A stretch of 64,000 nucleotides of DNA from Rosa chinensis (lineage: Eukaryota > Streptophyta > Magnoliopsida > Rosales > Rosaceae), in contig NC_037093.1 in NCBI RefSeq assembly GCF_002994745.2, forward strand, positions 8,916,400-8,980,399, in the 5' to 3' direction. Position numbers and translations under genes: made by a program. Positions within the stretch are counted from its first letter, which is position 1, and each line of letters starts with the position of its first letter. Below are positions 1 through 64,000 of the stretch, piece by piece. The notes under the pieces were generated by a model that was given only the letters and a program-made list of their open reading frames with translations, did not search any database and was not told the origin of the DNA.

Positions 1-146
1 ATTTATAGCATAATAATGCATATAATTAATCTACTTATAAATTACATACAGGTAATCTCCAATTCTAGAAGGTGAAAATCAAGAGAACATGAGATCACAT
101 TGACGATAAAGTAACAAACATAGCATAGGATCATACAAGTATATAC

Positions 147-2644
147 CTAATTTACAATAGAGAAATGTTTCATCCCCTGTGGCTGAAAATGTCCTCTCGT
201 TACTTATACTTTTCCTCAATCTGACTTCAGGAGTACCTGTCCTCCCGATGGCAAGTCCCACAGAGAGGAAAAAATCTGCAATGGAAGGGCAGACAATGAG
301 CTACAATCATAGGATATGCAAAGGAACTACTGTGGTATTTTCAAAGGTGAACTCATGAAGAGATACGAAGGAAGGAGGCAGAAAATTAGATATATAACAG
401 GTCTAAGGTTGGTGAGTACAATATACTTGGACAAGTTTATATATATATAATTATAAAGAGATGAATGGTATAATGAAAACCTGCCGTAGAATGAGAAAAT
501 AGTGCACAGATATAACTGCTCTTTTGCAGAATCTCCTCGCAAGTACTAATTCCAAGAGCATCCCTTAAAATATGTTCGGTGACTTTTCCAATCCCCCCAA
601 TCTGTATAAGACTTTGCATTCAGCATTTTTTTCAAAATGTATACTGTATAACCGACTTCAACGGAATATAAATGTGCTATTCTGGAAAACATTATTGTTC
701 AAGTAAAGATCGAAGTGGTAATATTTATGCTGCAATGATGCATAAAAGTTAGATATACCTTTCGTACAGGAAGTGAGGATATAAATGTCATCACAGCCAT
801 TCGATTGCTTGGTAAAATAAACTGTCCATTCGGCTTGTTTATATCTGAACAAACCTGAGGAATATAATATGAAGAGGTTTTCTCAACAAATCGTCTCAAT
901 CAAATTTTGCACAGATAGTTTTAGCCCCAAAAAAAAAAAAAAAAGTACTGATAATATCTAACCCCTAAACATGAAAAGTAAAGAAAAAAGTTCAATGTCA
1001 CTGCTAAACAAGTAAAGCAATGTGATATCATAGATCGAGGCAATTGACAGTTATATATGTGTATTTTTTCATCAATAGTGCCCTTCTCTTTGCAAACGTC
1101 AGTTACCAGTAGCTAACTCTCAAAACAAGCAGAATTTCTCTATCTTTTTCATCATGCGTGAAATTTATTGTCCCCTAATAATGGGAACTTGCATTTAAAT
1201 TGACATCATATACTCAACTGGACAACATGAGATAACCTTCCACATATTTTTTGTCAGTAAAGAGAACTGAACTAGTATGCCACATTGACAATATGCTGAT
1301 GCATATCAACGTAATATTATTCAACAATTTTTTTCAGAATACCTTAGCAAGTAGACGGTTTGGTGCTACTCCAGCGCTACATGTTAGACCAGTCTCTTCA
1401 TTAACACCATCTCTGAGTTCTTTGGCAATCTTCAAGGAGGGTAAGTTTACAAATGAGATTTAACACCACACTTTACAAAGGGCAATGTGAATCCAAGTAG
1501 GGTATAAGCAATGTGATATCACATGTCTAGGCCATATATACTCACTTCTTCCCCAGTAGTGCCCTTTTCTTTGCAAACCTCAGTAACATCAAGGTACGCT
1601 TCGTCTAAACTAGCAGCCAGGAAGTTAGGATCATACTTCCGAAACACTAAGAAAAACAGGAAGTTACAATTAGAGATAAGCAGTTGCCAAAAAGAGTATT
1701 CACTAAAGATCTGCATTTAAACACAAGACCTACCTTTTCTAGTTAAATCACTGTAATAAGTGTACTTCTTGAAATCTGTTGGAACAAAAACTAACTCCGG
1801 ACATAATTTACGAGCAATGAAGCCAGGCATTGCAGCTCGAACCCCAAATCTCCTTGCCTACAAAGCGGCCAAACCACATTCCCAATATGCACTCGTAAGG
1901 TAAACATAAGACAACAGTTTCCAATATGACATCCAATTTTGATCGCACAAAGGTATTAATTTGTACCTCATAATTAGCAGTCGAGATCATAGACATACCA
2001 CCAACAGCCATGGGCTTTCCCTTCAACGACGGCTCACTTAAAGTCTCAACAGCTGCATAGAAAGCATCCATATCCACATGTATCCAAACCCTCGACAGGT
2101 CACGCATTGCTTCTAACTCCACAACTCTCTTATCAGCAACCTAAACTCACCACCTTTACCATAAAAACCAATCCCAATTTTCCCAAATCACAAAACAAAA
2201 TCGGTGGACATTGAATATCTACCTTCTGATAGTGAGCCAAATCTGCGGCGGTGAGCTTTGCACCCCGAGCACGCATGTTCTCTATCTTCTCCTTAATCAA
2301 AGCCTCCTTGCGCTCCTCGTTCTTAAAATACTCCGACCCTTTGCTCATTTCATACACTACTCTCTGAACCTTCTCTTTATCCACGCCTTCCATACCTGAA
2401 AATTTCGAATTTCAATGGAACAAGACTCGATTAGTGATCAGTCAGATATGGGAATTAGATTCCATTTCGTGGAATTCGATTTCAAACCCTAATTTTTGGA
2501 GACAAAGGTAGAGTTTTTCAACCATTTTTGGTTGTGATAGTGGACCGAGAAGATTAAATACGTACCGGCTTTGGCATTGGTGTAGACGGTGGTGTAGGAC
2601 TGCCACGGCCGAGCGGCGTCGCCGGCGGTTTCTGAATTGGCCAT
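147..2644 (-). CDS. POLK: DNA polymerase kappa (Y-family translesion polymerase), N-terminal two-thirds, 3' end off the window
   Basis: Y-family polymerase that copies past damaged template bases in the nucleus. Nine exons are visible on the minus strand, by eye: 2644-2566, 2395-2223, 2140-1967, 1857-1734, 1646-1546, 1429-1343, 854-759, 601-481 and 275-147, all with AG/GT borders. The start at 2644 opens [20 protein letters not shown], matching the family's N-terminus. Palm catalytic motifs are intact: [12 protein letters not shown] (exon 3; first metal-binding Asp) and SLDEAYLD (exon 5; Asp-Glu pair). [25 protein letters not shown] (given here as two parts, [15 protein letters not shown] and [10 protein letters not shown]) spans exons 6-7, and [11 protein letters not shown] (exon 8) is the helix-hairpin-helix DNA-binding turn. 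No in-frame stop was seen, so the gene looks functional. The little-finger domain and C-terminus must lie left of position 1. Sure of the family; exon borders are good to a few bases. Confidence 0.93.
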
Positions 2645-3784
2645 GTGGAATCTTTTTCGCTCCAAAATCTGAACCTGGAAGAAGAAGAGGGAAATGTGAA
2701 TACTGACTAGAATGGGGTTGTAACTTGTAAGCAAAAATGAATTGAATTTAGAATTGGGCTGGCCCAATGACCTGTAATCAGAGGTCCACAACAATACTTG
2801 AAAATGAGAAAAAAAAATTCGTATTTTACATATTAATTGGAGCCGAAGTGAAATGATTGGTTCAGACCAGAAAATTAAAAAAAAAAAAAAAATTGACATG
2901 ATTGGTTGTTCAACCAAAAAAAAAAAAAACACAATTGATGCATTTTGATCTATAAAAAGATGAGAAATCGGACACACAGACAAATTGAATTTGATGGGGT
3001 GAGGGAGAGAACCCGGAGCTAGCTTACCTTCTTGCAATTGATTACCGTGATTGCATGTGGATGGGTTTCGACGTGGCAGATTTCGAAAGCCACCACAAAA
3101 ACAGCGTCTAAATCCAGATTGAGGAAATACTAAACACAAATTGCATATAATTGAGGGAAAGAAAATATAAATTGAATGTAAATAGAAATTTCATATGATT
3201 TTGTGGTCAAAATCGATTACAAACGACAAGCATATCAAATCCTAGAACATGACCCATTACAAAATCAAATACGGATATGTAGAGGACGGAGAAACCTCAC
3301 TTGATCTAACTACTGAACTGACTCTAATTGAACACTGAATGAACTTGACTTGACCCAATTACTAACTCTAATTCAAAACTAAATAGAATGGAGCAAACAC
3401 TAGCTAGCACTCTCCATCGCTTTACGTCTCGTCTGACACCCGTCCGTTGTTGTTTTGCTCAGTCACCGTAACAGGCATGGCAGGTTTGCAAGAAGATGAA
3501 GATGCCTCCATAGAGAATCAGTTCAATGGTAGTATATTGGGAATAATCTGCACTCTGTTCATATGGTCTAAGTTTGTGTTCTTCTTCTTCTTGTTGATAA
3601 ATGCTACAGATTTCTCAGATTGACCCTGGGCTTTCACGCCAGGTCATTGATAATATTGGGCCAGGTCTGATCCAGTGAACAACATTACAGTTAGCCAAAC
3701 TCAAAGTTTGTACTCTATCCAAACTCGATATTTTTCATTACATAATGTTGTGTTATAATTTAAAGCATCCATTTTCTAAATCAT
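2645..3784. other. Intergenic region upstream of POLK
   Basis: Promoter/5' UTR side of POLK. It is AT-rich, with A-runs near 2879-2892 and 2918-2930. I see no protein-coding exon: the minus-strand reading frame 2489-3139 starts far from any conserved sequence and runs through the POLK first intron. No convincing TATA box could be assigned. Confidence 0.5.
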
Positions 3785-3948
3785 CATTTCAAACAAAATC
3801 ATTTTGTTATTTGAAAGACATATAACAAATGAACTGTTTAGGTATAAGTAATGCTTTAGGCCTCTCCATTTCAAACAAAATCATTTTGTTATTTGAAAGA
3901 TACATAGCAAATGAATTGTTCAGGTATAAGTTATGCTTTAGGCCTCTC
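3785..3948. repeat. Tandem duplication, two 82-bp units
   Basis: Units 3785-3866 and 3867-3948 are head-to-tail copies of the same length, each starting catttcaaacaaaatcattt and ending ggcctctc, with only a handful of substitutions. It lies in the downstream flank later split by the copia element. Confidence 0.9.
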
Positions 3949-3969
3949 ATACAGACATAATAGCTTACC

Positions 3970-4187
3970 ACTTGAACATATTTAGAACATAGAAAAAGAA
4001 TCAGAAGACACAAAGCAAGCACACTTCAACATGGAATGCTTCCGACTTATTATATTACATCAATTGGCCTTGTTTTAGTTAACTCGTAATATTGTTTTTT
4101 AGCTAATAATTAAATCATAATCTTCCAATAACGAATGAGAGACTCATAATAGTCATACACCATTAGACTGATCATAATCGTCTACTT
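3970..4187 (-). other. Downstream flank of the 4-TM gene (copy A), cut off by the copia insertion
   Basis: This stretch matches 25147-25369 closely: the shared tract agaatcagaagacacaaagc is followed by a common gttttagttaact block and gagagact. Before the copia insertion it continued directly into 22692 and so formed the 3' flank of the membrane protein gene at 22752-23378. It is non-coding and ends with the 5-bp target duplication tactt at 4183-4187. Confidence 0.75.
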
Positions 4188-4401
4188 TGTTAAAGTAAAA
4201 TGACAATTGGAATTGGTCTACTCATTTCATTTCATAGTCCCTTTATATAAGGATAGAATTACAACGGAAATATTAATTACATTAAATACATTGAATGCTG
4301 ATTGATCTATAATTGTGCTGATTGATGGTAATCACTGATTCCTTGATTCCCTCTCCGTCAGTCGCTTTGAAGAAGGCATATAATATGTTTTTCCTTTAAC
4401 A
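4188..4401 (-). repeat. Copia 3' LTR (left)
   Basis: 214 bp, TG...CA, near-identical to 22479-22691. Immediately inside it, 4402-4409 reads ttccccct, the complement of a purine-rich polypurine tract (minus-strand AGGGGGAA), as expected next to a 3' LTR. Confidence 0.93.
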
Positions 4402-4606
4402 TTCCCCCTTGTGCCAAGTCAAAGACGAAATGGTGCATAAGTTGTTGCCTCACTAAAAATCTTGCCAAGTAACAATAAAAACTATGTGGGACAAAAATAA
4501 AACTTGGTTGAAGGAAAAGAGCACAACGCACCTTCTACATTTGAGAATGACATGTGTGTGTTAGACTCCCCCTGACGTCTACACCTCCCCCTGATCTTTA
4601 CATTAA

Positions 4607-6350
4607 TCAAGTGAGCTTGGAAAGTCTTCGCATTCCTATGCTTTTCACATGTTTCTCAACTATGGCCTTAGGTAGTGATTTGGTGAACAAATCTGCCACA
4701 TTCTCCTCAGACCTTACTTGATTCACTCGAATCTTGAGGAGGGTTTGTTGTTGCTGATTGTGGGAAAATTTTGGCCATATGTGTTTTGTATTATCCCCTT
4801 GATATATCTTAGCTTTATCTGTTCGATGCAAGCTGCATTATCTTCATAAATGCAAGTAGGCTCTTCAGTGGTAGAACTCAAACCACTAGTCCCTCGAATA
4901 TGTGTAATGATACCTCTTAACCATATACACTCACGAACCATCTCAAGTAGAGCAATGATCTCTGAGTGGTTCGAGGAGGTAGCCACAAGGGTTTGCTTGG
5001 TATATCTCCAAGATATCGCTGTGTTCCCATTGGTAAATACATAACCAGTTTGGGAACGATCTTTATGTGGGTCAGAAACGTATACAGTATCAGCAAAACC
5101 GACCAAAACGTAGTTTGGCGTTTTTGTGTAGTGAGTGGCGTTTTCGCCATCAACGTTTCCTTTAGGGATTGCAGTTCCATATGCGGTCCCTCTTGTCTTT
5201 CTGTAGGGAAAGAACAATCCCAAGGCAATGGTTCCTTTTAGGTATCGAAAATGTTCTTAATACTATTCCAGTGACGCTGCGTTAGCGCTGAGCTAACTCT
5301 AGCTAACAAGTTCATTGAGAATGCAATGTCTAGTCGAGTACATTAGGCTAGGTACAATAATGCGCCTATTGCACTTAGATAGGGAATTTTAGCTCCCAAC
5401 ACCTCTTCGTCATCTTCCTTTGGACGAAATGGATCTTTCCTTGCATCCAAGCTTCGACCGATCATGGGAGTGCTAGCAGGATGCGTTTTGTCCATGTTAT
5501 ATCGCCTGACTTTTGGACATACGCAGACTGGTAGATTAGTATTCCACAAACTCGGTGTTCTAGTTCAAGGCCTAGATAGAATTGAGTTTTCCTAAGATCC
5601 TTCATCTCAAATTCGGATTTCAAGTAGCTCGCGGTTTCTCTTATTTCATCAAGAGTACCTATTATGTTCATATCATCGACATATACAGCTACAATTGCAA
5701 ATCCGGAACTTGTTTTCTTTATGAATACGCAGGGGCATACTTCATCGTTCTTATATCCCTTTCCAATCAAGTACTCACTTAGACGGGTATACCACATCCG
5801 CTCGGATTGTTCAATCCGTAAAGTGAGTGTTTCAACTTAATTGCAAACGCACTTTGTGGTTTAGAGTCAATTGACTTGGGTAATGCAAGGCCATCAGGCA
5901 CTTTTCATGTATATCTCTGAATCTAGATTCCCATAGAGATATGCAATAACCACATCCATGAGCTGCATTTCCAGTCCTTCAGAAATTACTAAGCTAACTA
6001 AGTAGCGGAACGTTATAATGTCCATTACGGGAGAGTATGTCTCCTCGTAGTCAATTCCAGAGCGTTGTGAGAAACCTTGCGCCACAAGGCGAGCCTTGTA
6101 CCTCAGGACTTCATTATTCTCATTACGCTTTCTGACAAAGACTCTTTTATGTCCTACAGGCTTTACACTTGGTAGGGTTAGCACTATCTGACCAAATACT
6201 TGTCTCTTTGTCAGAGAATCTAATTCTACCTGGATTGATTCTTTCCATTGAGGCCAATCTGCTCTTTGTTGACATTTTTCAACAAAGCGTGGTTCGATAT
6301 CATCGTGCTCTATGATTCCTTGAGCAACAGTATATATCATCAATGTGTAT
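4607..6350 (-). pseudogene. Copia pol: reverse transcriptase and RNase H (frameshifted)
   Basis: Reading leftward: an RT start with PVMDIITFRYLVSL (about 6000), the RT active site YVDDM (about 5680), then EFEMKDLRKTQFYLGLE, and RNase H with VGFADTVYVSDPHKDRSQTG (about 5100) and EDNAACIEQIK (about 4830), ending in RSEENVADLFTKSLP and a stop at 4607. The catalytic YVDD box and the RNase H acidic residues are intact, but the region is spread over several frames (breaks near 5230, 5450 and 5890). This is the C-terminal half of the copia polyprotein and makes cDNA in the cytoplasmic particle. Confidence 0.92.
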
Positions 6351-7068
6351 GGAAGATCTTTCTATCAACTCATAAGCACTCTCATAATCCTTTGAGATTT
6401 CTTTGTTCTCTGGAATCATTTCAAACATCGGAGCGTCTTCCAGTATTGATTCATGGACATAACTATAATCAGAGACAATCTCATGAGAGGGATTCTATAC
6501 ATTGATGATTGGTTTGTGCCTTACTCACCCTCTTCTTCCTTAGGTGAGTGTCATTCGAACCAAGTGACCTCCCTCTCTTCCTTGGGGAGCCACGGCCTCA
6601 ACCACACCTCCACTAAGTGTGGTTGCAGTGCCTCTATCTGCGGCACTGTGCCCCTTGTTGGGGACTTCTAACCTTGCAGGCACATTTGCAGCTGGTCTAT
6701 GTGATCTCGTCACTTTTACGATATCAGTAAATGCATCAGGCATCGAATCTGCTACGTTCTGAAGATCGATTATTCTTTTCACTTTCACTTTCACTTTGTG
6801 AAGTGTGGGGATCAAAATGAGACAGATTGGGGACAAACCACGACAATTCCTGTCGTTCCCTTGGAAAATCCTTTTTCCTATCTCCCCCTAACGACGAGAA
6901 GACTGTCTCATTAAAGTGACAATCCGCAAATCTAGCGGTAAAGAGATCACCTGTCAAGGGTTCCAATTAGCAGATAATTGTTGGGGATTCGTATCCAACA
7001 TAAATACTTAATCATCTCTGAGGACCCATTGTAGTGCGTTGTGGGAGCGCAATAGGCACATATACTGC

Positions 7069-8324
7069 TCAACCAAATATGCGTAAGTATGAAATGTCAG
7101 GCTCATATCTAGTTACCAACTGGTACGCAGAAAATGGTTGGCTAGTTGTGGGTCTGAAACAAATAAGTAAAGCTGTGTGCAATATTGCATAACCCCATGC
7201 AGATATAGGCAGGTTGGTGCGCATAACCAATGCCCTAGCCACCGTCAAAAGGCTAGCCACCATCTGTAGCCTTTTGATGGTGGCTTCTGCGAGACCATTT
7301 TGTATATGCACATAAGGTATAGGATGCTCTACATCAATCCAAATAGATATGCAATAATCATCAAATGCTTTTGATGTAAACTCTCTAGCATTATTAAGCC
7401 TTATAGACTTGATAGGGTGATCAGGGTGGTGAGCCCTTAAACGTATAATCTGTGCTAGGAGTATTGCAGCATTTCTTGTGGACAATAAAACGACATGTGA
7501 CCAGATTGTCGAAGCATCCACCAGAACCATAAAGTACTTGAATGGTCCGCATTCTGGATGGATAGATCCACAGACATTTCTTTGTATCCTTTGTAAGAAT
7601 GGAATGTTTTGTTTTGTACCTTTAGCATAGGAAGGTCTCGATCCTGTTTTTGCTAAAGAGCAGGCTTTGCAAAACGAGTGATGTGCCTTTGAAATAGTCA
7701 ATGAGGCATAATGGGAGAGAGGTAGTGCTTCTGGTCCTTCAGAAGGCAATGACTGCATTTGAGCAATACTAGAACCGACACCTTGCAGTGTGGCGGATTT
7801 TTCTCCCATTTTTCGCTCGAAAGAAGGGATGCCCGTGTGAGTTCTTTAAAAATACGGATCATCATGTTACTACCTCAGTGCCATAGGCGGTCATGCAAAA
7901 GCCTGTATGAGTCAGTGTCCCACATTTCATTGTTGGTGACAATATAGGATTCAATAATCCGAATCGTAGGGAGGTACATTCCACTAGATTGACTCATAAG
8001 TTTCTCTAAGATGCATTTCCTTCCACAATCATTAGATGTAATATCAAGGTATTCAGTTCCATTTTCACGGTGTGTTTTCACATGATAACCATTGGCACAA
8101 ATAGCTTTGAAACTTTAACAAGGTTCGATTAGCTCTTGGTGCATATAGAGCGTCTGTGACTTTAAATGTTGTGCCATTAGGCAGCAAAAATTTGGCAACT
8201 CCTCGCCCTTTTATTAGTTGTGATAATCCAATCATCGTAGTCACAGACGAATTATAGGCTATTAGTTCAATGAATAATTGCCTATTTCTTAATATTGTGT
8301 GGGTAGTCCCACTATCATCTAAGC
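7069..8324 (-). pseudogene. Copia pol: protease end, GAG-pre-integrase and integrase
   Basis: Starts at the nested insertion border with the protease active-site string DDSGTTHTIL (about 8318-8290), then the GAG-pre-integrase region, then the zinc-binding HHSFCKACSLAKTG (about 7680) and the integrase core. The core shows the first Asp in MVLVDASTIWSHVV. The second catalytic Asp is replaced (RLNNAREFTS where RLDNAGEFTS is usual), and the Glu lies in QNGLAEATIKRLQ. Frameshifts occur near 7810 and 7875. The lost Asp predicts an inactive integrase. Confidence 0.9.
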
Positions 8325-11300
8325 TGTGAGCCCCCGAAAATTTTGTTTAATTTTAAAAGCTAATTTTTTTTCGCCAATAAGATTTTCGCAAGGTGATACA
8401 AGTTAAGGAATTGACTTTGGAAATAGTTTTTGGTGTCAAGACCACTTATTGGGCCTTATGATTTAGGTTTGGGCCGAGATTTCTTTCATATGGGCCTAGA
8501 AGGTTACTAAAGTTCATTGAAGCAAATTTGAAAGGAAGGCGAATTGAGTTGTAGACTTGTAGTGACGATTTTAATTTTTAGTTCTAACGAAATCGAGTTT
8601 TAGGTTTAGGACGAGGTCGAGAACTAACTTAGAAAGTTTCCGACGAAAAACCAGTGAAAGAAAAGCTATGAACCCAAAACCGAAAGGAATCAGCAAGGAG
8701 AATTCCGTAATTCATCGCAAGGGCAAAACGGACTTTTCGTATGGGCTATGAATAAAAGGGATTGTGAGACCCCAAAATCTCCAAACTCTATCTTCCCCTC
8801 TCGGCCGTACCTCTCTTCTCTCTCCCCGACCCATCTCTTTCTCATCTTCCTTCTGCAACCACCGGAAACACAGCGTCCGGCCACCATCTCACCACACGGC
8901 TACCCCTAATCGATCCAGCATCCAAATCCGACCCAAGCCCAAGCCTCACCATCGACATGCATAGACTCCGGCCTCCACCTGCGATCCTCCGAACCACGAC
9001 GCCACTATCGCTACCTCCTTTCGAATCCCGGCTACCACCTTGCCACACCACCATCACCGCTCAACTCAGTGGACTACGGAGATCAAAACCCAAAAGCAAC
9101 TTCCCCAACCGACGCCGGAAGACCACTGTAAGAGCCATCGCCGGAGACGAGGATCTGCGGTTCTTTGTTCTTCAATTTTCGGTCTGAATCGAGCTATAAC
9201 ACTCACATGGATACAATCCTCGCTTCACGACCTCCCAAGCACCCCAAATTTTGAACCCCCGATTCCGACCTGAGCTACTGCTGGTGTGTGGACCACCGTA
9301 GCTCCGTCGCTCACAGTCGCCGGAAACGTTAGGTCTTCTCGATTAGCTAATTTCCTGATTTCTCTTAGCTGGAGCTTCTGGTTTGAGTAGAGTGAGCCCT
9401 ACTAACTTGTTGTTTAATTTGGAGTATGAGGATTGTTAAGTTCTGCGTTTTTGGAGTTCTGGAGAAGAGGAACTATTGGGTCAGTTCATAGAGAATGGAT
9501 GGAGGTAAGGACCATGAACTCTGTCTTGCATATGAATTTGGTTAAGAATTGAGTTAAGGATCATAATTCTGTCGTTTATTTGAATTACGTGAGGTTTATG
9601 GATTTCTGCATTTCTGGAGTTTTGGAAAGGAAGAAGCTAGTGTGTCAGTTTTCATTGAGACTGAAAAAGGGTAAGGAGTACTCATAGGTTCTGTTTTGAA
9701 TAGAAGTGTTGGTGAAGAGATGGGTTGTTAATTTTGTTATGCTCGATAGGTGTTAAAACAGTGGTGAACGATGGATTGCAGCAGTGACGATTTAATTTCC
9801 AAGCTGGAAAAGAAGAATGGTAAGGGTTTGGGTATTTGGATATGTTTTTGGCATGTGTTGTTTGTACTGATTGAGGTTGTGGTTATAGTGAAAACAAGAA
9901 GTGATTTTGTGAATTAAAAAGATGAATTTGGTACAGAATGTTGAAATGTCACTTGAGGATGAAATCGGTGGTTTGGCCAAATACTTAAAGAAATTGGCGA
10001 TTGAGAATGGAGGATTGTGTTTGTTCAAGTTAAAAATTAATTAGACAAGTTACAGTTGGAACAATCCTAATCTTATCATATCCCGGAATGACTTAAAGTG
10101 TGACGAAGTTATTTGGGAATGATAATTATCGTTTGTTTCCTTAAAGTAAAACACTAAACAAATAAAGGTCAAAGTGCCAAGTATAATGACCATATCCTAA
10201 ATGATTCAAATGTAATATCACTTGGATTATTTAGGAATGGTAAATATATTTGTTGCTCAAGAAAGAAATGCTAGACAATGGCATCGAATAATTAATGCGG
10301 ACTATACTATGGAAAGAAGCATAATCACCATATCCTAAATAGTTCAAAAGCCGTATCATTTGAACTATTTGGGAATGGTTAATAGTTTTATTTGTTAAAG
10401 GTTAATTCAATGGACTTTAAAGAAATTAAGTGAATGCCTTGGGTGCTCGATTGATTAAGTTAATGATGTCAAGTTACTTATTGGTTTAATTTTTATTATA
10501 AAGGACTCGAGCGTGTGCCCATGAAATTGGAAGGAGTATTGAAAGTCGGAAACGAAACTAAGTTTGTGCGAGCACTCCAATTCCATGTAGGGTGAGCTGT
10601 CCCTTCCTTGTTAGAGGCTTTTCTATATGTGGAATGCTCTAGTATATTAATATGTTGCCTGCAAGTACGTTTTTGGGTTGTTCATTAGTCGATGCCTCGT
10701 GATACATGTGTTTTCAGAACTGATAATTGCTAATTGCGAAAACCGAGGCTAGACTTGCATGTTGAGATAATGTACCCTTGTATGTTTATACTTGTGACCT
10801 GAAAGTGAATGGGACCTAGACGCGTAGATTCCTAGGAATCCCACGGTGTCGATAACCGTGAACCTCCGGAGGGGGCCATGCTCCTATGTTTGTCGAGGAA
10901 GAGTGAGTACAGACAGTGAACCAGTCATAGGAGACTCAGGGCCAGGAAATGGACACTTTCGCTACTTGTAGTCGGAAGTACTACAGAGTAGTTGGCCGGT
11001 TCTCGAAGGATGACGAACCAGGTCGGTCACCGATTTGATTTATATTGGCCGGCAGGTAAGTATCTCGGAGCTCCAAATTGTGTGAAGCATACTGCATATG
11101 CTTTATAAAAGAAATAAATGTTTGTGGTTGCCTATTTTTAAAAGTATTTTCGATAAACGTGCACAATATTATGTAGTAAATATTTTCAAGTATATTATTA
11201 TTTTCAAACCTAGCATGGTTGGGTCGGCCCTTACTGGGCATGCGAGGACGAAAGCTCACCCCTACAACAGTGTGCAGGTTTTGAGCATGTGGTCGGGAAG

Positions 11301-11759
11301 CGTATAGGAGAGGCACATGGTCCGGCTTGGCGCATTCCTCTTTGTCTTTACCAAAGTACGGTTTCGGGTCTATTATCGGATTTTGAAGTCACTTATTTAT
11401 TTATTTATTTATTTATTTATTTCCTACTCGCTTACACAAATTCCGGGAGACCCGTAACCCTGGGGCGCGTCTCCCATGCTTGTAGTTATTTAGTGAATTG
11501 TTTTATTCTCCAAATTGGGCTCCGATTGCAAGCCCAAAACTCTTAGCCCATTTCAAATTCCGCTTTTGAAAATTTGTTGTTCGGTTGCTAGAATGTTTTG
11601 AGACATTTGTCCAAGAAAGTGTTTTGTAAACCAACAACCTAAACTCAAAAGGCCTTGTGATTTCGGGTTGATGAGTTATCGGGATGTCGTTAGCGACGTG
11701 TCGGTTTCTCATTGGCTTGGGGTCGCGGCGCTGTGGGACCCCTATCTCGGGTCACCACA
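8325..11759. mobile_element. Large solo LTR (3.4 kb) inserted in the copia protease
   Basis: Begins TGTGAGCCCCCG and ends CGGGTCACCACA, flanked by the 5-bp duplication taagc (8320-8324 and 11760-11764). Removing it rejoins the copia frame exactly at the protease active site (ELECL then DDSGTT on the minus strand), which fixes both borders. It has no gag/pol and no second LTR inside, so a solo LTR left by recombination is the simplest reading. Size and terminal sequences resemble LTRs of Del/Tekay-type chromoviruses (family recollection). Internal ORFs such as 8764-8964 look like chance frames in GC-rich leader-like DNA. A short tandem tttattta run lies at 11393-11421. Confidence 0.8.
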
Positions 11760-12151
11760 TAAGCACTCAAGTTCTCCTCCATTCATTCCTACAAATAAAT
11801 GGGAGGTATTTAGAAAATATAACTCATATTCTTTAGAGTATTTCTATTTGTGTAGAATGGTATTATTTTCATTCTAATAATTTTTCCTTTTTTCTAGATG
11901 TATTGCTTTACATCTTTATAGTGCTATTTCGAACCATGTAAATATGTGTATAGAAAATAAATTTGAATAAATTTAGTGCTTCAAAATAAAATTCGAAATT
12001 TATTAATAAGCCAACGATAATCAAATCAAAGTCTTGTTCAGAAATCTTATTGATCAATCCATGATTGAAAATAAACTTTAAGACCAAACAATAGTCTAAT
12101 TAAAAGTGAGGCATTATGCCTTCACAACTGTCTTTGGAAAATAAAAACAGA

Positions 12152-13128
12152 TCAGTCAAGATTGAGAGCATCCATTGACTTAGCAAGTTCCTCTTTGCCA
12201 TTGAAGTCTGCAATTGTAAGGTTGACGTCTAAGTCATGACCTCCTTCTTCCATATAGTCAGCCTCTTGTTCTTTAGACTCTCTATACCTCTTGTAATTTG
12301 CTGCTACTCTGTTGTTTGCTTGGCAGTTCTTGTACCAATGCCCAATGAATCCACACCTATAGCATGGTTCATTGTCAACTCTTTCTTTTTGCATCTTGTT
12401 TCCACGATCCCCATGTCCCTTTCCATGTGGTGGATTGTTGCTATGTGGGTAGGGATCAACACGTCTAAACCCCCTTGCATTGGAGTTATTTCCACCTTTC
12501 ATTTTGCCATAATTAGCCTCGGGAATTTTCTTTGTCCCAGTGGGCCTGGCATTATTATTCAAGAGAATCTCATTTTGTTTCTCAGCCACTTGCAGTAGGC
12601 TTATCAACTTATTGAAGGTTGTGATTCTTTTGTTGTCATAATCCAACTGATATTGATTCGCTAGTATAAAAGTTGAATTAGGAAAGGTGGTAAGAGTCTT
12701 GTAGATCATATATCATCTTTTGTGATTTCCCTTCCACAGAAATTGAGACGTGCTTTTAAGAGCAACATATCCTTGTTGAAGTCATTGACCTTTTTATAGT
12801 CAAGCAAGCGGATTCCATTCCACCGAACAGCCAGTCCTGGGAGCAAAGTATCGTGAATGTTCCCAAAACGTCCTTTAAGGGCATCCCACAGTGCTTTGGG
12901 TGTCTTCAACTGAAGGTACTCCCAGCGTAGGCTAGGATCAATATGTCGCCTCAAAAACATTAAGGCATCTGCTTTCACCTTATTAGATAGTTCATCATCT
13001 TTGGGGTCAGTAATGGTGGCAGTGTAGTCTTTTGCCACAAAGGCAGTTTCCATATCGGAAACCCAACAATGGTACTCAAGTCCTTCTTAGTCCAAAATGT
13101 CAAACTCAAGTCGAGTTGGATCAGCCAT
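12152..13128 (-). pseudogene. Copia Gag (nucleocapsid) with one frameshift and one stop
   Basis: The start at 13128 reads MADPTRLEFDILD, then an in-frame TAG, then continues through METAFVAKDYTATITDPKDD and WDALKGRFGNIHDTL. A small indel at about 12708 shifts the frame, which goes on through NEILLNNNARPTGTKK to the zinc knuckle CYRCGFIGHWYKNC (CX2CX4HX4C, about 12375-12334) and ends at 12152. It packages element RNA in the virus-like particle. The zinc knuckle is intact and the rest is lightly decayed. Confidence 0.9.
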
Positions 13129-13379
13129 CTACATAAAACAAAAGGGAAGATATAAATTACGCAATCATAAAGACATCCACGTGAATTATTTTCCAAAAAT
13201 ATGAATTAGATTTCAAGACCAAGATTCGTAATGGTCACATTTTTTCGATGCTATGTGACAATACTTTATCACAGTAATGGTGTATTTATAATGCGCATGA
13301 ACTTTCATTATCATGGCAAAACGCAATTCTTTTTGTATAGCATTCTAAACAAGTAATAATCATAGCACGTAATAAATAA

Positions 13380-13743
13380 TAAAAACATAGCATATATTAA
13401 ATAAACTATATGGCATGCTCAAAATCACAAATATATATGTTACACATAATAATTGTAATAATATATCATGCGTAAAATAAAATACAAACGATAGCATAAT
13501 ATAAAGGCATGCTTAGGAATAATTATATAAACGTAAATAATTCACAAAACATGCTTCAAAATTGCATAATTAATATATAACAAAATATAAACAATAAAAT
13601 ATATAATCATGCTTAAAGATAATCATATAAAGCGTAAATAACAAGTCATACTTTAAATGTTCAAAATTATCTAACTAAATATGTTCAATAACAAAATGTA
13701 ATAAATGTATAAACAATAAGGTATAAAGCATGCTTAAAAAAAA
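13380..13743. repeat. Degenerate AT-rich repeats in the copia leader
   Basis: The motif catgctta recurs at 13507, 13550 (as catgcttc), 13607 and 13729, with shared stretches such as aaacaataa and atataaacgtaaata between. It forms part of the untranslated leader between gag and the 5' LTR, interrupted at 13744 by the Pack-MULE. Confidence 0.5.
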
Positions 13744-13953
13744 GGGCTAATAATAAAAGAGGTCATTTTGAAGTGCTTTATTATAATTCAGATAACACAA
13801 ATGTCCCCATGATAATTAAGGTCACCTCTTAATAACCTGCCACTAAAATTAAATGTAATTACCAAAGATGCCACTGGCAGCTCTCTCTCCCTCCCGTTAT
13901 CCAATCTCGTCTGAACACTCTCGACCCTAACCAATCTCTCTCTCTATCTCTAC

Positions 13954-14290
13954 CCCGCCTCCGTCCGCACCTTCAAGGAGCACTCCTACTGCGTCTACTC
14001 CGCCTCCGGTGACTATACCGCACGCGTCTTGGATGTGCGTGAGCCTAGATCCACCATCATCATCCCGGTGCACGAGTTCGAGATCCTCTCTTGCGATTCG
14101 AACAAGTACGACGACTGCGTCATCGCCACCGTCTTCGTCGACAAATCGATCAAGGTTTGGAACGTCAGATCCATTGGAGCTCCGATTTTGGTGCTCAACG
14201 GCCACAGCTACCCCTTCAAAAAAGTCAAATTCTCGCCGTACCGGCAAAGCTTGATGATGTCGTGCTCGTACGACTTATCAGCGTACTTGC
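13954..14290 (+). pseudogene. PEX7: Captured fragment of peroxin 7 (PTS2 receptor, WD40)
   Basis: Translates PASVRTFKEHSYCVY, then SASGDYTARVLDVREP, then HEFEILSCDSNKYDDC and LNGHSYPFKKVKFSP, the middle WD repeats of PEX7, which imports PTS2 proteins into peroxisomes. About 14 residues are missing after CVY compared with the plant protein as I remember it, and several repeat tryptophans are changed (DVREP preceded by RVL instead of RIW; CD-S-N for CDWN). It breaks off after SCSYDLS. It carries only a fraction of the seven-repeat protein, so it is non-functional. Confidence 0.85.
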
Positions 14291-14528
14291 CTTTGCTTCA
14301 ATACAAGGACTAGGCACTGGCGACTGTTCTGATAGCTACAGCTCCGGCCTTAGATCCATGACTGATCACTTAGGGTTCCGGTCCTCCCATTCGCTCTCAA
14401 AATGCCTTCAATTTTGTGATTCGCTCACTTGAAGAGTACCGATTTGCTAAGGTTATGATTGAGTAGTAGGATAGGGTTAGGTTTTTTTTTGCTCTATCAG
14501 AGCTCTGACTGTGTCTCTGTGCTTTCAG

Positions 14529-14591
14529 CAAGAGGATGAAGAGGTGCTGGTGCTGCATACGGATTTGGTCGAAGTCCTCAGCCGATGGAAG
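14529..14591 (+). pseudogene. UBP12: Captured exon of ubiquitin-specific protease 12/13
   Basis: Bounded by an AG acceptor (14527-14528) and a GT donor (14592). Encodes QEDEEVLVLHTDLVE and, after a small deletion that shifts frame, PQPME. This matches the second exon of plant UBP12/UBP13 (QEDEEMLVPHSDLVEGPQPME from memory), upstream of the MATH domain. The intron-exon structure is preserved, so genomic DNA rather than cDNA was captured. The match is short but distinctive. Confidence 0.7.
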
Positions 14592-15632
14592 GTTTGTATT
14601 TTCAACACTAACACCATTGTTTACTGTTTTGATTTCTTAATTTTTGTGTTTAGAGAGTTGGGTTGAAGCTTTGTGTGTTGCGTAGTTGATTTGGATAATT
14701 GAGCTTTCTACAAATTTGGTGCAGTTGGGTGATTAGAGTGCAAGTGAATGGATTTTTATTAGGCTTTTGTTTGATACATGTTGATTACCGATGAAGCATT
14801 TATGTAATGTTTAGAATCTCATGTCTTGTTGCTTGCTGGGATCTCATTGAGTTTATGAAATCTGCAACAAAAGTACTAATTTAGTCTTTAAATTGTATAG
14901 TTTATCTATATATGGAACTATCTGTTTGGGTATCTGCGTGTGACTGTGACTGATCGAATATTGTGGCATACATATATATATAAATGAATGATATACGTGT
15001 ATATAAATGAACTAGGACAGTTGAAGAGCCATAGATGCAGTGACTTACGAATCATGTCATAATCATACTATTAAATTAGTCATCATTAATGCCCTAGTAC
15101 CCTACCAATGCAATACTTTTAGAGGCTCCACAGCAAAGAAGAAAGCATTGTTCTCCATGGAACTAGATTTCTTCCACAACCTAGCCTATTGCTCGAGCTA
15201 GCGATAGATTATTGAACAATGTATTACTTCAATCAAACCAAATAGGCATTTCTTACAGTATCTACTACATTATACTTTTAAGAAAAAGTTGGTTTTGTTG
15301 TGTGATCCTCTGTCCTATATCCTGGAGAGCAATGATGTTGTATAAGACCTCTGTTGACGACACTTGATTATAACTTGCACCAAGCTTATAGTTTCATTTC
15401 TTGACGGTCTACATGTATAGATTTTCTACATCAGTTGATATACTGATCAACTCTGTATCTGTCTTTATATAACGAAAGCTAGCCTTTCAATCACACGTTG
15501 ATATATAGGAACTATTATGGTTTTTAGATGGTTAATTGAATGCTGCAATTCTGTATTTTGTTTTTATAGAAGATCATTCACTTGTAGATGGTACAGTTCA
15601 GGTTTTAATTGATCTGTGTTGGGTTTTCGCAG

Positions 15633-15745
15633 GGGACGATTACAAGATTAAAGTTTGGAACTACAAGATGCATAGATGTCTTTTTACTCTTCTCGGGCAT
15701 CTAGATTATATTCGTCCCGTGCAATCTCACTTTTTTTATCCTTGA
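15633..15745 (+). pseudogene. COPA: Captured exon of coatomer alpha subunit (alpha-COP, WD40)
   Basis: After an AG acceptor at 15631-15632 the frame reads [20 protein letters not shown] and LGHLDYIR, which is nearly identical to a WD repeat of plant alpha-COP (COPI vesicle coat, Golgi). It then degrades into PVQSHFFYP and a stop where the parent would have TVQFHH. The upstream intron-like tract ends in tttcgcag. Confidence 0.85.
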
Positions 15746-15954
15746 AGCTTTGTTGAAAGATTTGTACAATGATGTAAGTTTTATAATGGTCTATGCTACA
15801 TGTGCTCTATGCACTATAGTCATTCTCATTAAGGTTTATGAACCATTCGTTTGAAGGCAATGATTTCTTATTCTTGGTCCCCATACGGAGGATTTCTTAA
15901 TCTTTACAAGCAATATGCCTTTTAATTTACTGATGACAGCTTTCTTCTAGGTTA

Positions 15955-16780
15955 TGCCACTGTAATACACGTCACTAACTAAGTCACTAACCAAGTCACA
16001 TTGCATGTTGACCACGTCACTGTTATACACATATCATTGACCAAGTCACTGGCTAATAAAGTCATTGGCTAAGCCAAATTCCTAGTAAGTGAGGTCACTG
16101 GCCAAATCATTGTTAACCTCAAGTAACTGTCAGTGACTTGGCTACTGACAGTTACTTGGTTAGTGACATGGTCAGTTACTTAGTTAATGACATGTGATTA
16201 ACAGTGACTTGGCTATTAACTTGTGACTTGGCTACTGACAGTTACTTGGTTAGTGACATGGTCAGTTACTTGGTTAGTGACATGTGATTAACAGTGACTT
16301 GGCTATTAACTTGTGACTTGGCTACTGACAGTTACTTGGTTAGTGACATGGTCAGTTACTTAGTTAGTGACATGTGATTAACAGTGACTTGGCTATTGAC
16401 AGTTACTTGGTTAGTGACATGTGATTAACAGTGACTTGGCTACTGACAGTTACTTAGTTAGTGACATGTGATTAACAGTGACTTGGCTATTAACTTGTGA
16501 CTTGGCTACTGACAGTTACTTGGTTAGTGACATGGTCAGTTACTTAGTTAGTGACATGTAATTAACAGTGACATGTTCATGATTGTGACATGGCCAGTGA
16601 CTTGAGGTTAATAGTGGCGTGGCTAGTAACTTTGCCGGTGACTTGAGGTTAACACTGACTTGGTCAGAGATTGACAGTGACATGGTCCGTGACTTTGCTG
16701 GTAACTTGAGGTTAACAGTTACTTGGTCAGGGATTGACAGTGACTTGGTCTGTGACATGTGCTGCAAATTTGCAATTGAA
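15955..16780. repeat. GTGAC/GTCAC tandem array with an inverted left half
   Basis: From about 16130 a roughly 90-bp unit repeats (gctactgaca at 16141, 16231 and 16321, then shortened units), itself built from smaller blocks around ttagtgacatg and cagtgacttgg. The left part (15955-16130) carries the same motifs in the opposite strand (gtcactaaccaagtcac). The junction is a perfect inverted repeat, caagtaactgtcag / ctgacagttacttg, around 16119-16157. The whole block could fold into a long hairpin if transcribed. Confidence 0.85.
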
Positions 16781-16811
16781 CTTCACATGTATTTTTTGGA
16801 CAAAATGAATT

Positions 16812-18340
16812 GATAAGAGCATATTTATGCGATATTAATAGCGTTAATCTCCATACTTTCTTTGTTAGTTTAGTGTATATTCTAGTTATTTACTTTGTTT
16901 ATTTGTTTTATAGGTGTCTTGGAGTAAAGAAGAAGAAAAGAAGTAAAAGAGGGATTGAAAAGCAAAATCGGGAAATCTGCCTGTGCAGATCAGTTAACTT
17001 CGACAGAGCACTGAGACCAGCTCAGAACGATCCAGAGAATGATCTTTATATTGGTGGAAATCCTTGGATGTCTAGTATCCAAATATTTTTACGGCTCATC
17101 AATATCATTTTTCTAAAGGAAGTTATGGCCGATTTAGTACAAGAAGGTCAGGCTGCGCGTGAATCTGAGGTTGGACGGGAATTTATGTTTCGAGGCCCAA
17201 ATCACACCAAGAAGCCCGAGGACGAGTTTCTGCTTCATATTCCGACTTATGATGGACAAATGGCATGATGTGAATGGTTTGAATGAGTCATCAAACGCCA
17301 ATAGGAAAACTCCACCTAAGCACGTGAACCCTAAATTCTTTTAGGTTTTGGATTTCCTAACCTCTAAGCATATAAAAGGGATCAATCCGCAGCAGCTCTG
17401 GCCCTCTTCTTCTTCCTCCCCTTCTTTAGTTAGTTTTATTTCTTCTATGTTTAGATAGTTTTTATTAGTTAGGGGGCTGCTTGAAGCCCCTAGACATGAA
17501 CTACAATATGATTTGATTTTTGATGTTATTTTCTGTTAATCCAAGATGAGACTTTTATTTACTACTTTTCCATTGATGAATTCTTGCTTGTATGCTTTGA
17601 GTGCACGCTTAGTATGCATGTTAGGGTTCTAATGCTTTGATTGTTTGATGCCTGTGTCAATAGCTGGACTCCTCAAACCTTCTAGAGAAGCAATTGTTAG
17701 TTTTCACTATCAAGTAAACTAAGTCCTAGGTTTAGCAAGACGCTAAGTTTATTGCGATGCCTAGTGATGTCTCAAACTCTTTTAGACCTTAATGATCTCT
17801 GCATGTTTAATCTAATAAGCGTACCTTTAGGTTGCATTGTTAGGGAATAGTCTAGGTGTAGAGCACTTCCTGCCTAGCGTACGAAGTAAGAAAGGGTAAT
17901 AGGTTGTGTTCAAGCGTACCGAGCCAACCTGAGCATCTTCATCTAGATTAATTGAATTAGGATTGAAAAAATTGTCTTGTGTGTGATTGTCGGGGGTGGA
18001 TGCATCTTCCCTAGCTAGCTTTATTCTCTTGATATCAACCAATCTCAAATCTGTTTCAGTTTCGTTTTTCTTTCTGTTCTCTGTCTTTATGTATTTTATT
18101 TTTATAGTAAAAAATATCCAAAAATCACCAAATTTTGTGTGCTGGACGCCCTTTGTGTCTAGTACATCCCTGTAAATTTTCGTAATTTTCTAAGTAGTTT
18201 AAATTAGGTTTTTAATTAGATTTTCGACTGCTGTTCGCTAGGAACAGTGGTCACTTTTGTGACATTGTTTTGAGTAGTTATAACCTTAGTCCTCTGCGGG
18301 AAAGACCCTTGTTTACCCTTGCTACAATTGACAATCTTAA
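16812..18340 (+). mobile_element. Possible decayed solo LTR inside the Pack-MULE
   Basis: Begins tgataagagcatatttatgc and contains a good TATA box (catataaaaggg, about 17369) followed by a pyrimidine-rich start region and a long untranslated stretch ending ccttgctacaattgaca, a layout typical of plant gypsy LTRs. I could not find a clean target duplication. The frame 16810-17268 has no family I recognise. Confidence 0.35.
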
Positions 18341-18556
18341 GTGTGAATAAGGAAAATCAATAGCTTATAAATTTAGCTATCATGAATTCAAGCATAAGAC
18401 AAAACTGTATGCTCAAAACATTAGTAAGAAGATTTTATTGTGATTCCAGGAAGATTTCAAGTGATTTTAGTCAAAGTACAACCACAACACTTTTTTCAAT
18501 TAGGACAACCTCCCATAAGCACATTAAACCAAATAAAACATAACCACAACTGGGTC

Positions 18557-18737
18557 TAAAGATACGGCGAGGATTTTTCTAGTCCAAAGTAAGAAGTTCC
18601 CTAGCAGCATTACGGATGCGGCTCAAAGCATACTGGACCCTCCACAAGTCCCTCTTGTGCCGAAGCCCATATTCTCCAACAAGCTTCAGCTCAACATCCG
18701 AATGTTCCTTCTCATAAGGACGTCTTGGCTTCTCTAA
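18557..18737 (-). pseudogene. RPS9: Captured fragment of 40S ribosomal protein S9 (uS4)
   Basis: The minus strand reads [40 protein letters not shown] and [12 protein letters not shown], then a stop codon and KNPRRIF before similarity ends. This is the N-terminal third of RPS9, a small-subunit protein. The in-frame stop and both truncations make it a fragment. Confidence 0.9.
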
Positions 18738-19626
18738 ACATGAACATTGTCTCATCACTATCCAAAGCCACTGAAATCATCAATTTCTACCACAAACACA
18801 AACAAAGACCATATAATATAACACTTCAATTCACCAAAGCAAATTTTAGGAATACACGTGTACTACATGGTGGAATAAGATATGATGAGTTTTCTCAAAA
18901 ACCAAGTAATGGGACAATTTCCTTCAGTAAAGAGTAGAGATAAACTTGTCAAGAAAATGTAGATAAGAGTCTGAACCTTCACATCCCTGCTTCTTTCAAC
19001 TTTTAATTTTCCAAACCTTGATCAAGCACAAGGCTGGTGCGTACAATCTGCATTTCTATCACAGAAATGTGGTAAAAGAGCCACAAACCATGATTTGAAA
19101 CAAACAATTATTTGCATGTGTGTGACGATCAATGAAACAAATTATATATGTAAACAAGTGGTTTCTATATAAGTTCAAAAGAATAATTGTATTGCATTTC
19201 TAGTGCAGTACAGCTCAAAGAAATCTCTAAGTCTGTCTGCATCCTTGCTTTTAAGTCTGGTAAATGTAATGGATATGAGACGTATGTTGTCAATTACTTA
19301 GGAAAACATGTCAACACCAGCAGTTTCTTGAAAGACAATAACACAAAGTGAAAGAAGCAAAGTTGTTCAGTCATCAACGCTTAACTGTATTATAGTCGGA
19401 GTCTACTCAAATATATTACAAGATGTTATAGAGGTTTTACCTTCTTGCATATCTAGTCTAATATTGTTTAGAGAGCACTGCAATGATCTCATGTCTTTGT
19501 TGCAACATAATATTTAGCACTGAACCAATTTAAAGTTAGCAGAAAATAGGCTATCTAGTAATAGATGGTCTTATTGATTTTATACTATAAAACATAATGT
19601 TATATCTAGATAGGGTAGATAGTGCT

Positions 19627-19637
19627 ACACACACACA

Positions 19638-19698
<61 letters not shown>
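19627..19698. repeat. (CA)n/(TA)n microsatellite
   Basis: A long ac dinucleotide run followed by a short at run. It explains the artificial cysteine-valine and threonine-histidine reading frames on the two strands here. Confidence 0.97.
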
Positions 19699-19699
<1 letters not shown>

Positions 19700-19856
19700 C
19701 ATAGACATGGACATACAAAATTGCAGTACATAATGACCACATATGAAACACATGAGAACAATCATTTCATAGATTTTTTTTTCTCAATTTGTAGAGTTCA
19801 GATCCCCCAATAACTAGGTCCTGTATCTAGTATGCTAAATTACATTAACTGCATAC

Positions 19857-20400
19857 CTAGCCACTATTCCACTGCAGCCAGTATCTATCTCTCTAAAGAG
19901 ATAAGAAGATAAAAATGTTGGTAGCTTGCATACTTCCTTTGTAACCGTCTTAAATTCTGCATAAGCAAAAAAAAGTAATATAAACCCCTTACTAAAAATG
20001 AACTTATATTCCTTAATCTCTGGAAAGTGCATTGGCAAAGAATAGAAAGAGAGGTTTTGTTTCTTTTATCTGCATAATAACAAATCAGATACACATCTTA
20101 CCTTGCATTTGCAATCCATTCATATGACTGCTGAAAAGCTCATCAATTCTGGAAAGACGTTGTTTATTAAGTCCATTAGGTGGTGGACGACCATTTTGAA
20201 AGTAGAACTGCAAGCATACATATAAAAATTTGAGAATCTATCACAGGACCATGACAACATAACAAGACCTCATTTTTTAAGTTACACAAGTAATAAATCT
20301 CAGTTTTTGCAGAAGTATTGAGTTCGACCTGGAGAATGGATTCTCTCACTGGTTCACTAACCAGTGAACTTAAGACCTGAGACCTAAGACCTGAGAAGGC
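19857..20400 (-). pseudogene. Captured fragment of PP2A regulatory subunit B'' (three exons)
   Basis: Three consecutive exons with splice borders: about 20400-20329 (LVSEPVRESILQ), 20207-20102 (FYFQNGRPPPNGLNKQRLSR, then IDELFSSHMNGLQMQ) and 19956-19857 ([20 protein letters not shown], then [14 protein letters not shown]). This matches the start of the EF-hand region of plant B''-type PP2A subunits, which target the phosphatase to substrates. Introns are retained. The rest of the protein is absent. The GC-rich minus-strand frame at 20935-21168 might be a further captured 5' end, of unknown origin. Confidence 0.85.
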
Positions 20401-21427
20401 CCTTAGGCTCATTTCACAACTAGGTTAACAAAAATGAAAAACAAATGATTACAATACTTATTGCATCTATCCTCAAATTCAATTCTCCCTACTTTCTACA
20501 TTCCATTATTGTCTAGTATCTCAATCCGATTCTTTTCCAATGTTCAGTAGCAACTAAATCAACATAATCAATGAACTATATCTATCGTCTAATTTCAACA
20601 GAGTTTATATCAATCAAAAGAATAACAACAATTTCTATAAAGAACATCAATTGAAGAAAAGAAAAACTAACCTATTTCATAATTCCTAAACTTCTATCAA
20701 ATTCAACATCAAAATTAATCACAGATCAAAACCGTGGATAGATAAACCTATAATTTATACTTGAGAAATTCATGACAATTCTAGATCGAAATCACGAGTT
20801 TGATAATTCTGGATCAAATCCAGAAAAAATGAAAATAGCATAAACAGTCCTATAATCGTTTCATCCAAAGCTCAATTCCAAAATCAAAGCCGCTATGAAC
20901 AATCGCCTAATTTCTAATCTGATAAGCCAAATCTCTACTCTGATACAGCGAATAACCTCCGAAACTGCGCCGTTTCGGAGCCTCGAAGTCTCTGACGTCG
21001 ATGGCGAGGTTCTGAGGAGGACGTCGGAGAAGAACTTGGAAAGCGCGGCGGTGATCGGCTACTGTTAGATTTGAAGGGAGACTTGGAGGATGGGATCATC
21101 GTAGAGAGACCAAACGCAATCGGAAGCTGCGGCGGAGAGAGAAACTTGGAGAGAGAATCTCCGATCAAATCGATCTGATCAAAAGAGATTTTCTCTCTCT
21201 CTCATATTTTGAATGCACGGTTATAAACGTGTATTAGGTTCTACGGGTAGAATGGGAATCAAAAAAATTAAAACTGACCTTTTTTAACATTACTTCATTA
21301 TTCATAAAGACTAAATTAATATTACTAACAATTTATAATGGATCTTTTTATCAAGTGGAAAACTAGGTGACCTTTTTATCATTTCACACTCTAATGTGAC
21401 ATTTTCCATCATTTCCCTTAAAAAAAA

Positions 21428-22478
21428 AAAAAAAATTCACATGCTTGATTAAAATCATAAAAACAAAATAAAGAAAACATACTTGATTGCGAGAAAACAA
21501 AACGATCCTAGCACACGCGAGTGTTGATGCAGGTGTGCGTAGCGATGTTTTTGTACTTAAGGTTTCTCCCTTTCTCTTTTCAGCAGTGGGCCAGGAGGCC
21601 TTGTATTTTTTTCTTTGCTTTTCTCTTCTTTTTTTTCTCTGGGTTGCAGGCCTGTTTTTTTTTTTTTTGTCTGGGCAGCAAGGCCTGTTGCTGTTTTTTT
21701 TTTTTTGGGCCCAATCTTTTCTTTGGCCGGGTCAGTCTTTTTTTTTTTTCCTTTCTTTTTCCTCCTCCGCGTCTTTTCCTTCTTTCTTTTCTCTGTTTCT
21801 TCCTTCTGGTTTTTTGACAAAAGTGGGCGGAGGCTGGGCTGAGGTGTTGCTGTGCATGTGGGCTGGCAGCAGAAGGGACAGAAGCGCTGGGGAGCGTGCA
21901 GAGGGACGAGGCGCTGGGCTGCAGATCCGGTTGCTGCTGGTGATGTGGGGGCACTGGGCAGCGTGTTGCAGGTGGCTTGCAGGTCGTGCGGGCTCCGGCG
22001 GTGCAGGGCGGAAGAAGGTTCTGTGGGGCCGGTGGCGCTGGGCTAGAGGCAGCGATGCCGGAAACTGGAGGTAGAGTGCTGCTGTTGCAGTGTAGACGCG
22101 GGCGGGTTGTGAGGCTAGCTTGCAGACCGGGGATGTAATGGTGCTCAGCGCAGCAGCTGGTGGGAGGTGGCAGCGAGGATGGGGCCAGTCTTGGCCGGGC
22201 TGAATTTTTTTTTTTTTTAACAATGGGGAGGGCTGCGCAGGTGGCCGGGAAGGATGAGGCCGGCTGTGGAGGGTTGCAAGGATGGGTTTTGGTTTCTGAG
22301 ACCGGGTCTGATGCAAGGTCGATCTGAAATTTTTTTTTTTTAGTTGGTGGCGGCAGGAAGAAGGAAGAAAAAGTTCTTTTTTTTCTTCTAGGGGTTTTGG
22401 CTTTTTCGACGCGAAGAAGAAAGAAACTAGAAAATTAAGTTTTCTTCTTGGTTATTAGCACTGAGCGTGCTGATAACG
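21428..22478 (-). other. Copia 5' leader with long pyrimidine runs
   Basis: Untranslated leader between the Pack-MULE border and the 5' LTR. T-rich on the plus strand (21600-21800), then GC-rich. Plus-strand frames here (for example 21487-22074) are phenylalanine runs read from poly-T and are not genes. Next to the LTR, the minus strand reads CGTTATCAGCACG (22478-22466), a primer-binding-site-like sequence. Confidence 0.7.
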
Positions 22479-22691
22479 TGTTAAAGTAAAATGACAATTG
22501 GAATTGGTCTACTCATTTCATTTCATAGTCCCTTTATATAGGGATAGAATTACAACGGAAATATTAATTACATTAAATACATTGAATGCTGATTGATCTA
22601 TAATTGTGCTGATTGATGGTAATCGTTAATTCCTTAATTTCCTCTCCGTCAGTCTTTTGACGAAGGCACAAAATATGTTTTTCCTTTAACA
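22479..22691 (-). repeat. Copia 5' LTR (right)
   Basis: 213 bp, near-identical to 4188-4401, followed by the target duplication tactt (22692-22696). It ends only 60 bp downstream of the stop codon of the membrane protein gene, so the insertion sits in that gene's 3' UTR and could supply its polyadenylation site. Confidence 0.93.
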
Positions 22692-22751
22692 TACTTCTGC
22701 TTTACGGTAAAAAAGAAATACCAAAGGGCACAACAAAGCCCGAAAGAACAA

Positions 22752-23378
22752 TTAGTGGAGGGTTCTGACTTCCGTGATCGATCCATGATTCACAATTGGC
22801 TGGTTGGACACATTGGGCTGATTGACTGTCAGCGGCAACAGTGGGCGCATTCTTCTCAACTGCTGTTGATGCGCGCGTAAGGTACGCACAAATCCACTCG
22901 CAACGTGGTGGTAATAAGCCAAAAATATATTTATGACCAACCCTAGACACCGGCGTGTATTATACAAGAAGTAGGTCAAGTACGGCACGTGGTCCCACGG
23001 CTTGGGAAGCAGAAGAGAAACAAGTGAAGCCACTGAGAGTGAAGCTGTTAACTTCATAGCCATGCAAAGTTTTCTAGCGTGAGTTGGGAATAAGTTTAGA
23101 GTAGCTCCAATGGCAAAGCAACAGAAGCCAAGTAAGCTGAGCATGGCTACCATGAACGTGGTATGGTGGGTTTCAAATGGAGAAGACAGTATTCCGGCTG
23201 CTGGGAATCTGATCTCGATAAAGGTGAGGAGTATTGGAACGATGAAAGTGAAAATGGCGAAGGTGGAGGGGGCTGTTTGTCTTGCAAAGTCTACTAGAAC
23301 AATGTTGAATATGACGAAGATATTATCACGTTCAGGCGGTAAGACCAAGGATGGCCATTGATGGCGGAAATCAGCCAT
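22752..23378 (-). CDS. Uncharacterised small membrane protein with four predicted TM segments
   Basis: One uninterrupted 208-codon exon beginning MADFRHQWPSLVLPPERDN. Four hydrophobic stretches stand out: about residues 41-58, 72-93, 102-122 and 143-161, the first joined to a cytosol-like N-terminus. A basic HQQQLRRMRPL segment lies near residue 170, then an Asn-rich soluble tail. I do not recognise the family; it lacks a PGG motif. A TATA-like ctatataatcc (minus strand, about 23477-23467) lies about 90 bp upstream of the ATG, supporting the start. A partial copy of the 3' end exists at 34989-35205. The open frame with no decay despite the nearby copia suggests constraint or youth. Membrane location is inferred from hydropathy only. 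Confidence 0.65.
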   Translation of the reverse strand: MADFRHQWPSLVLPPERDNIFVIFNIVLVDFARQTAPSTFAIFTFIVPILLTFIEIRFPAAGILSSPFETHHTTFMVAMLSLLGFCCFAIGATLNLFPTHARKLCMAMKLTASLSVASLVSLLLPKPWDHVPYLTYFLYNTRRCLGLVINIFLAYYHHVASGFVRTLRAHQQQLRRMRPLLPLTVNQPNVSNQPIVNHGSITEVRTLH

Positions 23379-23466
23379 GGACTTTTGGATAAGGGCTTAA
23401 TAGAAAGAGATCGAAAAAACAAGTTTTTTTGTCAGAGATAGATGCATAAAAAAGAAAGGTTTGGGA

Positions 23467-23477
23467 TTATATAGAGG
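23467..23477 (-). promoter_or_regulatory. TATA-like box of the 4-TM gene
   Basis: The minus strand reads ctatataatcc about 90 bp upstream of the start codon at 23378. Confidence 0.5.
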
Positions 23478-24074
23478 GGTCGGAAACTTATACGTGTGCA
23501 AACAATATCTAATATGTCATAAAAAAAAAATTAAAAAAAAAAACATCTAATAGGCCAAGTGGAATGAGCTTTGAGGTCGGAGATCATGGACTTTTTGATC
23601 TGGTCTTGTCACTGTCAAAGTTATTGTGTGCGACCTGCAAGCTTGCTGTGGGACTATTCCACCACGGATATATGCCTGTTATGCCGCATTTTTTTTTTTT
23701 TGATGCAGGTTATGCCACTTGTTTATCACCCCTTGTGGATACTAGCCGTCTTCAGTCAAATGACAAAAAAGAAGGTTCTCCCTGTCTCATATTCCTCCCA
23801 AAACACAAGCTTATCATTTTCTTAAAAAAAATAATAATAATAATAATATTCTTATCAGGTCAACCTGTTATATTGGGCCTCAAAATGGGGTTAATAATAA
23901 TTTGATCTAGCAGATATAAATGGAGAACCACTCAAAAAAATATCCGAATTTACTTCCATTTTGGATGCTTTGGGTTTTGGCGGGTTGTGGCGCACCCATA
24001 GAGTCTAGTTAGCAGTAGCAAAGATAATAAATGGAGGGAGTGAAACTCCATCAAAAAAATTGGCGGTGGCTTCT

Positions 24075-24355
24075 ATGCACATTTCACCCCCTACCCTCAC
24101 TCCACCAAACCTTCGCCGATTCAATCAGTCTGTTAATTCTTCTGTCATTGCCCCACTCACCAAACCTGTAATATTCACGTACACAACACTTCAAAATTAA
24201 TCAGGTACTGTTTTCAAACGTCGCCTGTCATTGCTATGGCCAGTTCATACTTCATACAAAGAGAGTGCTACCTCTGGAGTGAAGGTTACGGAAGGAGAAG
24301 GTTACAGAAGGAGAAGGAAGCTTACCCAAGGTCATTTTGACCGATTCCAATGGCA
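24075..24355 (+). pseudogene. First-exon remnant of a glucose-6-phosphate 1-epimerase-like gene
   Basis: A start codon at 24075 opens a Ser/Pro/Thr-rich transit-peptide-like segment, broken by a stop, then ATSGVKVTEGEG. After removing a 16-bp tandem duplication (24285-24300 / 24301-24316) the frame would read on into SLPKVILTDSNG, the N-terminal signature of plant plastid-type aldose/glucose-6-phosphate 1-epimerases. It ends at a GT donor (24356). No later exons were seen before the next repeats. The duplication breaks the frame. Confidence 0.6.
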
Positions 24356-24356
24356 G

Positions 24357-24868
24357 GTACATTGTACTGATTTGTGGGTTTTAGATGAGGCTAACGGAAC
24401 TTAATTTGACTTTCTCGTGTAAGCGGATCGACTCATCAAGTTCCCATTGAAATAGCATCTACTAGCATTTCTCGGCTTATTTTATCTCAAAATTACCAAA
24501 CTTGAGATTGAATCAAACAGTTTCGATGGGTTTACAACTATGGTTGGAATATACAGTTGCTGTTATAAATAACTTACAATTATGTTGGTGCTTTAACTCA
24601 TTCTGTAATTTGAATACACTATATTCTTCTTTTACCATCAGAGAATTTATAGAATTCTACTTCAGGATGATATTCTGCTCAAGTGTATCTCTGTTACTAG
24701 TGCAAAAGTTTATTTCTTCTATTCTGAATGCGATATTTTAATTGTTCTGTAAATATCAACTTCACACCAGCCACTTGAAGGAGAGCATAATTTTGAGTTA
24801 CTTTTTTCTGTTATGTACATATTTAGATAGATTTGCGTCTGAAAATGAAAAGTTGATGTGTTGGTGTA
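24357..24868. other. No recognisable gene
   Basis: AT-rich DNA, perhaps the first intron of the epimerase remnant. The frame 24502-24741 has no family features. Confidence 0.4.
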
Positions 24869-25102
24869 GCTTTACTTCCAAGCAGGACCTCTGCGGCCGA
24901 GCTAGGTTTCACGATCTCGGCCCCAGACCCAAAGATAACATTGGGAAGTGACGGCAAGAGAGTGGTAGTGTCCAGTGGTGACGCTGGAGATGTCAGAAGG
25001 CAGAGAAGATACCCTAGTGGGCTCGTAAGCGTCCACACCAAGCCCATGAAGGAACTGGGCAAACCCAGAGCGCCACATATGGTTGCCATCCACTGAGCTC
25101 AT
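24869..25102 (-). pseudogene. RCC1-repeat (beta-propeller) protein fragment
   Basis: The minus strand reads HGLGVDAYEPTRVSSLPSDI then SSVTTGHYHSLAVTSQ and LWVWGRDRET, one RCC1 propeller blade boundary (GHYHSLAVTS...WVWG). The fragment is out of its gene context, ends in stops or frame change on both sides, and lies next to the duplicated UTR segment. Confidence 0.75.
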
Positions 25103-25146
25103 CTGTTCAGGTGCTCATGCAACCTTTGGGCAATCGTGCTCACAGC

Positions 25147-25268
25147 GTACCACTCGAACAAATTTGGAACATAGGAAAAGAATCAGAAGACACAAAGCAA
25201 GCACACTTTAACATGGAATTAATGCTTCCAGCTTGATTTATTACATCTTCCGGCCATGTTTTAGTTAA

Positions 25269-25315
<47 letters not shown>

Positions 25316-25369
25316 GTAAATAATTAACTCATAATCTTTCAATCACGAAAGAGAGACTATTAAGTCTTC
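25147..25369 (-). repeat. Duplicate of the 4-TM gene 3' flank (copy B, left part)
   Basis: Matches 3970-4187 over most of its length. It differs by a (TA)n microsatellite (25270-25312) and a shorter tract before the insertion point. It ends in tcttc, the target duplication of the Tat element. Confidence 0.8.
25270..25312. repeat. (AT)n microsatellite
   Basis: About 20 at dinucleotides, present in copy B of the duplicated flank but absent from copy A. Confidence 0.97.
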
Positions 25370-25862
25370 TGTTTCTGTTGATTTCTCCTGCGTCGTCAGA
25401 CAGAATGCTATACCAACCAGCGGATACCAAGACAACTCTGAGACCCTGTCAAGGAGAAATACACAAATGTCAGAGGTATAAACCGTACCAGACGGTTTAT
25501 CCCTCTTCGATGATAAAGTTGGGTTCTATTGGTAATTTGATAGAATAATAGTAATGAAGGAAAAGTTATTACCCTTTGAAGGTGGTTGAGTCTGAGTTAT
25601 GTACCTCAGTATGGGAAAGACATTTCCCCTTTATTCGATGTGGGATGTAGTTCATCCCTTTGTATTTATAGCAGGTTCTGATGTATACTTAGATGAGCTC
25701 TACTCGGTAGGCCCGAGGCCTTCGTCACCCAAAGTGTCGCCCATTGGGGGCACCAACATGGTGGGTACTGGACCTGGTCCCAGATATGGCATATGGGAAG
25801 TCTTGCGGGGTCTGGTGATGGTAACAAACCTTGTGGCAGTCAAGTAACTGCTGGTATGTACA
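25370..25862 (-). repeat. Tat element 3' LTR (left)
   Basis: 493 bp, homologous to 34499-34988 throughout, TG...CA. The inner neighbour agtcccccaagttcc is the complement of a purine-rich tract. Confidence 0.92.
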
Positions 25863-26036
25863 AGTCCCCCAAGTTCCTATTTAAGATGTTTCTTGGGTAG
25901 GGACTTGATAAGTTCTGGCACAAGGTTTGGTAGATACTGTGCCCATATGGAGTTCCCTAAGTTCCCGATGAAGGAATATCTTGATCGAGTCACTACAGGT
26001 AGCTAAGCTACAGTGATATGTACCCGGTGGGTAAAA

Positions 26037-26282
26037 TGAAGGCTTGAGCCTCTTATACCTGATGGGGTGGATGAGGGTTTGAGCCTCTTGTGCTCGATGT
26101 GGTTGGATGAGGGCTTGAGCCTCTTGTACCCGATGAGGTTGGATGAGGGCTTGAGCCTCTTGTACCTGATGGGGTTTGATGAGGCTTGAGCCTCTTATGC
26201 CCGTATGGGGTTGAAATGAAGGCTTGAACCTCTTGTACCTGATGGGGTTGGATGAGGGTTTGAGTCTTTTGTACCTGATGGC
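26037..26282. repeat. 36-bp tandem repeat, about 7 copies, in the Tat element
   Basis: The core ttgagcc recurs at 26044, 26079, 26115, 26151, 26186, 26224 and 26260, giving a 35-38 bp period. Units read gatggggttggatgagggct and then tgagcctcttgtacc. On the minus strand the period corresponds to a 12-residue SGTRGSSPHPT-like repeat, but the frame leads nowhere. It lies between the 3' LTR and the antisense ORF. Confidence 0.9.
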
Positions 26283-27009
26283 TTAACACTTGGTGTGTAT
26301 GTGAGCCACGTGGTGCGTCGGTTATCGAGGTGGTAATAAATGCGCATCTTTTCAGTTGTTTGACTGTTCGTGTAATAGGAGTGGAAAGGGTGCGTGGGAC
26401 ATGTGTCCCAATTTGACGGTTGGGGGCTTTTAAGCTTCAATGGTTATGATTTTACCCTCCTTGAATTTAAGAGAGAAAGAGAATAGTGTGTTTCCTCTTT
26501 GCTATTGCTTTCATCTCTGTCATTCTTGCCTTTGTTTCTTAGCTTCTTTTCTATGCAAACCCGTGGTTTGTGTCTAACTAGTGTGGTCGCAGGAGTTAGG
26601 AGAGGTGGTGTACGAAAGGAAGCGCAATCATCAAAGCGTGCTAGTTAGGTATGTGTTTCTGTCTTCCCTTCTTGATGAGTCTCTATACATGTTTTTATGT
26701 TTCTGGGTTTAGGTACTAGCTTTGTTGTGTTTGCTGTTTTTGCATTATACAATGATAAGGTTTGATTTGGTAAACAAGTTCGAATAGGATTTGTCTATGT
26801 TTTAGATAGCGATTTAGGTTTCACTTGATTTCTGGTTTTATTGGGGTTTCTGGGTTCCTTTTGGGGATTCTGGGTTTAAAGTTGAAGCGGGGAGTGATCC
26901 GAACTTTAGTAAAGCCCTCGATCTTGATATTTAGGCTGACTCCTATGCCCTTTGTTTCTGATTTCAAATATCGGTGCATAATTCAACGGGATAGTGTTTG
27001 TAGGCTAGA

Positions 27010-29320
27010 ATGGAATCAGGAACAAACACTGAGGTTGGGGGTGCGGGATCTTCTCACCAAGCCGCTGTAAGGCAGGCTGAATTAGACATAGATCGATACT
27101 TGGAAAGGATAGTTACACAGGGGAGTTCGAGGGGTAAAGATATTGTATCTTCTGGTAGTGGTATGGTGAGTACTGAGAGCAGAAGTGGTTCCAAGAGTGG
27201 AGAGAGTTCGGGATCTTAGGGGGGGGGGGGAGATAAGGTTACGGTTGCAATACCCGAAGGCTTGCCCAAACCCCGATACACCCTAGTGGACGGGACTGTC
27301 TGCAATGAACCAGTGAGGAGTATGACAATGAAGGAGATAACATCCATGAGGCGTAGATGGGGAATACCCCACGAGGTGGAGTTGAGGCCGTTAGGTCCCG
27401 GTGATCTGGCAGCGAACCCACCCCCTGGGTGGATGGCTTTCCATGAGAATCAGCTGCATCAAGGGTTGTCCTTACCATTGCCAAGGTGCATGCAGTACCT
27501 CCTACGGATGTTGAACTTGTCGCTGGGATAGTTGACTCCAAATATGTGGAGACAGGTGATAGATGCTAACCATGATTATGATATGGGACCTATGCAATAT
27601 GGGGTGGCCATCAATCAACGAGTTCAGAGCCGTGTATCGAGTGGTGTACTCGCAGAAGGCTTTGAGCCATGGTACTGTTAGTTTTATTGCCGAGGACTAT
27701 GAGCCACTGGTAACTGACTTGCCCAATTCTCAAAGTAAGAAGTGAAGGAACAAAGTCTTCCTTGCTGAGGGGTGGTGGCAGATAAAGAACAGGAAGTACA
27801 ACCTTACAGGAATGTTCCAAGCTAACGGGGATCTATCCTATAGTTTATCCGAAGTGGAGAGGATGATGATAGCCAGAGTGTATGCTAAGAGGAGAAATCC
27901 CGAGGATTGGAGTTCTTATAGATTCATCTAGTTCTTTATACTTGACAAGTTAGGGATAGGAAGAGTACCCAGTGAGCTAGCCATATAATTTTTTTTTTTT
28001 GCTAACAGAAACTTGTTTGCAGTTAAAATACCCAAGAGGAAACCCCGGAAAGGAAAACTCGTGGACATGATGCAAGATGAGAAGCTGATGGATGCACTGA
28101 TCAACGAAGGGGAGGATTCCCTCCGCATCGCTGTTGATCTGGCCTTGAAGAATACCAAGCGATAAATCAAAGAAATCATGTTGGAGATTCCCGATGAAGG
28201 GTATGGGGACCCGGATCCTAATGCTCCCATTGTGAAGAGGGGCAAAAGTCCGAGTACCGTGGTTACGATGATGGACCGGGATAAGGGAAAGGCGGCAACA
28301 ACTAGCTTCAAGCTTCAACGGGTCCCTGGGGAGTGAGGAGGGGATGCATTGTAGAGATAAGAGGAAAAGGCACTACCACTACCTCAATCGGAGTGGCAAC
28401 AAGGAGGAAGTGACCTACACAGGCAAGGATGTTTTCGGTACCTTTCGGCTCAAAGAAGCAACAAAAGAGTCACCATATGATCTCGGAGCTATCTTAATCG
28501 TTGGGTATGCTATGTCCTGCTATCCCCCTCATCTCCAAGAAAACGATTAAGTAGCTATTGGATGAGTATGGGTCGAAGATGAAAAGTTTGTGTGCTCGAT
28601 GCTCGAGGATCTGAAGGATATTGATTGGATCGGGTACGGGCAAAAGATAATACTTCCCAACAGAATCGTCGTCTAGCGTAGGAGTCGATGATGCGCATAT
28701 GCACATTTTCACATCCTCTTATAATTTTGCGTACCTCTGTTACTAATGATAATATCACAAGCACTATACAATGTTTACGTAATCGACGCCAGTGAAAAAG
28801 ATATGAACTTGAAGGAAGAGGTAAGCAGCTTGTCTGGGTAGGTGAAGTATTTTCATGAAAAGGAAGGTAAAAATTGGAGAGGGAGCAGGACTCCCTGAGA
28901 TAAAAGGTTGACTCCTTCACCTCCAAGGTGGGTGAGCTGGAAGAGATGAAGAAGTAGATCTTGGAGCTGGAGGGGACAGTTGAGAGGCTAAAGAAAGAGC
29001 TGGAATCTCTTCGGGAAGCAGAGGAGAAAGCCAACTCCTAGAGAGCCAAGGCGGAGTACTTGGAGGGTCGTCTTCCCGTGGACCGCTAGGAGGCTATCAT
29101 GGAGTATAAAGGCTCCCCAGAGTTGGAAGACATGCTCATAGTTGCCCAGGATAAGGCGGTGATACAAAGTACCGGGAATGGGTGGCAACCGAGTACATGG
29201 ATGAAGGCAAGTTCTAATGGGGGTTGTTGGAAAAAAAGAAAAAAGAACATGAAGCCCAAATGGCTGCAGCTAAAGGTGATGCCTCCAGGAGTCACACCGA
29301 GGCCTGGGAGTAGGATTTTT
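27010..29320 (+). pseudogene. Antisense extra ORF of the Tat element (putative gypsy-type transposon domain, coiled coil)
   Basis: Runs opposite to gag-pol. It starts MESGTNTEVGGAGSSHQAAV and, after an 11-G run with frame change, continues PKPRYTLVDGTVCNEPVRSM, RRRWGIPHEVELRPLGPGDL, GLSLPLPRCMQYLLRMLNLS and GQLTPNMWRQVIDANHD. The LPL...QLTPNMWR block matches what I remember of the Pfam 'putative gypsy type transposon' (Transposase_28) family. A Lys/Glu-rich coiled coil (ELEGTVERLKKELESLREAE, about 28960-29025) follows. Multiple stops and shifts make it non-functional. Function in the family is unknown. Confidence 0.75.
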
Positions 29321-29785
29321 TCTTTGTTGTTGTTGTTTTTTATTACTATTATTATTTTTTTAGTGTTTACCCATATTTTGAACAATAGCCTTGAGCTGAT
29401 ATTGGGGTATCTCTTCAATTATTTCCTTTGCCTGGGAGTCCGGGCTTTTGTTGATTACTGTAATTTTTTGTTACTTGAATGGGAATGTTGAAAGGGATTA
29501 AAATTGCTTCCAATTACACCTTGTTGCCCTTTTATGTTTAAGTACTTATTACTGGAATAAAGTAGTTAAAACTATAGCCGATGGTATCTGGGATGCCTAG
29601 TGGCTAAGGTAAATGTAAGCAATAGTCTAAATAATTCATTTTTCCATTCAAATACCACATGGTGGCCCATACAAAATAAGTATCCGATGGATAGCTTGCC
29701 ATAGCTAGATGATAGAAAAGGTAGGGTAAGATGCTCTGGGAGCTACTTGTAATAGTACCTTAGACACTGAGTATTAATTCCAAGG

Positions 29786-31156
29786 GTGCCGGGACCTAAC
29801 TCCGTCCATGTCCTGGATGTAGAAAGTGGCTGGGCCGACTTCCTCAATGATTTCATAGGGACCTGCCCAGGAAGCGTCCAATCCCCTTGGTTCCGGGTAT
29901 ACTTGTTTCATGACCTAGTCCCCCAATTTAAGTGTACGGGACTGAACCTTGGCATCATAGTAGCGGGTTATTCTCCTCTTGTTTGTCAGGTTATGCATGT
30001 GCACCACATCCCGACGCTCCGCAAGTAAGTCTATGTCCAGTTGGTGACCTTCGGTGTTAGTACCCTCATCAAAGTATTCGACTCTTCCACTTTGTATAAT
30101 TGTCTCGATAGGGAGTACTGCCTTTGTGCTCAAAGCCTTGTAGAAAGGTGTCTCACCGGTGGCTTCTATTGTTGTTGTCCTGATGGCTCTCAACTTTTTC
30201 GGGAGCTTGGAGGCCTAAAGTCCTTTGGCATCCTCCAGTTTCTTTTTTAGAATTTTCTTGATTATTTTGTTGACAGCCTCCACCTGGACATTTATTTGTG
30301 GATGTCCTGGTGAGGCATACAAGATCTTGGTGTCCATGTTCTCAATGTATGCCCGTAGTTCATCATTATCAAATTGTGCCCCATTGTTCATGACGATAGT
30401 GTCTGGAACTCCAAATCGACTGTAGATATTCCTCCACAAGAAGTTTTTGACTTTGTCTATCGTGATAGCCACTAGGGGTTTTGCCTCGACCCACTTAGTT
30501 TGGTAGTCCACCACTACAATGGTGTACTTAAACTGTCCTACTGCTGTAGGGAGCTTACTGATGAGGTCCAGTCTCAACTGGCAGAAAGGCTAAGGTGCAA
30601 GTAGAATGGAGAGAGCAATAGGCCTTGCCTTAGGGATGTTAGCGTACATCTGGCATTTATGGCAAGAACTGGATACAACTTCAGCCAACGCTAACATAGT
30701 CAACCAAAAGTACTCGGCGCATAAGGCCTTGTGCGCTAGAGATCGTGCCCTTCCGTGGTTACCACACACACCTCCATAGATGTCCTTGAAGATCCTGTGG
30801 TTCTCTTCCTTTGTGACGCACTTGATATTGGGGAAGTTATGACCCTTCTTGTACAATTTACCATTCATGATTGTGTATCGGCCTGACCTAGGTTGTAACC
30901 TCCTAGCCTCGACTTTGTCCTTCGGGGTTAGGCGATCGATCATGTATTTGAGTATTGGATCCATCCATGATTCGGTGGTCTCGATGGCGAATATCTTGGA
31001 TACTGTTTTTGAAGTGCTCGACTTGTCCAATATTTCCACCTTCATGGTCCCGTAGGCAGTACTTGGTGGAGTTGTTGCGAGCTTGGCAAGAACGTTTGCC
31101 TTAGTATTCTTTGCTCTCGATACCTGAGTAATTATGAATGTGGTGAACCGCTGCAC
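29786..31156 (-). pseudogene. Tat element integrase
   Basis: Zinc-binding end SSSCHKCQMYANIPKARP (about 30680), core Asp in YTIVVVDYQTKWVEAKPL, a second motif GVPDTIVMNNGAQFDN in which the catalytic Asp of DNG is replaced by Asn, and Glu in INVQVEAVNKIIKK. The C-terminal part (GLDASWAGPY-like tail) is in a shifted frame at 29786-30193. A lost catalytic Asp and stops mean no activity. Confidence 0.9.
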
Positions 31157-31237
31157 TAATGCCTTGGCCAGGGCCTAGTAAGATGACATTTGGGACTCCT
31201 TGGCCTCAAAGTCCCCGTTAACCTGATTTACGACTAA

Positions 31238-31950
31238 CTAGGAGTTGCTAAAGATGTTGAGGTGCTGGACACCTACTTCCCGAGCCACCTGCAGCCTCAC
31301 GATAAGTGCCTCATACTCAATTGCATTGTTGGATGCCTTGAATGGAAATTTTAAGGAGTATTCGTAGATTTGGTCGTTAGGGCTAATGAGCAAAATATCT
31401 GCTCCGCTTGTCCTTTTATTTGATACTCCATCCACATAGAGCTGCCAGGTGCTTGATGGTTGGGGGCTTGAAGCCGGTGGGTTATGCGGGGTCTAAGCTG
31501 GAACATCCAGGGTAGGGATTAACTCGAAAATGAAATTCGCTGCTGCCTGGCCCTTGATGGTTGTCCGGGGCTTGTAGTGAATATTGAATTCTCCTAATTT
31601 GATGGCCCATTTAACAAGCTTGTCCGAGGTCTCAGGCTTTTGAAGTACCTGCCTTAAAGGGTGGTTGGTGAAGACTGTGATTAAGTGTGCCTGAAACTAT
31701 GCTTAAGTTTTCTGGCTGAGATAAGGAGGGCCAAGGTAATCTTCTCTATGTCTGGTACCGTAATTCTGTGCCTGTGTAGCCCTTGCCTGCATAGTACACT
31801 AGGTACTCACAGTTGGGGTCCCTTCTGATGAGTGCTGACCTGACAGTCGTCGCAGATGCAGCTAGGTAGATGTACAACATTTCATTGGGAATAGGTTTTG
31901 ATAATAATGGTATCGCGGCCAAGTAGGCCTTGATACCCAAGAATGCTGCC
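31238..31950 (-). pseudogene. Tat element RNase H
   Basis: Two frames: YLAASATTVRSALIRRD and YYAGKGYTGTELRY (about 31940-31746) from the RT-linked RNase H, and VSNKRTSGADILLISPN, EYSLKFPFKASNNAIEYEAL, then REVGVQHLNIFSNS (31435-31238) from the second, archaeal-type RNase H usual in Tat elements. Frame breaks separate them. Confidence 0.85.
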
Positions 31951-32081
31951 TCGTGCTCTACGGTTCAGGCGATGTACTCGATGTGCTGTGTCTTCAGCAA
32001 TTTAAAGAAAGGTGCACACTTGTTTGTGAGTCTCGTGGCAAATCGTGAAAGGGCACCAATCCTACTTGTAAGGGATTGTAC

Positions 32082-32717
32082 CTAGTTGCGAAGGATGGGG
32101 GATGTCATGTCTAGAATTTCCTGTACCTTCTCGGGATTCTCCTCGATGTACCTGTTCCTGATGATATAGCCAAGGAACTTCCCTATTTTGACCCTAAAGA
32201 TGCACTTCTTAGGGTTCATGCGCATACCGTTGCGTAGGATGATGGTGAAAACGATTGCCAGGTTTGTGACATGATCGTCAGTGGTGAGACTCTTGACTAG
32301 CATTTCGTCCACGTATACCTCCATAATGGTACTGATGACATCTACAAACATAGAGTTGACGAGTCTTTGATACGTGGTCCAACATTTTTTTTGTCTAAAG
32401 GGCATGACCTGATAACAGTAAAGGCCTTTATCAGTAGTGAAGAAGGTGTGTTCCTCATGTGCGAGATTCATCCTTGTTTGATTATACCTACTAAAAGCAT
32501 CAATGAAGCTGAGTAAACGGTACCTAGATGTGGAATCTATGAGCTGGTCGATTCTTGGAAATAGGAAAATGTCCTTGGGGAACGCTTGGTTGAGGTTTAT
32601 GTAATCGACACACATACCCGAAGATTCCATTGTCTTTTTGGGTAATATGACTACGTTGGCTAGCCAGTGTGGGTATGTTACTTCCTTGATGAATCTGATG
32701 GCCTTAAGCTTCTTCAC
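32082..32717 (-). pseudogene. Tat element reverse transcriptase
   Basis: A 211-codon open stretch with FIKEVTYPHWLANVVILPKK, MCVDYINLNQAFPKD, SFIDAFSRYNQTRMN and the active site VYVDEMLVKS, where YVDD has become YVDE. It continues through NPKKCIFRVKIGKFLGYI. This is the gypsy RT order. Loss of the second Asp predicts inactivity despite the long open frame. Confidence 0.92.
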
Positions 32718-33341
32718 TTCCGCTTGGATGGCCTTGTACTTGTCTTGGTTGAAAGCTCTGCTCTTTGGTCTTACCTGTTCGACAAAGGGATGATACTAAG
32801 ATTGTGCATGGCTATGTCTGTAGGGATCCCGGGAATGTCCTCGTAAGACCAAGCGAAGGAGGATGAGTTGGCTCGTAGAAACTAGATAAGGCTATCCCGG
32901 ACTGACTGAGTCAACTTGGTACTGATCCAGACGGTTCTATTCGGGTACTCTTTTGATAGAACAACCTCCTCAATATCCTCTACGGCACCAGGGTGCTCTT
33001 CGTCATATCAGTGTCGTCCCTAGGGTCCTCGTATCTGTTAAAAGGCGAGGGCTCCGCTATTACAGATAGCATTTTAGTTTTTCCCTTGCCCTGGGAAACC
33101 GTTAATGCATAATATTGCCTTGCTATAGCCTGTCTCCCCTGATCATTGCTACTCCTACTGGGGTTGGAACTTTCATCATTAGCATATGGCTAGCCATGAA
33201 AGTCTTAAGGCGCCACAATGCTGGGCGGCCCAGGATAGCGTTGTAAGATGAAATGCAGTCGACCACAATGAATTATGTTTTAATGGTTGAGCAGTTTGGG
33301 CTTTCCCCCACCATGATTCACAGATAGTCAAATCCCAATGG

Positions 33342-34458
33342 CTAAACGATATCCCTGGAGAAACTAATTAGAGGCTGGTTATCTTGTGACAACTTTGATC
33401 GTCCTCTATTCAATACTTTGTATGCTTCACAAAATAGTACGTTGACTGACGCACTGACATCTACCAGTACTCGGGAAGTGATGTAGTGATCCATTTGAAG
33501 AGTGATGAGGAAAGGGTCATTGTGAGGCATTTTAAGGTTCCCTTCCTCCTCTTCTAGGAAAGTGATTGACTTTCACCGGGATACATTGCCCTCCTTTCTC
33601 GGTTTATGGAAGTTGAATACCTTGGCGTGGCCGGATCGTGTACCCCGCTTCTTTCCTTGGGGTTGTAGGTCTTTTGGTCCCATATTGTGGATCGTGAGAA
33701 TCTGGCCATATATATCAATAGCACCTACCTCTTTAGTGGGCAAGTACCTTTGGAGTTTGCCATTCTGGATGAGTGACTCAATAGTATTTTTCAAAGCCAT
33801 ACAGAGGTTGGTATTGTGTCCAGCGTGAAAACTTCAGAACCTCCTTGTGTCTTGCTGGGTAAGTTTACTCTTCAAAAATTTTTGTGGTGGCGGCCTGGGT
33901 ATCTCAACCCTGTTCTCATACGAAGCGTTCATAACAGTGAATACTTTATACCTGGGTGGTTGTGTGGTCTTGGGATACTGCTGTTGTGACTTTCTTCTCG
34001 GTGGTATGACTTATTTGAGTATTCGTTAGACTTGGACGAGGACTCCTTGCCTCGCTTACTTGCTGGATAGGGTGTCCGGACCTCGTCTTAGCTCCACTCC
34101 CTCATTTTGGGTTTGTCCCTTGCCACCAGGGCCGGAGTGGTTGTATTTCTTTTTCTTTCTTGTTTCACGTTATCCCAGTATGTTTCAAACTTTGCTTGTG
34201 TGTGCCGGATAGCGGTGGCCATTAGTTCGTCATAGCTACCCTGGGGATGATGGCGTCTGCGCACATGGCTTTAATTTCTGAAACTGAGGTTAAAGGATCT
34301 GGGACTAGTGATGGGTTGCCTGTCACCGAGTCCAAGGCTCCTAGTCCGTGAGTTTCAATTCTAGTGCTAGGTATCTCAAACATGGAAGCGCCGGGACAGG
34401 ATACTAGTGCCCGAGCAACGCTTTTGCCTGCGTTCGCTGCCTCTGCTTGCCTAGCCAT
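33342..34458 (-). pseudogene. Tat element Gag and protease remnants
   Basis: Gag opens MARQAEAANAGKSVARA at 34458. A Tat-type Cys/His box survives as SFHAGHNTNLC (its first Cys is a stop codon, about 33838), followed by LIQNGKLQRYL. The protease appears as NDPFLITLQMDHYITSRVLV then DVSASVNVLF, where the usual DTGSS active site is lost. Between these the frame is broken repeatedly. Confidence 0.8.
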
Positions 34459-34487
34459 TGATTGGGTAGAGTTAGTCGTTTCTCACA

Positions 34488-34498
34488 GACGGCGCCAA
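34488..34498 (-). other. Primer binding site of the Tat element
   Basis: The minus strand TTGGCGCCGTC directly abuts the 5' LTR. The TGGCGCCG core resembles the complement of an Asp-tRNA 3' end as used by many Tat/Athila elements (from memory). Confidence 0.6.
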
Positions 34499-34988
34499 TG
34501 TTTCCGTTGACTTTTCTGAGGTCGTCAGACAGAATGCTATACCAACCAGCGGTTACCAAGATAACTCGGAAACCCTGTCAGGGAGAAATACACAAATGTC
34601 AGAGGTATAAACCGTCTTAGAGGTATCCCTCTTCGATGATAAAGTTATGTTCTATTGGTAATTTGATAGAATAATAATAATGAAGGAGAAGTTATTACCT
34701 TTTGAAGGTGGTTGAGTTTGACTTATGTATCTTAGTATGGGAAATGCATTTCCCCTTTATTCGATGTGGGATGCAGTTCATCCCTTTGTGGCTATAGCAG
34801 GTTCTGGTGTGTACTTAGATGAGCTCTATTTGGCAGGTCTGAGGCCTTCGTCACCCAAAGTGTCGCCCATTGGAAGCACTGACATGGTGGGTACTGGATC
34901 TGGTCCCAGATATGGCATATGGGAAGTCCTGCGGGATCTGGTGATGGTACCAAACCTTGTGGTAGTCAAGTAACTACTGATATATACA
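34499..34988 (-). repeat. Tat element 5' LTR (right)
   Basis: 490 bp, homologous to 25370-25862, followed by the target duplication tcttc. Confidence 0.92.
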
Positions 34989-35205
34989 TCTTCTACTTCA
35001 GTTTTACAGTTAAAAAGAAAAGGAAAAAACTGAAAAAAGAACCAAAGGGCACAATAAAGTGAGGAAATACTCAAATAGCCAATGCCCCGCTCCAATGTGA
35101 AGAGGAGGAAAAGCAACACAATCAGGCTGGGTGAGAGCTTGAAAGTACAACTAGTGGAGGGTTTTGATATTAGGCCCATAGAGTGTCACGGGCAACGGTG
35201 TGCGA
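34989..35205 (-). pseudogene. Duplicate of the 4-TM gene 3' end (copy B, right part)
   Basis: Tracks 22697-22870: the block accaaagggcacaa, then caactagtggagggtt, then gggcaacggtgtgcgag against ggcaacagtgggcgcat. It therefore covers the 3' UTR and a few dozen codons of the C-terminus, then similarity stops. With 25147-25369 it forms one partial gene copy split by the Tat element. Confidence 0.7.
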
Positions 35206-35627
35206 GTTTTTCTCACTAATTGACTTGCATGCCATTTATATATATTATATTACCTGTTTGTTATACCTTAACTAAGCAAAGGATAAACTCGAATTATTAA
35301 AATTTAACCTTTAACCCTTATTTGCTTAATTAATACTGATGTGGTTATTGCTTTTGGTGATATTTAGAAGATTTAGTTCCATTTTTATTAATCAAGTTTC
35401 TTTGACTTTTAACTTTGACCAATTAATGATGTTGGGTTATTTTATTTCAAAAAAAAAAAATGATGTTGGGTTATTTTAGAGATTATATTTTGTAATTTAT
35501 TTCTTTTTGTTAAAAGAAAAGAAACAAAACGATTCATAGACAAGTAAATCCCTTATGAATTTATGGGACTACTCCTTTAATTAAGGAGAAGTAGACTACT
35601 CAAGAATTTAATGTTTCATTTCTTTTA
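35206..35627. other. AT-rich intergenic DNA
   Basis: No coding potential seen. A short near-repeat of tgatgttgggttatttta flanks an A-run at 35449-35460. Confidence 0.5.
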
Positions 35628-35644
35628 GGGCTAAATACTGATTA

Positions 35645-35835
35645 TAGAAAATTACTCACAAGTGTCATTTTAAAACTTTAATTAGCTATAAAGCTACCTA
35701 ATGTTTTTTGTACATATAAGGCCATTTGCATATCCAAATTATTTATTTTTTGACAATTTTACCCTCTCACCTAACAAACCCAATTCCATCCGGCTTTACA
35801 TTACAGACCTATCTCTTTTACAGATCTATCTGTCT

Positions 35836-35880
<45 letters not shown>

Positions 35881-38564
35881 GCCGGAGCCAGAGTCTTATC
35901 CCAACCTCTCCTCTTATCCTCTAATGGCGATGGCGAGGCCTCAACTACTCCCCCCTGGTTGTTCGACGAGCTTCCTTACGCCGACTCGCCTTACTTCCTT
36001 GTGCTCCTCGGCTCCGTCGTCTCCATGTTCCTTGGTGATCGCTGCAATTACAGATTGGAGGTGACTGCAATTGCATCTTGGTGAAATTTATGAACAGAGA
36101 AGAGGTGAGACATATAGTTCTTGCTGCTCTCAGATCCTTCACCGGAGATAGGTTTCGAGGATCTCTATGACCGAAACAAAACGTTCCATCGCCTCGAGGC
36201 GGTAGTTGAGCTCGGCCTTATGAGACCTAGCGGAGATTCAAGGTATATTTTCATTTTACGCTTAGCTAATTTACCAATCAGTTAAAGTTAGCTCAAGATT
36301 TATATTGTTGTAAGGTTCTGGTTGATAGATTGATTGCTCTGTTTGCTTAGTTAAAAACCTAATTAATCTTTTTGTTTACCGCGTTTTTATGTATGGATGG
36401 TTAGTGTGTATTATCAAACTTTTTGTGCTTCGTAACCTCAGGAAAAGTAGGATTGGAATATTGATTTGAGTTTTTCTAGTTTGTTACTGTTCGTAGTTTT
36501 TTGTATTCTTGTTGGTCCTGTTTTAGGTCTAATTTTATGAACCATTAGTTTGTTGTAATGAGGGGAATTTATGGCTTACTTTGTACATGGGAAATCCTAT
36601 GGATATCTCTAGATGCCTGAAGAGAATGTCTTGGTTTAAGTATAGTGATAGTATACAGTAATCCTCTATAACTGTTATAGCGGCTTTTTAACATCGTGAT
36701 AGTATCTTTTTATGTCTATGTTAGTATCTTTTCAGCATGATGTCAGTAGCTTCTATTTTCATTTTCATTATTTCAAGTTAGTAGCTCCTTATAATTGTTT
36801 AGTGGTTTTTCAATATAGTGATAGTAGCTTTTTGTGTCTATGTTATTATTTTTTCAAGCTGATGTCAGTAGCTTCTATTTTCAAATTAGCAGCTCTCTGT
36901 AACTATTCTAGTGGTTTTCCATTACAGTGATTGTAGCTTTCTATACCTATGTTAGTATATTTTAAAGTTGATGTCAGTAGCTTTTATATTTTCATTTTGA
37001 TTGATTTTAAGTTGTTTTATGTCAATACCTTATCAAATTGGAAAATTAAGATTTTGTATGAAATTCAGTTTTTTTTTTCCTGTTGTGATTTCTTATCACT
37101 AGCATTTCTTGTTTGAGATTTGTGTTTCACTATTAACATGGATAATCAACTGGTTTTTGTTACAATTAATATCCCTAGCAGTAGCTTTGTACATGTACTA
37201 TAGTAGTTTTCTGTACTTATGTTAGTAGCATTTTCTCATTGGTGCAGTAGCTTTGTACATATTTTATAATAGCTTTCTGTACCTATAGCTTTTTAGAACT
37301 GGTCCAATAGATTTGTATTTGTGTTATAGTAGCTTTCTGTACCTATGGCCGTTGCTATTTAGATTACTTATTTTTAATTATCTAGTTGATAAAGCGTGTC
37401 ATGTTTGCGACATAGTAATACATTGCCGTTTTTAATTTCATTTCAAATACTAATATTTTGTTGTATCTTTATTCTTGCAGAATTCTTCCCTTTGCATTTG
37501 TAGTAGTAGATTTCGAAAATCATGTGAATTTGAATATTGAAGCCTCCATTGACCAAGAGATCGTTCAGCTAATCAAGAAATGTTTGAAATGAAGTTTCGT
37601 GATGAAGGGGCAAAATTATGCCTATGGGTTTAGAGCGTCACCATTGAAAAATTACAGTAGCATTACAACATTGACAATAGCTTTATACAACTATTGTAAT
37701 AGATTTTTACAACTATAATAGTGGCTTTTTACAAGTATGGAAGTAGCTTTTTATATAGTTACATTATTGTTGAACCCTGCATACGTTTTGTAACATTGAA
37801 TATGTTTTCTTTTCTCGATTCCAGTAGCATTTTATTTTTATTGTATCCTTTATATTGTCGTAGTTTTCTTAAGTCTCTGATAATAGCTTTCTCAGTCTCT
37901 GAAAGTAGCTTTTGTTCTATTTGATTATTGCTTTTGGCGTTGATGAGAGTAAGTTTTGGTGATGTGAGAGTAGATTTTCTTACTGGTGAGTGTAGCTTTC
38001 TGGTGTTGGTGACTGTAGCGTTTATTGCTGGTGAGCGTAGCTTTTGGTGTTTGTGACAGTAACTTTTGGTTTTAGAGAGTGTAGCTTTTGTTACTGGTGA
38101 CAGTAGCTTTTGTGACATCGTGGGAAACTCACCGGAGTAGCTTTTGTTACTAATGATAGTAGATTTTATTGGTAATAGTAGCTTTTGTGACCTCGCCGGA
38201 GGTTGCCGGAAATCTCACCATAGTAGCTTTTATTGCTGGCGACAGTAGCTTTTGGTGTTAGTGACAGTAGCCTTTTGTAGTCGCTGGAGGTCGGCCGGAG
38301 ACTCGCCGGAGTTAGCCGGAGGTCGGCCGGAGACTCGCCGGAGGTCGACTGGAGACCTGCTAGAGTTGGCCGGAGACCTTGCCGGAGAGGAGAGAGAGAA
38401 TGATTGTTGACTTTTTACTCTAGTGGCATTTATGTAAATATGTTGGTTTTTAATATCTAAAATATAACACTTTTTTTAATCTAGTGGCCTTATGAGGGAA
38501 AAAACTTGTTGGTGGCCTTATGGCTAAAAAAACATTCAAAGATACACTTATATGTAATTAACCC
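35645..38564. mobile_element. Second MULE (2.9 kb) nested in the MITE
   Basis: Flanked by a perfect 9-bp duplication tactgatta (35636-35644 and 38565-38573). The ends share an imperfect inverted repeat (left AATTACTCACAAGTGT, right complement AATTACATATAAGTGT) and later ATAAGGCCA on both sides. Inside are a (CT)n run (35838-35874), an exon-like piece around 36167-36242 (minus-free plus frame DRNKTFHRLEAVVELGLMRP ending at a GT), and a long field of agtagcttt motifs (36650-38290). No transposase was seen. The captured piece is unidentified. Confidence 0.85.
36650..38290. repeat. Dispersed agtagctttt motif field
   Basis: The motif (a/t)gtagctttt(t/g) appears some thirty times at spacings near 20-45 bp, often after gtgac or ctatgt. 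It gets denser after 37900 and ends in a GCCGGAG-rich repeat (38280-38390). Confidence 0.8.
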
Positions 38565-38971
38565 TACTGATTACTACCCTGTAGTTTGGGTCCAAAATCA
38601 ATTAAGTCCCTGAACTTCTAATTTCATCAAAAACACCCCTGCACTTTCAATTTTGATATAATACGTCCAATTTGTTAGTTTTCCAATAATTGAAGTTATT
38701 TAACTTGTTAACGTGGCTCATATATGGTCTATGTTTTATGATGTGGTGTCGAGGTGGCTTGCATAGTCAATTTAGGAGTGAGTCCTACTTAAAAATAAAT
38801 ATTTTTTTTACCAAATAATCCAACTATAACTTAAACTCATAACAAAATATTAATGAATTGGACCTATTAGATCAAAATTGAAAGTGCAGGGGTGTTTTTG
38901 ATGAAATTAGAAGCCCAGAGACTGAATTGATTTTGGACCTAAACCACATGGTACTAACTAGTATTTAGCCC

Positions 38972-40653
38972 TTTCTTTTATGTGGGGGAGGACCCCACAT
39001 ATTTGACACAATTTGTGACATGCAAGACTTAAACTTGAAACGTTAAAACTTAAAACAAACTATTGCATGGATGCAATGATTAGTTGTTCTAATATGTATT
39101 TGAAAAGTAATTGTACAATTTTTTTTGTTTTTTATCGCATCACTTGAGAACAAATCATTCCAGGCGCCAATGCAAGCAGTATACGAATATAAACAAGTTA
39201 TGTTTGGCACAACACATTAACCCTTAGGTATAAAGAATAATGGGGATTAGTAGAAATGTATGTGTTAACAATTTGTGCATTGATAAAGTATAAATTTCAT
39301 TTCATGGTCATGGTGTGAAGGTAACACTTCATTTTTAGGATTTTGCCTCTGACTAGCCTATAGTTTTTTTTGAAAGATGGCAGTCTCATTTTAGAGGACT
39401 AAGGTTGCATCTAACCTTTATCTAAGTTATGAAATGCATACGAAGAAATTGATCATTTACAATCCTTACTTGATTCCAACCCGATCATATTTTGCATTTA
39501 TACAATCATACATCACCTATATCACTAATGACGTACGCCTCATAGTGACAAGGCCTAATTCTAACTCTTTTGGTTGTTGCTCTGGATATACACAAGAACA
39601 GCCTTCATCATTTGTCTGGTTGGTTTTGTTGTTACATTATAATGACTCAGTAGTGGTATGACAATGTAAAGCAATCCTTTAACCAATGTAACTCCTCACT
39701 AGACCAAATTATTAGTCATCTTTTTGCATGTTAAACTCATCAACATTTCTTTCCACACTTGCTCAGCCAATCAAAACAAATGTGGATTATTAGGTGGAAG
39801 CACACATATATGAAAGTGAAATTTACTCATTTAGCTTAGGCATGTGTAATGAACCAACTAACTAAACTAGGGCTAAAGGGGAAACCATTTTGTCATGTCA
39901 ATATCTCAATTGACTCTGACTTTAAGAATTGGGATGAATTGGCAAGTGTAATGAACCAACTAGCTAAAGAGGGCTAAAGGGGAAACCATTTTGTCAAGTT
40001 ATCTCAACATGACAACTTTGGAAAAATTGGAAAGCATTGCACTTTGCTTTTTCTCTAATGGGACCATTCAATAATTACAATTATTAAATCATGGCTAACG
40101 AAATGGATGCAATTATAATTGAATAGTCTAAAATTTGTATCCCAAAAATATCGAAAAAAAATAATAATCTAAAATTGTGAAAGATAAACCCGTATTCATG
40201 ATCCAAGATCTCATTTTAATCAGTGTTTTCTTCATAAAGAAAGAATCAATCACCATACCCCATCATACGCAAGGAAATAAATTTTTCGTGGTTTGGTCCC
40301 TAAGGCAAGAAATCAATCAAATAAACACGAGAAAACCAACCCCCAAAAAATTTGCACTTATTATTCATCCAAGCCCAGACGACGTCGCTTCCACGACATC
40401 CCTGGGAATCTGCACCATTCACAGAAGTCCCATGTTAGCTATTTATTTGAAAGGAGGAATGTGACCGTTGGTTTTTCCCACTCTACGACGCCGTTCCGAA
40501 CCGACACCCCGAAACTTTCTCACCGCCACACACCCATTCCTCTTCCTCCCTCCAAAAAACATAAATTCCCAAAAAAACCCAATCTATATATATCCTTTTG
40601 GGTCATTCTTTCCACCCCTATTGGAATTGTTGTGGAATTGGGTTTTATGAGAT
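38972..40653. other. Intergenic region upstream of the APS kinase gene
   Basis: No gene seen. A diverged direct repeat (gtgtaatgaaccaactaact and ggctaaaggggaaaccattt; 39844-39895 and 39945-39995) is present. A TATA-like ctatatatatcc lies at 40584-40595, about 60-70 bp before the APS kinase start codon. Confidence 0.5.
40584..40595 (+). promoter_or_regulatory. TATA-like box of the APS kinase gene
   Basis: ctatatatatcc about 60 bp upstream of the start codon, after a C/A-rich tract typical of plant leaders. No second TATA is closer. Confidence 0.5.
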
Positions 40654-43215
40654 ATGAATGCCAGCAGGTTGCAATGGGCATCTTCCTCGCCTGCGCTGAG
40701 CACAGGGCTCGAAACGTCGTCGTCTTGTTCGAAGCTGGGTTTTGTGAACTTTCGCGGCGGCGGCGGTTGTGGAGATAGCTTGAAGACGAAGAAGGGTTTG
40801 TTTGTGATAAAGGCGATGGATGTGGAGGGTTCGAGAACCGTGAATTTGAATGGGCACGCTGGGGATTCAGGTAGTTTTTGAATTCTGCGGTTTTATTTTT
40901 TTTTTCTTTCTTTATTTGAATTTGGGTTTTGTAAAGTTTTGAATTTTAATTGATGGAATAGATAAAAATGGGAGCTTGTTGTCTTCGATTGGAAATTCGA
41001 CCAACATTCAGTGGCACCAGTGCTCGGTGAAGAAAGAAGATAGGGAAAATATGCTGAAACAAAAAGGGTGTGTTATATGGATCACTGGGCTTAGTGGATC
41101 AGGTTAGTTTCTTGATTAAATTTTTTAAAAGTTTCACGATCCATATAGATGAGGAGCATGTTAATTGGAGGAGAAGCGAAATCGTGTAAATAAGTGGATT
41201 TTGATATGCTATATGCTATCAAAACTGTGAATTTAGGATGATATAATCCATTGATTACCTGCTAATTATGTGTGTTGCAAATGTTGTTTGATAGGGAAGA
41301 GCACTGTGGCTTGTGCTTTGAGTGGGATCTTGTACCGCAGGGGAAAGCTGGCTTATGTTCTAGATGGGGACAATGTCAGGCATGGCTTGAATCGTGACCT
41401 TGGTTTTAAAGCAGAAGACCGTGCAGAGAACATAAGGAGGATTGGTATGTGTAATGTGTCATTGTATACCCTCTTTTTTCCGTTAATATTTAGTAACTTA
41501 GGAAAGCATCTGGCTTTGATTTTATTCAGGGGAGGTGGCAAAGCTGTTTGCCGATGCTGGAGTCATTTGTATTGCTAGCTTGATTTCTCCGTATAGAAGG
41601 GATCGTGATGCCTGTCGTGCATTATTGCCTGCTGGAGAGTTTATTGAGGTTGGTTAGTTGGTGCTTTAACTGCGAAACTTTGTCCATATATCTAATGTAT
41701 TTGCTGAAATATAAAATTACTAATAGAAGCACTTGTGTTATAGGTGTTCATGGACATTCCACTCCATGTTTGTGAGGCCAGAGACCCCAAGGGACTATAT
41801 AAGCTTGCACGTGCAGGGAAGATCAAAGGTACTAAAATGGGCTTTGTATATTAATCTTTAACCACCTGCTTGGATGGTACTACTGCTACAACAATCTTTT
41901 CTTTTCTAATTCTTTCTGTGAGATCCAAGCAGCATCTTGTTAATGAATATATTACCTATGTTTAAAATCATTTTGCAACATTCTTAACTTTTTGTTATTG
42001 TTGTCTGGAGCTCTGTAGATGTGGGTGTTTGGAACTTCTTCATTTGTTCTTTGACATGCATATTTCTTGAAGTTAGAAAATTTAGAAATATCATTATGGA
42101 TCCTTGACTGTGTCTCTGATTATTCATTAGTCATCACTGATTTATATCTTGGACAATTTTAAGTTGAAAACTATAGGACTATTGATATGTAATATGTGCT
42201 GAGGGAAAGTCTTGCGTGCTGGTAAGGTTTTCTCCATTATGCTGGAAATTTTACCATTTCAAAATATGCAATAGCAAGCATTGATAAGGATATGTACATA
42301 CAATCAGTGTGTTGCACTGAAGTACTGTTTTTATATATTGTAATCCATTTGTTATATACTGCAAAGTGCAAATCCTGGTCTCTACCTTTTGTTGACGTAA
42401 TGTTAGAGACATTGCTATATTTTCTGTCACTTAGACATACTTTTGTGGATCCTATGTGGAACCCCCTCCTTCTGCATCTTCCTCCAGATTTATATTCTTT
42501 TACTTGAAGTTTAGTTCAAAATGGGCTATTCCTTATGTTCTGTCTATCTGAAACTGCAGGTTTCACTGGGATTGATGATCCATATGAGTCGCCACTAAAT
42601 TGTGAGGTATGTTTTATTTTGAGAAAAATAGAATAGATTTGCACAAGTGGACACCTACAGGGCAATGGCCCTCTGATAGTCTTGTGATGTTACAGCAAGG
42701 AGCCAAGGATTTGCAGCAAAATTGCAGCTTCTTTTTTTTTTCTTTTTTCTTTTTTCCTCAGAAGTCCAATTCGCACTTCTGCATGCAAACCAAAATGCTG
42801 GACATTTTGTATACAATATTTAGGCTTTGCATGATTTAGATATGAAGCATTTATATTATTCACTTTAAATTGCATGCAAGCATCATTTCAACTGCATTTG
42901 TATGACAAGTCTCTGTAGGAATATGGTGCAGAATGGACTGAAACATTAATGTATACGGTATGTTTGGGTGACATGTCAGATATAACCATGAACATTAGTT
43001 TTGGGCCTCCTATACTGTAGTAAACTATAATATGCTATGGTTGATATCTGTGTTGTATTTATGATATGAAAGGACAATCTTTCTGATGTCAATTTGTCTC
43101 CTTATTCTTTTGATAGATAGCATTAAGGCATACAGGAGGAGAATGTGCGTCCCCATGCGAGATGGCCGAAGAAGTGATTTCTTACTTAGAAGAGAAGGGG
43201 TTCCTCCAGGCTTAA
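40654..43215 (+). CDS. APK: Adenylylsulfate (APS) kinase, plastid type, seven exons, intact
   Basis: Phosphorylates APS with ATP to PAPS, the sulfate donor for sulfotransferases. Exons by eye: 40654-40870, 40962-41102, 41295-41444, 41530-41648, 41744-41828, 42560-42606 and 43117-43215. All have GT-AG borders and matching phases, and the sum is 858 nt (285 residues). A Ser-rich N-terminus ([18 protein letters not shown]) fits a plastid transit peptide, as in the main plant isoforms. The Walker A GLSGSGKS is at residues 115-122; [15 protein letters not shown] begins at 143; [16 protein letters not shown] holds the active-site serine; [16 protein letters not shown] and a C-terminus [11 protein letters not shown] follow. 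No stops or frame breaks were seen. An overlapping upstream ATG lies at 40647. Very sure of function; the exact start is fairly sure. Confidence 0.95.
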
Positions 43216-43560
43216 AAAGTTTCTGGTATGCTTCCTTTGACCATCACAAGTACGATGTATGCAGCATGGGTCTTGCTTCTGGTGTCCTTATTGGAGTTGA
43301 TCTTAACAGACGGAGAAAAAAATGACTTGTTTGATTGGATGTCATGCTTTTGCGCCTTTCCAGAACTGAGAGAACTGTTGCAGTATCAATCCAGACAGCA
43401 TTAACTGGTTAATTAATTAATCCCTCCTCTTTCTTTTGCTCTTCATTCTTCGTCCAGCAAGTAGCCCTATTATATTTATTTTGATGTTATTAGGAACCAC
43501 ATTCTCCTCGTTGTAAATAATAAACTGGAGATTTTTTACAAACTTGAAGGATCAATAGTA
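43216..43560 (+). other. Probable 3' UTR of the APS kinase gene
   Basis: T-rich sequence with aataataaac near 43518, a plausible polyadenylation region. Confidence 0.5.
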
Positions 43561-43966
43561 GTTTGTAGATCTTTTCTGGCACCTTTTTACGTCCATGTTT
43601 GCGAATCATTCCATACAGTTTATGCTAACTCTTGCAAACATTGTTTAATTGAGTGGTCAATCACTTTCATGTCTTGCTCTTAAGTTCCTTACTTCCATTA
43701 TTCTTCTTCCACCAAGTAGCCAACTACTGTAGTGTGTATAGCAAATTAGCAATGGAAAAATTCCAAACCCTTCCGTTCTTAAATTCCTTCTCCTGATTCT
43801 ATTAATGTTATTTGGAACTATGTTGTGGATATTAGAATGGCAATTTCGTCAGTAACAAGTATTTCTTATTTCACAATACCGAGTAGCTCTTATATGAATA
43901 TATCTTCTTGAATTGCTGGGCAAAAAACTTGATTAAACAAAAGAAAAGAGAAAAGAAGTAAGAATC

Positions 43967-44119
43967 AAAACAGAGGTATTTTAGAATACCTCATTTATCT
44001 TTGCATTTTCATTCCAGCCTTTGCCTTTGGAGAAATAGAGATCATGGTGCCAATCTAAGGTTGGACCTGATGGACATTGTGAGTATAACTCAAAGCCAAT
44101 AGGTTACCAAGGGACTGGT
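43967..44119 (-). ncRNA. tRNA-like / hairpin module, copy 1
   Basis: Minus-strand head 44119-44048 starts ACCAGTCCC and ends GATTGGCA; closing stem CCAGTC/GATTGG, including one G.U. Arm TGAG/CTCA. After a 55-nt spacer follows the perfect hairpin GAGGTATT-CTAA-AATACCTC (43992-43973), then CTGTTTTG. This is the most diverged head, but its stem is kept by changes on both sides. Confidence 0.6.
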
Positions 44120-44801
44120 GATGGTTTACCTCTGTGTGAATATATATAATGTCCTGAAGTTCTGTCCAACTCCAGTTGTATCAGTTATGTTTGAATCAGT
44201 ATAGCCTGTGCATATGATGCAAGATTCATCCCACTTCAAGTACAAGTTGAATGCAGGAGGTTATTAGGAAGTCGAATCTCGATCCATTAATGTGTAAATG
44301 TGTGATGTGTTTGTTTCAAGTCGAGCACTTGCCGTTTTTATTTTCTTAGTGGAGCTTGAACTGTTAAAATAGCGTTGGATTTTGTTGAGTGACCGACATT
44401 AAATGTAACGTGTTATTTAGTGGTGTTCTCTCACTAATACTAAAGTCATACATTGACGAATAATCTAATCATGTTTGAGGTTAAATTTTTTATTTTTTAT
44501 TTTTTTATTTTTTTAATTCGACCAAGCGAGTGAAATTTATTTAATGAAAAGAATGTTACAAAGAGAACGGAGGTAGGACAGGCATAAGAAAAAAAAAGTA
44601 TTATTTCAATCCAAATTTGATGGGTCTTCCGAACAAGCATAGGTAAAATAAAATGTAGCCTATTAGTTGGAGAAGCGTTTTACTAATGAGCTGGTCTACT
44701 TGATAACCAACTGGCAATGGGAGATGAGGAGCAGAAGCAAATTATTGAATTTTGTTATGCTTTAAAAGCACCAAAGAAGAAAAGAAGAAGCAAAACAAAA
44801 C

Positions 44802-44860
44802 AAAACAGAGGTATTTTAGAATACCTCATCAATATAGATCATACTGTGATTCTCTGCTTG

Positions 44861-44893
<33 letters not shown>

Positions 44894-44962
44894 GCCAGTT
44901 GAACTAGTGACCAGATGACTTTGAGAGCTAATCAAAGCCACCAAGCCACATGGGGACCGGCG
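44802..44962 (-). ncRNA. tRNA-like / hairpin module, copy 2
   Basis: Minus-strand head begins CGCCGGTCCCCATG, A-box-like TGGCTTGGTGG, arm CTTTGA...TCAAAG, B-box-like TAGTTCAACTGG, closing stem GCCGGT/ACTGGC. The spacer contains a (CT)n run. Perfect 3' hairpin (44827-44808) and TTTTGTTTTGTTTT. Confidence 0.7.
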
Positions 44963-45363
44963 ACAGGGTCTACGTATACTAGATATTATAGCGTCAAGAA
45001 AAGCTGGATTTCACATATAAGCAAAGCCACCAGGCCAACATGGGAAAGGTTTGGGAACTACTTATAACTTCCAGACTACAAGTACACAAAAACGTATTTC
45101 ATTCCCAAAAATGTGTAAAGCAAATGTTAGTTAATAAGGGAGAGGTTTCTAAACCCTTTCATTGTTAAATTCATTTTTCTACTTCGTTCGATGATATTTG
45201 GAACCGTGTGGTAGAATGAGAATTTCTTGGTAAAGAGGGTTTCATCTTACATTCGTTGTCTCCGTACCAGTTGTAAGAAGAATTGGTAATGCAAGAGAAA
45301 CTTGGACAAACCCGAAAGGTAACAAGCATAGGTTATAAAAGATTAGAGTAAAAAACGCATGAC

Positions 45364-45481
45364 AAAACAGAGGTACTAAGTGCATGCAATGCAGGCTTCT
45401 CTTTGTCTCTCTGCGAGTTGAACCAGTGACCTGATGAACTTAAGAGATACTCAAAGCCACCAAGCCACATGGTGACCGGCA
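45364..45481 (-). ncRNA. tRNA-like / hairpin module, copy 3 (3' hairpin broken)
   Basis: Head TGCCGGTCACCATG, A-box-like TGGCTTGGTGG and the best B-box of the set, GGTTCAACTCG. Only half of the 3' hairpin is kept (forward gaggta then ctaagtgc), so this copy has lost that stem. The TTTT run is present. Confidence 0.6.
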
Positions 45482-45885
45482 ACAAGTCCAACAACAATAT
45501 CAGGTGATATTGTTATAGGCTGTCTGAGAACCAAAATGCAAAAAAATATTTTATGAAGCCTAAACCAACAGACAGAAAAATTGTCTCTCCAGTGCGTTGT
45601 ATTCAATCAAATATTTAGACTGGAACCATTCTTTGGTTTAGGCTGGTATGTCGGATTGCTGCATACAAAGTTCGTTCTCTGATGAAGAAGCAAACCTGAG
45701 ATTAAGCATTCCTCTGGGGAACAGTATAAGACTTGTTTGCTTACATCTGCTGGCCGTAGTGGAACGAAATAAATTACAACATTCTAATAAATATTAAAGG
45801 CGAAAATCAAAGCAGCTCGACTTTATCAAGCACAATCCATTCTTGAATCTTGACGAATACGAAGCTGCTAATGTCCGGGTCAGCC

Positions 45886-46053
45886 TAAATCTCAGTGTGA
45901 ACAGAAATCTCAGTGTCTAAACCTGGGGAATGAAACAAGGTATCTTAAGGAGGCTAGGGTAAAAAACACTAAATCTCAGTGTGAACAGAAATCTCTGTGT
46001 CTAAACCTGGGGAATGAAACAAGGTATCTTAAGGAGGCTAGGGTAAAAAACAG
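45886..46053. repeat. 84-bp tandem duplication abutting array copy 4
   Basis: Units 45886-45969 and 45970-46053, both starting taaatctcagtgtgaacaga and ending ctagggtaaaaaaca, differ at very few positions. Confidence 0.9.
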
Positions 46054-46193
46054 AGGTATTTTAGAATACCTCATTAGCTAATTTCTGTTGTTGTTTTGTT
46101 TTGGTTCTTGTTGTTTGGTGATGCCAGTCGATCCTTGGACCTAGTAGTCTTCACAAATAAAGCAAAGGCCACCAGGCCAAGAAGGGACCAGCA
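46047..46193 (-). ncRNA. tRNA-like / hairpin module, copy 4 (subtype II)
   Basis: Head TGCTGGTCCCTTCTTGG, A-box-like TGGCCTGGTGG, B-box-like GGATCGACTGG. The closing stem TGCTGGTC/GACTGGCA pairs over all 8 positions with G.U. Perfect 3' hairpin (46072-46053). Together with copies 6 and 9 it shares GGTCC(A/C)AAGATCG-type T-arm sequence. Confidence 0.7.
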
Positions 46194-46334
46194 ATAACAC
46201 TAGTCTAATTTATTTACTTATCATTCACAACTACAAGCACGCAGGGAAAAAAAAAAGTGCACAGAAATGTAAATGGGAATTTGTAAACCTTATTTGCAAT
46301 ATGGCAGACACATTTATTTTATTTTATTTTTTTA

Positions 46335-48493
46335 TGACAAAAAGAAAAAACAGAACGAAACCTACAACAAGAAACTCCTAGTTATTCCAGCTGATCCAAG
46401 TGCAACGCTAGGGACACAGAAAAAGAGAGGCAATTATGCCACACTGCAACATTTCAATTTCTTAGATTATAGTTTGCTAGTTTATCGGCAACAAGGTTTA
46501 CCACCGAACATAAGCATAGGAAGAAGCTATTTTCTGAATTTTTGTGATCAAAGATCTGATTCTCCATGGAACTGCAGTTCTCCTCAAAAGACAATCGATC
46601 AAAAGTTTAGAGTCACCTTCCACAAATACTCTTTGATAGTTGTAAAATTAAGCCGCATGGAGAGCATATCTCGAAGTTGTAGCCTCAGTAACTAAAACAA
46701 AAACTTCTCCGATCTTTTTTGAAGCAGCTGAATCTCTGAACACAAAACCTATAGAACCATGTCCCTGTCTAACAGAGCCATCAAAATTGATCTTAATTGT
46801 ATTAGTATCAGGAGGATTCCATTTAATGTGGAAATGTTTGAAAACTTTGGAATTACACGATTTAGCGTTAGCCTTACAGTAGTTCACTCCTAACATAGCA
46901 ATCCCATAAAAGGTTTGACTTAGGGAAGGAGTTAATTGCTGAAAGATTACCATATTTCTCGAGCTCCAAATAGATAAGGTAATAATAGCTTCATCGTTTA
47001 TACTAGGATTTTGAAACAGAGAAGAAATCCAAGCTAAAAAAGAACTAGAATAAGCTGTAGGAATAGGCGAAGAAGACATTGCCAAATTCCAAACTGAATG
47101 AGCAAATTCACATTGCATAAGCAGACAATCTAAAGACTGAGAGGAAAGAAAAACCTAAAGAAAAACCTTTTCTCTCAAAACCTTCCCGTTAAAAATGTAT
47201 GCCCGGTCCGACGGCACGCCCTTGCGGCGGCGTCGTCGGACGGGCTAGAGTGGACCTTGTGTCAGGTTGTTGGTAGCGTTGTAGCCGGCCTAGTAGGAGT
47301 GTAGGCGGCATGGTGTTGGCTTCGCAGTCTAGTTTGCGTGGTGCCCTTGTCAGTAATGGGAATTGGTGGTTAGGTGGAATTCCGGCAACGCTGGTGTCAC
47401 TCCATCTCGGTTCAGAGCAGGGTCGATTGGAGACTAGGCCGTCTGGTGGGATCGAAGGTGTGGAAGCGAGATCGGGTTCTGAGATCTCCAAATTGGGTCG
47501 GAGCTTTCTGAATCGGGTTGGTTGTTATGGTGACGATCTGTGGAGGAGAGTGACTGGGTCAGATGGCTGTTTCCGATTTGTGTGCTGCGGCCGGTGGTGG
47601 GCTTTTTCCGATCTCGGTGCTGCGGCCGGTGGTGGGAGGACAAGAGCGCAGCGCAGAGTGGCTGGGTCAGACAGATTTTTCCTATTTGGGTGCCGCTGCT
47701 TGTGGTGGGAGTTTTCTGATCTGGTGTTGCGGCCGGTGGTGGGAGGACAAGAGAGCAACGTAGATGGACGTGGTGCTGCACCTACTACCTTTCTTGGATT
47801 GGGCTTGGTGAAAGTTGGGCCTGGGCTGTGCCCCTTGTCCCATTTTATTTTTATGTTTTGTTTTATTTTACTTAATTATAGTAAGAAGTGGCTCTATGCC
47901 AGTAATAAGTCCCTACCTTTTTTGGGTAGGGTGATGTGGGATTTGTCCCGGTATGCACACTCGGTGTGCCTTGTTTGCCCTAGCGGGGGCAACGAACTGT
48001 TTGTTTGGTCAAATGGTTGCAACCTCCTAGTGGCAGGATGAAACGACGTATCGCCAGATTTGTTTCCGTGCGGCAACATAGTGGGAAAGTTGTATTATTT
48101 GTAATGATTCTTTTTCGTGATATAGTTATCTTTCCGGTATGTCACCGCTTTGTCAAAGCATATAGAGTAGCCAATCGTGCACTCTTTGCTAATTGGTGCT
48201 TGCTAGAATACATAGATTTTGTGGAGACTTCTGGTATTATTTCAAGATGTTCTTCCGATGTTTATTGTAATTTGGGGTTTAGGCTCTATGTCCCCCCCCC
48301 CTTTGTATTCTGCAGTTTCATTAATCAAGGCTTGAGGGCAGCCGCACTAGCCCCCTTAAAAAAAAAAAACAGACGATCTATATTTTCAATGCCAGTTAGG
48401 CAAAAAGGATAATACGAAGGTATTCAATCTGTTTCTAATGAGCATCCAAGCAAAAATTTTAATTTTTGGAGGCATTCTTTAGAGACGGTATCA
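46335..48493 (-). mobile_element. LINE (L1-type) 3' part, split by a younger LINE
   Basis: The minus strand encodes a zinc-finger-RVT segment PPKIKIFAWMLIRNRLNT (about 48460-48400), then, beyond the nested insertion, CEFAHSVWNLAMSS and WSSRNMVIFQQ (47118-46950), then an RNase H-like INFDGSVRQGHGSIGFVFRD (about 46800-46740), ending in frame loss. T-rich DNA at 46313-46336 is the complement of its poly(A) tail. This arrangement is typical of plant L1 elements. It is 5'-truncated and decayed. Confidence 0.8.
47135..48369 (+). mobile_element. Younger, 5'-truncated LINE or LINE-mobilised sequence nested in the older LINE
   Basis: Ends in tcattaatcaaggcttgagg, gcagccgcactag, then a 12-A tail (48359-48369 region), a typical plant L1 3' end. 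A 13-bp imperfect target duplication flanks it: cagacaatctaaa (47122-47134) and cagacgatctata (48370-48382). Removing it reconnects the zinc-finger-RVT frame of the older LINE. The body contains GGCCGGTGGTGGG-type repeats (47570-47760) and no recognisable RT. Confidence 0.7.
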
Positions 48494-48502
48494 TTTTATT
48501 AA

Positions 48503-49972
48503 GGGTCCTTGACCCATAGCACCAAAATGAGATAAATTTAGCCCACTTACACCACTAAGAGATTTTTATTCCCACTAACCCAATTTAACAGTTAAATGAC
48601 GATTTTGGGTTCTATCAAGTTAAAATTTACAAATTGCCACTCACTTGCTCTCTCTCCTCCCTCTCTCTGTGCCGACTTCTTCTTCTTCTCTCTCTCTCTC
48701 TCTGCCGGCGCCAACTCCTTCTTCTCTCTCCTTCCTGGGGCCGACCTCTTCTTCTCTTTACTTTTCCGGCGCCGACCTCTTCTTCTCTCTCCTTTCCAGT
48801 GTCGATCTCTTCTTCTCTCTCTCTCCTCCCTCTCTCTGCCAGCGCCCAATTTCTTCTTCTCTCTCTCTTTAGGGTATTGCAGGCGGAGGAGATGGTGAGG
48901 AGAGCCTGGCGACGAGGGCGAAGAACTTAATGGTGTGTTCGACAACGAGGATCTAGCTTGGTCATGCCAACGGTGTAGTAGAGCTGGTTGTTGTGGGGAC
49001 GGCGGTGGTCTGGGCCTTCAGCTTTACTGTCGCTAGTGTAGTTGCTCGTGCTGGTCTGGCCTTCGTTGTTGCTCGTGCTGGTGTCGCCAGAGGAGTTGAA
49101 TTGGAGGAAGAGTGCGTCATAGTGTTGGATCGGAATCAGAATCATTGTCCTGGTTTTTTGGCAATTCCTTGTTGTTATTTATTATATATATATATATATA
49201 TTATTTTGAGAAGAGGAATTGCATCTGTTTGAATATAGTTTTAGCTAATATAAAACTCATTCAACATTATTGCTGACTAATAATATTATGTGGAAAAGAA
49301 TAGGAAGTAATAAAGGTCTGTTGGGGGTAATAGAAGTCTGTTAAATGTCTATTGGAGGGCAATAAATGTTTTGAATTGATTTAATTTTCTCGTGTTTTTT
49401 CTTAATCAAAGTTTTATTTGTCTAATTTTAGAGAGATTAGTTCTCGTTCTGACAACCGAAAAGTCTATTGGGGGGGGGGGGGGGCAATAAAACTCTCCGA
49501 CCCCATATAAGATCTCCGACAACCTCTTTGGAGACTTTCAGGAAGGTTTCATAAACTTCTATTGCCCTCCAATAGAGGTCTATTGGGGAGTAATAGAGGT
49601 TTATTGTCCCTTTATTGGGGGGCAATAAAGGTCTATTGGGGGTGATATAGGTCTATTTGGGAGCAATAAACATTTCCAGCGACCTATGAGATCTCTGACG
49701 ACCTCTTTGGGGAGCGGCCAGTGACCTGATTTTGGCGAAAGTTGGCCGGAATCCGGCAGCCGGTGATGAGACTCCAACGAAGTCTCTTCTCTCTCTCTCT
49801 CATTGTAACAAAAAGGTGAGGGTAAAATAGTCTAAAAAATAAACTAAAAAAAAAAGTTTTAATTGAGTATTAAGGAATACCTCCTTAGAGTGTTTTGAGT
49901 AAAAGAAAATTAAAAAAAATAATAGGGTAGTGGGAAAGAGATTCCTAGAATTAAGGTAAATGGATAAAACCC
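48503..49972. mobile_element. MULE-type element (1.47 kb)
   Basis: A perfect 9-bp target duplication ttttattaa (48494-48502 and 49973-49981). Ends GGGTCCTTGACCCATA and, inverted from the right, GGGTTTTATCCATTTA, so the inverted repeats are short. It contains pyrimidine-rich ttcttctctctc-type repeats (48645-48870), a C+G-rich coding-like stretch (48890-49130, unidentified), and an array of gtctattggggggcaataaa-like motifs (49310-49690) with a 14-G run. Confidence 0.75.
49310..49690. repeat. gtctattgggggcaataaa motif array
   Basis: At least eight variants of (ggt)ctattgggg(g)(g)caata(aa/ga), spaced 15-40 bp, some in tandem (49570-49670). One copy has expanded to a run of about 14 G (49471-49484). 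Confidence 0.8.
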
Positions 49973-49981
49973 TTTTATTAA

Positions 49982-50380
49982 TAATCCCAACATGGTAACA
50001 CATAATGATTCGCCATATATATAAAGTTGCTAGAAAAAAGCCGTTATTTTAACAAATTTACATTTACAACTGCCATTAAGCTTTGACTAAAAAAGAACCT
50101 ACCCAGAATGAAAAAACTGAATTCGTGCTGATCTGCAATAGCTCTTTCATATAATAGAGTTTGTAACCTAGATCTCTATCATAAAAAAGATCATACGAAA
50201 CGCGGAGCAGCAACAGAAATCGGGAGTCCCCAAACGTAGCTATAACATATATGGACAAGAAAGGCATGGATGTGAAGAGTAAGATTCCGATTGCGGCAGG
50301 AGGTAGCAGCAGGTTAAAGGAGATGCCCAGCCTATACATGTGTTTCTAGGTAAAGAAGACCGATAAATCGACACGAAAGG
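49982..50380. other. No recognisable gene
   Basis: AT-rich flank. A hydrophobic minus-strand frame (50339-50076) has no family signature, and I leave it uncalled. Confidence 0.4.
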
Positions 50381-52232
50381 ATGGTTCAATCCATCAATTT
50401 GAGCCATCTTATTACTTGTTCTTCTTCAATTTCATCCAGTTCATCCTACCCTAACCCTAAACCTAAGCTGGAAACATTACTATGGCAAGTGGTTTACACC
50501 GGCCCGGATCTTAAACTCCCATATAAACCAGGCTGCAGTGGCGGCGGCTGGTACTTCTCGGAGGACCTTTGGAGTCTGGAAGGCATTCAAGTTTCTAAAG
50601 AGATTTTTGAGTTTTAGACCGATGCAAGTCTGGATCTGAACCCCAAACTCAAGAGAACGGGGAAATTCTAAACCATGATGATGATTCTGCCGGATGGTAA
50701 ACTCTATGCTTTAAGATTCCCCCATAAAGGCCCTAAGACCAAAAGCTGGTGTACATACCGGCTTTTTAGGTATTCGACTTTACCGAGCAAACATGGTCAT
50801 GACCTCTGCCGCAGCCTCCATTTGATGAGCTTAAAAATTGGCCGTGATTTTTCGATATCTTTCATGCAACTGTGGAGACCACCATCCTTATATCCACTTC
50901 GAATACCTGCACACACCACTTTGATGCAGCCTATCCTTCAAGAGGCTGGACAAAACAATCCGATACACCCTGTCCGTGCTCCCTTGGCAGAGCTTTAGTG
51001 TTGAAAAACCATGACCACTGCGACAACTACATTTTGTTTGGTTATGAAGCCTGTGATGATGCCAGTGACTAGATCCGCAATTTAACCATAGGAGTCCATC
51101 TTATGTCCAAAAATGACTATTCTTGGACACATATTGCATCTCTCCTTGTTCTTCCTCCTGAATTTCAAGTTCAGTTGCCTCCTGAATTTCTTCCAGTAGA
51201 CAAGTACAGTGTTGTCCATCTTGGAGGTCGAATCATATGCTTTGTTCTCAGCAAATTTATGATATTAACACAAGATTGTGGTTCTTAGGATTCTATCTAT
51301 ACATATATGGACAAGATGAGTAGTGCTGTAGTGACATTTGAATATTGTCTATCGCCGGACTCCAAGACCATGGATTTCAAGATCCTGGGTTTTCGCTTAC
51401 TTGAATTTGATACCAATCGATATGGCCGGAGATCTCGAAAGCGTGTCAGGCTGTATGCTTGGTGCCTTGGTGGGGGATCCGATACAAGATGGCAATACTT
51501 TTACAGATTATAGAATGAAATCCCCAAAAGCAAGCAAGGGCATTACCCTAGAACCAGGAGAGTTACTACCCAATTCTCTTTTTGGAAGGGCAACTGCCTC
51601 TCTCGTTGCAACGATGGCAAATGTGGGTTGTATTCCAAACCACTCCTCCCTGGTTCCTGTTGCTGCCTCTCAGCAAAATCCTGTCCCATCTTGTTCATTT
51701 GGGCCCGATAGGATTCTCCCCTACACTAATTTCATAAATGGCAATGGGGCAACATGTATCAATATTCACAACAGTATGCTGGTCACTATCCTATTCTGGC
51801 TGGACCTGGCAGTATGTAGGGGTCATCATGGGCCGGGCTAGGGCCGGCCCTACCCTAAATTTTAGGGCTTAGGGTAGGGCCGCGCGGGGCCTAGTCAAAG
51901 TCAACAAAATTTACGGCCAGATAGGGTCGGGCCGGGGCTTAAATAAGCTAACCCTTACCTGCCCGAAAGAGCTGAGCCACTAGGGCCGAAAGGGCCGGCC
52001 TTCCTAATAGGGCCAAATAGGGCCGAAATTGACCTAAAAATGTCTTAATTTGTTTAACAAAAAGAAATATATTACTTTTATTTTTTATCTCAAAATGTGG
52101 CTCAATGGTTATATATGTAATATAAGACTCATTATTTTTTGTTGATCATATTTAATATAAATATATATATTGGAATTAACTTATAAGTTATAACATTTAT
52201 AAATATTAGTTAAGATGGTTATATTCAATCAA

Positions 52233-52419
52233 GGGGAAATTACTGGTCACACCCTATACTTTAGATGCGTCGACAGTTTAGTCCATAACATCTTAATTTT
52301 AACAGATAACTGCCCAGACATTCAAATTTCACACAATTTGGTCTAAAATGACCATTTTACCCCTCACTTTTTAAATTTTTTTTTTCTTTGGTTATTTTTT
52401 CTGCTTCTCTCTCACTCTG

Positions 52420-52488
<69 letters not shown>

Positions 52489-53716
52489 CAACCATCTTAC
52501 CAAGATGCATTTCGACATGCTCATGATACCCATCAACGAGTGTCGTAGAAAGATCGACGGGTCCAGTAGAGGATTCTCCACCGCCTGGTCAACTGGAGTA
52601 AAGGCGGTCAACGAACTCGGAGGGTTCTTGAACCCCATGAGCTGCAGATCAAGAAACGAAACCATCAACAACACATATCTTATTAACCACCCTAGAAAAA
52701 ACCCCAAAAACTCAAAGCATTTCTCCCACAATGAGTTAAAAATCCAATGAACCAGTGATCAAATTACATCAATATCACAAGCAAACGTCATCAAATCTGC
52801 ATACTAACAGACAAGATCAAACCAAAATAGAACAGAAAACCAAACAAGCACATTCAGAATCAGGCGAAAACAATCTAATCAGGCCTTAAACAGATGCAAT
52901 TGAACCAGTGAAAAAAAAAGGGTAATTTAACAAGAATTTACCGCAATACGATCACGGGGGTGATTGTACCGACACCTCGAGCCGCACCCACAAATCCTAG
53001 TCTTGAGATAGTAACTACAATCGGCCTCCTCGGGCAGTTCCGGGTACGATTTTCAGGGTTCGAAACCCGATCGTACTTGTACCGTTCGACGAAGCGACCC
53101 GGACATCGGATCCGCGATCAGAATTCTGGTCGAGGCGGGAGCATAGAAACTCGGGTCGAATAAGTCCTCGACTCCGAAAATGATAAGGAACTAGTCGTCG
53201 TAGATAGGTGAGGTGGCGGTTGTGACCCTGACGCCGTTGAGCGAGAGTCTGCAGCCAGAAGGCGGTGAGGTGACGACGAAAGAGCTGCCGGAGGGGAGTG
53301 TCTGGATCTTGGTGCCGGTGGGGAGGGATTTTAGGGTTTGGAGGGGTAGAGCGAGAGGGGCGAAGTGGAATTGGAGGAGAGAGAGGGAGGGCTGGCCGGC
53401 TCTGATCTAGGGAGGAGTGGCGTGTCTTTGCCGGAACAGGGGGACTGATGGAGGATGGAATGGTCGGATCGAGCTTCCACGGCGTCAAGTTGGCGGCGGG
53501 ATGACTGGGGAGGCTCAGTGAGTTGGCGAGAGAAGAGACAGAGTGAGAGAGAAGCAGAAAAAAGAACAAAAAAAAAAGGAAGTGAGGGGTAAAATGGTCA
53601 TTTTGGATCAAATTGTGTGAAATTTGAATGTCTGGAGAGTTATCTGTTAAAATTAAGATGTTATTGACTAAACTGTCGACGCACCCAAAGTATAGGGTGT
53701 GACCAGTAATTTCCGC
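52233..53716. mobile_element. Pack-MULE (1.48 kb) carrying a fasciclin-like gene fragment, nested in the hAT-like element
   Basis: Inverted repeats of about 140 bp (left ggaaattactggtcacaccc, then tttagtccataacatcttaa; right the complement). The 9-bp target duplication ttcaatcaa / ttcaattaa (52224-52232 and 53717-53725) has one mismatch. A (CT)n run occupies 52421-52485. Two blocks of the same captured gene lie inside (see separate entry). Confidence 0.85.
52490..53340 (-). pseudogene. Captured fasciclin-like (FAS1) arabinogalactan protein fragment
   Basis: The minus strand 53330-53120 reads PTGTKIQTLPSGSSFVVTSP, SGCRLSLNGVRVTTATSPIY, a stop, then FLIIFGVEDLFDPSFYAPAS. Further on (52640-52530) it reads PSSLTAFTPVDQAVENPLLD. 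These resemble FAS1 domain segments of plant cell-surface adhesion proteins. Intron-like DNA separates them. The in-frame stop and truncation mean no product. Confidence 0.6.
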
Positions 53717-54363
53717 TTCAATTAACTATCTCTCTAAATCTTCCAAAATTAATTGTTGTTTAACAAAGGAAACAAAAATTAAAGAAAATAAAGCTAGGAA
53801 ATCAATTACAAAAAATAGATAAGTTGTATGTTATAGACTAAAGAGAAACATATTTAAAAAATAGAAAAAAATAGAAAATTATTAGGGCTTAAAGGGTCGG
53901 GCCGGGCTTGGCCCTAACAGGCTCAAACGGGTAGGACCGTAGGGTAGGGCCGAGTTTCATTTGCATGACCCTTACCCTACCCTATTTGAGAAAGGGTAAG
54001 GCCGACCCGCCCTAATGCAAGAGTCGGGTAGGGCGGGTTTAGGGCTGAAGGGCTAAATGATGAGGCCTAGCAATATGTATCCAAATACTCATGCTATGGT
54101 TGGACATATGCAAAGCCGGGTACCAAACCTTCTTCAGGCTAGAGCACTGGGCTAATGAATATCCAGATTCTCAAGCTATGGCTGGACACAGAGAAAGCAG
54201 GGTACCAAAACTTCTTCAGGCTGGAACGGGATATGTTTATCAAGCTGAGGGTACTTATTACTGAGGATGACATTATGACTATGATTCGTCAACGTCAACT
54301 GATGTCTATTGTGAAGAACCTGGCTTCCTATCGACCTTGCTTATTTCTTTGTGTGATGCACTA

Positions 54364-55315
54364 GCGGGCTAGTTAGTTTTGTGTGATACAGTATGCAACA
54401 TTATTGTATGACATTCTAATATACATGCTTTTCCTTTTTATAATTCAAGTTTATAAATAAATAAATTAAAAAAAAAAAAAAAACTATAAACCAAGGAAGG
54501 AACAAAATCTTATCACAATCCAGCAACAACTCTGGATCCGTCTAGACCCATCCGTCTACAGTCTAGACCCATCTTTCCAAGTCCCCACTTGGGAGTTGAA
54601 CTCTCGATTCTATGCTAGTGGCCTCCAGTTTAGTCCCTTCTTCACAATACAAATCAATGAGGGAGACCCATAGTAGATAAGTAAAGAACATAGTCGAAAA
54701 GCAACAATATGAAAATACTAGATCCGTTAGTTAACTTTGCATTTACGCTGTAAGGAATTTAAGAGAATATAAAGACAATATGCTTTTTAGTTTCATTTCC
54801 CATTTACAAACCCATTCTTTGATGTCACTTAAGTACATTGGATAAACTCTTGGAATGCTATGCCTCCAGGTTAAAGGGAAGAGAAGGGTGTGGTTTGCAA
54901 AAATAGGGTGACAATTTCACCCCCCCCCTTCCCTCCCCCGAAAAAATAAAACAATCGAGGTTTGATCGATTTCTCTAAGAAAAGAAAAAAATTACTACTG
55001 TCGTAACTCGCAAGACCTATAGCTAGTTTGCTTACATCTGTTGGCCCTAGTGGAAAGAAAGAAATTGCAACCTTCTACATAGTGGGGAAAACCAAAGCAT
55101 GCTGACTCTATCAAGCATGATTCATTCTAGACGAATGCGAAGCTGCTGATGTCAGGACAAACGTAAAAAATGCAACAGGGTATCTCATGAAATAGGTAGA
55201 TTCATATTGAAAGAGAATGAAGAGAAAAATTTTGAAGGACAACATAGCTTGCAACCTTTCTTTTTGGTTACATAGCTTGCAACCTTTCTAATAAAAAATA
55301 AAGAAGAGGCAAAAC
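54364..55315. other. Flank with segment duplicated from 45.7-46.0 kb
   Basis: 55020-55200 matches 45740-45960 (ttgcttacatctg, gaagctgctgatgtc). A long A-run lies at 54469-54483. No gene seen. Confidence 0.6.
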
Positions 55316-55483
55316 AAAACAGAGGTACTTTAGAATACCTCATCAGTATATGCGCGGTTGATTTGCACGCTTAAGTACTCAAAGCAGAGTCCCTATCTAT
55401 CTCTCCATCTGTATGCCAGTCGAACGAGTGACCTGATGGATTTGAGAGATACTCAAAGCCACCGAGCCACACGGAGACCAGCA
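55316..55483 (-). ncRNA. tRNA-like / hairpin module, copy 5
   Basis: Head TGCTGGTCTCCGTG, A-box-like TGGCTCGGTGG, arm TTTGAGTATCTCTCAAA (6-bp stem), B-box-like CGTTCGACTGG, closing stem TGCTGGTC/GACTGGCA. The 3' hairpin GAGGTATT/AGTACCTC has one mismatch. TTTTGTTTT follows. Confidence 0.7.
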
Positions 55484-55551
55484 ACAATATCATGAAGTAA
55501 AACTACTATATCAGAACTGACAGGAAACTTAGCAAAGCCAAAAGAGTAGGT

Positions 55552-55713
55552 AAAACAGGGGTCTTTTAGAATACCTCATTAGCCAGCTGCTGCTGTTGTT
55601 TTGGTTTGGTTCTTGTTGTTTTGCGATGCCGGTGAGCCGGTCGATCCTTGGACCTAGTAGTCTCCAGTCTCCACGAACAAAGCAAAGGCCACCAGGCCAA
55701 GAAGGGACCGGCA
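55552..55713 (-). ncRNA. tRNA-like / hairpin module, copy 6 (subtype II)
   Basis: Head TGCCGGTCCCTTCTTGG, A-box-like TGGCCTGGTGG, B-box-like GGATCGACCGG. The closing stem GCCGGTC/GACCGGC is fully Watson-Crick: the 3' side has changed from GACTGGC. The 3' hairpin is slightly altered (AAGACCCC side). A short insertion follows the stem. Confidence 0.7.
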
Positions 55714-55873
55714 ATCATTCGTGTGTAAAGCTACAAGTACATAGAAATGTATTTCTTCCCTAAAATCTTAAAGCTTATTTGCAATATATATAGCAGACAG
55801 TATTACTGACCCAAAATCACACCACATCTATTTGCTTGAGAGCTAGAAAGCAAAAAGAGAATAAAGAATGAAC

Positions 55874-56006
55874 AAAACAGAGGTATTTTAGAATACCTCA
55901 TAATATTATGTTCCTTTTTTCCTTTTCTTCTTCCTCTGCCAGTCGAACTTGCAACCAGCTGGAATTTGAGGGTTTCTCAAAACCAACAGGCCGCATAGTG
56001 ACCAGC
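55874..56006 (-). ncRNA. tRNA-like / hairpin module, copy 7
   Basis: Head GCTGGTCACTATG, A-box-like CGGCCTGTTGG, arm TTTGAG/CTCAAA, B-box-like AGTTCGACTGG, closing stem GCTGGTC/GACTGGC with two G.U pairs. Perfect 3' hairpin and TTTTG. Confidence 0.7.
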
Positions 56007-56566
56007 GAAATGTTTAACCGTGTTTTAAGTTATAACCAAACATAGGGAAGACACCAAGTAGTAAACGTCATTTCAAGATCTATTTTCATATATGTGAGTT
56101 TCGTTGTAGCATTTATAATTTTATATCAATCAATGTAAATTCATGCAACCATCATTTCGAATTTTCGACCAATTTCTGTAATATGTTTGATAAACTTGTA
56201 GAAATATGGTAGATATATAATCGAATGAAAGATGGGGTTATACATGTATAATTAGGTGGCACGAATGTATAACCACGTTTATGTTAACATTAATTTTGCG
56301 CTTCCTATACTCAGGAAATCACTGGTAATTAACATATAGTTCTGGATGAATATCAAGAGCGCAGAAGTGAAAGACGTAGTCAAAATGAATAGGAGGTTTG
56401 CAGCTTATTCGGTGAGAGAGTTGAATAACAGATTGGTCTCAAATCTCAAGTCATTTTGCGTGTATACCTTGCCACGGGACTTGTAAGGATTTTTCTTACT
56501 AGGTTTCATTTATGGAAAATGGAGGATGCTATGTCTATCCTCACTGAGTAAGGTGGCCGCATCACA

Positions 56567-56698
56567 AAAAACAAAGGTATTTTAGAATACCTCATCATTA
56601 TAATGGATATCACTGTTTCTTTCCAGTGCCAGTCGAGCTGGTGTACTGATGGCTTGAGAGAACCACTCAAAGCCACCAAGCCACCGAGGGACAGGCGC
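56567..56698 (-). ncRNA. tRNA-like / hairpin module, copy 8
   Basis: Head GCGCCTGTCCCTCGG, A-box-like TGGCTTGGTGG, arm CTTTGAG...CTCAAG, B-box-like GCTCGACTGG. Perfect 3' hairpin (GAGGTATT-CTAA-AATACCTT with the last pair changed) and T-run. Confidence 0.65.
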
Positions 56699-56739
56699 TA
56701 AAACCTCTTCAGTCAGTATATATTAGAATATATTGAAGG

Positions 56740-57023
56740 AAGCCGGGTCTGTTCTTTGATTGATCTTTTATAAAAGAAAGAGGTACAAGTAGTGGTTCTG
56801 TACGTGCAGAATAAGGTTGATACTTGATACTCCTTGGCGCATTAAATCGTTGATGGCTGATATTAAAGCGTTAGCTGCTTACTTTTCCTATACATGCTTC
56901 AAACATGTGTACCGTGAGGCTAACTTTGTTGCCGATAGATTGACCGTTTTTGATTTGCAGAATAAGTTTTCTGTAACTTGCAAAACTGTCTTCCCCTTTC
57001 ACTGTCTCAAGCGTTCCTTTTGA
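56740..57023 (+). pseudogene. LINE-type RNase H C-terminal fragment
   Basis: The plus frame DTPWRIKSLMADIKALAAYF then CFKHVYREANFVADRLTVFD, the end of the plant retroelement-type RNase H (HVYREAN..AD motif). It is not linked to other LINE domains here and is short of the catalytic N-terminus. Confidence 0.75.
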
Positions 57024-57137
57024 ATCACCTAGGTGGGGGTGTAGCTAGAGATTTCTCCTTGTAGTTTAGTTGTGTTGTTTGTTTTGGTTCATAAATTTTT
57101 TATTTTAGTGCAAATGCAACTAGTTCAAAAGAGAAAT

Positions 57138-57298
57138 AAAACAGAGGTATTTTGAAATACCTCATTTGGTAATAGATAGAGCTAGCTAGCTAGTCTATGA
57201 CTCGTTGTTGTTTTCTGTTGCTGTTGATGCTAGTCGATCTTGGGACCTCGCAGACTGAGCAATTAAAGCAAAGCCAACAGACCACCAAGTGACCGGCA
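57138..57298 (-). ncRNA. tRNA-like / hairpin module, copy 9 (subtype II)
   Basis: Head TGCCGGTCACTTGG, A-box-like TGGTCTGTTGG, B-box-like AGATCGACTAG, closing stem TGCCGGTC/GACTAGCA with one mismatch. The 3' hairpin reads GAGGTATTTCAAAATACCTC, with a changed loop but intact stem. TTTT follows. Confidence 0.65.
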
Positions 57299-57992
57299 CA
57301 AGATCTTGCCTTACATAACAACTTGTATCAGAAGTGAATACACGTTTGAATGAAAATCTTACATTTGGTACTTTTATTAACCAAAAAATATAAAAAATAA
57401 AAATTAAGACTTATTCAAAATTCAGTAGTATATATATTTGGATTTATTCACACAACAATCCATCGGAAATCAGCATTACGGTGGATCGTTGAACTAGAAC
57501 CAGTACTTCGTACTCGTGTAAGTGTAGTAGGGATCACACATAAACCGACCCATGCAAAGCCATAAACTTGAAGAGTGGGAGGAAGAGCAACGTACGTCTT
57601 GCTTGGTGCATGGATTGCGTATGTAGTAATGCATGGTGGGCATCAGAATATTATGCGCAGCACAAAACTAATTCTACGCATAGTGCTTGTTTTAATCCTA
57701 CTGTAGTAGTAGTAGAAGCAGTAAAAGTAGTCTAGTACCACATGGACCAAGACTAAAACCTCTTACTGATGATCTTTCATCGAGACAGACCATCTTCATC
57801 GATCGATAGACGAAGACGATCGACTGTCTCTAATACTTGAAGCATCATCAACAGGTCTCATGGTGGCAGGCAGCTGCCCAAACTCAACTTAGATATACAC
57901 TAGCTTCAATAAGTAAATGACACAGAGGTACTTTTTTTTTTTTTTTGAGATGAACACAGAGGTACTTCATGCATATACAAAAAAAAAAAAAA

Positions 57993-58218
57993 ATCCTTCT
58001 CTCATTTGCTGTTTAAAACTCATTTACTCTTATGCAGCATAAAAATTAGTGACACAGCATAAAAAAAGGCTCGTAATTCTTGGCAGGACCGCTGGAGGGT
58101 ATCCTACTATCCTTCTCTCATTTGCTGTTTAAAACTCATTTACTCTTATGCAGCATAAAAATTAGTGATACAGCATAAAAATAGGCTCGTAATTCTTGGC
58201 AGGACCGCTGGAGGGTAT
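57993..58218. repeat. 116-bp tandem duplication upstream of array copy 10
   Basis: Units start at 57993 and 58109 (atccttctctcatttgctgt), nearly identical, each ending accgctggagggtat. Confidence 0.92.
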
Positions 58219-58231
58219 AAAAGCACAAAAC

Positions 58232-58356
58232 AAAACAGAGGTATTTTATAATACCTCATTATCATAAATTAATCCCATTCTGCTTATGCCAGTCGAACTT
58301 GTGACTAGATGGGTTTTGAGAACAACTCAAGGCCACCAAGCCACATAGCGACGGCG
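58232..58356 (-). ncRNA. tRNA-like / hairpin module, copy 10
   Basis: Head TCGCCGTCGCTATG, A-box-like TGGCTTGGTGG, arm CTTGAGTTGTTCTCAAA, B-box-like AGTTCGACTGG. The closing stem is weaker (GCC/GGC plus mismatches). The 3' hairpin GAGGTATT-ATAA-AATACCTC is intact with a changed loop, and TTTTGTTTTG follows. Confidence 0.65.
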
Positions 58357-58559
58357 AAGCAAATCTGCAAAATCTATACTATCAACCTGGAGTAATAATA
58401 TGACATCTAACTTTGTACAGATAGATTCAATCAAAGCTACAGGTGTTTTATTTGTTTATTTTCAAAGGACTTGAGAATAAGTACGTATGATAGAAATGGA
58501 CTAATGGCTGAACAAGGCCTCGCATTGTAAAAGTCTTTCGGGATTAGACCCTTTTGCAC

Positions 58560-60240
58560 CGAAAAAAGAGACAACTACTTTCACTTTTTACTTTGTTTCG
58601 ATATTTTTAGTGGCCCAAAAAGTTGACTTTTTGTTCGAGTTAGTTTATGGGAAAATTTTCTTCATAAAGTCGTAGAGGACGTTAAACCGAGTCTGTGGAC
58701 ATGCGGTACGCTTAAATCGGAATTCATATGCGAAAGTTATGATTGAAATATTAAAATTACTGTTCATGATAAGTTTTCTATAAAGGTGGATTTACATGTG
58801 GTAAGTTTCCATTTTCCAAAACTTACCCACCGACAATTTCTCTCTCTCCAACAGTTCACTATTTTCAGGCGTTTCTTAGCCATCAGGCCACCTGACGGCG
58901 CGCCACCGGTGTTGATAGGATCGCCTCCTCCTCCCGCTCAAGCTTAAAGGGGTGGTTCACAGCGATTTGGCTGGAGAAGAGAGATCGAACCCAAAAACCT
59001 CCACTGTAGCAATTTGAAATTCTGACGATTTCTCTTGATTCTGACCACCATCTTCGACGATTTCAGTCATTCTGGAAAGCCCATCCTCCACTGATGAATC
59101 CCTCCAAGTTTCATAACCCAATTTGAGGTGGGAAAGGAGAATCGACGATTTGAAGATTTCATTGTTCATATTGGTGTTCTTGCGGTTTTGCTTCAATTCT
59201 GGCCAACCAAGGTATTTTTTTGGCATTGTCGTAGTTGAGAAAGATGTTAGGAATGTTGAAGTGATCTTGCTGGTGAAATGTCATCCGGTTTGGGGTTGGC
59301 CAGCGGCGAGTGGGGCCCACGCGCCGCCAATGTGGACGGCGCATAGGGCAGGATTTGGGTTTTTGATTTTGGCTAGATAAATTAATTGTGAGTTGTAGAA
59401 CTTGTAGATATGTTTTTGATGGAAATTGGAGAAACTTGTTATGAATTGTGAATTTCCGAAGTTTGGAGAGACGGGTGTCGATTATGGGAATCCGACCTTC
59501 TGATTTCCTTTGTTTTCGCTATGGAATACTTAAATCGACGGATTGATATTAGTGGTGAAGTTTGGGTTGAATCAGGAAAGAAATAGAGATATTGGTTTAC
59601 GAGGGGTTTTCGGGTTTCGTTTTAGACTCATATTTAATTGTCGAATTGTCGTTTACAGAATATAATTTTGTACAGGACGAGGTACCGACCCATCGCTCGA
59701 CAAAGATCTATATGCTTGGCCAGGTTAGCCATATACTGTGAGTGGACCTTTGATTTTAAATGATGCATGCGAATATTTTCTGAATGAGTGATTTATTTAT
59801 TTATCGTTTTATTTATCGAGCATATTATTTGATTTTGGATTATAAATTTTGCATTGATTAGTTTTCTATCATGATTTTTGAATATGAGAGTATGATATTC
59901 AGATTTGGATTTATGATTTATAATGATTGTTGATGAGTCATTTTCCGAGGTGATTTCCATAATTAAATATTATATTTTATTTGTCGATTTTGAGATTTTT
60001 GAAAGATTTTTGAAAATGAGATTTTCGAGAAAATTGTATTCACCTATTAATTTCTCGCTTATTTGTTGATGGATTTGAGAATATCCTTTTGGCGTGTGGG
60101 ACACGCCAATTTACTTGATTATTATGAGATTCTTTGAGTACGGTTGGGAATCGTGCTCATGATTGTTATTTGCGAGATTTTGTGGAAGTCTTATTGGTTT
60201 TTAGTTTTCGTATGATTTTACTCCACCATACCTACGTTGT
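58560..60240 (+). mobile_element. LTR-like DNA (decayed gypsy LTR?)
   Basis: The style of sequence (ggcccaaaaagttgactttt near 58612, a ctataaaggtgg TATA-like box at 58777, a pyrimidine-rich leader, then a long untranslated tract) resembles LTRs of large plant gypsy elements. No matching second copy or target duplication was found. Frames at 58957-59226 and 59123-59380 look like chance. Low confidence. Confidence 0.3.
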
Positions 60241-60738
60241 AAATTTACTAATCTTTTTACATAGATTAAAATAGAGAACATTGAAATTGAAAGAAATTTT
60301 TTTTAAATAGGAGTAAATCAGATTATGATTTTATTAGGAAACTTTAATAAATTTTAATTTTTTATGAGTATAAATTAAATGAGATATTTTCATTAATTTT
60401 TTTTTTAATTGGATATGTCATATAAGGATATTCTTGGAAAAGAGAAATGGGTTAAATAAGTAAATTTAATAACTAAAATTAAAATGTAGGGTGTAATGAG
60501 CAAGTAAGGTGAATAAAGAAAATGGTAGGGTGGCAATAGCCGCACCCTTATTTTTTCATGACAAAAGCATTTAAAATGGAACACAACAAAGTAAGAAAAT
60601 GAATTTAGAATAGAGAGATATATATGAGGAAGTAGAAGGAAGATGTGAAAAAGAAGGTTGAGGTGATATGTATTTATAGTGTAAAAGTTAAAAAAAAACC
60701 ATCGGCTATAAAAATAAAAATAAAAAATAAAAACACCC

Positions 60739-60768
60739 AACGGCTAGTTGACGTCAGCAACTAGCCGT
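60739..60768. repeat. Perfect short inverted repeat
   Basis: acggctagttg / caactagccgt around acgtcag, an 11-bp stem directly left of the fold-back arms. Confidence 0.8.
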
Positions 60769-61230
60769 CGCTGACGTCATGCTTCTGTCACATTCCACTA
60801 CAAACCGTGGGCCACAGCTTTCTGATCTCATTTGTTTAAAGGGGCAAAGGGCTATGTTTAGGGCTAAATTTAGTCCTCTATACTCACATTTGGCCCTAAC
60901 ATTTAACACTTTGATCATTAGTTTGGTGGGTTGGAGTTGGATAGGGCTAAAAAATGGCCCTCTAGCACTTTGGTTTGTTGGGTTGGAGGTGGCCTTAGGT
61001 CTTCTCCAACCCAAGGAGACTAAGGACTAAAGGGCAATAATTTAGCCCAAATCATCTCCAACCCATGAGACTAAGGGCCAAAAGGCCAAAATAGAGGGCC
61101 GAATGTGAGGCGTAGTGCTAAATATAGCACTTTGAGTGGCCCTTTGCCCCTTTAAAAAAATAGATCAGATTGGTGGTGGCCCACGGGCTGCAGTTGATGC
61201 TAACGGGAGCATGACGTCAGCAAGACGTTG
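60768..61230. mobile_element. Fold-back element with arms of about 150 bp or more
   Basis: The left arm (tgacgtcatgcttctgtcac, ccgtgggccaca, tttaaaggggcaaagggc, ctcacatttggccct) is mirrored on the right (complement of agggccgaatgtgag, gggccctttgcccctttaaa-like, tggcccacggg, gcatgacgtca). Probably two head-to-head MITE copies. Confidence 0.75.
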
Positions 61231-61758
61231 GGTTTTTTTTTTTTTTTTTTTTTTTTTTTTCTGGATTCTGCGAGGTCAAGCACCATGAATTTGATATTTG
61301 CTATGTGATTGAGTTTTCAAAGCTTTCAATTTCTGATTTTAATAATTGTCAGGGTTGTCACTAACAAGTGTTTGCATTTTCTTACCTTGTTGTGTAACTT
61401 TTAAATGCTTATGTCATGAATAAAATAAATATTAAAAATATGATTCCAGTTTTATTTCATTTCAAAATTAGCTAAAGATATTTTTAATTATCTTTAAAAA
61501 AAATACAACCGAAAAAATATTTTTTATCATATAAATTATTTCAATTACTATAAGTCAATTGACTTTAAAAAATAAGCGCGCACACACACACACACACACA
61601 TATATATAACCAAATCCAAAATGTAAAAATATATTCTAGGGCTATAATTTAGCCTTGACGGGTTGGAGACTGTTGATGTTAGATCAATGAATAGTACAGA
61701 ATTTAGGGCAAAAATTTAGCCCCGGGGCCATTTTTAGCCTTTTGGGTTGGAGATGACC
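60998..61758. mobile_element. Tourist-like MITE (TTA target duplication)
   Basis: Ends GGTCTTCTCCAACCC and, inverted, GGTCATCTCCAACCC, flanked by TTA on both sides (60995-60997 and 61759-61761), as for PIF/Harbinger MITEs. It contains a T-run (61231-61260) and a (CA)n run (61579-61600). It overlaps the right arm of the fold-back, so the two structures share one origin. Confidence 0.65.
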
Positions 61759-61761
61759 TTA

Positions 61762-63509
61762 GTACTCCTCCCCACTTACTATGTGTTTGTGGGTGAGTTG
61801 AGCAAAGAGCATGGGATGCTCAAGAGCCTGGGAGGCTCCCTTACTCGTATGGTGATAACTTCTTCCCCATACTCTACTGTTACTTGACTAGCGGGGCTAG
61901 TCAGATTTTGTTTAACCAACGGAGTTGGTCTTATTTTCTTGAGCATCGAAGTTTCAGTCTTTTTACTTGGTTGTTTGTGACTAGTGGGGCTAATCAGTTT
62001 TCTTGAGTTGAACATCATTCGAATTATTTTCCTTAATTGTTGCATGCATCGGGTTTGTAAAGGAATAAACGTGGGAAAGTATAAAATTCATTTTTAAAAG
62101 AATAGAAATCAACGTATTTATTAGTAAGGAAGAAATACTTGCAGTCCTCAAAAGATCCTTACTGGTGACATGCATTATTGGAAAGCGGTTAGAATCCGAA
62201 GACGTGCTAGCTCTCCCCTGTAGGATGCTTCTCTCTTTAGTTTCCCTCCCAACTTCCCGACGAAGTTCGAATAGACACAACACACAACAAAAGATTCAAG
62301 AGTGCCACAATTTCATTTAGCAAAATCGGACTTAGGACGTAGTTCCATACAGTAATCATTTCAATCCACAACCAACATTTCCAAAACACAATAGCAACCC
62401 ACCAGATGTCACAATTCAACAATTTCCAACATCAATCACATTCCCACATATTCAAGTTGTCGTTCACATACCTTGCTCCTTTTATTTTTACCTCATACTG
62501 GGCTCACAACTTTACTGTGGTTTGTGCACTGTGGAGGAGCTTTGGGTGGCAATACTCGTTCAAATTCAAAGAACAAATAATAGCATACACAATAATTTGA
62601 CTGGAGCAAACTTAGAAAACAAAAGGCAACCATGGGTAATGTTTCAACGAACATGATTCACTGAACAACACAACAATTAGATACACACGGTTTCAATCAA
62701 TCCAACACAGCGTATGAACACCTAATAGTTGGACTTGAAAAGATGATGAGACAAATCACAACAATCGAGTCTACATAAGCAATCAAATAAACTAGACTCG
62801 ACAAAATACCCAAGAAGAAATAATTACCAAGTCCAACACCAATAGCAATGAGCACAGTTTTAACGAACCGGATTCACTGGACAAGGCGATGGATCGGTAA
62901 GTGAATCCAACAATAGCTCAACATTCAAAAGGAATAGAAAATCAAGCAAACACAAGTTCAATTGCTATGACAAATCCTTTCAGAAAAAAAAAATAACGAT
63001 TGTCGGATTAAGGAATCCAAAGGGAAAAACAAACAATAGTTCCAACTAACAACAAGTCAAAGTTCCAAAGGATAACTCTAGAGTAATTTATTTGTCGCCA
63101 GTTGTATTCAGTAATTAACAACTTTCAACCTCGGTACACATTAGGGGGATCCGGTGGCCAGTCGGGCCCTAAACCGAGTGAAGTGTTGTACTTATCTGAA
63201 CACACACTAGCAACAATCCTTTTTCACAACTCGACTTTCAACGCGCTTTCGCTTTTAGCACCCCCTTTTTTTTCCGAAAACTTCCTCGCACGTTCTCAAA
63301 ACTCGGTCTTAAAAACCGAAGTCAAACCTTTTTCGAACATCAGGTAGAAATTATAACAACCTTTACAGTCAAAGGTTCAGAAACACGTTCTTGAACAACC
63401 AATCGTCGAGTCGACTTTCAAAAGGTTTTGAAAATTTTCACAAGCTAACAAAAACTTTTTCTGGTATCAGAGGTTGTAAATTGTGGGAAATCGAAAACCC
63501 GGAACCATT
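61762..63509 (-). mobile_element. Untranslated 5' internal region of an LTR retrotransposon (minus strand)
   Basis: No gag or pol motif is visible. The region reads away from the primer binding site at 63510-63521, so it is the leader of an element whose 5' LTR is at 63527. The coding part is absent before the Tourist MITE, so the element is probably a truncated or non-coding derivative. The left boundary is unknown. Confidence 0.45.
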
Positions 63510-63521
63510 GCTCTGATACCA
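63510..63521 (-). other. Primer binding site (initiator Met-tRNA type)
   Basis: The minus strand TGGTATCAGAGC is the standard plant retrotransposon site complementary to initiator tRNA-Met, five bases from the LTR. Confidence 0.85.
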
Positions 63522-63526
63522 CTTTC

Positions 63527-64000
63527 TGTAACGCCCCAAGCTGCACCTCACCAGCTTAAGCACGTCACAGTGCCGCGAGTCTCTAAAACATAAACCGAAC
63601 GCTCGATTTATATCCTAGAGAACCGCTAGGCATTTTGCTTTAAAAAAAAAAAAAAAAAAAAAAAACTTTCTGTAAAACACAGCGGAAGCTACAAATATTT
63701 TTGAGGTGAAAACTTGAATTGCTAGCAACTATTTTGTTTGTTCAGAACTCGGATAAAGGCACACACGGGGTATGGATTTCAATGACAGAGAATCCAACTG
63801 AGTTTAACCCAAGGCTAGATAACAACAAACTCCGAAGCACGAAGTTTGAGAAATAAGATTTAGCACAACTCCAGACAAGGGTTTACCGAACTTGTTATGC
63901 ACACCCAGCTCCAACTGCTATTGTCCCATCACCAGTGCACAGTACCTGCATTCATACTGTTTTAGGGGTGAGCTTTTGTCCTAGCTGCCCAACAGGAACT
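63527..64000 (-). repeat. 5' LTR of a retrotransposon, cut by the window edge
   Basis: Starts TGTAACGCCCCAAG right after the primer binding site. 474 bp are visible. Contains an A-run (63642-63664). No second copy is in the window. Confidence 0.75.

Follow-up and report, generated by a model that had tools for sequence, protein, structure and literature searches.

The rodent BC1 RNA is described as a Pol III transcript made of a 5' stem-loop, an A-rich middle part and a 3' stem-loop, and its gene as the source of the rodent ID elements (PMC4923876). Two further rodent RNAs, 4.5SI and 4.5SH, are likewise described as SINE-related, with a type 2 promoter and a TATA-like box at -31/-24, and their genes are grouped, three 4.5SI genes lying close together and 4.5SH in tandem repeats (PMC10137851). 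For 4.5SI RNA the complementary ends are reported to prolong its life (PMC3440375). In plants, tRNA-derived SINEs are short, carry boxes A and B and show target-site duplications at dispersed copies. In Vault RNA and Y RNA, both Pol III products, the two ends pair into a stem. To our knowledge no stable Pol III source gene for SINEs has been found in a plant.

The initial annotation of the 64-kb window (the whole stretch of Rosa chinensis DNA that was analysed) had proposed ten tRNA-like modules on the minus strand near the APS kinase gene, and none elsewhere in the window. Ten modules of 123-173 bp were indeed found on the minus strand between 43963 and 58357, together with one fragment:

43963-44121, minus strand: module m1, 3' hairpin at 43973-43992
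44798-44963, minus strand: module m2, 3' hairpin at 44808-44827; best match, at only 79% identity, of the retrocopy C2:59734343
45003-45045, minus strand: fragment of the 5' half of a module (nhmmer E 0.0012)
45360-45482, minus strand: module m3, 5' arm of the 3' hairpin gone
46043-46194, minus strand: module m4, 3' hairpin at 46053-46072; 16 of the 22 retrocopies match it best
46121-46194, minus strand: 5' domain of m4, predicted as a single long hairpin containing boxes A and B (E -39.0, z -7.8)
55312-55484, minus strand: module m5, 3' hairpin at 55322-55341
55548-55714, minus strand: module m6, 3' hairpin at 55558-55577 with two mismatches
55870-56008, minus strand: module m7, 3' hairpin at 55880-55899
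56564-56698, minus strand: module m8, 3' hairpin at 56574-56593
57134-57299, minus strand: module m9, 3' hairpin at 57144-57163; the dispersed copy C4:19877921 matches it best (91%)
58228-58357, minus strand: module m10, 3' hairpin at 58238-58257

The models used in the window were trained on these same ten modules, so that their match to them is by construction. A model-free search with the 23-nt 3' block (up to three mismatches) gave nine matches in the window, all on the minus strand and all within the array, and none in 100 shuffles; the tenth module is m3, which is probably decaying. No minus-strand match was found elsewhere in the window, and the 15 other model matches (E up to 1) are weak and on the plus strand, 13 of them overlapping modules. 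The A-box string (up to two mismatches) occurs 34 times in the window with 13.9 expected, and the B-box string alone is weak (18 matches with 11.1 expected; 5 of 100 shuffles reach 18). The 3' flanks had also been regarded as shared. The string quoted for them is complete only at m2 and nearly complete at m5, and the 60-nt downstream flanks, compared for nine of the ten array modules (m3 dropped), give 0.583 versus 0.567 when shuffled, a similarity at the shuffled level; common 3' flanks do not characterise the family.

The modules follow one plan: a 5' domain of about 72 nt with boxes A and B, a variable linker, a nearly invariant 3' hairpin, and then TGTTTT. The boxes were scored against the consensus given in PMC10137851, with shuffle control and with the position of box A constrained. 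At type 2 spacing, the mean summed score in 28 domains was 17.4 of 22, compared with a mean of 14.7 and a maximum of 15.4 in 300 shuffles. Every one of the 28 domains scored at least 15, at spacings of 26-38 nt, and half of them (14) at least 18, versus 1.2% of shuffled domains; the matches to box B are imperfect (7-10 of 11). In a type 2 Pol III gene box A lies near the start and box B some 30-40 nt from it, and the arrangement in the modules corresponds to this. In addition, 14 of 27 distinct modules have an upstream TATA starting between -34 and -20 (500 shuffles: mean 2.6, maximum 8), an interval fixed only after the 5'-domain fold results had been seen; in the other 13 upstream regions a literal TATA is absent at this distance.

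For counting loci in the genome the longer pattern of hairpin and TGTTTT was used, because the pattern without TGTTTT is its own reverse complement, also matches an unrelated GAGGTATTAGGGAATACCTC repeat and is therefore a poor counter. The longer pattern occurs at 41 places, 29 of them on C6. Genome-wide, about 46 loci were found on six contigs, many in one-strand clusters; divergent modules that lack the conserved hairpin may be missed. About eight loci have no clear 5' domain, and the broken loci comprise m3 and hairpins on C1, C2 and C7 without a clear 5' domain. At C4:22680291 a hairpin without terminator was seen. Open frames beside the modules, read by eye in 22 loci, included SINA-like ligase frames at three loci only, so that no general protein-gene partner was found.

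Target-site duplications, which flank full SINE elements, were detected at none of 32 modules tested of the roughly 46 loci (longest chance match 11 nt), and the modules are not dispersed in many copies on both strands as SINEs are but cluster on one strand. The exact B-box string occurs at 57 places in the genome versus 119 for the reversed control, and m2 with short flanks as query gave 25 matches; on these counts a high-copy SINE was rejected. Among the 32 modules, 15 have their closest relative in a different cluster, and in only 11 do the upstream flanks match those of the closest relative (0.73 or more). The arrays are therefore not simple tandem copies but old and mixed, and duplication at the DNA level is seen for some pairs. 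The earlier proposal of a Pol III gene multiplied by local duplication agrees with the one-strand clusters, the lack of target-site duplications and the few genome-wide copies. The family is not confined to the APS kinase locus, however, and a local-only cluster is contradicted by the loci on six contigs. The modules thus look like a Pol III-type gene family that has grown at least partly by DNA duplication, not like a high-copy SINE.

Dispersed copies on both strands with target-site duplications had been named as the sign of a SINE, and such copies do exist, but as truncated retrocopies of these genes. The set comprises 22 dispersed copies; the C6:22183176 query also gave short matches to GATGAT-type repeats (C3, C4, C5 and C7), which were not included. 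They carry 5' sequence only, and none has kept the 3' hairpin. Fifteen start at module position 1-3 and 19 end within the linker. Target-site duplications were found in 14, three of which (L073, L076 and L085) beat the best shuffle by only 1-2 nt; the remaining eight, C4:19877921 among them, have no clear duplication. The copies best match five modules, chiefly m4, and those of m4 type lie on both strands and are few, 13 of 16 places being outside modules. Short retrocopies lacking the 3' part are the offspring of a BC1-type source gene as well. Because the modules tested lack target-site duplications, while most of the truncated copies have them and the copies match five modules, the modules look, from their sequence features, like Pol III RNA genes that are transcribed and give rise to SINE-like retrocopies.

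It is unlikely that the modules are instead ordinary tRNA-derived SINE copies, clustered by segmental duplication and now decaying, with no selection beyond past transposition. The tRNA-like A and B boxes, the both-strand dispersed copies of the 5' domain with their target-site duplications and the broken loci would fit such copies. However, the modules themselves have no target-site duplications (0/32), the retrocopies have no 3' hairpin (0/22), the TATA in 14 of 27 modules lies outside any SINE body, and genome-wide copies are few for the types searched. Compared with tRNA-derived plant SINEs, the modules share boxes A and B, the short length and the duplications at dispersed copies, and differ in lacking duplications of their own, in the frequent upstream TATA, in the 3' terminator hairpin and in the one-strand clusters.

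The pattern of conservation also speaks against mere SINE decay. Median identity among modules is 0.667 in the 5' domain and 0.897 in the 3' hairpin block, whereas the linker (0.474) and the flanks (0.58/0.57) are at the shuffled level. All 31 rows of 5' domains are predicted to fold, at lowest energy, as a single hairpin and not as a cloverleaf, and the fold z is below -2 in 24 of 31, with seven failing this limit. The initial annotation had likened the closing stem to a tRNA acceptor; a stem is present, but box B extends into it, and the predicted fold of the domain is a single long hairpin. An array of tRNAs can be rejected, as the window has no tRNA genes (bacterial code), the predicted folds are single hairpins and there is no cloverleaf with anticodon. 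In the test for paired changes 84.1% of cells are paired, versus 35-46% with slid partners and 79.5% with shuffled letters, and 50 cells with double changes compare with 22.6 in shuffles, none of 500 reaching 50. With an alignment made from sequence only, 77.9% of cells are paired, versus 28-50% for slid partners and 73.9% (maximum 76.9%) for shuffled letters, with 36 double changes versus 19.0 (maximum 28). On these predicted folds, selection apparently acts on the modules at the RNA level. In the 3' hairpin paired changes are almost absent, and its conservation could therefore act on DNA.

A stable hairpin of about 72 nt, related hairpins in arrays and weak sub-threshold Rfam miRNA matches in the region could also point to precursors of small silencing RNAs (miRNA or siRNA) made from the 5' stem. 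We consider this highly improbable: no Rfam match reaches the gathering score, an internal Pol III-type promoter and a terminator are present, and conservation extends to the 3' hairpin rather than being confined to one 21-nt arm. A known Rfam RNA was likewise rejected, since Rfam 15 gave only sub-threshold matches in the window; the modules recall Vault RNA and Y RNA in the two-end stem of a Pol III-type RNA but match no Rfam 15 family at gathering score there. Least probable of all is that the 3' palindrome alone matters, as a DNA site for protein binding or recombination, with the remainder hitch-hiking: its near invariance with almost no paired changes, and its presence at several loci on C1, C2 and C7 where no 5' domain can be recognised, would agree with this, but TGTTTT follows it in register with the Pol III boxes and the 5' domain has paired changes of its own.

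Taken as a whole, the best explanation is probably that the array belongs to a rose family of structured small RNA genes, derived from tRNA and transcribed by Pol III, with retrocopies; for the gene-family part alone our confidence is somewhat higher still. Transcription by Pol III is suggested by the promoter anatomy and, indirectly, by the retrocopies. Together with boxes A and B, the TATA-like site near -30 would recruit TFIIIC, TFIIIB and Pol III; from the anatomy, the transcript would begin with the first G of the closing stem and end at TGTTTT. The product would be an RNA of about 100-190 nt, in which an open linker joins an extended 5' stem-loop to a near-invariant 3' hairpin. The genes have multiplied at least in part through DNA duplication, as some pairs show, and transcripts may occasionally be copied by a LINE-type reverse transcriptase priming inside the linker, which would give the observed truncated copies with target-site duplications. 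By analogy with BC1 RNA we tentatively suggest that the RNA acts in trans as a stable RNP, in which the 3' hairpin may be the protein-binding site and the 5' stem a regulatory domain.

The initial annotation knew of no named RNA with this architecture, but the plan is that described for rodent BC1 RNA (PMC4923876), and both the predicted folds and the paired changes agree with its 5' extended stem-loop, open linker and 3' stem-loop. As far as BC1 is described in PMC4923876, PMC1978531 and PMC10137851, the likeness covers the length of about 150 nt, the type 2 Pol III promoter, the tRNA-derived 5' domain as extended stem-loop with an open middle and a short 3' stem-loop, and a gene seeding short retrocopies that consist of the 5' domain and a short tail. 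It is a likeness of plan, and no homology is claimed between rose and rodent. Unlike BC1, with its single active gene, the rose family has about 46 clustered loci, its 3' hairpin is nearly invariant, its linker is not always A-rich, and about 20 retrocopies were found versus a reported estimate of 130,000 ID elements in rat. The modules resemble 4.5SI and 4.5SH in the type 2 promoter, the relation to SINEs and the grouping of genes; those RNAs are 94 and 98 nt long, and the descriptions at hand give them no linker-plus-3'-hairpin plan. Among the matches listed in an open-access literature search, judged by titles and the beginnings of abstracts, there was no report on such a plant RNA family, and by word search the whole word 'SINE' is absent from the main text of a transposable element paper on 14 Rosaceae genomes (PMC11197308).

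It may be, with a chance a little short of even, that the modules encode structured Pol III RNAs with a regulatory role and form a plant multigene family, BC1-like but independent, with both ends under selection and with members that repeatedly and independently found small SINE lineages. BC1, with which the family can be compared as a stable Pol III gene that gives rise to SINEs, belongs to rodents (PMC4923876); the rose family, if true, would be a plant equivalent of a system known chiefly from mammals. It would act as a 'living nursery' for SINEs, where a clear structural difference separates source genes from their offspring, the gene having the 3' hairpin and no target-site duplications and the retrocopy the reverse. 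With several source genes and few, datable retrocopies, such a plant family would open the origin of SINEs to testing, and the modules that are the likely sources, m4 foremost, lend themselves to direct assay. Plant genomes would also gain a class of structured RNA genes that is not yet annotated.

Ten tRNA-like, Pol III-style modules (m1 to m10) had been claimed on the minus strand by the initial annotation, and they proved to be real: two models built from the ten modules themselves, one an HMM and the other a covariance model, place the array at window positions 43963-58357. The conserved 23-nt 3' block (≤3 mismatches) was found nine times in the window, always on the minus strand and inside the array, and not once in 100 shuffles. 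A fragment at 45003-45045 corresponds to the 5' half of a module. The remaining model matches with E ≤1 in the window are 15 weak ones on the plus strand, 13 of which overlap modules. ARAGORN detected no tRNA gene in the window and no Rfam 15 family reached its gathering score there; a permissive Rfam scan of 43900-58500 gave sub-threshold matches only.

The surroundings of the array contain three further features. An open frame on the plus strand at 41255-41575, which reads by eye as part of an APS kinase, lies tail to tail with the array. Between the array halves, at 52224-53725, we found a roughly 1.5-kb element whose 166-nt inverted ends are 89% complementary; it resembles a non-autonomous Mutator-type element. 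Near 63500-63521 the minus strand carries TGGTATCAGAGC, which resembles an LTR retrotransposon primer-binding site.

A typical module consists of a 5' domain of about 72 nt, a linker, 22-79 nt long in 28 modules, and a 3' end formed by the hairpin GAGGTATT-N4-AATACCTC followed by TGTTTT. Boxes A and B were scored in 28 domains with the consensus given in PMC10137851; at type 2 spacing the summed score is 15-20 of 22 with a mean of 17.4, compared to a mean of 14.7 and a maximum of 15.4 in 300 shuffles. A TATA starts at -34 to -20 in 14 of 27 distinct modules (500 dinucleotide shuffles: mean 2.6, maximum 8); the interval was set post hoc but agrees with the -30/-24 position given for plant tRNA genes (PMC10137851). 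The lowest-energy fold of the 5' domain is a single long hairpin in all 31 rows, one row being a partial module and another a repeat of the same module, and z is below -2 in 24 of them. The inner stems have box A as their 5' arm, and box B extends into the closing stem, so that the 5' domain is not a cloverleaf.

When 30 distinct rows are aligned to the model, 84.1% of the cells are paired, compared to 35-46% with the partners slid and 79.5% with the letters shuffled, and in 50 cells both partners have changed (22.6 expected from shuffling; none of 500 shuffles reached 50). Since such an alignment favours structure, the count was redone on a sequence-only alignment of 26 domains, of which 25 were counted, excluding the reference. 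Here 77.9% of the cells are paired (28-50% slid, 73.9% shuffled) and 36 double changes face a shuffled mean of 19.0 and a maximum of 28. The paired changes thus support, rather than prove, selection on RNA structure, as kin sequences may beat such shuffles without any structure.

Across 200 pairs sampled from 28 modules, the 5' domain has a median pairwise identity of 0.667 (shuffled 0.577), the 3' block of 0.897 (0.586), the linker of 0.474 (0.456) and the 60-nt flanks of 0.583/0.567 (0.567/0.583). Duplicates and rows in which no hairpin start could be recognised, m3 included, had been left out, which somewhat favours the hairpin figure. By these identities both module ends have been kept while the intervening linker has become saturated; recent duplication alone would be insufficient as the cause. 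Gene conversion could also have kept the ends alike.

The window spans C6:8916400-8980399 of the 515-Mb, 53-contig Rosa chinensis assembly. Across this assembly the hairpin with terminator (≤2 mismatches) gave 44 rows, or 41 distinct places after removal of three rows in which the same palindrome had been read again in reverse, and none in the reversed control. Contig C6 holds 29 of the 41. At least five more modules have no matching hairpin (m3, C6:2872510, 8127804, 8128473 and 8884864), giving about 46 loci as a lower bound. About eight of these have no clear 5' domain (C1 four, C2 three, C7 one), and a few further C6 loci are partial modules. The hairpins on C1 resemble a copy of m9-m8 that has been relocated and broken. 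A look-alike palindrome, GAGGTATTAGGGAATACCTC, occurs in an unrelated repeat at C2:43351406, C2:45509802, C4:36096332 and other places, which are absent from the genome-wide list of hairpins with a TGTTTT terminator. Among the modules found the clusters are one-stranded:

Clusters of modules in the assembly
C6:8.960-9.061 Mb, minus strand, 14 of 14 modules
C6:7.997-8.149 Mb, plus strand, 13 of 13 modules
C6:2.87 Mb, plus strand, 3 of 3 modules
C6:8.884 Mb, plus strand, 2 of 2 modules
C3, plus strand, 3 of 3 modules

Judged by their similar upstream flanks some module pairs are DNA duplicates, namely C6:8111147/8129811 (modules 95%, upstream 98% alike) and the C3 modules. The identical modules C3:22276694 and C3:22277394 (locus L059) lie 700 bp apart with upstream flanks 99% alike, which reads as a very recent tandem duplication. 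Upstream flanks are common to a module and its nearest relative (≥0.73) in 11 of 32 modules, and for 15 of the 32 the nearest relative sits in a different cluster. At C6:31879500-31879820 (L089) a module 93% like that at C6:22183176 is flanked by long inverted repeats, which suggests capture by a MITE-like element. By eye, frames resembling SINA-type E3 ubiquitin ligases adjoin modules at C6:7.997 Mb (L039, matching SINA-like 10 of Fragaria vesca) and C6:9.055-9.060 Mb (L052 and L053).

With m4 as BLAST query 21 matches were obtained, four modules and 17 dispersed copies, the latter 78-99% identical and covering only part of the first 111 nt of m4. Together with four copies found by the C6:8142207 module and one m2-like copy, they make up a set of 22 retrocopies. 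Flanking duplications of ≥12 nt, above all 100 shuffles, accompany 14 of the 22, although at three loci (L073, L076 and L085) they exceed the shuffles by only 1-2 nt. None of 32 modules has such duplications in a near-identical test (40 shuffles; longest chance match 11 nt). No 3' hairpin lies within 150 nt of any retrocopy: the closest matches have 5-8 mismatches of 16, against 6-8 in the reversed control. Fifteen retrocopies start at module position 1-3, which likely marks the transcription start. The 3' ends of 19 fall in the linker and those of three before it, the C6:8.140 module missing a few 5' bases in this comparison. Among 31 modules the best match is m4 for 16 copies, the C6:8.140 module for three, and m2, m9 and the C6:8.129 module for one each; two of these matches, the one to m2 (79%) and one of those to m4 (78%), are distant, and the m9-like copy lacks a clear duplication. 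A 28-nt m4 string (≤3 mismatches) occurs at only 16 places genome-wide, 13 of them outside modules (nine on one strand, four on the other), so that the word filter does not conceal a large SINE family of the m4 type.

The same m4-type retrocopy lies at the apparent ATG of three paralogous genes, at C6:15679253 (L075), C2:37638440 (L076) and C6:13521682 (L078), where the frame, read by eye, resembles the beginning of a TIR-type resistance gene. At two of them the target-site duplication takes in the ATG, and the start codon is therefore repeated downstream. The three copies appear to be one insertion, which leaves about 20 independent events.

The modules have a promoter-like and terminator-like anatomy and a common predicted fold, occur in clusters and have retrocopies. 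Rodent BC1 RNA is described as a Pol III transcript of about 150 nt, in which an unstructured, A-rich centre separates a 5' stem-loop of tRNA origin from a short 3' stem-loop. Most rodents have a single active BC1 gene, and it is a source gene of the ID SINEs (PMC4923876; PMC1978531). The rose modules share this plan, for which we do not claim homology. A further parallel is 4.5SI RNA, described as having an upstream TATA-like box, three genes 4-40 kb apart (PMC10137851) and stabilising complementary ends (PMC3440375). No plant counterpart was found among the titles and abstract beginnings listed in searches of an open-access library.

We propose that the modules would be transcribed by Pol III in cells feeding the germ line, starting at the closing stem and terminating at TGTTTT, and that reverse transcription would be primed internally in the linker. 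The module RNA itself might act in trans as an RNP with the 3' hairpin as protein site, a function guessed from its likeness to known RNA.
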